In this document: in pieces, positions 1-33,437 of the stretch | How the letters are laid out: every line of letters begins with the position of its first letter | How positions within the stretch are numbered: the first letter of the stretch is position 1 | Assembly: GCA_009691405.1 (NCBI GenBank) | Contig: SICN01000011.1 | Location: forward strand, 1-33,437 | DNA from: Candidatus Peribacteria bacterium | GTDB taxonomy: Bacteria > Patescibacteriota > Gracilibacteria > Peribacterales > Peribacteraceae | Reading direction: 5' to 3' | Length of the DNA stretch: 33,437 bases | Notes under the pieces: model-generated | The model's database searches: none | What the model saw: only the letters and a program-made list of their open reading frames with translations | What the model was told of the DNA's origin: nothing | Program-made: the position numbers and the translations under genes

Positions 1-277
1 TGTTTCTTTTCTTGAACGGGAAAAGATATTTTCTGCCCTTCTTTGGAACAGAAAACGAAAAAGGCGCTGCCAGCTGTTTTTTGAGCTGAACGAGCATCTA
101 CACAAAGGGTAGCACAGCTTTTCTGATTTGTCACTCAGAATGTAACCTTTTCTTCCTATCCGAAGGCTGGCTGTTGTCCAAGAATCCCTCTGACAATCTG
201 CAGATCCCCTGTAATCTTGCCCCAATCGAACGACCTAAGTGCGTCCAGTAACGACAACCAGCAACGAATAAAGCTTC
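1..277. other. left edge, no gene recognised
   Basis: I read both strands and found no ORF of useful length and no recognisable protein fragment or RNA gene. There is only a small hairpin (CAGCT, T-rich loop, AGCTG) near 70-90. It may be the 3' untranslated region of the scar gene to its right, or decayed sequence. Confidence 0.5.
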
Positions 278-482
278 TTACTCCTGATCAGGAATAAACC
301 TCAGCGCCAGTCCGTTGATGCAGTACCGGAGACCTGTTGGCTCTGGACCATCGTTGAACACATGTCCGAGATGACCTCCGCACTTGCTTCGGATCTCCGT
401 TCGGGTCATTCCACTCCGACTCGAGATATTTTCGGATGTTATCAGCGAGTTTCACCTGTTCTTCGATGAGGAGGATATGCAT
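278..482 (-). pseudogene. chimeric scar: response-regulator N-terminus joined out of frame to MsrB C-terminus
   Basis: Read on the minus strand, the ATG at 482 opens [20 protein letters not shown], which looks like the first strand and helix of an OmpR-type receiver domain. After about 24 codons the reading frame carries no further receiver sequence. From 409 down to the stop at 278-280, another frame gives [18 protein letters not shown], then [15 protein letters not shown] and ALRFIPDQE. That is the C-terminal third of peptide-methionine (R)-S-oxide reductase MsrB, including the HLGHVF core and the RYCIN cysteine. The N-terminal MsrB half and the rest of the regulator are absent. The two remnants point the same way and are offset by one base, as expected from a deletion between neighbouring genes, or an assembly join. 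A TATAAT box sits at 491-496. The MsrB part is a firm match; the receiver part is likely but short. Confidence 0.72.
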
Positions 483-490
483 GAGATGAT

Positions 491-496
491 ATTATA
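491..496 (-). promoter_or_regulatory. -10 box of the scar gene
   Basis: TATAAT on the minus strand, with its 3' end nine bases from the ATG at 482. The predicted start of transcription is about 484. No good -35 is visible. The spacing matches that of many intact genes in the window, so the scar may still be transcribed. Confidence 0.5.
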
Positions 497-613
497 GAGC
501 TAAAAGATGAAGGAAACATTAAGATCAAAGATTTCGAGTGATGATTTTCTTTCCGGGGTTTGCTACACTCCTGCGTCTTTCAAAGACATTGTACTTATTT
601 CCCCCACATTTTT

Positions 614-838
614 ATGAAGAATTTCTTCACTGTTTCCGTCTGCGCTTCCGCGCTGATGCTCGCCGCTTGCAGTCAGCAGCCTGTCGATAACGCCATGCCT
701 GTGCCCGACGATGCGATGATGCAGTCAAGCGAGGCCATGATGCAGAGCTCTGCGATGATGGACAGCTCCGAGGACGCTGCGATGATGAAAGTCGAAGTTG
801 ACGCAATGATGAAGTCCAGCGAGGACACCGCTAACTAG
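614..838 (+). CDS. small Met/Ser-rich lipoprotein
   Basis: 74 residues if started at the ATG at 614. This start gives a clean lipoprotein signal: MKNFF, a hydrophobic stretch, then LAAC with the lipidation cysteine near residue 18. The ORF-track start at 560 adds 18 residues that do not look like a signal. The mature part is almost entirely low complexity, built on repeats of the form A-M-M-x-S-S-E/A (AMMQSSE, AMMQSSA, AMMKSSED). It has no recognisable domain. Met-Met pairs with acidic residues could bind metal, but that is a guess. An intrinsic terminator follows directly, so the gene is probably monocistronic. Confidence 0.75.
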   Translation: MKNFFTVSVCASALMLAACSQQPVDNAMPVPDDAMMQSSEAMMQSSAMMDSSEDAAMMKVEVDAMMKSSEDTAN

Positions 839-850
839 TCGACGCACATG

Positions 851-887
851 GAGAAAGGGGCATGCATCATGCATGTCTCTTTTTTTG
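851..887 (+). terminator. intrinsic terminator of the lipoprotein gene
   Basis: A near-perfect palindrome CATGCAT-c-ATGCATG (861-875), extended by GAGA/TCTC outside, runs straight into a seven-T tract at 880-886. This is a textbook plus-strand intrinsic terminator. It also lies just beyond the pth stop on the other strand. Confidence 0.75.
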
Positions 888-893
888 TGCGAG

Positions 894-1442
894 CTAGACC
901 TTTTTCTTCATCACGTCTCGCATTGCAGCGGATGCGGATTGCAAGCTGTTTTGCAGTGCCTTTTCTTCCTCCTTCTTCAGTCTCGAAAGTATCCATGATG
1001 CCAGATCCGCTCCTTCCTGCTTGGGTCCGAGCCCGATTCTGAATCTCGGGAAATTTTCTCCAAGGATGTCGACAATCGACTTGAGCCCGTTGTGAGTTCC
1101 CGGACCTCCGGACATCCGGAGTCGATGCGTGCCGAGCGGCAGATCGATGTCGTCGCAGCACACGAGGGTTTGCGTTGCAGGATCGAGTTTGTAGAAGTCG
1201 ACAAGTTTCTTGATCGCTTCGCCGGATCGGTTCATGAATGTCGACGGTTTCACGAGCAGGCAGGGCAGACCGTCGATTTCGATTTCGCAAACCGCGCTCA
1301 TGAATCTCGGCTTGTCGCTCCAGTCTCCTGCCTTCAATTCCTGCGCCACGGCATCGAGCGCGAGCCAGCCGATGTTGTGCCGTGTGGACGCGTACTGCGT
1401 ACCGGGGTTGCCGAGACCGATGAGGAGGAATTGTGGTTTCAT
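894..1442 (-). CDS. pth: peptidyl-tRNA hydrolase
   Basis: Cytoplasmic hydrolase that recycles peptidyl-tRNA released by stalled ribosomes. 182 residues is close to the usual 185-195. The N-terminal GLGNPG..Y..TRHNIG block holds the catalytic His (about residue 22) and the Asn of GNPG. STFMNRSG and VCCDDIDLPLG give the further conserved Asn and Asp of the active site. GGPGTHNGLKSI matches the conserved G-x-x-H-N-G-L block. The C-terminus is basic. The ATG at 1442 is preceded by a TATAAT box at 1451-1456, so the leader would be about 2 nt. The gene stands alone, not next to rplY or ychF. Confidence 0.95.
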   Translation of the reverse strand: MKPQFLLIGLGNPGTQYASTRHNIGWLALDAVAQELKAGDWSDKPRFMSAVCEIEIDGLPCLLVKPSTFMNRSGEAIKKLVDFYKLDPATQTLVCCDDIDLPLGTHRLRMSGGPGTHNGLKSIVDILGENFPRFRIGLGPKQEGADLASWILSRLKKEEEKALQNSLQSASAAMRDVMKKKV

Positions 1443-1450
1443 TGATCTTG

Positions 1451-1456
1451 ATTATA
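1451..1456 (-). promoter_or_regulatory. -10 box of pth
   Basis: Perfect TATAAT on the minus strand with predicted transcription start at about 1444, two bases before the ATG. No convincing -35. There is no Shine-Dalgarno sequence, so translation would be essentially leaderless. Confidence 0.6.
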
Positions 1457-1480
1457 GCGTTTGGATAGATTGAACTTGAG

Positions 1481-1560
1481 AAAATTCCAAAAAACTAAAT
1501 ACCAAATTCCAAGATGCATTATTTCTTTTTGGATTTTGGAATTTGAAATTTGAAATTTTG
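1481..1560. repeat. AT-rich palindromic repeat, copy A
   Basis: About 80 bases with AAATTCCAA-type words on the left and TTGGATTTTGGAATTT-type words on the right, so the element can fold on itself. Copy B at 2168-2246 has the same order of blocks in the same orientation. Copy A overlaps the last 14 or so codons of the PH-domain gene. Confidence 0.75.
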
Positions 1561-2139
1561 TTCCTGTGCGCTCTTCTTCTGGAGCGATCCTGCGACAAAC
1601 TCTGCGAGAATTTCTTGCACCGTGCTCGCATCCTTCAGATTCTTCGTGTGCAGATACTTCTCCATATTTTGGAGAATGACCGATTCAACCATACGGGGGC
1701 TCTTCACGTAGTTCATCCCCATCGTCGTGCCTGTGGATATTTTCTCGATGTCCATGTGACCGTATCCCAGAAGTGTTCCGACGACGCCGTTGATCTCGTA
1801 ACTCACGCCTTGCAAATCACTGAAGAGTACGCGCGAGGAAGTCCGGTGGAACCATCCATGCCATTCGAGGTCGATGATGCCTTTGTCCGTGATGAGCCAT
1901 GCGTCGAGGTAGTAGTCCATAAAGTTTCTGATCCACCAGATGAGCACGAACAGTGCGGCTAGCGCAATGCCGTAGAACAATATTTTACTCGGAGAAAACG
2001 CGAGAATACTCCAGATCGCAATGAAGACGATCGATGGCAAAAACAGATTCCTAAGCCCCATGAGCCAGTGCTTGTGCACCACGAGTTGTATCTCTTCCTC
2101 ATCGTCGAGGTGTCGCGAGAAGAAAAAAGACTCAAGCAT
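1519..2139 (-). CDS. PH-domain (bPH2/YdbS-like) membrane protein
   Basis: 206 residues. Two hydrophobic segments at about 30-75 (LFLPSIVFIAIWSILAF and ALAALFVLIWWI) sit after a short acidic N-terminus. They are followed by a bacterial PH fold: DAWLITDKGIIDLEWHGWF, then SSRVLFSDLQGVSYEINGV and GYGHMDI. This is the order seen in small membrane-anchored PH proteins (Pfam bPH2 type), whose role is unknown. The last residues (QNFKFQIPKSKKK) are encoded by repeat copy A, so the native C-terminus may have been extended by the repeat. The ATG at 2139 has TACACT at 2147-2152 in leaderless spacing. It is divergent from lepB. Confidence 0.8.
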   Translation of the reverse strand: MLESFFFSRHLDDEEEIQLVVHKHWLMGLRNLFLPSIVFIAIWSILAFSPSKILFYGIALAALFVLIWWIRNFMDYYLDAWLITDKGIIDLEWHGWFHRTSSRVLFSDLQGVSYEINGVVGTLLGYGHMDIEKISTGTTMGMNYVKSPRMVESVILQNMEKYLHTKNLKDASTVQEILAEFVAGSLQKKSAQEQNFKFQIPKSKKK

Positions 2140-2167
2140 ACGTGACAGTGTACAGGAAGGACTTGAG

Positions 2168-2246
2168 GAAATTCCAAAAAAGAAAACCCAAATTCCAATT
2201 CACTGTTTTTTTATTGGATTTTGGTTTTGTGAAATTTGGAATTTTG
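2168..2246. repeat. AT-rich palindromic repeat, copy B
   Basis: Same block order as copy A (AAATTCCAAAAAA, CCAAATTCCAA, TTGGATTTTGG, then GAAATTTGGAATTTTG). It fills the gap between the divergent PH-domain gene and lepB and supplies the TTGGAA used as the apparent -35 of lepB. Confidence 0.75.
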
Positions 2247-2264
2247 CCCGTTTTCCCATATACT
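2236..2264 (+). promoter_or_regulatory. lepB promoter
   Basis: TTGGAA (2236-2241), 17-bp spacer, TATACT (2259-2264). Predicted start at about 2271, five bases before the ATG at 2276. The -35 lies inside repeat copy B. It probably drives lepB-secE-nusG. Confidence 0.6.
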
Positions 2265-2275
2265 GCTTTCTACGC

Positions 2276-2899
2276 ATGGTCACCCCTGTCAAACGATCTC
2301 TCTGGTTTCACCTCTTCGATGTCACGCTTAATATCGTGATCATTGTTGCAATCGTTGCGATCATCAGGACGTTTATCGTGTCTCCGTTTCAGATCGAAGG
2401 AAGCTCGATGGTCGAAACTCTCGAGCACAAGGAGTACATCGTCATCAACAAGTTTCGTTATCTCTTCACGACACCCGGTCGCGGCGACATCGTGGTGTTT
2501 CGACCGCCGTCCGATATGTCGAAGTATTACGTGAAGCGCATTATCGGGCTGCCGGGAGAGACGATCGTGATCCGCGACGGTTTCGTCTTTCTTCGGGATG
2601 CCAATAAAGGAGATATCAAACTCGAAGAATCCTACTTGGGTTCGATGAGCAACGGAAAGACGTATCGGTATCCCGTCAACAGCGGTGATACCAGTGCGGA
2701 GGTTTTCACCGTGGCTGAGGGTCAGTATTTCCTGCTCGGGGACAACAGACAGGGAAGTCTCGATTCGAGGAGTTTCGCGCACCTCGGAACGAGTGAAGCC
2801 GCATTCGTTCCGGAGCCGAACATTAAGGGCAGCGTTTGGTTCGTCGCGCTTCCGATCACGAAGATTCATGCTTTCGAGCCGCCGAACTATCATCTATGA
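2276..2899 (+). CDS. lepB: signal peptidase I
   Basis: Membrane serine protease that removes signal peptides from exported proteins. 207 residues. One N-terminal transmembrane segment (LNIVIIVAIVAIIRTFIV) is followed by the catalytic Ser in EGSSMVETL (usually S-M-x-P-T-L; here Glu replaces Pro). The catalytic Lys is in YYVKRIIGLPGE. The C-terminal box is GDNRQGSLDSR, where most family members have N-S-x-D-S-R. The start was moved from the track's 2021 to 2276: the extra 85 residues cross the repeat and the opposite-strand gene, whereas the ATG at 2276 has a promoter in place. It is followed by secE after 70 bases. Confidence 0.93.
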   Translation: MVTPVKRSLWFHLFDVTLNIVIIVAIVAIIRTFIVSPFQIEGSSMVETLEHKEYIVINKFRYLFTTPGRGDIVVFRPPSDMSKYYVKRIIGLPGETIVIRDGFVFLRDANKGDIKLEESYLGSMSNGKTYRYPVNSGDTSAEVFTVAEGQYFLLGDNRQGSLDSRSFAHLGTSEAAFVPEPNIKGSVWFVALPITKIHAFEPPNYHL

Positions 2900-2969
2900 C
2901 CTTGCGAAAAACTCCGTCTTCACGTACTATGGTTTCAGCCGACCGCTTTTTTTGCGTAGGCATTGATCT

Positions 2970-3152
2970 ATGAACGCCTTTCTCCAGTACATTCAGGGAA
3001 GCCTCGAGGAACTCCGCCTCGTTCGCTGGCCGACACAGCAGCAAGCGACAAAGCTTACGATCATCGTGATTATTTTCCTTGCGGTGACATCCGCATTCTT
3101 CGGCATCGTCGATGCAATTCTTACGGAGCTGATCAGTCTCACTCTTCGTTAA
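2970..3152 (+). CDS. secE: preprotein translocase subunit SecE
   Basis: 60 residues, the usual size of a single-span bacterial SecE. The amphipathic helix contains the hallmark EELRLVRWPTQQQ (consensus E-L-x-K-V-x-W-P-x), followed by one membrane span (TIIVIIFLAVTSAFFGIVDAIL). It partners SecY and SecG in the inner membrane. The order secE-nusG is the conserved bacterial one and confirms the call. No Shine-Dalgarno is seen. It is probably read from the lepB promoter. Confidence 0.95.
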   Translation: MNAFLQYIQGSLEELRLVRWPTQQQATKLTIIVIIFLAVTSAFFGIVDAILTELISLTLR

Positions 3153-3170
3153 CACTCATTCCCCTTTCTC

Positions 3171-3716
3171 ATGGTCAAACAAGATCCATCAGCAGGACGA
3201 AATTGGTACGTCATTCACACGTATTCAGGGTACGAAGACAGCGTGAAGAAGTCCATCGAGCAGCGCGCAGAGACGTTCGGAATGAAGGATTATCTTTTCA
3301 GTGTCGTTGTTCCTAAGGAGAAGCAAATTGTCTTCAAGAAAGGAGAGCCGATCGAAGAGGAGCGCAAGCTTTTTCCTGGTTACGTGCTCATCGACATGGT
3401 CGTAACTGATGACAGTTGGTACATGGTTCGAAACACTCCGAACGTCACGGGTTTCGTCGGCTCCGGCAATATTCCGGTTCCGGTTACCCCAGAAGAGTTC
3501 GGTGTCGTCGAGCGTCGCATGGGAGAGGAGACGGCGAAGTTCAAGAGCGATTTCCAGGTTGGCGATCTCGTCATCATCATCGACGGACCGTTTAAGAACT
3601 ACGAAGGAACGGTGGATGCCGTGGATATCGACAAGGGCAAACTCACGGTGCTCGTGCTCATTTTCGACCGCGATACTCCGGTCGAACTGGACTTCACTCA
3701 AGTACGTAAAAAATAG
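3171..3716 (+). CDS. nusG: transcription termination/antitermination factor NusG
   Basis: 181 residues, normal length. The NGN domain spans about 10-110 (NWYVIHTYSGYEDSVKKSI, LFPGYVLIDMV, YMVRNTPNVTGFVG). A KOW domain starts near 125 (FQVGDLVIIIDGPFKNYEGTV) and ends VELDFTQVRKK. It binds RNA polymerase and couples transcription to Rho and the ribosome. It begins 18 bases after secE. The rplK-rplA genes that usually follow are not here. Instead a decayed copy of the nusG 3' end follows immediately. Confidence 0.96.
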   Translation: MVKQDPSAGRNWYVIHTYSGYEDSVKKSIEQRAETFGMKDYLFSVVVPKEKQIVFKKGEPIEEERKLFPGYVLIDMVVTDDSWYMVRNTPNVTGFVGSGNIPVPVTPEEFGVVERRMGEETAKFKSDFQVGDLVIIIDGPFKNYEGTVDAVDIDKGKLTVLVLIFDRDTPVELDFTQVRKK

Positions 3717-3718
3717 CG

Positions 3719-3796
3719 CTTCACTGTTACGCGCGCCCAGACCCCGAGAGCAGTCGAGGGGTCGAGTTCGCCTTCACACAGGTCAGAAAGAAATAA
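3719..3796 (+). pseudogene. duplicated, decayed 3' end of nusG
   Basis: Right after the nusG stop (3714-3716), a 78-base stretch again ends in VEFAFTQVRKK followed by TAA at 3794-3796. The real nusG ends VELDFTQVRKK with TAG. Third-position differences show it is diverged, not a fresh copy. Further upstream, one-base shifts recover LTV and TPRAVE-like pieces that match LTV and DTPVE of NusG. The copy therefore looks frameshifted and has no start. The arms ACCCC/GGGGT within it could also fold. It may be the relic of a tandem nusG duplication or of recombination with another nusG allele. Confidence 0.7.
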
Positions 3797-3820
3797 TCCT
3801 TTGGAATGTTTGTATTCTTT

Positions 3821-3849
3821 TTGACATTGTTCATTCAACAAACAAGAAT
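3821..3849 (+). promoter_or_regulatory. possible promoter of the exported protein gene
   Basis: Consensus TTGACA (3821-3826), 17-bp spacer, weak AAGAAT (3844-3849). Start predicted at about 3856, giving a 19-nt leader to the ATG at 3875. Confidence 0.4.
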
Positions 3850-3874
3850 GAACGTGTCTTTTCCCCAATCGCTC

Positions 3875-4492
3875 ATGCGCGTCTCTCGTCTGTTTCTGAC
3901 CTTGTTTTTTGCTGCAATTTTTCTTCCCTCGTCCGCTGCCGCTCTCGAGGGCATCGGTCCGAGGGTGACGGTGACGGGGACGGTGCAGGAGGTGCGACAA
4001 ACTCAGAAACAGAAGTTTGATCAGATCGGAGGGGTACTCATCATCAAGGCGACCAATGGTCAGATCGTCACGGTTGTCCTCCATGACACTGCAAAAATTA
4101 TTTCCGAAGGGAAATTGAGCAGAAAGACTCTCATCACCGCCAACATCCAGCCGAATATGCTCGTTCGCGTCACGGGCTGGAGAGTCGACAGCAAAACCCT
4201 CACCGCTTCACTCGTGATCATCCAGAATATCGAGCTCAATCCGGCTCTCAGTCTCGGCGGAGTTCTCCAGGAGATCAACGGCAATAAGATTTCGGTTCTC
4301 ACGGATGACGGCAAGACCAGAGTGCTCACCCTCACCAATGAAACTGTTGTGAATATCAGTTACGAACTTACAGGTGTCTCTGCTCTTTCCTTACTCCAGA
4401 AGCAAGTTCTCCTCACGCTCAACCCAAATGATCAGTCGTTGGTTCGCATTCTTCGCGTCACCGGGAACAAAGGCATCATCCAAAGGAAGTGA
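3875..4492 (+). CDS. exported protein of unknown function (beta-rich, DUF5666-like)
   Basis: 205 residues from the ATG at 3875, giving a clean Sec signal (MRVSRLFLTLFFAAIFLPSSAAA). ATGs at 3848 and 3806 are possible but place the TTGACA promoter inside the gene. The mature protein is beta-rich: short repeated units of the type VTGTVQEV, GGVLIIKATNGQIVTVVLHDTAKII, NMLVRVTGWRVDSKTLTASLVII, then GGVLQEINGNKISVLTDDGKTRVLTLTNETVV. This resembles the tandem small beta-barrels of DUF5666-type exported proteins. No catalytic motif is visible. Its stop is two bases from the convergent murJ stop. Confidence 0.7.
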   Translation: MRVSRLFLTLFFAAIFLPSSAAALEGIGPRVTVTGTVQEVRQTQKQKFDQIGGVLIIKATNGQIVTVVLHDTAKIISEGKLSRKTLITANIQPNMLVRVTGWRVDSKTLTASLVIIQNIELNPALSLGGVLQEINGNKISVLTDDGKTRVLTLTNETVVNISYELTGVSALSLLQKQVLLTLNPNDQSLVRILRVTGNKGIIQRK

Positions 4493-4494
4493 CG

Positions 4495-5844
4495 CTAGCT
4501 GACTACCGGTCTTCGCTTTCGTCTGAGGACCAGCGCGAGAGAGCTTCCGAGGAAGATCGTCTGTGACACTTGTGCGATGACGTAGGCGATTGCGAGCGCA
4601 AATACGCCGTATTCACCGATCAATGCTGTGCCGGTCGCAACAGCGAGCGTGCAGCTCACCACACTCGAGATTGCCGGCCACTGGGTGTTCTTCATTGCGT
4701 AGAACGATCGCAGGATGATGTGGTTCGTGCTCTCAAATGGAATGGCGATGCAGTAGATCAGAAGCGAAGCCGTGAAGAGTGGAATGACGGAGTCTCCGAT
4801 GCGCAGAAGCATTGCGGCAACACCCGTCAAAAGCGAAAGCACGACGGCACCGGGAATCGCGATGGCGAGGTTGAAGAGGATCCCCTGCCTGATGACGCCA
4901 CTCATCTTTTCGTACTCACCTCTTGCTGCCGATTGGCTGAGAAGTGAGAACGATGACTGTGCGATCGCAATACCGACGATTCCCGGGACGAGCGATTCGA
5001 AATTGCTCGCAAACTGATTGAGCGCGACCATGCCGGGCTCCAGTCCCGATGCGAGTCTATCGAGAAGCAGCAGCTGCAATTGCAGTGCGCCGAGTGCTGC
5101 CATTCGGGGAATGATGAGAAGACCCATGTGTTTGAGCTCAGGATGCAGAATATTTTCCGACAATCGGGAGAAACGGAATCCGGCTTTTCGTGCGCCCACC
5201 GATCGAACGATCAGGTAGAGAATTGTGCCTGCGATCGTCCCGATCATCGGTCCGATCGGACCCAGGATGGGGCTTAAGAGGTATGTTCCTGCGATCGTGC
5301 CAAGTGCCCAAACAATCGGAGTGATGCCGTAGACCCAGTAGCGTTGCACGGTGATTAGGTACTGCCCCAATGTGTTTCCGAAGACAAAGAGGAAGTTTGT
5401 GAGCAGTGCCATCCTGCCGAAGCGGATATAGAGCTCGAGACTTGGTCCTTCAAATTTCACCATGTGGGGGGCAAGGAGAGGAAAGAAGATCGCCATGACG
5501 AGTGCGATCAGACCGAAGACCGTACCGAAGACAAGCATGGTGCTTGCGGTGATCTTGTTCATTTCCTCTCTTCTCTCATGTGCGAGATGCGATGCAAGGA
5601 ATGGAACAAGTACGACGCTTAGGCATGACATGACGAAAATCTGAAACAGCAGGTCGCTCGGACGGAATGCGGCGATATAGACGGACGCGACACCGATCGG
5701 ATCACTGTCGAGCGGGTACATGATCGAGAATGCTTGGTCTCTGAGAAAACCACAGCCGGAAGAGAGAAGCTGCAGACCTGCAAGCACAGCGGCACCGCCT
5801 GCGATGCGCTTTTGGCTGAGGAGGGATGCAACTAACTTTTTCAT
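4495..5844 (-). CDS. murJ: lipid II flippase MurJ (MviN family)
   Basis: Integral membrane flippase of the MOP exporter superfamily that moves lipid II outward for peptidoglycan synthesis. 449 residues with about a dozen or more hydrophobic spans. N-terminal features typical of MurJ are SSGCGFLRDQAFSIMYPL and the ..AFRPSDLLFQIFVMSCLSVVLVPFL block. Later blocks LGQYLITVQRYWVYGITPI and FYAMKNTQWPAISSV (the family's F-Y-A-x-x-D/N-T-x-x-P) follow. The start was moved from 5868 to the ATG at 5844 (MKKLVASLL), because TATGCT at 5851-5856 places transcription start exactly on that ATG. Divergent from purL. Confidence 0.88.
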   Translation of the reverse strand: MKKLVASLLSQKRIAGGAAVLAGLQLLSSGCGFLRDQAFSIMYPLDSDPIGVASVYIAAFRPSDLLFQIFVMSCLSVVLVPFLASHLAHERREEMNKITASTMLVFGTVFGLIALVMAIFFPLLAPHMVKFEGPSLELYIRFGRMALLTNFLFVFGNTLGQYLITVQRYWVYGITPIVWALGTIAGTYLLSPILGPIGPMIGTIAGTILYLIVRSVGARKAGFRFSRLSENILHPELKHMGLLIIPRMAALGALQLQLLLLDRLASGLEPGMVALNQFASNFESLVPGIVGIAIAQSSFSLLSQSAARGEYEKMSGVIRQGILFNLAIAIPGAVVLSLLTGVAAMLLRIGDSVIPLFTASLLIYCIAIPFESTNHIILRSFYAMKNTQWPAISSVVSCTLAVATGTALIGEYGVFALAIAYVIAQVSQTIFLGSSLALVLRRKRRPVVS

Positions 5845-5850
5845 TCTTCG

Positions 5851-5897
5851 AGCATAGCAGGTGCGCAATTGAGAATGTAGAACGGAGAATGTAGTAT
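5851..5897. promoter_or_regulatory. divergent leaderless promoters of murJ and purL
   Basis: Minus strand: TATGCT at 5851-5856 predicts a start at 5844, the A of the murJ ATG. Plus strand: TTGAGA at 5869-5874, 17-bp spacer, TAGTAT at 5892-5897 predicts a start at 5904, the A of the purL ATG. Only 59 bases separate the two start codons, and there is no Shine-Dalgarno sequence on either side. Confidence 0.65.
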
Positions 5898-5903
5898 TTC
5901 GCC

Positions 5904-8372
5904 ATGCCTCAAGTCACTCTTGCCTTCTCCGCGATGACCGACGACAAGGTGAAGTCGTGTCTGAAGAAGCATCTGATCGGACTCACCGTGGAAGAAGCGA
6001 GGAAGGTCGAGACAATGCTCGGCCGAGCACCGACACTCACCGAAGCGACGATCTGGGGAATACAAGGGAGTGAGCATTGCAGTTACAAATCCAGCAGACG
6101 ATTCCTCAAAAATTTTCCGACGACCGGTAAGCATGTGATTCTCGGACCGAAAGAAGACAGTGGCATCGTCGCGATCACGGACGGTCCTGTCGGGAAGCGC
6201 TGGGGGCTGGTCGTGAGTCACGAGTCTCACAATCACCCGTCGCAAATTGTTCCGTACGAGGGAGCTGCCACTGGAGTCGGTGGCTGTGTTCGCGATGTGC
6301 TCTGTATGGGAGCGAGGGTCATCGGTTCGCTTGATTCGCTTCGACTCGGCGATTTGAAAACGGATGAGAGTCGTGCAATCGCAACCGAGGTGATCCGAGG
6401 GGTTGCTGGGTACGGCAATGCGCTTGGCATTCCGAATCTTGGAGGAGATACCGTGTTCGATGCTGCATACAACAGAAATTGCCTCGTGAATGTCGTCTCG
6501 GTCGGGATCCTCCGCGAGGACGAAATCATCCACAGTTATGTTCCGAAGGAAGCGGGAAAAGTCGGATACGACATCATAATTGTCGGGAAGCCTACGGACC
6601 GAAGCGGCTTCGGTGGTGCGTCATTTGCGAGCATCGCCATGGAGGAAAAAGACAAAGAGAAGAATGCAGGTGCGGTGCAGGAGCCGAATCCGTTCCTCGA
6701 GCGTCATCTTCTCGCATCGACGTACGCACTCTTCGATTGGCTCGCCCGCGAGGGGAAGCTTTCGAAAGTGAGTTTCAAAGATCTTGGGGCAGGCGGCAAC
6801 GTGTGCGCATCGGTCGAACAGGTGGCACCACTTGGTATGGGCGCAACGGTCGATCTTGAAAAAATTCACGTGGCACTGAAGGGTTTGCCTCCGGAAGTGA
6901 TTGCGTGTGCGGAAACTCAGGAGCGCTTCTGCTGGATCTGTCATCCGGGTCTTACCGACCACATTCTCCGTCATTACAATGAGACGTGGGATTTGCCGAG
7001 CGTTGCGACAGGTGCTGGTGCATCGGTTGTCGGTACGGTGAATGAGTCGGGAATCTACACGCTTCTGCACCAAGGCGAGTCTGTTTGCTCTGCACGCTCG
7101 GAAGACATCACGTCCGGACTTCAGTACATTCGTCCCACGAAAAATCCTGAGTTGAAGTTCGAAGAACCATCGATCACGTGTGTCAAAGACATCGTAATGA
7201 TTGCTAGCCAGAGTTTTCGTCTTGGAGACATCTTCACTGCGCTGATTGCTCATCCGTCACATGCCAGCAAGTCGCGCGTTTTCCGTCACTACGACAAGAA
7301 TATTCTCGGCAATACCATCCTCGAAGCCGGCGAGGCGGATGCGAGTGTGATCATGCCTCTCTCGGACGTGCAGAGTTACGAGATCGACGGTGTGCATCCC
7401 GATTGGGTTTCGGCTCTTCCTCCTTCCGATCGGTTTGTGGGCGTTGCGCTTGCATCCGGTGGCAACGGTCGTTATGGCAGGATCTCTCCGTACCTGCAGG
7501 GAATCAATGCGGTTGCAGAGAACGTGAGAAATGTTGCAGCGGTTGGTGCTATGCCTCGTGCAATCACCGATTGTTTGAACTACGGAAACCCCGAGATTCC
7601 GGAGCAACTTTTTGCACTCGAGCAGGGCGTGTCAGGAATTTCGGATGCTTCGCGAGGTCTTGCGATCGAAGACGATGCCATTCCTGTCATCAGCGGCAAT
7701 GTGAGTCTCTACAATGCGACGCAGGAGGGCCCCATCGATCCGACTGCCGTTGTGTGTATCGTTGGCGTGATGCCAGACGCGAATAAGGCGAGGTCGATGC
7801 AGCTGCAGTCATCCGATTCATTGCTGTTTTTGCTTGGCGACAGAAAAGATGAGTGTGGCGGGAGTGCTTACTATCAGATTCTCGAAGAGATCACCGGATC
7901 GAAGCACAATGCACTTCTCGGGAAAAATGTTCCTTCTCCGGACTTTGCAGAGACGAAGAAACACATCGCTTTTTTACATCGGGCAATCGGCAGCGGTCTG
8001 CTCCGATCTTGCCACGACATCAGCGATGGAGGACTTGCGCTTGCGCTTTTTGAAATGACTCGATCTTCACGGCGCCTCAGGGGTTCCGTTGGCATGATCG
8101 CAGACCTTTCGGAACTTTCTTCCGATCTTCGAAACGACACTGTGCTTTTCTCGGAAACCGGTGGATTCGTTCTCGAAATCTCGGAGGGAAATCTCGAGCA
8201 ACTGCAATCTCTGGCTCGGGAAATCGGTACTTCTCTCCTGCCGATCGGGAGAACGCTCGAGCTCGAAACGTTTACCGTGCAGAGAAACGGTTCCACTCTT
8301 GTGTCGAAGCCTCTCTCGGAATTGAATCGTTTGTATGAGCAAGCTCTGCCGCGTCTATTGGGTTCTGAATAG
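5904..8372 (+). CDS. purL: phosphoribosylformylglycinamidine synthase, synthetase subunit
   Basis: ATP-dependent conversion of FGAR to FGAM, step 4 of purine synthesis. 822 residues, longer than the usual 715-745 of stand-alone PurL. Family blocks are clear: GSEHCSYKSSRRFL near residue 55, HESHNHPSQIVPYEGAATGVGG near 112, RDVLCMGARVIGSLDSLRLG, FKDLGAGGNV near 290, DCLNYGNPEIPEQ, ISGNVSLYNAT, and SCHDISDGGLALALFEM near 700. Its partners PurQ and PurS are not in the window, and no other purine gene is adjacent. The ATG at 5904 coincides with the predicted transcription start. Confidence 0.93.
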   Translation: MPQVTLAFSAMTDDKVKSCLKKHLIGLTVEEARKVETMLGRAPTLTEATIWGIQGSEHCSYKSSRRFLKNFPTTGKHVILGPKEDSGIVAITDGPVGKRWGLVVSHESHNHPSQIVPYEGAATGVGGCVRDVLCMGARVIGSLDSLRLGDLKTDESRAIATEVIRGVAGYGNALGIPNLGGDTVFDAAYNRNCLVNVVSVGILREDEIIHSYVPKEAGKVGYDIIIVGKPTDRSGFGGASFASIAMEEKDKEKNAGAVQEPNPFLERHLLASTYALFDWLAREGKLSKVSFKDLGAGGNVCASVEQVAPLGMGATVDLEKIHVALKGLPPEVIACAETQERFCWICHPGLTDHILRHYNETWDLPSVATGAGASVVGTVNESGIYTLLHQGESVCSARSEDITSGLQYIRPTKNPELKFEEPSITCVKDIVMIASQSFRLGDIFTALIAHPSHASKSRVFRHYDKNILGNTILEAGEADASVIMPLSDVQSYEIDGVHPDWVSALPPSDRFVGVALASGGNGRYGRISPYLQGINAVAENVRNVAAVGAMPRAITDCLNYGNPEIPEQLFALEQGVSGISDASRGLAIEDDAIPVISGNVSLYNATQEGPIDPTAVVCIVGVMPDANKARSMQLQSSDSLLFLLGDRKDECGGSAYYQILEEITGSKHNALLGKNVPSPDFAETKKHIAFLHRAIGSGLLRSCHDISDGGLALALFEMTRSSRRLRGSVGMIADLSELSSDLRNDTVLFSETGGFVLEISEGNLEQLQSLAREIGTSLLPIGRTLELETFTVQRNGSTLVSKPLSELNRLYEQALPRLLGSE

Positions 8373-8435
8373 ATGGGGTGGCAAGCCAAAATGCTTGTTC
8401 CCGCTCTCAAAGTTTGATTCAATGCGTTCATCAGC

Positions 8436-9146
8436 ATGCATCTTCGAGGTTCTCTCTTTACTGCCCTTCTGCTTACTGGGCTTTTTGTACCTTTCTCTTC
8501 GCATGCCGTTCCGCAAGCGAGCATTACCGTGGAGCAGGTATCGGGCAAGAGTCTTGGATCGTGGGTGCTGCTCTCCGGCAATGGGACGACACATTCCAGC
8601 ACGGATCCCGGGGTCAATAATTCGAGTTATTCCTTCGGTCTTACGGATTTCGGTCCTGTGACGATCACTGCATTGCCTCCGAACGGAATGTCAGCGAAAA
8701 TCAGCATTTTTCGAGGAGGAGAGCTCGTCAAGACTCTCGTTCTTCCCCAGTACTCCTTCACACTCTATCCGAATGACACGTACCGCTTTCTCGTCCAATA
8801 TTCCTTAAGTCGGCTCGGAACAGTCGGTCTCACCAGTGATCCTTCGGGAGTTCGTTTTCGCATGAAAGGAAGAGGGACCAGAACCTATAGCGGAGTGACG
8901 CCATTCACCGTGAAGAATGTTCCATCCGGATCGTACTCTGTTCTCATGAGTGCTCCGGAAGGCTGTTTTCAACCTCGTCCTCATACGGCGGTCATCACCC
9001 CCGATACTCGCATTGCCGTTCATGTCACCATCAATTGCACGAAGAATCAGAGCGGATCGACGGTGCAGAGAATTCGACCTACGAAGAGATCACTCGTCGA
9101 TTACGCCGAGCAGAGGGAGTTCAACAGTCGGGGAACCAGGAAGTGA
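8436..9146 (+). CDS. secreted protein with PEGA-like domain
   Basis: 236 residues. N-terminal Sec signal (LRGSLFTALLLTGLFVPFSSHA) with likely cleavage after SHA. The middle has short beta strands (GPVTITALPPNGMSAKISIFRGGELVKTLVL). From about residue 125 the pattern LGTVGLTSDPSGVRFRMKG...YSGVTPFTVKNVPSGSYSVLMSAPEGC fits a PEGA domain, a surface-exposed beta fold. The tail is basic and polar. The catalytic role, if any, is unknown. Two conserved-looking cysteines (EGCFQP, INCTKN) may pair. It starts 63 bases after purL; a weak TTGTTC-N16-TTCAAT lies before it. Confidence 0.7.
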   Translation: MHLRGSLFTALLLTGLFVPFSSHAVPQASITVEQVSGKSLGSWVLLSGNGTTHSSTDPGVNNSSYSFGLTDFGPVTITALPPNGMSAKISIFRGGELVKTLVLPQYSFTLYPNDTYRFLVQYSLSRLGTVGLTSDPSGVRFRMKGRGTRTYSGVTPFTVKNVPSGSYSVLMSAPEGCFQPRPHTAVITPDTRIAVHVTINCTKNQSGSTVQRIRPTKRSLVDYAEQREFNSRGTRK

Positions 9147-9154
9147 TCGATCGT

Positions 9155-10432
9155 TCAGTGTTTCAGAAGTCGCGCTGCGAGTTCTGTAATATCCCCTGCT
9201 CCCATCACCACGATCACATCACCGGACTTCGCTATCTTTGAACACAAAATTTGTTCAGTCTTTTCCATTTCACCTGCGAATAGACAAGGTTTTCCACTCC
9301 CTTTTGCTATTGCTTCGGCCAATGCCTTCTCATCGACTCTTTCGCTCTCTCGATCCGGTCTCGCATCGTACACAGACGTCAGGAGAATTTCGTCGGCATC
9401 GCCAAACGCTGTTGTAAATTCATCCCAAAGCTTCCGCGTTCGGTCGTGCGTGTGCGGCTGGAAGACGGCGATCATTCTTCGGTTTCCGTATGCTTCTTTC
9501 ATCGCTGCAAGCGTTGCTCTGATTTCTTTTGGATGATGGGCGTAGTCATCGATGACCGTCACTCCGTTCTTCGTTCCTTTCACTTCCATTCTCCTCCATG
9601 TTCCTGTGAAGTTTTTTAAAGACTCACGAGCGATATGGTCATCGACCCCAAGATGTCTTGCAAGAGCGAGGACAAGCTTCGCATTCTGCTTCATATGATT
9701 TCCCGGTACTCCGAGTTCAGGTGCTTCTTCTTTGTCCGCATCAATGCATGTCCGTCCAGACGCTCGAGCAATCTTCATCGATTCCTCGTCCAGTCCGTGC
9801 GCAATGATCGTTCCGTTTTTCGGCAGCGAAGAGAAAAATTCTAAAAAAGCTTGTCGGTAATCATCGATGTCGGTGAATGAATCGAAGTGATCTCCGTCAG
9901 TATTCGTGACCAAAATAATCGATGGCTTCAAAAACAGGAATGAACGTCTATACTCGCATGCCTCAACGATCCAAAGATCGCCTTTCCCCTTTCTCCAGTT
10001 CTTTCCCTGCAGAAAGGGAACTTTCGTGCCGATGATCGCACTCGGATCACGTTTGGCATCAACAAGAACTTGCACTGCCATTGCGGTCGTCGACGATTTT
10101 CCGTGCGTTCCGCAGACGGCGATCAGATCTTTGCCGGCTGTTAGCTCTCCGAGTGCTTGGAAGTACGAGATCTGCCGCACTCTCCTTCTTGCGGCTTCCG
10201 TGCGTTCTGGAGAGTCCTCCGGTATTGCTTCGGAATACACAAAGAGATCTAGGTCTTCCGGCATGTTTTCCCCGTCCTGTTTCAGTGTGATCTGTATTCC
10301 TTGCAATCGTAGATCTCGAAGCAGCTCCGAGTCCGTACGATCGGATCCATGCACTTCGTCACCAAGCGAACGCATGTGTGAGCCATACGCAGAGAGTCCG
10401 ATGCCGCCGATGCCGGAGCAGAAGATACGCAT
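9155..10432 (-). CDS. murC: UDP-N-acetylmuramate--L-alanine ligase
   Basis: Adds the first amino acid of the peptidoglycan stem peptide, in the cytoplasm. 425 residues, slightly short for the family (450-490). The Rossmann start is FCSGIGGIGLSAYGSHM; the dinucleotide-like site continues GDEVHGSDRTDSELL. The P-loop is AVCGTHGKSSTTAM; the Mur ligase centre is VEACEYRRSFLFLKPSIILVTNTDGDHFDSF. The C-terminal block is VIDDYAHHPKEIRATL, with FQPHTHDRTR. It begins only 5 bases after the encoded CCA of tRNA-fMet on the same strand and has no promoter of its own in that gap. It is probably co-transcribed with the tRNA and released by tRNA 3' processing. Confidence 0.95.
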   Translation of the reverse strand: MRIFCSGIGGIGLSAYGSHMRSLGDEVHGSDRTDSELLRDLRLQGIQITLKQDGENMPEDLDLFVYSEAIPEDSPERTEAARRRVRQISYFQALGELTAGKDLIAVCGTHGKSSTTAMAVQVLVDAKRDPSAIIGTKVPFLQGKNWRKGKGDLWIVEACEYRRSFLFLKPSIILVTNTDGDHFDSFTDIDDYRQAFLEFFSSLPKNGTIIAHGLDEESMKIARASGRTCIDADKEEAPELGVPGNHMKQNAKLVLALARHLGVDDHIARESLKNFTGTWRRMEVKGTKNGVTVIDDYAHHPKEIRATLAAMKEAYGNRRMIAVFQPHTHDRTRKLWDEFTTAFGDADEILLTSVYDARPDRESERVDEKALAEAIAKGSGKPCLFAGEMEKTEQILCSKIAKSGDVIVVMGAGDITELAARLLKH

Positions 10433-10436
10433 TTCG

Positions 10437-10514
<78 letters not shown>

Positions 10515-10523
10515 TCAGTTGCC

Positions 10524-10548
10524 GGCGCAGTATGAAGGACACTGCGCC
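10524..10548 (-). promoter_or_regulatory. perfect 8-bp inverted repeat over the tRNA-fMet promoter
   Basis: GGCGCAGT-N9-ACTGCGCC, arms perfectly complementary. It lies between the FtsB-like stop (10577) and the tRNA and covers the CATACT -10 box. There is no T tract after it on the minus strand. It could act as a weak terminator hairpin for the upstream gene, as an operator, or as a processing hairpin. Confidence 0.5.
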
Positions 10549-10576
10549 TTTAGGCAAACGACTGCGGTTTCTCTTC

Positions 10577-11020
10577 TTAGGTGGACTTTTTCAGTTCATC
10601 GATCTTGCTCCTGTTGAACAAGTACAATTTCCAGTGATCGACGACGCGAATATTCCTAAGATTTTCTTCGTAGATCGCCTCTTTTTCTTCCGCTGTCAGA
10701 TCCTGGCTTTTGTCGAAGTGGATCGGTTCGCTGTCGGTGCGGATGTAGAGGACCTTCTCTCCGGGTCTCAGGAGGTTGAAGTATTCCTTCGCATACTTGT
10801 CTTTGTACTGCGATGACTGCAGGTACCGGAGTTCCATGTACCCGGTCAGCACATCTGCTTGCAGCTTGCTGTTCCTCTCCTGCATCAACAAGAGCTGTCT
10901 GTCGAAGAGAATGTTCTTGTAGTACGACAAGGCGAGTCCGAATGCCATCAGACCGACAACACTCAGCCCAATGACGATCGTCATCTGCTTCGGGAACGGT
11001 GCGATGTCTTTGTATCTCAT
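10577..11020 (-). CDS. FtsB/DivIC-like septum protein
   Basis: 147 residues from the ATG at 11020. A short basic N-terminus and one membrane span (MTIVIGLSVVGLMAFGLALSYY) are followed by a predicted coiled coil (LLLMQERNSKLQADVLTGYMELRYLQSSQ). Then comes a motif like that of DivIC/FtsB proteins around YAKEYFNLLRPGEKVLYI. Members sit in the division complex with FtsL and FtsQ. It is longer than classical FtsB (about 100). The tail after EKVLYI is extra and contains a charged helix. The start was moved from 11074 because TATACT at 11027-11032 fits a start of transcription exactly at 11020. Confidence 0.7.
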   Translation of the reverse strand: MRYKDIAPFPKQMTIVIGLSVVGLMAFGLALSYYKNILFDRQLLLMQERNSKLQADVLTGYMELRYLQSSQYKDKYAKEYFNLLRPGEKVLYIRTDSEPIHFDKSQDLTAEEKEAIYEENLRNIRVVDHWKLYLFNRSKIDELKKST

Positions 11021-11026
11021 GGAATG

Positions 11027-11103
11027 AGTATAAATCCAACCTGTAGTTGTCACAGTGAGGACAGCATATTTCATCTTGTACCCCTTGTCGAAATCCGTAT
11101 AAT
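11027..11103. promoter_or_regulatory. divergent promoters of the FtsB-like gene and rpmA
   Basis: Minus strand: TATACT at 11027-11032, with a TGTGAC-like -35 about 16 bases upstream, starts at 11020 on the ATG. Plus strand: TTGTAC (11076-11081), 16-bp spacer, perfect TATAAT (11098-11103), start at about 11110, three bases before the rpmA ATG at 11113. Neither gene has a Shine-Dalgarno sequence. Confidence 0.65.
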
Positions 11104-11112
11104 ACTTGGGCT

Positions 11113-11391
11113 ATGGCAACTAAAAAGGCCGGTGGGTCTACACAAAACGGCAGAGACAGTCGAAGCAAGCGCCTCGGCGTAAAGCGCCATGCAGGCGAAG
11201 CAGTGAACGAAGGCGAGATCCTCATTCGTCAGAAAGGTTCATGGTATCGCTGCGGACCAAACACGTATCTTGGTGGAGACTGGACGATTCATGCCGGTAA
11301 GGCAGGGAAAGTCAGTTACAAAAAGTGCAAGCGCGAGAAATTTGACGGTCGCAGGGAGCTGTGCACTTTCATTAGTGTGGTGGCTGCGTAA
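11113..11391 (+). CDS. rpmA: 50S ribosomal protein L27
   Basis: 92 residues. The N-terminus MATKKAGGSTQNGRDSRSKRLGVK is the diagnostic L27 start, whose tail reaches the peptidyl-transferase centre. GEAVNEGEILIRQKGSWYRCG matches the conserved beta core. The C-terminal half (GDWTIHAGKAGKVSYKKCKR) keeps the pattern but is diverged from the usual KDHTLFA..G.V.F. The rplU partner normally upstream is absent. The N-terminus lacks the Firmicutes-type cleaved extension. Predicted leader of about 3 nt. Confidence 0.92.
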   Translation: MATKKAGGSTQNGRDSRSKRLGVKRHAGEAVNEGEILIRQKGSWYRCGPNTYLGGDWTIHAGKAGKVSYKKCKREKFDGRRELCTFISVVAA

Positions 11392-11406
11392 GGTGATGAA
11401 TAGTTT

Positions 11407-11643
11407 CTATAATAGTCGTTTGTTTCGGAATGCAAATCCTGATGAGCTTTTGAGATATTTTTCAAATTCGATTGCTTTCTTTTCTGACTGAAAAGCTGCA
11501 TAGAAAACCACTTCTTCCGGTCTGATTCTGCTCGTTGTTGGAACTGAATGATTTCTATGTTTTTCAAGCCGTGCTTTCAGATCTTTTGTAAAACCGGCAT
11601 AGAATTGCCCATTTTCCAGCTTAAGAAGGTACGTATAAAACAT
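11407..11643 (-). CDS. GIY-YIG domain nuclease (UPF0213-like)
   Basis: 78 residues, a single GIY-YIG domain. The first motif appears as FYTYLLKLENGQFYAGFTKDLKARLEKH, where Y-T-Y and Y-A-G stand for GIY and YIG and R27 or R25 fits the catalytic Arg. The Glu is in EFEKYLKSSSGFAFRNKRLL. Such short proteins are common and of unknown role; they may act in DNA repair or be homing-like. The composition is more AT-rich than that of rpmA. TATCCT at 11651-11656 gives a start one base before the ATG. Convergent with rpmA. Confidence 0.82.
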   Translation of the reverse strand: MFYTYLLKLENGQFYAGFTKDLKARLEKHRNHSVPTTSRIRPEEVVFYAAFQSEKKAIEFEKYLKSSSGFAFRNKRLL

Positions 11644-11659
11644 TACATTTAGGATAGCC

Positions 11660-11756
11660 CCACTTCGCCTCTAAGGCTACGCGGGGCACACTTCGCAGTC
11701 TTTGTAAGAAACGAATTGTGGCCTGCCACGCGAAGCTCGCATCAGCGAGCGAAGTG
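11660..11756. repeat. GCGAAG/CTTCGC repeat cluster with nested hairpins
   Basis: Inverted repeat CACACTTCGC (11687-11696) and GCGAAGTGTG (11749-11758), the latter reaching into the tRNA-Ile CCA end. Inside it is a perfect stem GCTCGC-atca-GCGAGC (11735-11750). Related GCGAAG words continue beyond the tRNA, around 11877-11935. The inner hairpin directly follows the 3' end of tRNA-Ile on the minus strand and may end its transcript, although there is no T tract. Confidence 0.55.
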
Positions 11757-11833
11757 TGGTGGGCGAGGGTGGAGTTGAACCACCGACCGCAGGTTTATAA
11801 GTCCTGAGCTCTAACCAACTGAGCTACTCGCCC
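11757..11833 (-). tRNA. tRNA-Ile (UAU)
   Basis: 77 bases with encoded CCA. The acceptor GGGCGAG pairs with CTCGCCC, with discriminator A. D arm GCTC AGTTGGTTA GAGC. Anticodon loop CTTATAA with anticodon TAT (11797-11799), reading AUA. The anticodon stem is CAGGA/ACCTG with an A31-A39 mismatch. T arm GGTGG TTCAACT CCACC is normal. TATACT at 11842-11847 predicts a transcription start only about 2 bases before the mature 5' end. Most bacteria read AUA with a CAU tRNA modified by TilS, so an encoded UAU anticodon is notable. Confidence 0.9.
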
Positions 11834-12069
11834 GTATCCAAAGTATACCTGAATGAAGCTTTGATTTTCTCATGCCGCGAAGTTGCAAACTGCTTGTCGG
11901 CCGAAGCTCTGAGAGAGCGAAGGCTGAAGCTACTCGCACATGATCAAGACGATACTCTTTTTAGGAGAACGTCTGAATAGGTTTTACTCTCGTATGTTTT
12001 CTCGTTTACCCCCAGCCGCTGATAGTAGATGTGTCGGCATCGAAACAGTATACCACGAATACTGATAAC

Positions 12070-12097
12070 TTGCTTGAAATTTAGGATATGCTATAAT
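12070..12097 (+). promoter_or_regulatory. promoter of the 12139 two-gene unit
   Basis: TTGCTT (12070-12075), 16-bp spacer, TATAAT (12092-12097). The start is predicted at about 12104, so this unit has a 35-nt leader, unlike most genes here. Confidence 0.65.
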
Positions 12098-12101
12098 GAA
12101 C

Positions 12102-12116
12102 ACAGTTTAAAACTGT
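12102..12116. promoter_or_regulatory. palindrome at the transcription start (operator-like)
   Basis: ACAGTTT-a-AAACTGT, a perfect 7+1+7 palindrome starting five bases after the -10 box and covering the predicted +1. The position suits a repressor operator. It could also be a 5'-end hairpin in the mRNA. Confidence 0.55.
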
Positions 12117-12138
12117 TTCAAAATACACATCACACACA

Positions 12139-12474
12139 ATGCCTCGCTCCACCTTTCAAAGGGTAACCATTCCTTCAGGACAAGAAGTCTATGACATGAT
12201 TATGCGTGGCATCGAGCCCGAACTTGTGACGGCAAATCTTGGTGTTCTTGATGTGTCATACAAAGGAGAGAGCGTTGAGGATCATGCAAAGCGCTATCGT
12301 GGGTATTCGAAGGCCTTTGAGTTGTATCAGAAGGCTTATAGGACGTGGAAGCTGAATGCCAAAAATGCAGTGCACGCGTACAAGCATGCAATTACGTGCG
12401 CAGCGGAAAGAATGAATGCGACGGGAGAGAGTTCCATCCTTGCAAGTTTGGAAGGACAAATCAGCGCAGCATAA
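12139..12474 (+). CDS. small helical protein, not recognised
   Basis: 111 residues, no signal peptide or membrane span. It is predicted mostly helical: a short N-terminal strand (FQRVTIPSGQEVYDMIMRGIEPELVT), then charged helices rich in Tyr, Lys and Ala (YSKAFELYQKAYRTWKLNAKNAVHAYKHAI). A phrase of the type YD.IM..IEPEL with a following Tyr/Ala helix is, to my memory, found in other Patescibacteria hypotheticals, but I cannot verify this. One Cys. It is the first gene of a unit with its own promoter and palindrome. The next gene follows after 31 bases. Confidence 0.7.
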   Translation: MPRSTFQRVTIPSGQEVYDMIMRGIEPELVTANLGVLDVSYKGESVEDHAKRYRGYSKAFELYQKAYRTWKLNAKNAVHAYKHAITCAAERMNATGESSILASLEGQISAA

Positions 12475-12505
12475 TCAGTCTTCATTTTATTTACCCACAT
12501 GTCCC

Positions 12506-13909
12506 ATGCGTACGATCCCCTCTTTCTCCTCTGGTGAGCACGAGCAACGTCTTCTTGGCTTTGCTGCCGAAGGACAATCTGCAAAAAGCGGACCCGAGGA
12601 GGTTAATGTCTTCACTAAGGGATTCGATGCAATAAACGCTCCTACGCAGAGAGAAGGTGAAGAGGTCACTGAGAGGACTTTGCCGACTGCAGCCAGGGTC
12701 GCGAAGGAAATTGCGGAAAAAGACGCCAGGGAGCTTAGGAGCAACGTCGATGCTGCAGAGAAAGGTGCATCAGCCGGCGGATCCGCTGCAGGGGTTCTTG
12801 AGGAAAAAGATGTTTCTGATAAGAAGGATGAACTTGGACAAGTTCTTGGAAAGCCTAAGCAATTCCTCAATAAGCTCAGGAATGCAAATGCCGGTGTGGA
12901 GGACAAGCAGGAAACCCCACCGGGTGAACGTGAGATCGCCATCAAACAATATACGGCTTCTGTGCTTCTCGAAACAATGGGAGATGATTTTTATGAAATC
13001 GGCACATTCAATACGTCCGACAGTGGGGAGTGGAAATGGAAGATTACGCCGAAGGGAAGGCAAGCTCTGGAGAAGGTCTGCAAAGAGCACAATCTGAAGA
13101 TGCCTGAACTGTCGAAGGCAAAGAGAAACAGCGGCGATGAGCATGAAAAAACGCATGTCTTTCAAATTGATCCGGACTCGATGCGTGCCTTCATCGTAGA
13201 GGCAAATGAAAAAGTTCCTTCGACGGCTGAGGTAAGTCATGAGAGGGAGGAACTTACCAATGCGTATGCAAATTCGAGACTGTTTGAACTTCTGGATCAG
13301 AGAAACACGACAGTCGGTGTCGGAGGAGTGCAGACGATGCCGGATGCAAGCGGATACAGACTGACGGACGAAACGTACGATGCACTCAAGAAAATTGCGA
13401 AGGAGAAGAGAGTGCAGATGCCAAAAACAGGGAAAACTCCAAACATTGTGCGAGGCATTTCTGCAGTCAGAGGTTTGGCGGGTGATTCTTATCCGGTGTT
13501 CATCAGAGAAAGGGATATGGTCGCTTTGATCAATGAAATAGAGCAAGCCACTGCGAAAGATCCCACGAATGCCGAAATCAATCGCAGGAGAGAAGAACAG
13601 CTCCATGTGCTTGAGGATTCGCGGCTCTTTGATCTATTGGAGAAGCGCGGCACGCCTCTCGGTCTTGGGGGCATTCAGACGATGCCAGATGCAAGCGGTT
13701 TCAGACTCAGTAATGAGACATTTGGAGCAATCAAGAAAATAGCTACGGAGATGGAAATACCGATGCCAAGAAGCGGAAAAACTCCAAACATTGTGCGAGG
13801 CATTTCTGCAGTCAGAGGTTTGGCGGGTGATTCTTATCCGGTGTTCATCAGAGAAAGGGATATGGTCGCTTTCATCATGGCTCTGCAGAGGAAAGAACTG
13901 AAAGAGTAA
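12506..13909 (+). CDS. tandem-repeat protein, not recognised
   Basis: 467 residues if started at the ATG at 12506; the track start at 12416 overlaps the previous gene. There is no signal peptide or membrane span, so it is probably cytoplasmic. Residues 1-145 are charged and low complexity, probably disordered. Three repeats of about 115 residues follow at about 150, 254 and 369. Repeats 2 and 3 share SRLF(E/D)LL, GG(V/I)QTMPDASG(Y/F)RL, KTPNIVRGISAVRGLAGDSY and PVFIRERDMVA. Repeat 1 keeps only the skeleton (SVLLETM, W.I...G..AL.K, MP, PDSMRAFI). The helix after RL(T/S)..T..A(L/I)KKIA could be part of a small alpha/beta binding domain. Function unknown. Confidence 0.75.
   Translation: MRTIPSFSSGEHEQRLLGFAAEGQSAKSGPEEVNVFTKGFDAINAPTQREGEEVTERTLPTAARVAKEIAEKDARELRSNVDAAEKGASAGGSAAGVLEEKDVSDKKDELGQVLGKPKQFLNKLRNANAGVEDKQETPPGEREIAIKQYTASVLLETMGDDFYEIGTFNTSDSGEWKWKITPKGRQALEKVCKEHNLKMPELSKAKRNSGDEHEKTHVFQIDPDSMRAFIVEANEKVPSTAEVSHEREELTNAYANSRLFELLDQRNTTVGVGGVQTMPDASGYRLTDETYDALKKIAKEKRVQMPKTGKTPNIVRGISAVRGLAGDSYPVFIRERDMVALINEIEQATAKDPTNAEINRRREEQLHVLEDSRLFDLLEKRGTPLGLGGIQTMPDASGFRLSNETFGAIKKIATEMEIPMPRSGKTPNIVRGISAVRGLAGDSYPVFIRERDMVAFIMALQRKELKE
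13433..13527 (+). repeat. 95-bp exact intragenic repeat, copy 1
   Basis: Identical base for base to 13778-13872, offset 345 bases (115 codons, in frame). The flanking parts of the two protein repeats differ at many bases, so this block has been homogenised recently. Confidence 0.9.
13778..13872 (+). repeat. 95-bp exact intragenic repeat, copy 2
   Basis: Second copy of the block at 13433-13527, encoding KTPNIVRGISAVRGLAGDSY followed by PVFIRERDMVAF/L. Confidence 0.9.
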
Positions 13910-13921
13910 ATGCAGAAACGA

Positions 13922-14893
13922 CTATAGTTTGTACCTCCCCTCCTCGTGTCCCGGGAATTGCCACGCATGGTACGTTCCACCATTGAGCTGAATCTCGATC
14001 GGAGTCTTGTCGTAGGATCGTCGATCTTTCGTGTACGCTCGCTTCGTCGAGTAGTGCGTCACGAAGCTCCTCCTTGTACGTTCTTTCTTCTGCGTCAGAG
14101 AGCCGCCATGTACCAGTGATCCGTGCCAGAGGAGCACGTCGCCTTTCTTCGCGTCGAGGATGAGGGGCTTTTGCAGTCTCGAGCATTGTTCCTGGAGGTA
14201 GGCTTCGAAAGCGTCGATTTTCTTGGGATCATCGTGCTTATACAGCACACTGCCGTCGCCGAAGTCGAAGAGTGGAATTCGGTGTGAACCGGGGTAGTAG
14301 AGAAGAGATCCGTTCTCGGCGTCCGCGGGTTCGCATGCGACCCATCCACCGATGAGGTGCGACGGGATTTCCGCATGCACGTAGGGAAAATCCTGATGCA
14401 AGTGCTGTTCGCTTCCGTACTCGAACAGGAGCGATTGCATCGCGATGATCGGCTCGCCGAAGAGAAGCGTGAGAGTGCGAACGATCGTCGGGTGCATCAT
14501 GATCTTCGCTCCCGCCTCGGAAAGGTTGTGGAAATCCATCATCCGGTAATGATGGTGCGTGAGGGATTCTTTGGGCTTGGAATCGGCAAGCATCGTGACA
14601 CCCACGCCCTCGCTCAAGATCTTGCATGCCGGTCGTTCTCTCCATGCCCTTTCTTCGTCGCGCCAGAGGGCGTCGATCAGCGGCTCCTCGACTGCACTGC
14701 GAAGGGCGACAAAGCCTTCGGTTCTCCAATGATTCAACATTGTTGCTTCTTCTTCAGAAATTTCTTCGGCAACTCGTTTGCGTTTGATCTGCGATATGGC
14801 ATCCGGTCGATCGAGCCAGGGAAGTGTATCCGGGGCGAACGCTGTAATCGGTTTCTTCCCCGGAAGAAGTGCGCGTAGCAGAGATAGAAGCAT
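13922..14893 (-). CDS. phytanoyl-CoA dioxygenase (PhyH) family protein
   Basis: 323 residues, an Fe(II)/2-oxoglutarate-dependent oxygenase fold. The N-terminal region WRTEGFVALRSAVEEPLIDAL is typical of PhyH. The metal-binding HxD is in EQHLHQDFPYVH. The distal His is in LLWHGSLVHGGS, followed about 13 residues later by the 2-oxoglutarate Arg in RTRRSFVTHY. LIGGWVACEPADAENGSLLYYPGSHR is the family's central strand block. The substrate cannot be told; bacterial relatives hydroxylate lipids, amino acids or sugars. TATAAT at 14901-14906 puts transcription start one base before the ATG. Its stop is 12 bases from the convergent repeat-protein stop. Confidence 0.85.
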   Translation of the reverse strand: MLLSLLRALLPGKKPITAFAPDTLPWLDRPDAISQIKRKRVAEEISEEEATMLNHWRTEGFVALRSAVEEPLIDALWRDEERAWRERPACKILSEGVGVTMLADSKPKESLTHHHYRMMDFHNLSEAGAKIMMHPTIVRTLTLLFGEPIIAMQSLLFEYGSEQHLHQDFPYVHAEIPSHLIGGWVACEPADAENGSLLYYPGSHRIPLFDFGDGSVLYKHDDPKKIDAFEAYLQEQCSRLQKPLILDAKKGDVLLWHGSLVHGGSLTQKKERTRRSFVTHYSTKRAYTKDRRSYDKTPIEIQLNGGTYHAWQFPGHEEGRYKL

Positions 14894-14977
14894 ACCGTTG
14901 ATTATACCAGCGCTTTCCTGCAGAGTTCACTATCGGGGTCACTTGACTCCTTTACTTTTCTTCATGAACATTCACCC

Positions 14978-15415
14978 ATGCGTACTCTCACTCTTTCCTC
15001 AGTCATTCTTTCCGCCATTGCGTTTGCAGGATGCTCGATGACGAACGTCGCGATACCGGAGCCAGTCGATACTTCAGCGGGCATGTCCTCGTCCTTATCA
15101 TCCGAAGTGATCGTTCTCTCCCCTGCTCCCGATTCGATTGTGAAGAGCCCTCTCACTGTTTCCGGTCAGGCGAGAGGTAACTGGTTCTTCGAGGCGAATA
15201 TTCCCGTCTCTCTGGAGGATGAGGACGGTACCGTGATTGTGCAGGTTGGCGCTATGGCGGAGAGCGAGTGGATGACTCCGGATTTCGTGCCGTTTTCCGG
15301 TGTTCTTGTCTTTACGACGGACAAGGCTCGTGGCTTTCTGGTTGTGAGGAAAGACAATCCTTCCGGATTACCCGAGAACGATGCGGAGTACAAAGTCCCG
15401 GTGCGGTTTCAGTAA
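14978..15415 (+). CDS. lipoprotein with Gmad2 immunoglobulin-like domain
   Basis: 145 residues. Lipobox AFAGC with Cys at about residue 19, then a Ser-rich linker. From about 45 the Gmad2 pattern is clear: VIVLSPAPDSIVKSPLTVSGQARGNWFFEANIPVSL, EWMTPDFVPFSGVLVF, and LVVRKDNPSGLPENDAEYKVPVRF. Gmad2 is an extracellular Ig-like domain known from germination and many Patescibacteria surface proteins. It is presumably anchored on the outer face of the membrane. A TTGACT at 14943-14948 is spaced for a leaderless start, but the -10 (GAACAT) is poor. Confidence 0.85.
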   Translation: MRTLTLSSVILSAIAFAGCSMTNVAIPEPVDTSAGMSSSLSSEVIVLSPAPDSIVKSPLTVSGQARGNWFFEANIPVSLEDEDGTVIVQVGAMAESEWMTPDFVPFSGVLVFTTDKARGFLVVRKDNPSGLPENDAEYKVPVRFQ

Positions 15416-15453
15416 GAATCTCTGAAAAATGCAGGCTGCATCGTCATCTGCGT

Positions 15454-15497
15454 CAAAATTTGTCTCAACGTATACCGATACGTTTCGAGAAATTTTG
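15454..15497. terminator. long hairpin between convergent genes
   Basis: 20-base arms, 17 of them complementary, with a four-base loop: CAAAATTTGTCTCAACGTAT / ATACGTTTCGAGAAATTTTG. It lies between the Gmad2 lipoprotein stop (15415) and the cca stop (15518), which converge. No long T tract follows, but the A/T-rich stem base gives short T runs on both strands. A bidirectional terminator is the likeliest reading. Confidence 0.65.
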
Positions 15498-15517
15498 TCT
15501 TGATTCCTTGCACCCCG

Positions 15518-16882
15518 CTATTTTTGAGAAATTCTTATTAATTTTTTAAGAAACTCCTTTGCCTCCGCCTTTGTCGTGACTTCTTTTCGAACCTGAGCAT
15601 CGTGAAGCGCTTTCAAGGCTTTCCCCACCTGCTCCCCGGATTCAATGCTCAGAAGCTTCATTACTTCTTCTCCTTTCAGCAGAGGTTTCTCCGGTCTTGG
15701 ATGGCTGTTTAAGAATTCATCGTAATCTCCGATGATCTCATCGTAGAGAGAGAATCCCGACGGGGTCGTTCCTGCGATGTCCAAATACATCACCTGCAGC
15801 AGCTCCTGAAACCACGGATGGAAGTACCAGTGCGCTTTACGTTCGTCGCTGAGTGTTTTGAATGATCCCATCATCATGTGGTGCTCGATGACCCAGCTGA
15901 TCTTCTCGATGCGAGTACGCGGCATCTTCAATCGCTCCAGGATCGATGTAGCAATATCCGAGGAGACTTTCGCATGCTCATCGAAGTGAATGCGATCGGT
16001 GAGCGAGAAGGTCTTCGGTTTCCCGATGTCATGAAACAATGCCGCTATTCGCGTATCCGCGCCGTGGTCTTCCGTGAATGCGTCCGCACACTGCATGAGG
16101 TGATTCCAGACATCACCCTCGAGGTGATACTTGACCGGCTGCGCTACTCCTCTGCATGCCGCGAGCTCCGGAAGCACATGCGGAAGAACGCCGAGCTCAA
16201 GCAGATCGATGAGTGCTTTCGAGGGTTTTGGAAGTTTCAGAAGTTTCTCGAGCTCTTCAAGAATTCTTGTCCCCGACAGTGTTGCTGCAAGTGCGGCATT
16301 GTTCTTGAGTGCCGCGTACGTTTCGGGGTGATACTGACCGTCGATCAGCGACCGAAGTCGTACAAGACGCAAAATTCGAAGCGCATCTTCTTTGATTCTC
16401 GTGTTCGGTTCTCCGATGAAACGGACGAGTCGTTCCTTCAAATCTGCTTCACCTTTGCAAGGATCGAAGAGTTCTCTGCTCACCGGATTCCAGTACATCG
16501 CGTTGATCGTCGCATCGCGACGAAGCGCATCGTCGTCTCTGGTGCCGAATCGAACGGACTCCGGTCTTCGTGCGTCGACGATGTCATGATCCGACCGGTA
16601 CGTCGTGAGCTCGAACGTCTGTCCTTTCACCGATACGACGACACTCCCAAGCTCCGCCGCGGTTCCATCCGATTTCGGAAATAGCTTCATGATGTCAGTT
16701 GGCTTTGCAGAGACTGCCATATCGATATCTGCAGGAAGCTTTAGAAGAAGCATGTCACGCACGGCTCCTCCAACCCAATAGCAATCGTATCCTGCGTCCA
16801 TCAGGGTTTCCGTCACGCTGTAGCCGGCTTCGCCTTCTTTCGTGGCGAGTGTTCGGTCGATGATTTCTCTGAAAAGTTGCAT
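15518..16882 (-). CDS. cca: CCA tRNA nucleotidyltransferase / poly(A) polymerase with HD domain
   Basis: 454 residues, class II nucleotidyltransferase. The catalytic head has GGAVRD at 38-43 and the two metal aspartates in ADIDMAV (52, 54). RRDATINAMYW and the neck DALRILRLVRLRSL follow. A C-terminal HD phosphohydrolase domain (HLEGDVWNHL, ALFHDIGKP, then VIEHHMM) is present, as in CCA enzymes of the Bacillus/bacterial HD type. It adds or repairs the tRNA 3' CCA. All four tRNA genes here already encode CCA, so repair or poly(A) synthesis may be its main role; sequence alone does not decide. Start 16882 lies 29 bases from the divergent 16912 gene. Confidence 0.9.
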   Translation of the reverse strand: MQLFREIIDRTLATKEGEAGYSVTETLMDAGYDCYWVGGAVRDMLLLKLPADIDMAVSAKPTDIMKLFPKSDGTAAELGSVVVSVKGQTFELTTYRSDHDIVDARRPESVRFGTRDDDALRRDATINAMYWNPVSRELFDPCKGEADLKERLVRFIGEPNTRIKEDALRILRLVRLRSLIDGQYHPETYAALKNNAALAATLSGTRILEELEKLLKLPKPSKALIDLLELGVLPHVLPELAACRGVAQPVKYHLEGDVWNHLMQCADAFTEDHGADTRIAALFHDIGKPKTFSLTDRIHFDEHAKVSSDIATSILERLKMPRTRIEKISWVIEHHMMMGSFKTLSDERKAHWYFHPWFQELLQVMYLDIAGTTPSGFSLYDEIIGDYDEFLNSHPRPEKPLLKGEEVMKLLSIESGEQVGKALKALHDAQVRKEVTTKAEAKEFLKKLIRISQK

Positions 16883-16904
16883 TTCCTTGATGGAGTAGTA
16901 ATCT
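16877..16904 (+). promoter_or_regulatory. promoter of the 16912 gene
   Basis: TTGCAT (16877-16882), 16-bp spacer, TAATCT (16899-16904), start at about 16911, one base before the ATG. The -35 overlaps the start codon of cca on the other strand. Confidence 0.55.
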
Positions 16905-16911
16905 GAAAGAT

Positions 16912-17178
16912 ATGGTAGATGTGAATCGTGATGAAATCGATGGGAGAGGTAGTAATCCCTTTTTTAAATTGACACCTGAAGCGATAGCAGGACTTGAGGG
17001 AAAGTGCATTGCACTGAGTGATGGCGGGGTCATTCTCGTCTCTGCCGATTCACATCGTGAGTTGCAGGAATTGATGAGGTGCCAGCATCCATCTAGTCAT
17101 TATAATTCTTTTTGTTTGCCCAGTGCAGGGAGCGGGATTTTTGCGGATCTTGTTTCAGATATCGATCAATCCTTATAA
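16912..17178 (+). CDS. small DUF5678-like protein
   Basis: 88 residues, soluble. The central part GLEGKCIALSDGGVILVSADSHRELQELM resembles the DUF5678 pattern (K-x-V-A-x-x-D-G-x-V-x-x-S-x-x-x-E), a short beta hairpin plus helix seen in archaea and Patescibacteria. The C-terminus, with CLPSAGSGIFADLV, also fits the ending of that family loosely. Function unknown. nfo begins 24 bases downstream on the same strand with its own -10. Confidence 0.6.
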   Translation: MVDVNRDEIDGRGSNPFFKLTPEAIAGLEGKCIALSDGGVILVSADSHRELQELMRCQHPSSHYNSFCLPSAGSGIFADLVSDIDQSL

Positions 17179-17190
17179 GTCTTCGCATTG

Positions 17191-17196
17191 TAGTAT
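17191..17196 (+). promoter_or_regulatory. -10 box of the endonuclease IV-like gene
   Basis: TAGTAT, the same hexamer as at purL, with predicted start exactly at the ATG (17203). No good -35. Confidence 0.45.
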
Positions 17197-17202
17197 CTCT
17201 TT

Positions 17203-18027
17203 ATGCTCTATTTTGCTGTCGCCGGTGTTCCCACCTCCACTCCGAAACCCGGAGGAACAGTCGAGGGACTGAAGCATGCGCATTCGCTCGGAATTACCGC
17301 AATGGAACTTGAGTGGGTGCAGCGTGTACCCGAAAATCCTGAGCGCATGCTTGAAATCAGGGAGACTGCCGAGTCTCTTGGCATGTATCTTACGTGCCAT
17401 GCGCCGTATTACATCAATCTGAATTCTCCCGAGAAAGAAAAACTTGAGGCTAGTAAGAAGCGCATACTTCTGGCGCTTTCGATGGGAGAGATCGCTGGCT
17501 TGCACTCCGTCTGCGTTCATCCTGCGTTCTATCTTGGCATGGATCCGAAGATTGCATTTGAAAACGTTCGTCGAGCGATCGATGACATCATGAAGCAGAA
17601 ACAAAAGCTCTTCCCGCATGTGAACCTTGGGCTCGAGACGATGGGCAAGCCCACGCAGTTCGGGACACTCGAAGAAGTCTTGAAGATCAGCAAGGAATTC
17701 GACATCTATCCCGTCGTCGATTCCGCTCATATGCACGCGAGAACCAACGGGCTCATCAATACGACGAAAGAGTGGGAAGAGATGTTTGACCTCTACGAGT
17801 CGTACCTTGGCAAACAATCATTGCAGACGATGCACATGCATTTCTCGGGCATTGCCTACGGTCCGAAGGGCGAAAAACATCATTTGCCACTTCTCGAGAG
17901 TGATGCGAAGTGGACGGATTTCCTGGCTGTTCTTAGGAAGCGAAAGGTCGGCGGCGTTCTTGTTTGCGAATCGCCGCTGCTGGAAGTTGATACGATAAGG
18001 ATGCAAAAGACCTATAAGAAGATGTAA
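17203..18027 (+). CDS. endonuclease IV-like TIM-barrel (AP endonuclease family 2)
   Basis: 274 residues. The layout is that of Nfo: strand-end metal ligands in LTCHAPYYINL, SVCVHPAFYLG, LGLETMGKPTQFGTLEE, PVVDSAHMHAR, MHMHFSGI, KHHLPL and a final CESPLLEVD. This set of His, Asp and Glu residues is what binds three zinc ions in endonuclease IV, which cuts DNA at abasic sites. It is closest in style to the archaeal/Thermoplasma type rather than E. coli Nfo. A sugar isomerase of the same fold is a less likely alternative, because the zinc set looks complete. gap follows after 31 bases. Confidence 0.85.
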   Translation: MLYFAVAGVPTSTPKPGGTVEGLKHAHSLGITAMELEWVQRVPENPERMLEIRETAESLGMYLTCHAPYYINLNSPEKEKLEASKKRILLALSMGEIAGLHSVCVHPAFYLGMDPKIAFENVRRAIDDIMKQKQKLFPHVNLGLETMGKPTQFGTLEEVLKISKEFDIYPVVDSAHMHARTNGLINTTKEWEEMFDLYESYLGKQSLQTMHMHFSGIAYGPKGEKHHLPLLESDAKWTDFLAVLRKRKVGGVLVCESPLLEVDTIRMQKTYKKM

Positions 18028-18058
18028 GATAATCCTGTTCCCTTCTTCACACTCAATC

Positions 18059-19066
18059 ATGAACATCGCAATCAACGGCTTCGGCCGTATCGGAAGACAA
18101 GTCCTTCGGATCATTCTCGAGAAGCATCCGGATCTCAATGTTGTACTCATCAACGATCTCACGGACGGCGAAACACTCGCGCATCTGTTTGAATTCGATT
18201 CGACGTACGGGCATTACGACTGTGGGACAGCTTGCTACAAAGACGGCATACTCTCAACGAAGCACGGAAAGATCCGAACTACGGCAAGCAAAGATCCGGC
18301 AACGCTTCCGCACAAAGAACTGAAGGTCGATGTCGTGCTCGAGTGCACAGGTTTTTTTACGAAGCGAGAGGACGCTGCACTCCACCTAAAAGCCGGAGCG
18401 AAGAAAGTAATAGTTTCCGCTCCCTGCAAGGACAAAGCCGACGCAACGCTCTGCATCGGGGTGAATCACACGACGTATGACAGCAAGACCATGCACGTCA
18501 TCAGCAATGCCTCGTGCACGACAAACTGCCTCGCTCCGATGGCGATGGTGCTGGATCAATCCTTTGGCATCGAGCATGGACTCATGAATACGATTCACAG
18601 TTACACGAATGATCAAAACTTGCTCGATCTCCCTCACAAAGATCTGCGTCGCGCACGCGCTGCAGCCGTAAACATCGTCCCATCGAGTACGGGAGCTGCA
18701 AAGGCTATTGGAGAAGTTTTGCCGTCACTGAAGGGCAAACTGCATGGCATTTCGCTTCGTGTACCGACACCGACCGGAAGTATCACGGATCTCACGGTTG
18801 TCGTGAAGAAAGCAACCACGATCGAAGAAGTGAATGCTGCATTCAAGAAGGCCGAAGCGGGTTCGATGAAAGGCATTCTCGGCGTTGAGGATCGTCCTCT
18901 GGTTCTCAAAGATTTCGTCGGAGACAACAGAAGCTGCATCATCGACTCGGCTTTGACACAAGTTATTGGAGGAACGTTAGTGAAGACGTTTGGGTGGTAT
19001 GACAACGAGTGGGGCTACTCTAATCGTCTTGCGGAGCTTGCGCAGTTTGTGGGTTCAAGACTGTAG
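18059..19066 (+). CDS. gap: glyceraldehyde-3-phosphate dehydrogenase, type I
   Basis: 335 residues, standard length. NAD site INGFGRIGRQVLR and VVLINDLTD. The catalytic Cys is in SNASCTTNCLAP at about residue 153. His is in HSYTNDQNLLD, and the phosphate site in RRARAAAVNIVPSSTGAAKA. KVKTFGWYDNEWGYSNR ends the protein. It converts G3P to 1,3-bisphosphoglycerate in glycolysis. The last 47 bases overlap the 3' end of the opposite gene. A TAAGAT box (18025-18030) 22 bases before a possible start is weak, so it may be read through from nfo. Confidence 0.96.
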   Translation: MNIAINGFGRIGRQVLRIILEKHPDLNVVLINDLTDGETLAHLFEFDSTYGHYDCGTACYKDGILSTKHGKIRTTASKDPATLPHKELKVDVVLECTGFFTKREDAALHLKAGAKKVIVSAPCKDKADATLCIGVNHTTYDSKTMHVISNASCTTNCLAPMAMVLDQSFGIEHGLMNTIHSYTNDQNLLDLPHKDLRRARAAAVNIVPSSTGAAKAIGEVLPSLKGKLHGISLRVPTPTGSITDLTVVVKKATTIEEVNAAFKKAEAGSMKGILGVEDRPLVLKDFVGDNRSCIIDSALTQVIGGTLVKTFGWYDNEWGYSNRLAELAQFVGSRL

Positions 19067-20144
19067 CTGAAATGCCGCGTTTCAGTCTCGCGTTGAAATC
19101 AGGATCTGCGAGGAGATGGATTTGAGCAAGAAGGCGTTGAAACGGAAGCTGCAGGCTCCCTGCTATTGCAGAGATGCTTGCTGGTTTTGCATTCTCCTTT
19201 TTTTGATGTCGTATTTTATCCTTCTCAACTTCTTGTTCTATTCTTTGCTCATACGCATCTTCAATTTCTTTGATTCTTAAACCAACGGATTCCATATTTT
19301 CCACGCATGTATCGATGATGGTGCCCAAGTTATCAAAAAACAATTGCCTTGTCTCCGGATTGCTCGTCATTGACTTTACGGCTTGCTCGATCCCTCCTTC
19401 TGACAGAAATCTTTGCTGCATCCATTTGTACTGATCATCCAAACCTTCACAGTTCCTTCCGCACAGCGCGCTGACCACTGCATCTGTTCCTATGTTTGCG
19501 GCGTACTTCAGTTCGATCGGTCCTTTGCCGCTTTGGAAACGCGCAAGGCTTTTCCTCTGCATCATTCTTTGGATTTCTCTGATGAGTGAGGGCAGCGCAC
19601 GCTCATGGATCTCGAGTGCTACGCATTCGCCAAGACAGGATTCGACCATGGCCGCAGTCTCCGGTTCATCTTTCAATTTTCTGATGATGTCCTCGAACCA
19701 GTGTTCCGTATTAGAAATTGTTGCAAGCGGTGATGCTCTTGCCTCGCGTACTTTTTTTAAAATTCTTAATCCAGAATCCATGGTATCATTTCTCATCGAC
19801 CAATGAAGTATGAATGTCGGAAAGCGCTCTCTTGCTTTACGGTCGAGAAATGCCGGCATTGCCTCTTTTAGTGGTTTTCCGATCAATCCATTTGCAGTCT
19901 CTCCAAACAGCTGCATCATTCTTCCGATCGTGAGTGGAGAGAGAAACGTTGGGATCATTCTTTCGCTTGCCATAGACAACACGGTTTGAGCACCCGTCTG
20001 CATACCGACGGAGAGGGCTTCGAGCGCAGGCAGTCGAAGAGCTGGTGACAAAACCGTCGTCTTTAGGAAGTCTCTGCGCTTCATCTGCGAATGCGTTGCT
20101 TCATCATTTGTGTCTTCCCGATGTTCCTCTGCAATTTCATTCAT
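19020..20144 (-). CDS. protein of unknown function with twin-arginine-like signal
   Basis: 374 residues. An acidic N-terminus of 20 residues precedes KRRDFLKTTVLSPALRLPAL, a good S/T-R-R-x-F-L-K Tat motif; the following hydrophobic stretch is short and contains Arg, so export is not certain. The rest is predicted helical, with many Met, Arg and Glu and two cysteine clusters (ESCLGECVALE, SALCGRNCEGL). CxxxC and CxxxxC could bind metal or a cofactor. A coiled-coil tract (IKEIEDAYEQRIEQEVEKDK) lies near 285-315. No family recognised. Its last 47 bases are antisense to gap. It is transcribed from the symmetric promoter at 20154-20201 with a leader of about 23 nt. Confidence 0.75.
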   Translation of the reverse strand: MNEIAEEHREDTNDEATHSQMKRRDFLKTTVLSPALRLPALEALSVGMQTGAQTVLSMASERMIPTFLSPLTIGRMMQLFGETANGLIGKPLKEAMPAFLDRKARERFPTFILHWSMRNDTMDSGLRILKKVREARASPLATISNTEHWFEDIIRKLKDEPETAAMVESCLGECVALEIHERALPSLIREIQRMMQRKSLARFQSGKGPIELKYAANIGTDAVVSALCGRNCEGLDDQYKWMQQRFLSEGGIEQAVKSMTSNPETRQLFFDNLGTIIDTCVENMESVGLRIKEIEDAYEQRIEQEVEKDKIRHQKKENAKPASISAIAGSLQLPFQRLLAQIHLLADPDFNARLKRGISATVLNPQTAQAPQDD

Positions 20145-20153
20145 GAAAGTGAG

Positions 20154-20201
20154 TTGACAAAAAACTATTTATGATTATAATCCCCGCAACTTTTCTGTCA
20201 A
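20154..20201. promoter_or_regulatory. symmetric bidirectional promoter
   Basis: Plus strand: TTGACA 20154-20159, 16 bp, TATAAT 20176-20181. Minus strand: TTGACA (TGTCAA at 20196-20201), 16 bp, TATAAT at 20174-20179. The two -10 boxes overlap in the palindrome GATTATAATC, and the whole 48 bases are symmetric about 20177.5. Predicted starts are at about 20188 (+) and 20167 (-). All four hexamers are perfect consensus. Confidence 0.85.
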
Positions 20202-20246
20202 CTTCTGCTCTTCTTTATAACTCCCACACTGCTAAATTTACCGGAT

Positions 20247-20504
20247 ATGTTTCATCTCGGAATAGATCGTGATGTCTTACTGTCAGTGAAAAGCGGGCAT
20301 GAAGTCACATTTCATGATGGCTCAGGAAGACGCTTGTCGGGACTTGTCACAAAAATTGATAGTGTTCACCGCGGGATCTGGGAGCTTTTCACTTTTGTCC
20401 TAAATGATTTGAAAATCAATGACAAAGAACCACCGTTTACCACCTCGAAACGTGCAAACATAACACTTCGCATTTCTCGCGAGAAAGCAGCAGATGTAGC
20501 CTAA
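20247..20504 (+). CDS. small protein, not recognised
   Basis: 85 residues, soluble, one domain. It alternates short strands: FHLGIDRDVLLSVKSGHEVTFHDGSGRRLSGLVTKIDSV, then WELFTFVLNDLKINDKEPPF and ANITLRISREKA. This suggests a small beta barrel. No Cys. It is driven by the plus side of the symmetric promoter with a leader of about 59 nt that holds no Shine-Dalgarno sequence. dnaK ends 15 bases beyond, on the other strand. Confidence 0.6.
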   Translation: MFHLGIDRDVLLSVKSGHEVTFHDGSGRRLSGLVTKIDSVHRGIWELFTFVLNDLKINDKEPPFTTSKRANITLRISREKAADVA

Positions 20505-20519
20505 CGGGAGGGCACTGGC

Positions 20520-22394
20520 TCACTTCTTGCCTTTCTCGTCTTCATCCACGACCTTGGCATCGACGACATCATCCTTGCCTTTCTTCTGCGCGGCTTCGTA
20601 GACGAGCTTGCCGATCTCTTGTGCTTCTTTCGAAAGCGCTTCGGTGGAGGTTTTCACTTCCTCGAGCGTCGCGCCTTCTTTCTTGAGCACTTCTCGAGTC
20701 TCGTTCATCTTGTCATTCACTTTCTTCTTCAGGTCATCCGGGATCTGTTTATCGTACTCACGCATCTGTTTCTCAAGATTGAAGATGAGGCTGTCTGCCG
20801 AGTTTCTCGCATCGATGAGTTCACGCTTCTTCTTGTCCGCTTCTGCGTTCACCTCGGCATCTTTCTTCATACGTTCTACTTCTTCTTTGCTAAGACCTGT
20901 CGAGCCCTGGATCGTAATGTGCTGTTCTTTGCCGGTACCTTTGTCCTTGGCTTTCACATTGAGGATACCGTTCGTGTCAATGTCGAAGGTCACTTCGATC
21001 TGCGGCATGCCGCGCGGAGCGGAGAGGATGCCATCGAGAATGAATCGACCAAGCGACTTGTTGTCCGTCGCCATCTCGCGTTCTCCCTGCACGATGTTGA
21101 TCTCAACAGATGTCTGGTTATCGGCGGCGGTCGAGAAGACCTGGCTTTTGCTCGTCGGAATTTTCATATTCCGCTCGATGACTTTCGTCGCAACACCTCC
21201 GAGTGTCTCGATACCGACAGACAGCGGAATAACGTCGACAATCGTGATATCACGGTTGATGTCTCCGCCTATCTGACCTGCCTGGATCGCTGCACCGATT
21301 GCAACGACTTCGTCAGGATTCACTCCTTTGTGCGGTTCCTTGCCGAAGAGTTCCTTCACTTTGGCTTGCACGGCAGGCATGCGTGTCATACCACCGACGA
21401 GCACAACCTGGTTGATCTCGGACTTCTTGATACCTGCATCTTTCAGTGCGGACTCGCAGGGCTTTACCGTCCTCTCGATGAGGTCTGCGACGAGAGATTC
21501 AAGTTTCGAGCGCGAGAGCTTGATGTTCATGTGCTTGGGCCCCATCGCATTTGCGGTGATGAACGGCAGATTCACTTCTGTCTCCATCTGCGAGCTCAAT
21601 TCGATCTTCGCTTTTTCTGCGGCTTCGCGAATGCGTTGCAATGCGATTTTATCGGTACTGAGATCAACAATCTGATCCTTCTTGAATTCCGCGATGAGCC
21701 AGTCGACGATCACCTGGTCGAAGTCGTCACCACCGAGATGGGTGTCACCGTTTGTGGACTGCACTTCGAAGTGTCCGTCACCGGAAATTTCGAGCACCGT
21801 GACGTCGAAGGTCCCTCCTCCGAGGTCGTAGACGATCACTTTCTCTTCCGTCTTCTTGTCGAGTCCGTACGCGAGGGTCGCAGCCGTCGGTTCGTTGATG
21901 ATGCGCACGACCTCGAGACCCGCAATTTCTCCGGCTTCTTTCGTCGCTTGTCTCTGGTTGTCATCGAAATATGCGGGAACGGTGATGACGGCTTTTGAGA
22001 CGGTCTGACCAAGATACGCTTCGGCATCTTTCTTGAGCTTCATCAGGACTTTTGCACTGATTTCCTGCGGAAACATGTCTTTGCCATTGATTGAAATGAC
22101 CGTTCTCCCCTCTTTACCACCTTTCACTTCAAACGGCATGTTCTTTGCGTCTTTCGAGACTTCTTCGAACCGATGACCGATGAAACGTTTCGCCGAGAAC
22201 ACCGTGTTCTTGGGATTCGTTACAGCCTGACGCTTCGCTGCGATACCAACAATCACCTCGTTGTCCTTAAAGCCGACAATCGACGGGGTGGTGTTTGCTC
22301 CTTCGCTATTCGGGATCACCACCGGCTCTCCGCCTTCGATGACTGCGACGCAGGAGTTTGTGGTACCGAGGTCGATTCCGATAATTTTAGACAT
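20520..22394 (-). CDS. dnaK: chaperone DnaK (Hsp70)
   Basis: 624 residues. ATPase domain: [68 protein letters not shown], and [11 protein letters not shown]. The substrate domain starts near 390 ([15 protein letters not shown]), and a helical lid and acidic tail ([16 protein letters not shown]) end the protein. Start chosen at the ATG at 22394 ([10 protein letters not shown]); the track's extra 22 residues cross the operator. grpE, dnaJ and hrcA are not adjacent. Expression should be heat-regulated through the CIRCE-like operator upstream. The predicted leader is about 25 nt, longer than that of most genes here. Confidence 0.97.
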
Positions 22395-22413
22395 GAAAAT
22401 GAGGGTAAATGAA

Positions 22414-22440
22414 TTATCACTCGGTAGTATAGAGTGATAA
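22414..22440 (-). promoter_or_regulatory. CIRCE-type operator (HrcA site)
   Basis: Perfect inverted repeat TTATCACTC-N9-GAGTGATAA. The classical CIRCE is TTAGCACTC-N9-GAGTGCTAA, so this differs only by a matched change at position 4 of each arm and keeps the 9-base spacing. It stands directly upstream of dnaK, the classical CIRCE location. Confidence 0.88.
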
Positions 22441-22454
22441 ACGAGCATCGTCAA
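22426..22454 (-). promoter_or_regulatory. dnaK promoter inside the operator
   Basis: Minus strand TTGACG (22449-22454), 17-bp spacer, TATACT (22426-22431). The -10 lies in the CIRCE spacer and the upstream arm fills the promoter spacer, so bound HrcA would block RNA polymerase directly. Start predicted at about 22419. Confidence 0.75.
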
Positions 22455-22503
22455 CAGCAATCTTCAGATTTTTTTGACACTGTGTTTATAGCCAGAACTG
22501 CAG

Positions 22504-22509
22504 TAGAAT
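22504..22509 (+). promoter_or_regulatory. -10 box of obg
   Basis: TAGAAT with predicted start exactly on the ATG at 22516. A consensus TTGACA at 22474-22479 is 24 bases away, too far to pair with it in the normal way. Confidence 0.45.
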
Positions 22510-22515
22510 TGGTTC

Positions 22516-23817
22516 ATGTTCCTCGACGAAGCAACCATCGAAGTCACCGGCGGAAGAGGCGGAAACGGATGCGTCGCATGGCGCAGGGAGAAGTATGTCC
22601 CCAACGGCGGACCGAACGGTGGTGACGGGGGTGACGGCGGAGATACGATTGTCGAAGCCAACTCAAACACGGACACCTTAAGCGATTACGCCAGCCGCAA
22701 GCGTTTTGCGGCGAAGCCAGGCGATCCCGGTACGAGCAAGAACAGAGCGGGTCATGCGGGAGAGGATCTGGTGCTGTTTGTTCCGCCCGGAACGATCATC
22801 ATCGATCGTACGGATGCAGTTACTCCGAAGCTGATCGCCGATCTCACGCACCCGGGAGACCGCATCGTCGTTGCCAATGGCGGCCGAGGCGGCTACGGAA
22901 ATACGCACTTTAAAACCGCAACGCGTCAGGCTCCCGATTTTGCCGAGCTCGGTGCCCCGGGTGAGAAGCGCAGTATCAGTATGGAGCTAAAGCTTGTGGC
23001 GGACGTCGGCATCATCGGGTACCCGAGTGTCGGCAAATCCTCGCTGATCGCAGCCGTGTCGAAGGCGAGACCGAAAATTGCCGAATACTATTTCACGACA
23101 CTCGTTCCGAATCTCGGTGTCGTGCATGCATTTGATCGTGAATTCGTGCTGTGCGATGTTCCGGGACTCATCGAGGGAGCGAGCGAAGGCAAAGGACTTG
23201 GTGACAAATTCCTCAAGCACATCGAGCGTTGCGGCATACTTATCCATCTTCTGGACGTGAGTCGAGATGACGTCATTGCCGATTACAAGGCGATCAAGAA
23301 CGAACTGAAGGCGTACTCCTCTTCTCTCGCAAAGAAGAAAGAGCTCGTCGTCCTCAATAAAATCGATCTCGTCGGAGGCGACGTCTCGCCGTGGCTCGAT
23401 GCCCTGAAGAAAGCGAAAATCAAAGTCTTTGCGGAAATTTCCGCCGCTGCGCACATGGGAACGGAAGAACTGATGAAGAAGCTGATGCCATTGGTCTTGA
23501 AAGAGCGCGAGAAGAGACAGCTGACGCCGATCGACGATGAAGACGATCTTTCAAAGGATTTGCCGGTGCTCAAACCGCATCTCCTAAGCTCCAAGATGGG
23601 AGCGTATCGCATCAACCGCATCGACGGAGCCGTCCGAATTTCCGGCACTCGACTCGAGCAATTCACGTCGATGACGAACTTCAAGAATCCGGGTGCTCGT
23701 CAGCGTTTCCGCGATGTCGTGTCACGCATCGGACTTTTGAAGGCAATTGAACGGATCGTAGAAGCTGATGACGAGATTTATATCGGCACGATCAAAGTCG
23801 GCGAGCAGTTGCGCTGA
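22516..23817 (+). CDS. obg: GTPase Obg (CgtA)
   Basis: 433 residues. Glycine-rich Obg fold at 1-155 (GGRGGNGCVAWRREK, GGPNGGDGGDGG, NGGRGGYGN). G domain: G1 IIGYPSVGKSSLI, G2 YYFTTLVPNLG, G3 CDVPGLIEGAS, G4 LNKIDLV, and a G5-like SAAA. A C-terminal OCT domain (AYRINRIDGAVRISGTRLEQFT to EIYIGTIKVGEQL) is present. It is a ribosome-assembly GTPase that acts on the 50S subunit. rpmA, the usual neighbour of obg in bacteria, lies 11 kb away here. Divergent from dnaK; tRNA-Ala follows. Confidence 0.95.
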   Translation: MFLDEATIEVTGGRGGNGCVAWRREKYVPNGGPNGGDGGDGGDTIVEANSNTDTLSDYASRKRFAAKPGDPGTSKNRAGHAGEDLVLFVPPGTIIIDRTDAVTPKLIADLTHPGDRIVVANGGRGGYGNTHFKTATRQAPDFAELGAPGEKRSISMELKLVADVGIIGYPSVGKSSLIAAVSKARPKIAEYYFTTLVPNLGVVHAFDREFVLCDVPGLIEGASEGKGLGDKFLKHIERCGILIHLLDVSRDDVIADYKAIKNELKAYSSSLAKKKELVVLNKIDLVGGDVSPWLDALKKAKIKVFAEISAAAHMGTEELMKKLMPLVLKEREKRQLTPIDDEDDLSKDLPVLKPHLLSSKMGAYRINRIDGAVRISGTRLEQFTSMTNFKNPGARQRFRDVVSRIGLLKAIERIVEADDEIYIGTIKVGEQLR

Positions 23818-23819
23818 GC

Positions 23820-23848
23820 TTGTAGCAGAAGAATGCGGTGTCTAGAAT
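23820..23848 (+). promoter_or_regulatory. promoter of tRNA-Ala
   Basis: TTGTAG (23820-23825), 17-bp spacer, TAGAAT (23843-23848). Start predicted at about 23855, six bases before the tRNA. Confidence 0.5.
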
Positions 23849-23860
23849 ATCGCTCGGTTC

Positions 23861-23936
23861 GGGGCTATAGCTCAGCTGATAGAGGGCTACATTCGCATTG
23901 TAGAGGTCGAGGGTTTAAATCCCTTCAGCTCCACCA
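23861..23936 (+). tRNA. tRNA-Ala (CGC), atypical
   Basis: 76 bases with encoded CCA. The acceptor GGGGCTA/CAGCTCC gives the G3-U70 pair that identifies Ala tRNAs. Anticodon CGC (23894-23896) sits in the perfect stem CTACA/TGTAG. Oddities: the D loop reads AGCTGATA, so G18 is followed by A19; the T loop is TTTAAAT, so position 56 is U. The near-universal G19-C56 pair thus becomes A19-U56. Pairs 10-25 (G-G) and 7-66 (A-C) are mismatched. It may be a functional divergent tRNA for GCG, or a decaying one. Confidence 0.88.
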
Positions 23937-24112
23937 TTAGTGACCTGTAAAACTGAAAGTTGCATTCCAATAGGTATTTCTGGCTTTAAATGCAGTTTTG
24001 AAGGAGTTTGAAAATGGATTTTTGGAAATTACCTAAAATCTGAGTTGTATCAAGAAATATGGCTAACCGTTGCGGTTTGTATGGAGTTTGAAAATTAGTT
24101 TTGTGAAAGTTC
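23937..24112. other. AT-rich intergenic stretch with imperfect direct repeat
   Basis: Two related segments, about GGAGTTTGAAAATGGATTTT near 24003 and GGAGTTTGAAAATTAGTTTT near 24081, about 78 bases apart. There is no ORF. This starts the more AT-rich patch that extends to about 25400. Confidence 0.5.
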
Positions 24113-25006
24113 TCAATATCCTTGTTCTTTTTCCAGGGCATCGATAGTTTTTCGAACCTCACAAGCTTGTCTTAATTCAGGAACGGAGGATTTTACACAG
24201 GTGATATCTACATAGAAGTAGCACTCCTCACGCAGATAAGGAGTGACTATTTTGTCACAAGAGGCCAAGTCCTTGTTGTGAATGGCGCGAAGTTGTCTGC
24301 ATTGTTCTCGCATTATTTCATTACTGAATTTCTCGCACTTATCGTACGTGAATTCCTCATATTTAAATGGGTTGGTATTGCTGTTTTGGCATTCAACCGT
24401 GATTGGATTCTTCATATATTTCTCCGAACATGCAAAACCAGTCCGCTCCGTTGGGAATTTTTCCGCCAATATCTTCCAAGCAACATCGAAGATACACTGC
24501 GAACGATTGAGGTTTCGATATTTAATGCAAGTTGCGGGGTCGTTACTTGGTTCTTCGTCTATGTGCAACCATTCAGAGTAATACTCCTGCGGGCGTGCCC
24601 AAGTAGGAAAGCGATAGCAGAGACCTCGGGGTGGCGAGAGTGTCCCAAAATATATCTGAAGCACGACACCGAGAACTCCAACCGCTGGTAAGATCCAAAA
24701 AAGAAATGCAGTCTTGGCTCTTGTAAGAACAACTTCTTTTGTGGATTTTCGATTGGCTGCTTTCGCAATTCCAAACGCAATCCCGAATAAGATGATCGAT
24801 GTAATTCCGGGAATTGGTAACAGCAGGCTCGGAATATTCAGTAAGGCATATGGTATTCCGTACAACAAATCCTCATTGGATTGTCCAAAACAATTTGCAT
24901 ATGCGCCTCTCACCACAAGAAAAGTGGATAGGAGAACATGCGGCATAGCAACGCACATGCCCGCGATCCATGCATTGATAAATTTCTGTGAAGTTTTCTG
25001 TTCCAT
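24113..25006 (-). CDS. membrane protein with Cys-rich C-terminal domain, not recognised
   Basis: 297 residues from the ATG at 25006 (MEQKTSQKF), chosen because TATGCT at 25014-25019 sets transcription start there. Three hydrophobic segments lie at about 10-120 (AGMCVAMPHVLLSTFLVV, LLPIPGITSIILFGIAFGI, AFLFWILPAVGVLGVVLQI). The remaining 170 residues are polar with about 14 cysteines in loosely repeated units, for example REQCRQLRAIHNKDLASCDKI and REECYFYVDITC. This R-x-x-C-(Y/R)...C-(D/E)-K-I pattern recurs, from memory, in Patescibacteria and DPANN surface proteins. Disulfide-linked helical hairpins are plausible. Composition is more AT-rich than the flanks, which suggests acquisition. Confidence 0.65.
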   Translation of the reverse strand: MEQKTSQKFINAWIAGMCVAMPHVLLSTFLVVRGAYANCFGQSNEDLLYGIPYALLNIPSLLLPIPGITSIILFGIAFGIAKAANRKSTKEVVLTRAKTAFLFWILPAVGVLGVVLQIYFGTLSPPRGLCYRFPTWARPQEYYSEWLHIDEEPSNDPATCIKYRNLNRSQCIFDVAWKILAEKFPTERTGFACSEKYMKNPITVECQNSNTNPFKYEEFTYDKCEKFSNEIMREQCRQLRAIHNKDLASCDKIVTPYLREECYFYVDITCVKSSVPELRQACEVRKTIDALEKEQGY

Positions 25007-25071
25007 GTTTATCAGCATACGCAGGTGCTCAAAGTTTGAAAAGTCACGAATGCTCCATTGACTGAATCCGA

Positions 25072-25215
25072 TTACAGGATCAGTTCGCTCTTCTTTTCGG
25101 GAGGTCTATTGAGAATCTCAATTACCGGTTTTATTGAATATCCTAGCTCCTGTAGCGTATCTACGAGGTCCAGCACATCCCCACCGCACAGCTCAGGAAG
25201 TTTGAAGTTCGTCAC
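25072..25215 (-). CDS. tiny protein, 47 residues, not recognised
   Basis: Too short for the track. It starts at the GTG at 25215 with GGTGGAG seven bases upstream, one of the very few Shine-Dalgarno sequences in the window. It encodes an acidic-to-basic helical peptide (KLPELCGGDVLDLVDTLQEL, then YSIKPVIEILNRPPEKKSEL). It begins 15 bases after the stop of the frameshifted gene upstream, so the two look like a small unit. There is no toxin or antitoxin family I can name. Confidence 0.45.
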   Translation of the reverse strand: MTNFKLPELCGGDVLDLVDTLQELGYSIKPVIEILNRPPEKKSELIL

Positions 25216-25230
25216 TAATGCTCCACCAAC

Positions 25231-25385
25231 TCATGATCCGCGTTGTATTTTTTGAAGCATTTTTATCACCTCTTCAGCCGAAACACTTTTCGTTCTGCCT
25301 CCATCGGTAAAATCTACAACTGTTTTCCAGCCTTTCTGAGTCCTACAATATAATCCCGAACGATTTTTGATTTCTCCTTTATCAT
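25231..25385 (-). pseudogene. small gene broken by a one-base frameshift
   Basis: The ATG at 25385 opens MIKEKSKIVRDYIVGLRKAG, then stops early (25314-25316). In the next frame, KTVVDFTDGGRTKSVSAEEV and IKMLQKIQRGS run to TGA at 25231-25233. The switch point is a run of four A on the minus strand (25323-25326). Five A would join the two into one 51-residue protein that reads smoothly. TAAACT at 25393-25398 is in leaderless position for this ATG. The cause could be a sequencing error, true decay, or slippage at the A run. Confidence 0.55.
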
Positions 25386-25432
25386 GCCTACAAGTTTATT
25401 ATTTTGGATGCCTTGTCTGCTACCCTTCCCGC

Positions 25433-26689
25433 ATGCACTTCGACGTTGCCGTGATCGGTGGAGGTCCCGCCGGGATGATGGCTGCGGGGAAAGCCGCTGA
25501 CCTCGGGGCAACAGTGGTGCTTCTCGAGAAGAACACAATTCTTGGGAAGAAACTCCTGATCTCCGGAGGCGGCAGATGCAATATTTTGAATGCGGAATTC
25601 GATACGCGTTTGCTCACGGAAAAGTACGGCAAGAAAGGCAAAGCACTCTTCTCTGCATTCTCGCACCTTGATGTTCAAGCGACGATCGATTTTTTCGAGT
25701 CTCACGGGCTTCCGATAAAAGTCGAAGCCGAGAAACGCGCGTTTCCGAAAAGTGACAGTGCGGAGGATGTGCAAAAGACGTTGATTCGCTTCATGCAGAA
25801 AGGAATTGTGAAGATTTTGCTTGGCACAAAGGTTACTGACGTGAAGGTGAAAGATGGAAGCCTTACTTCACTTGTCACGAATAAGGGTTTGATCACGGCG
25901 TCGCAGTACATACTTGCAACCGGAGGAAAGTCCCATCCGGAAACCGGATCGACCGGAGACGGCTTTGTCTGGATGAACAAGCTCGGTCACACGGTGAGCG
26001 AGCCGGATCCAGCGCTGGTTCCCGTACTGATTCGAAATCCGTGGGTGAAGGATGCTGCAGGGATCAGCCTGAAGGGTGTGAAGCTGAGTGTGATCCAAAA
26101 CGGCAAAAAACATCATTCCAGAGCCGGGAAAATGCTCTTCACGCATACGGGTATCAGTGGACCTCTTGTCCTCAATATGAGCAAAGGTATCGGGGAACTT
26201 TTGAAGGCAGGGGCTGTCACCCTGTCTCTCGATTTGTTTCCGGCTCTCGACACTGGTGCACTCGATCGAAAGCTTTTAAATATTTTCGAAGCCGGTAAGA
26301 ACAGAATGATCAAGAACAACATTGGAGAAATTGTTCAGCCGAGACTTGGACATGTTCTTCTGATGCTTGCAGGAATCGATGGCTCAACTCCGCTCCATCA
26401 GCTCACGAGGGAGCAGCGCATGGAATTTAGCAAGCTTCTGAAAGACATTCCCCTCTCGGTCTCAGGACTCCTCGGTGCTGAGGACGCGATCGTGGCCGGC
26501 GGAGGTGTGTCGCTGAAGGAAATAGATTTCAAGACAATGCGCAGCAAATTGATTTCGAATTTGTTTCTGACGGGAGACATGTTGGACTTCGACAGACCTT
26601 CGGGTGGCTTCAGTCTGCAGATTTGTTGGACGACAGGGTATAGTGCAGGACAGAGTGCTCACGGAGCCCTAACTGAAGCCAAAAGATGA
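25433..26689 (+). CDS. BaiN/HI0933-type NAD(P)/FAD-dependent oxidoreductase
   Basis: 418 residues. FAD-binding Rossmann start DVAVIGGGPAGMMAAGKAADLG with the following Glu (VLLEKN). The family signature is LGKKLLISGGGRCNILNAE near residue 42. Later blocks ATGGKSHPETGSTGDGFVW, LFTHTGISGPLVLNMSKGI and VSGLLGAEDAIVAGGGVSLKEID follow. The FAD-closing GDMLDFDRPSGGFSLQICWTTGYSAG is near the end. The physiological reaction of most members is unknown. The start was moved from 25367 to the ATG at 25433, which gives the compact Rossmann start; TACCCT at 25421-25426 is in leaderless position. Confidence 0.9.
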   Translation: MHFDVAVIGGGPAGMMAAGKAADLGATVVLLEKNTILGKKLLISGGGRCNILNAEFDTRLLTEKYGKKGKALFSAFSHLDVQATIDFFESHGLPIKVEAEKRAFPKSDSAEDVQKTLIRFMQKGIVKILLGTKVTDVKVKDGSLTSLVTNKGLITASQYILATGGKSHPETGSTGDGFVWMNKLGHTVSEPDPALVPVLIRNPWVKDAAGISLKGVKLSVIQNGKKHHSRAGKMLFTHTGISGPLVLNMSKGIGELLKAGAVTLSLDLFPALDTGALDRKLLNIFEAGKNRMIKNNIGEIVQPRLGHVLLMLAGIDGSTPLHQLTREQRMEFSKLLKDIPLSVSGLLGAEDAIVAGGGVSLKEIDFKTMRSKLISNLFLTGDMLDFDRPSGGFSLQICWTTGYSAGQSAHGALTEAKR

Positions 26690-26702
26690 ATGTCGAGGAA
26701 AG

Positions 26703-26730
26703 TTGACAAATGATAATAATAATTTACAAT
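26703..26730 (+). promoter_or_regulatory. promoter of the STAS-like gene
   Basis: Consensus TTGACA (26703-26708), 16-bp spacer, TACAAT (26725-26730). The start is predicted at 26737, exactly the A of the ATG for MSSEKSKAL. This is the clearest leaderless promoter in the window. Confidence 0.75.
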
Positions 26731-26736
26731 GAATGC

Positions 26737-27384
26737 ATGAGCAGCGAAAAGTCAAAGGCCCTCAGAGATGCAAAGCTTTCTGATGATGAAGGGTTTTTTG
26801 ATGACCTTCCGGATGATTCGCAAGCCGCGGACAATGGTGAGGATTTTTTTAATGACGCTGAACTGATTGAGATTCGTTTCAAAGACAGTCTTTCGCCCGT
26901 TGAATTTTGGCGCGGTCCTGAGAAGTCTCAGCTTGCAAAAAGAATTGCGGAGTCTCGCTATCATAAACTCTTCATCGATCTCGTGCATATTCGTGGCATG
27001 GACGGCGGTTGCTGGAGCATCCTCGTCGATGCGGCGCAGGCAGGCAAAAGGATCATTCTTTTGAACCCAAGACCTGAAGTCCAGAACTTTAGTTGGTTTC
27101 GGATTGCGACGAGGCCTCTCACTTCAAGCGCTTTTTTAGTCACTCCTGAATTGGTTGTACCCGACCTGCAAAGAAATGCGTTGCTTGCCGTCCGTGATTC
27201 CAAGACAAAAAACGTTTTTGAGGAAGGCATCGAATCTGCAGAGGATTCAGGAGAAAATATCAATGATTGGTATGCGCGCTACAGGATTGCAGAGGACACG
27301 ATGGTGACGAAGCAGGCTGCAAAATCAGCGTTAGTGGACTTTGCTGAAGATGAGCAGCTGGATGAAGAATCGGAAGTCGCCTAG
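26737..27384 (+). CDS. STAS-like domain protein
   Basis: 215 residues from the ATG at 26737; the track start at 26710 lies inside the promoter. The first 45 residues are acidic and disordered. From about 50-150 the order of strands and helices fits a STAS fold: ELIEIRFKDSLSPVEFW, KLFIDLVHIRGMDGGCWSIL, VDAAQAGKRIILLNPRPEVQNFSWF. STAS proteins of the anti-sigma antagonist type carry a phosphorylated Ser in D-S-S/T-G. Here that site reads M-D-G-G-C, so it cannot be phosphorylated in the usual way. The C-terminus is acidic. MOSC follows after 23 bases. The assignment rests on fold pattern only. Confidence 0.55.
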   Translation: MSSEKSKALRDAKLSDDEGFFDDLPDDSQAADNGEDFFNDAELIEIRFKDSLSPVEFWRGPEKSQLAKRIAESRYHKLFIDLVHIRGMDGGCWSILVDAAQAGKRIILLNPRPEVQNFSWFRIATRPLTSSAFLVTPELVVPDLQRNALLAVRDSKTKNVFEEGIESAEDSGENINDWYARYRIAEDTMVTKQAAKSALVDFAEDEQLDEESEVA

Positions 27385-27407
27385 ATCTACCTTGCTTCAA
27401 TTTGCTT

Positions 27408-28466
27408 ATGTCTTCCACTCCCGCCGAATTCGTCAAAGAGTTGATCCAAAGCGTCGATAAAAAAGGCAGGCAGGTCTACTGCGATACGGTCGAGGATTCT
27501 CCGAAAGTCACTGGCAGGAAGGGCAGGATTGCGGCTCTCAATCTTCGTATTCTCAAAGGCATCACTCAATTGCGTCTGACGGAAGCCATGTTGACAAGGT
27601 ACGGGCTTGCGACTGCCGATACGAAGATCTTCGATTGCGGTGCGGCGATTGTTCGCAAAGTAGGTGGCGATTGGAAGCGCTATTCGGGCAAGGATTCTCC
27701 TCATCCGACTCGAATTTTCTCGGATTACGACTCCCCTTCCTCCGCATTCTCTCTTTGGTCGCAGGGTGACGATGGCAAAACCCTCACGGAGAGAAAATCG
27801 TTTGCGGCATCTTCCCTCAGCCCGAGAAAAGGCGACATCGTGACTGCAAAATTCGGTGTGGATACGTTACTGCAAGGAGTTTTGGAAGGAGGTGCGGTTA
27901 CGGAGCACATTCGTCAGTGCCTGAGTGATTTCGAAGACGATGTTACGAACATCGGCATTCTTCTCAGGCATCCTGCGTTCCATCGGGCTTCGGATACGAG
28001 AAACGTTCCGCAAAGCAACATCGACACGCTTTACTCCGACGGTGCGCAGATTCATGCGATCAACAGACGCACCGTCGTCGAATGGCAGAACGCTCTGATG
28101 AAGCAGGGCGAACAGAAACTGCGCAGCTATCGTGCAGGAATTGAAATTGACGGCGAGGCGGAGATGAATCCGAACGTCGAAGATCGTGTCGCGGAGATCG
28201 ACATTCGGACGCAGAACGACGGAACGATCCCCATGAACTTCGCGAGTCTCACGCCGCGTTGTCTCGTCACGCAACGAGATGTGTTGACCGGAGCAATCCG
28301 AGGAGAGCCCAAACAGTGGCTCAAAACGTATCGTCCTCTCCGTCCGAAAGACGGGGTTGCCACGATGGGAGCGAATGTCGATGTCAGTCCGGAATACCAC
28401 GGCGCGATTATTCGAGTCGGTGACAGATTTACGGTCAGCTCTGAGAAGACGCAGTGGAGTCAGTAG
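27408..28466 (+). CDS. MOSC domain protein
   Basis: 352 residues from the ATG at 27408. The N-terminal 170 residues show no known family. From about 185 the MOSC pattern appears: the phrase DVTNIGILLRHPAFHRASDT, then LRSYRAGIEIDGEAEMN, then MNFASLTPRCLVTQRDVLTG with the conserved Cys, WLKTYRPLRPKDGVATMGAN, and the closing GAIIRVGDRFTV. MOSC domains occur in molybdenum-cofactor sulfurases and in YcbX/YiiM, where the Cys transfers sulfur or binds the cofactor. No Moco synthesis gene is in the window. It is probably read with the STAS-like gene, or from a TTCAAT box at 27396-27401. Confidence 0.75.
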   Translation: MSSTPAEFVKELIQSVDKKGRQVYCDTVEDSPKVTGRKGRIAALNLRILKGITQLRLTEAMLTRYGLATADTKIFDCGAAIVRKVGGDWKRYSGKDSPHPTRIFSDYDSPSSAFSLWSQGDDGKTLTERKSFAASSLSPRKGDIVTAKFGVDTLLQGVLEGGAVTEHIRQCLSDFEDDVTNIGILLRHPAFHRASDTRNVPQSNIDTLYSDGAQIHAINRRTVVEWQNALMKQGEQKLRSYRAGIEIDGEAEMNPNVEDRVAEIDIRTQNDGTIPMNFASLTPRCLVTQRDVLTGAIRGEPKQWLKTYRPLRPKDGVATMGANVDVSPEYHGAIIRVGDRFTVSSEKTQWSQ

Positions 28467-28474
28467 ATCCAGAC

Positions 28475-28503
28475 TTTGCAGGAGGAAGACGGATCGCTAG
28501 AAT
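28475..28503 (+). promoter_or_regulatory. promoter of tRNA-Phe
   Basis: TTTGCA (28475-28480), 17-bp spacer, TAGAAT (28498-28503). Start predicted at about 28510, six bases before the tRNA, the same arrangement as for tRNA-Ala. Confidence 0.55.
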
Positions 28504-28515
28504 GGGAATAGCCGT

Positions 28516-28590
28516 GGCCCGGTAGCTCATTGGTAGAGCGCTGCCCTGAAGAGGCAGGCGTAGGCAGTTCGATTCTGCCCTGGGCCACCA
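28516..28590 (+). tRNA. tRNA-Phe (GAA)
   Basis: 75 bases with encoded CCA. Acceptor GGCCCGG/CTGGGCC with one G-U pair, discriminator A. D arm GCTCATTGGTAGAGC. Anticodon GAA (28548-28550) in stem CTGCC/GGCAG with loop CTGAAGA. T arm GGCAG TTCGATT CTGCC. All canonical tertiary positions are present. Confidence 0.95.
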
Positions 28591-28595
28591 CACTA

Positions 28596-30161
28596 CTATT
28601 TGAGTCGGTTCAATTTTTGCAATGCCTCAGTATCCTTCGGATTCAGTCGCACTGCTTCGAGGAAAGCCGACCTCGCTTCTTTTCTTTTTCCCATTTGTTC
28701 GAAACATACTCCGAGGTTGAAGTAGATATCGCTTACGATCGGATTCAAGACCGCTGCTTCGCTGAGTACCTCGATCGCTTGCTGCCACTTCTTTTCGTTT
28801 ATCAGGCGTGCTCCGAGATTGTTGAGTGCGATCGCTTCGTTGATTTTCATATCGGTCGTGTCATGAATGCCTCGCGCAAGACGAAACTCGCTTGCCGCAG
28901 TTTCAAACTCGCTTCGCTCGAGCGCATCGAGTCCCAGATTGCTGTGAGCGACATACGAATTCGGGTAGAGAGAAAGAACTGATGCATAGAGCGTTCGATT
29001 GTTTCTCCACGTCAGACTACGCCGGTTCGTTTGGAATCCGAATGTGGTGATGAGGAGGAGCCCCGTAAGCGTGAGTGCTGTCTTCTGCTTCTGCGTAATT
29101 TTCTCTCGGAGCAAGCGCAGTAGATACGCCATGATCAAGAGAAGACCGATCGACGGAACGTACGCGTATCGGTCCGATGCGACGTAGAGATCGGTGCCGC
29201 GCTCGATATTCGGAAGCGATGGAACGAGCATCACGAGGAAGATGCCGATCCCAGTTGCTATCATCTTCGTTGCGCGGCGATTGATGAAGACGAGTAAGCC
29301 CAAGAGCACGAGTGCGACGATTGGCATGAAAATGCCGGGATCCATCACACTGATCGTTTTGGAGTACGGATAGAGAAGTGACAGGTCGTGAGGAAGCAGA
29401 AATTGCGTCAGCGTGAATAGGATCGTCTTCGGAGCCATCAATGCTTTCTGCATGATCGTCGTATGAGCGATGGCTGCAGATTTTCCAATGAAGGCAATGA
29501 TGATGAAGACGAATGAAAGCATTGCGTACGGAATCTTGTCGATGATGTTTCTCTGCGTGAGTGTACCAAGGCGTTGCCAATCGATGAGAAGCAGCGCAAG
29601 TGGCAGAAATACGATGCTGACTTTTGACAGAAGACCGAGCGCGAACAGTGTGATTGACAACGTCTTCCATCGCCTGCCGACATTCCCCTGCTTTGTCGCA
29701 GGCAGATACGTCGCAATCGAAGCGAAGCAGAAAAATCCTGAGAGAAGATCCTTGCGAGCCGAAGCCCAGAGAACGGCTTCTGCATTCTGCGGGTGCACGG
29801 CGAACAAAAGACCGCAGAAGACTGCGAACCAAGTGTTCTTCAGAAGCAAGAAGATGATCCATGCGACGAGGAGGGAGCTGAGCGTGTGTAGGAGCAGGTT
29901 GTCGAGGTGAACGAGTGCAGGATTCAGTCCTGCAATGTCATATTCCGCCTGATAACTGAGAAGCGTGAGAGGGATATAGAGCTCAGGATCGTAGCTTGTG
30001 AATGCCTTGCGCATGTTTTCGACGCTCAGTCCTCTGACAATCGGATTTTCGAGAATCAGAGGCTTGTCATCGAGATTGATGAAATCGTTTCGAAGTGACT
30101 GACCGTACACGACCAATGTCATGAGCAGAAAGCCAACCGGAATGAGCCAGAGTTTTCTCAT
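28596..30161 (-). CDS. TMTC-like membrane glycosyltransferase with C-terminal TPRs (paralogue 1)
   Basis: 521 residues. A GT-C type membrane region of about 10 spans occupies 1-375. The first loop carries the acidic pair FINLDDKPLILENPIV, then YDPELYIPLTLLSYQ, HLDNLLLHTLSSLLVAW, and FAVHPQNAEAVLWASARKDLL. These are hallmarks of the TMTC/DUF1736 group, whose animal members O-mannosylate cadherins. TPR units follow from about 400 (SYVAHSNLGLDALERSEFETA, EAIALNNLGARLINEKKWQQA, SDIYFNLGVCFEQMGKRKEA). It probably moves a sugar from a lipid carrier to a surface acceptor. TAAGAT at 30168-30173 sets transcription start on the ATG. Paralogue 2 lies one gene upstream. Confidence 0.82.
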   Translation of the reverse strand: MRKLWLIPVGFLLMTLVVYGQSLRNDFINLDDKPLILENPIVRGLSVENMRKAFTSYDPELYIPLTLLSYQAEYDIAGLNPALVHLDNLLLHTLSSLLVAWIIFLLLKNTWFAVFCGLLFAVHPQNAEAVLWASARKDLLSGFFCFASIATYLPATKQGNVGRRWKTLSITLFALGLLSKVSIVFLPLALLLIDWQRLGTLTQRNIIDKIPYAMLSFVFIIIAFIGKSAAIAHTTIMQKALMAPKTILFTLTQFLLPHDLSLLYPYSKTISVMDPGIFMPIVALVLLGLLVFINRRATKMIATGIGIFLVMLVPSLPNIERGTDLYVASDRYAYVPSIGLLLIMAYLLRLLREKITQKQKTALTLTGLLLITTFGFQTNRRSLTWRNNRTLYASVLSLYPNSYVAHSNLGLDALERSEFETAASEFRLARGIHDTTDMKINEAIALNNLGARLINEKKWQQAIEVLSEAAVLNPIVSDIYFNLGVCFEQMGKRKEARSAFLEAVRLNPKDTEALQKLNRLK

Positions 30162-30196
30162 GTTCCTATCTTACCTCACTGTGCTCGGAGGTCGCT

Positions 30197-30850
30197 TCAC
30201 CATCGCAAAAGAGTGCCGCGTGCATCCAGTGGCAGACCCGAACCGGTAAACGCCGGCGGTGCATGTCGGAGCACATCGAGCACTGCCTTGATTCTCGCGA
30301 GTGGCTCTCGCCATTCGCTGCGAAATGATTGCTCTGCACTCAGCGGCACTCTGGATGCACTGAAGCCGACTGCATCGAGCCCAATGCTGCGTGCGATGAA
30401 CAGTGCTCTCGGAAGATGAAAATCCTGGCTGGCGATGATGACAGAGGGCAGAAAATAAACATTCTTGGCTCGATACAGGCTGTCGTAGGTCGAAAACCCC
30501 GCATGATCGAGGAGGATTGCTCCGGATGCAACGCCGTGACGCATCAAGTACTTTCGCATCGCCGTTGCCTCATCGTAGTAGCGACTGCTGTAATCACCCG
30601 ATACCAATATTTTCCCTCCCTTCTTCGATTGGTATAGAAGAATTGCAGCGTCGAGTCGCTGTGCAAGAATTCCGGAAACCTCTCCCGCATAGATTCTCGC
30701 ACCCGGCACGAGAATCGCCTCGGCAGTCGGTGTGGTAGCCGGATCGACATGGATCCTTGGTTGCGACAAGAGGACAATCCATCGATCGATGACGACCAAA
30801 AGCAAAAGTGAGACGACAATCGCCAATGCTATTGTTCGTAGGAACTTCAC
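30197..30850 (-). CDS. SanA/YdcF-like DUF218 membrane protein
   Basis: 217 residues. One N-terminal membrane anchor (TIALAIVVSLLLLVVIDRWIV) is followed by the DUF218 fold: AEAILVPGARIYAGEVSGILAQRLDAAILLY, KILVSGDYSSRYYDEATAMRKYL, LDHAGFSTYDSLYRA, and IIASQDFHLPRALFIARSIG. SanA-type proteins affect envelope permeability, and relatives are proposed to act on lipid-linked sugars. The start codon is GTG at 30850; TAGAAT at 30857-30862 puts transcription start exactly on it. It sits between the two TMTC-like genes, which supports an envelope or glycan role. Confidence 0.85.
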   Translation of the reverse strand: MKFLRTIALAIVVSLLLLVVIDRWIVLLSQPRIHVDPATTPTAEAILVPGARIYAGEVSGILAQRLDAAILLYQSKKGGKILVSGDYSSRYYDEATAMRKYLMRHGVASGAILLDHAGFSTYDSLYRAKNVYFLPSVIIASQDFHLPRALFIARSIGLDAVGFSASRVPLSAEQSFRSEWREPLARIKAVLDVLRHAPPAFTGSGLPLDARGTLLRW

Positions 30851-30859
30851 ACGTTCATT

Positions 30860-32758
30860 CTAGCGGACGATGCCGTCTTCTTTCATCCTGTACAGAAGTT
30901 CGAGGGCCGTCGGATTGCTCTGATCGATCTGAAGTGCTTTCTTGAGAGTTTGAGCGGCTTCATCAATCGCTTTCCTCTCGTAGAGTAGCACCGCAAGGGT
31001 GGAGAGGGAATCTGCATCATTTGCGTTCACTGCGATCACTTTCCGCAGAAATAGTTCGCTCTCGTCATTTTGTCCGAGCATCTTAAGAGCAAGTGCAAGA
31101 TTGTACGAAGACTCGACGAAATCTGGCTTCAATTCGATCGCCTTTCGCAGAATCACTTCGGCGTTGCTCCAATCGTTGAGCTGCAGATACACCCCGCCGA
31201 GATTATTGTAAGCATTCAGGTACTGCGGATTCGTTTCGATTGTTTTTCTGTACCAGGAAACCGCTTCGACAAGCTTTCCCTGCTTTTGTTCGATTTGACC
31301 CAGACCGTATGCACTGTCTGCGATCTCGGGATCCGAGAGCATGACCGCTCTGTAGATTGTCTCTGCTTCGGCGAAGTTTTTCTTGCGCACGAATGCAGCC
31401 GCAAGGTTCACTTTCGTTTTTGCATCGGAGTGCAATTCCAGAGCACGGCGGAATGATGCGATTGCCGCATCGATCTCTCCCGAAGTCAGCTGCTCCATTC
31501 CAAGATTGTTGTGCGCGGCTCTCGAATTCGGATAGTGTGCAAGTACGTTCTCGTAGAGAGTTGTGCTGTTTTGCCAGATCGCAGTCTGTTGTTGTGTGAG
31601 TGCGCCAAACGTAAGCAAAGCGCAGATTATTGCCGCAGCGACGACCATTCTACGCGAAGACACGGATCGCATGTTCGTCGCACTTCGAAGCCAGAAGTCA
31701 GCAGATGTCCCGATGAGCACAAGAAGTCCGACCATCGGAATGTATGCGTAGCGATCGGATGCGAAATACACATCTCCCCCCTTCGCAAAATTCAGAAATG
31801 TCGGCAGCAACGTCGCAAGGAAGAAGAGCATGCCGAAGGATGCCATGCGATTTCTATTCCTGAGGTAGTAAGCCGCACCGAGAAAGAGGATGACGAGTAC
31901 GAGAGGTATCGCAAAATCGGACGACAGGATCGTGATCGGATCCATGTAAGGATAGGTGACCGAAAGATCCGTTGGCCAGAGAAACTTTTGGACATAGAAC
32001 ACTGTGCTCTTGCAAGCCATCAGAATTTTTTGCAGCAAGGTCGATGAAACAAGATTCTCCGTTTTTCCGAAAATACCGATGATGCCGAAGATCACTGCAA
32101 AGAGCACGTACGGAATTTTCTCAAGCAATCTTTTTTTGCTCATTCCCCGCCCTTGCACATCATCGATAAGCAGAAGAACGACAGGCAGTGTCACCACCAT
32201 GACTTTCGATAGAAGTCCAAGTACAAAAAAGAACACTGACATCCAAAAAAGTTTGCGGCTCTCTTTCATCGTCGCGTACAGATAACTCACGATTGATGAA
32301 AAGAAAAAGAACGTGGAGAGAACGTCTTTTCTCGCAGACGCCCAAAGCACTGCTTCGCTGCCGAGGGGATGAATGGAAAAAAGCAATCCAAGACCGATGG
32401 CGAGCCATCCATTCTCGAGAAGCAAGAAGAGAAACCACGCAACCAGCATTGCATTCGCCGTATGAAAGAGAAGATCAGTCAGATGGTACGCAAACGGGTT
32501 GAGTCCGCCGATTGCGTGACTGATCTGATACGAGACGAATGTGAGAGGAATGTAGAGTTCGGGATCGTACGAAGTGAATGCAGCTTTGATTGTGTCAGCA
32601 TTCATCGCGACAACGATCGGGTTATCGGTGATCAATCCATTGTCATCAAGCGTTACAAATTGGTTCGAGAGAGAAGATCCATACGCAGTAAAACTCACTG
32701 AGAGAAAGAGCAGCGCCACAAGACAGAGCCGTGAAGGAGACGGAAGAGGGGGAAGCAC
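30860..32758 (-). CDS. TMTC-like membrane glycosyltransferase with C-terminal TPRs (paralogue 2)
   Basis: 632 residues, GTG start at 32758. It has the same plan as paralogue 1: FVTLDDNGLITDNPIV, YDPELYIPLTFVSYQ, HLTDLLFHTANAMLVAW, LFSIHPLGSEAVLWASARKDVL, and FASDRYAYIPMVGLL. The TPR tail is longer (about six units against three): SRAAHNNLGMEQLTSGEIDAA, LNAYNNLGGVYLQLNDWSNA, FVESSYNLALALKMLGQNDE, and others. The membrane halves of the two proteins match closely in motif order, so they are products of a duplication with different TPR lengths. TAGGAT at 32766-32771 gives a start one base before the GTG. Confidence 0.82.
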   Translation of the reverse strand: MLPPLPSPSRLCLVALLFLSVSFTAYGSSLSNQFVTLDDNGLITDNPIVVAMNADTIKAAFTSYDPELYIPLTFVSYQISHAIGGLNPFAYHLTDLLFHTANAMLVAWFLFLLLENGWLAIGLGLLFSIHPLGSEAVLWASARKDVLSTFFFFSSIVSYLYATMKESRKLFWMSVFFFVLGLLSKVMVVTLPVVLLLIDDVQGRGMSKKRLLEKIPYVLFAVIFGIIGIFGKTENLVSSTLLQKILMACKSTVFYVQKFLWPTDLSVTYPYMDPITILSSDFAIPLVLVILFLGAAYYLRNRNRMASFGMLFFLATLLPTFLNFAKGGDVYFASDRYAYIPMVGLLVLIGTSADFWLRSATNMRSVSSRRMVVAAAIICALLTFGALTQQQTAIWQNSTTLYENVLAHYPNSRAAHNNLGMEQLTSGEIDAAIASFRRALELHSDAKTKVNLAAAFVRKKNFAEAETIYRAVMLSDPEIADSAYGLGQIEQKQGKLVEAVSWYRKTIETNPQYLNAYNNLGGVYLQLNDWSNAEVILRKAIELKPDFVESSYNLALALKMLGQNDESELFLRKVIAVNANDADSLSTLAVLLYERKAIDEAAQTLKKALQIDQSNPTALELLYRMKEDGIVR

Positions 32759-32776
32759 TGAATCTATCCTACCTCT

Positions 32777-33437
32777 CTACTGCCCCGATTTACACCCGCA
32801 ACGGAATACTCGCAGTGCTTTTGTGAACGGCAGCAATTTCATGAAGACTCGGAGGTCGGCAAACCTTCGAAGAATCCATCCCCAGTATCCAGTGATGATT
32901 CTTTCATTCTTCACATACAAAGCCCACTTATTTCCAATGGGGACCCTGGTGATCGGAGCGGATGGCGCATAGGTGGGCAGCGCCTGATCTTTCATCTTTG
33001 CTTCAATCACCTCTGCGACGAAGTTTGCGTCGTAGAGCGCTGTCTGCGCCATTCCGCTGTAGGCAGTTGCCGCACCGTCGCCGATTACGAATATGTTTTT
33101 CTGTCCGACTGCCTCCAGAAGACCGTCGACGCTCACTCTTCCTTTTTGATCGACACTCATCCCGACAGTTTCTTGAAGCAGAGGATGCCCCCGGACTCCT
33201 GCCGTCCAGATGACGGTGCTTGTCGAAATTTCACCGTCACGTACGAAAATTTTCTCACCCTCTTCTTTTTGTAGGCACTGGTTCAAGAGAACATTGACTC
33301 CGAGCGATCGTAGCCTCTCCTCCGCGATACGAGAAGCTCTCTCTGGTAAATTTTTGAGAATGCGATCTTGGCATTCGAGAAGATCAATGTGAAGAAGCGT
33401 CGGATCGAGACCGTGTTTGCTTGCAAGCATGCGAGCA
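32777..33437 (-). CDS. type II NADH dehydrogenase, C-terminal part (5' end outside the window)
   Basis: About 219 codons are visible, reading in frame through the window edge, so the true start lies beyond 33437. Motifs: ILKNLPERASRIAEERLRSLGVNVLLNQ (the second Rossmann unit's end), STVIWTAGVRGHPLL, then the FAD-binding KNIFVIGDGAATAYSGMAQTALYDANFVAEVI. A membrane-associating C-terminus (YWGWILRRFADLRVFMKLLPF) follows. NDH-2 oxidises NADH and passes electrons to quinone without pumping protons. A related ferredoxin or sulfide:quinone reductase is possible, but the A-x-x-T-A-x-x-A-x-x-A..A block favours NDH-2. It ends 18 bases before the TMTC-like gene. Confidence 0.85.
   Translation of the reverse strand, partial: ARMLASKHGLDPTLLHIDLLECQDRILKNLPERASRIAEERLRSLGVNVLLNQCLQKEEGEKIFVRDGEISTSTVIWTAGVRGHPLLQETVGMSVDQKGRVSVDGLLEAVGQKNIFVIGDGAATAYSGMAQTALYDANFVAEVIEAKMKDQALPTYAPSAPITRVPIGNKWALYVKNERIITGYWGWILRRFADLRVFMKLLPFTKALRVFRCGCKSGQ

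Follow-up and report, generated by a model that had tools for sequence, protein, structure and literature searches.

A probable bidirectional promoter with overlapping consensus -10 hexamers in a genome of Candidatus Peribacteria

Promoters with a shared -10 region and the geometry of the dyad

Bacterial promoters in which a single -10 region serves both strands form an already described class, whose founding paper is reportedly that of Warman et al. (2021, Nat Microbiol 6:746). On chromosomes they are commonly, but not obligatorily, flanked by divergent genes, and their -35 elements are usually poorly conserved. The distance between their divergent transcription starts is 7-25 bp, with 18 bp as the commonest value (Middlemiss et al. 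2023, PMC10268837), and 19% of the RNAs detected in E. coli arise from such promoters (Warman et al. 2026, PMC12825309). In E. coli, five bidirectional promoters that were tested fired too little at basal level for the two directions to compete, and strong activation of one direction made the other fall; promoters matching all consensus elements were considered possibly exempt from the usual coupling of activity to occupancy (PMC12825309).

The window analysed here is a stretch of 33,437 nucleotides from contig SICN01000011.1 of Candidatus Peribacteria bacterium (assembly GCA_009691405.1, a genome of 1.01 Mb). It contains four tRNA genes recognised by Rfam (10441-10514, 11760-11833, 23861-23933 and 28516-28587) and, on the - strand, two large membrane ORFs near each other (28596-30161 and 30860-32758), which by eye look similar, bear TPR-like C-terminal repeats and are possibly paralogues. 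A sequence-only reading had proposed a perfectly symmetric bidirectional promoter in this window. The elements of the site are as follows.

20154 to 20159, + strand: -35 hexamer TTGACA, read directly from the sequence
20176 to 20181, + strand: -10 hexamer TATAAT, read directly; start predicted from -10 geometry at about A20188
20196 to 20201, - strand: -35 hexamer TTGACA (TGTCAA on the forward strand), read directly
20174 to 20179, - strand: -10 hexamer TATAAT, read directly; start predicted from -10 geometry at about 20168-20166
20173 to 20182, both strands: perfect 10-bp palindrome GATTATAATC with both overlapping -10 hexamers inside, read directly
20182 to 20187, both strands: CCCCGC block, which forms the + discriminator, lies within the - spacer and breaks the symmetry

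The arrangement TTGACA - GATTATAATC - TGTCAA, with 16-bp spacers on both strands and its centre at exactly 20177.5, was confirmed base for base. TTGACA-N16-TATAAT is matched at 12 of 12 positions on each strand (+ 20154-20181, - 20201-20174), so that either strand carries the -35 and -10 hexamers of a sigma-70-type promoter at a spacing within 16-18 bp, and inside the palindrome the opposite -10 hexamers share 4 bp. Like the members of the described class, the site has one symmetric -10 region for both strands and lies between divergent ORFs; its predicted starts would be about 21 bp apart, within the 7-25 bp range, this distance following from the 4-bp overlap and differing from the commonest 18 bp. 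Unlike in that class, where the -35 is usually poor, all four hexamers are perfect, the -35 as well as the -10. Symmetric promoters had been said to be known in bacteria, and since the shared -10 class is already described, the site would be an added member with unusually perfect hexamers.

The symmetry is perfect only as far as the hexamers are concerned, whereas the spacers and discriminators differ by virtue of the CCCCGC block. The outer arms AGTTGACAAAAAA (20152-20164) and TTTTCTGTCAACT (20191-20203) are complementary at 12 of 13 positions, which carries the symmetry slightly beyond the hexamers, yet the 54-bp palindrome is only 70% complementary overall because the bases between arms and core are mostly asymmetric. 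Such extended arms could suit a dyad acting mainly as an operator, in which a dimeric or looping regulator would occupy the TTGACA/TGTCAA half-sites and control both genes, and several of the 109 perfect dyads found in other genomes (see below) overlap TGACAC/GTGTCA-like palindromes or adjoin TetR- or LacI-type regulators. However, the symmetry past the hexamers is modest, the half-sites, 36 bp from each other, fall precisely on the -35 hexamers, no gene for a regulator was recognised next to the dyad on one side or the other, and a second copy of it was not found in the genome; we regard this explanation as improbable. No RNA family was found by Rfam at the site, and a search for an unusual fold in the + leader returned none.

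Occurrence of the dyad and of its hexamers

Chance origin of the dyad is negligible. Its expected number, calculated from base composition, is about 7.5e-6 per genome, and the probability of a second perfect promoter in the shared position, given the first, is about 9e-5. In its own genome the dyad is unique, the next-best site having 3 mismatches, and none was found in the 73 other genomes of the family (74 were searched together with its own).

Genome-wide counts were obtained by pattern searches, with the reversed pattern as a control. Perfect TTGACA-N16-18-TATAAT sites occur 10 times in the genome versus 0 times for the control, which indicates that these hexamers mark real promoters there; very probably they act as promoters in this organism. 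At five of the eight other perfect promoters a sizeable ORF starts 0-152 nt downstream of the predicted transcription start. When up to one mismatch was allowed, the 16-bp spacer gave 22 matches versus 2 for the control and the 17-bp spacer 15 versus 1, hence 16 bp is an ordinary spacer in this genome, and a commoner one than 17 bp.

The pattern TTGACA-N14-16-ATTATAAT-N14-16-TGTCAA was surveyed in 85,462 genomes of the GTDB collection, where 109 stretches matched; 5 viral contigs matched as well. Divergent ORFs of at least 100 aa lie on both sides of 74 of these 109 dyads, and the spacers are 17/17 in 72 of the 109 and 16/16 in only 2. An ORF of the FabD cluster flanks 51 of the dyads, and in at least 41 of these FabH lies across the dyad from it, the assignment being based on Pfam matches of one representative pair. 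These fabD/fabH dyads (L016, L034, L042, L064 and others) come from Butyricicoccus, Agathobaculum and other Clostridia, and their FabD side mostly reads TTGACAAA(G/C)T. Perfect dyads are thus rare but recurrent, and conserved across species in one group. The fabD/fabH dyad is perhaps a conserved bidirectional promoter for fatty-acid synthesis, possibly with an operator, and no publication on it was found in a brief literature search. The site in the window resembles it in presenting TTGACA...ATTATAAT...TGTCAA between two divergent ORFs, but it is unique and has 16-bp spacers, whereas the fabD/fabH dyad is kept across dozens of species, mostly with 17-bp spacers.

A separate group among the surveyed dyads (L014, L018, L080, L082, L103; L044, L118) consists of symmetric promoters overlapping longer palindromes (TGACAC...GTGTCA), L044 being a perfect 50-bp palindrome. 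Some of them adjoin ORFs for an aldo-keto reductase and an amidohydrolase, and the members of this group are likely to be promoter-operators.

The flanking ORFs and their conservation in the genus

Two divergent ORFs point away from the dyad that lies between them.

19020 to 20144, - strand: ORF of 374 aa with RRDFLK near the N-terminus; it begins about 23 nt from the predicted - start site
20247 to 20504, + strand: orphan ORF of 85 aa; it begins about 59 nt from the predicted + start site

The 374-aa protein had no family match above cut-off in Pfam or NCBIfam (weak matches to DUF445 and RNase P, far below the cut-offs, were discarded), and no relatives of it turned up among the GTDB genome contigs or among viral contigs; within the family, its profile matched only one homologue, in the congeneric genome G056. 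There is doubt about the earlier designation of this protein as Tat-like: neither its own genome (G000, an assembly about 94% complete) nor the two congeners G056 and G057 yielded a TatC, although 11 of 14 control genomes did. The Pfam TAT_signal model gave E 0.23, below cut-off, against the protein with its RRDFLK motif. A Tat-exported product should combine a twin-arginine signal with a Tat translocase encoded in the genome, and this combination was not observed for the 374-aa product.

As regards the small 85-residue protein of the sequence-only reading, the ORF is present but the gene is unproven. No relative was found in the 73 other family genomes, Pfam, NCBIfam, PHROGs or PDB. Its coding score, 0.092 per codon, falls between the lowest value for real genes (0.138) and the 95th percentile of shadow frames (0.069), and such an intermediate signal in an orphan means that the + transcript may be noncoding. 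The frame is nevertheless the sole open one of six in its stretch and has the best score of the six; its end lies 15 bp short of the dnaK stop, dnaK running convergently on the opposite strand. Structure models of the 374-aa and 85-aa proteins were too poor for use (mean pLDDT 44 and 39). A mobile or phage origin was also considered and rejected, neither protein having a match in PHROGs.

In all three genomes of the genus the stretch is flanked by the GAPDH gene and dnaK. In G056 the 374-aa protein has a homologue of 407 aa in the same place (23% over 206 aa, E 6e-12), yet the dyad was not found there at up to 3 mismatches, and where the 85-aa ORF sits there is a + ORF of 95 aa. BLAST revealed no similarity between these two small ORFs, and the 26% obtained by forced alignment is not meaningful. 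In G057, whose GAPDH is 97% identical, neither the 374-aa nor the 85-aa gene was found; their place is taken by a - ORF of 110 aa that has a one-way promoter (10/12). The comparison indicates that the gene pair and the dyad are lineage-specific, so that neither the conservation of the dyad in relatives nor the lasting pairing of the two genes, both suggested earlier as checks, was borne out. The arrangement thought to speak against a shared site, namely two separated promoters in relatives, was not found in exactly that form either.

The ORFs between the GAPDH gene and dnaK (19020-20504 in the window, L004 in G056, L011 in G057) differ among all three genomes, and this space constitutes a small variable site between conserved genes.

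Direction of transcription and exclusion of polymerases

The dyad is probably a sigma-70-type bidirectional core promoter with overlapping consensus -10 hexamers, and it is very likely that the site is a genuine promoter of the two-way kind already known. The palindromic 10-bp core would provide consensus -10 hexamers for both strands, each with its own consensus -35 hexamer 16 bp away, and RNA polymerase would bind in one orientation at a time. Transcription would start near 20188 on the + strand, giving a transcript over the 85-aa ORF, and near 20167 on the - strand, giving a leadered mRNA for the 374-aa protein. The mutual exclusion deduced earlier from the overlapping -10 boxes does follow from the geometry, two polymerases at once being sterically impossible. 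A divergent promoter with overlapping -10 elements is therefore still the best reading, but the alternate firing postulated with it goes beyond the evidence, basal firing having been too low at the five E. coli promoters. As binding in one direction bars the other, the ratio of outputs would represent a random choice set by the asymmetric parts, and not an ordered alternation.

GC-rich discriminators destabilise open complexes. Due to the CCCCGC block at 20182-20187, the + discriminator of the dyad is 100% GC, versus 0-67% in the eight other perfect promoters of the genome, and the - spacer is 50% GC, versus 6-25%; the + spacer is AT-rich, similarly to those of the other perfect promoters. The discriminator should put the + direction at a disadvantage by making its open complexes less stable, and the - direction may be hampered by its GC-rich spacer. 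Equal output from both directions should not be assumed.

Against the bidirectional reading stand the absence of the dyad from G056, the sole relative with a homologue of the 374-aa protein, the GC content of the - spacer, unlike that of the other perfect promoters, and the lack of relatives of the 85-aa ORF together with its intermediate coding score. It is possible, though we do not think it probable, that only one direction works, most likely the - direction serving the 374-aa gene, while the other half is weak or yields a short noncoding RNA, the 85-aa ORF being no gene. In characterised cases divergent transcription often yields noncoding RNA (PMC10268837), and the wholly GC discriminator lies on the + side, where the orphan ORF gave no confident model and has a coding signal at the borderline; a syntenic homologue was found for the 374-aa gene alone. 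On the other hand, the + half combines a perfect -35 hexamer with the usual spacing of this genome and an AT-rich spacer like those of other perfect promoters, and the 85-aa frame, alone open and best scoring, stops just before the convergent end of dnaK.

A separate problem is whether exclusion itself was selected, as a switch that would set opposite levels of two functionally linked proteins. Overlapping promoters do physically exclude each other, and near-consensus strength is the condition under which competition is expected (PMC12825309). Neither the dyad nor the gene pairing is kept in the two congeners, however, no functional link between the 374-aa and 85-aa genes is known, and basal competition was absent at the five natural E. 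coli bidirectional promoters (PMC12825309), which makes such a switch unlikely. More doubtful still is a regulator-free, random two-state switch, in which single cells would express either the 374-aa or the 85-aa protein from a maximal-consensus exclusive promoter. A conserved switch formed by the two genes is possible but unsupported.

The interest of the bidirectional reading lies in the perfect hexamers of both halves. The five natural promoters tested in E. coli have imperfect elements, and their basal firing is too weak for polymerases to compete (PMC12825309). With its perfect hexamers on both sides, the site in the window could readily show whether two strong halves give rise to competition, and how direction depends on discriminator and spacer at equal hexamers. 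The fabD/fabH dyads provide a conserved set for the same question of competition and direction.
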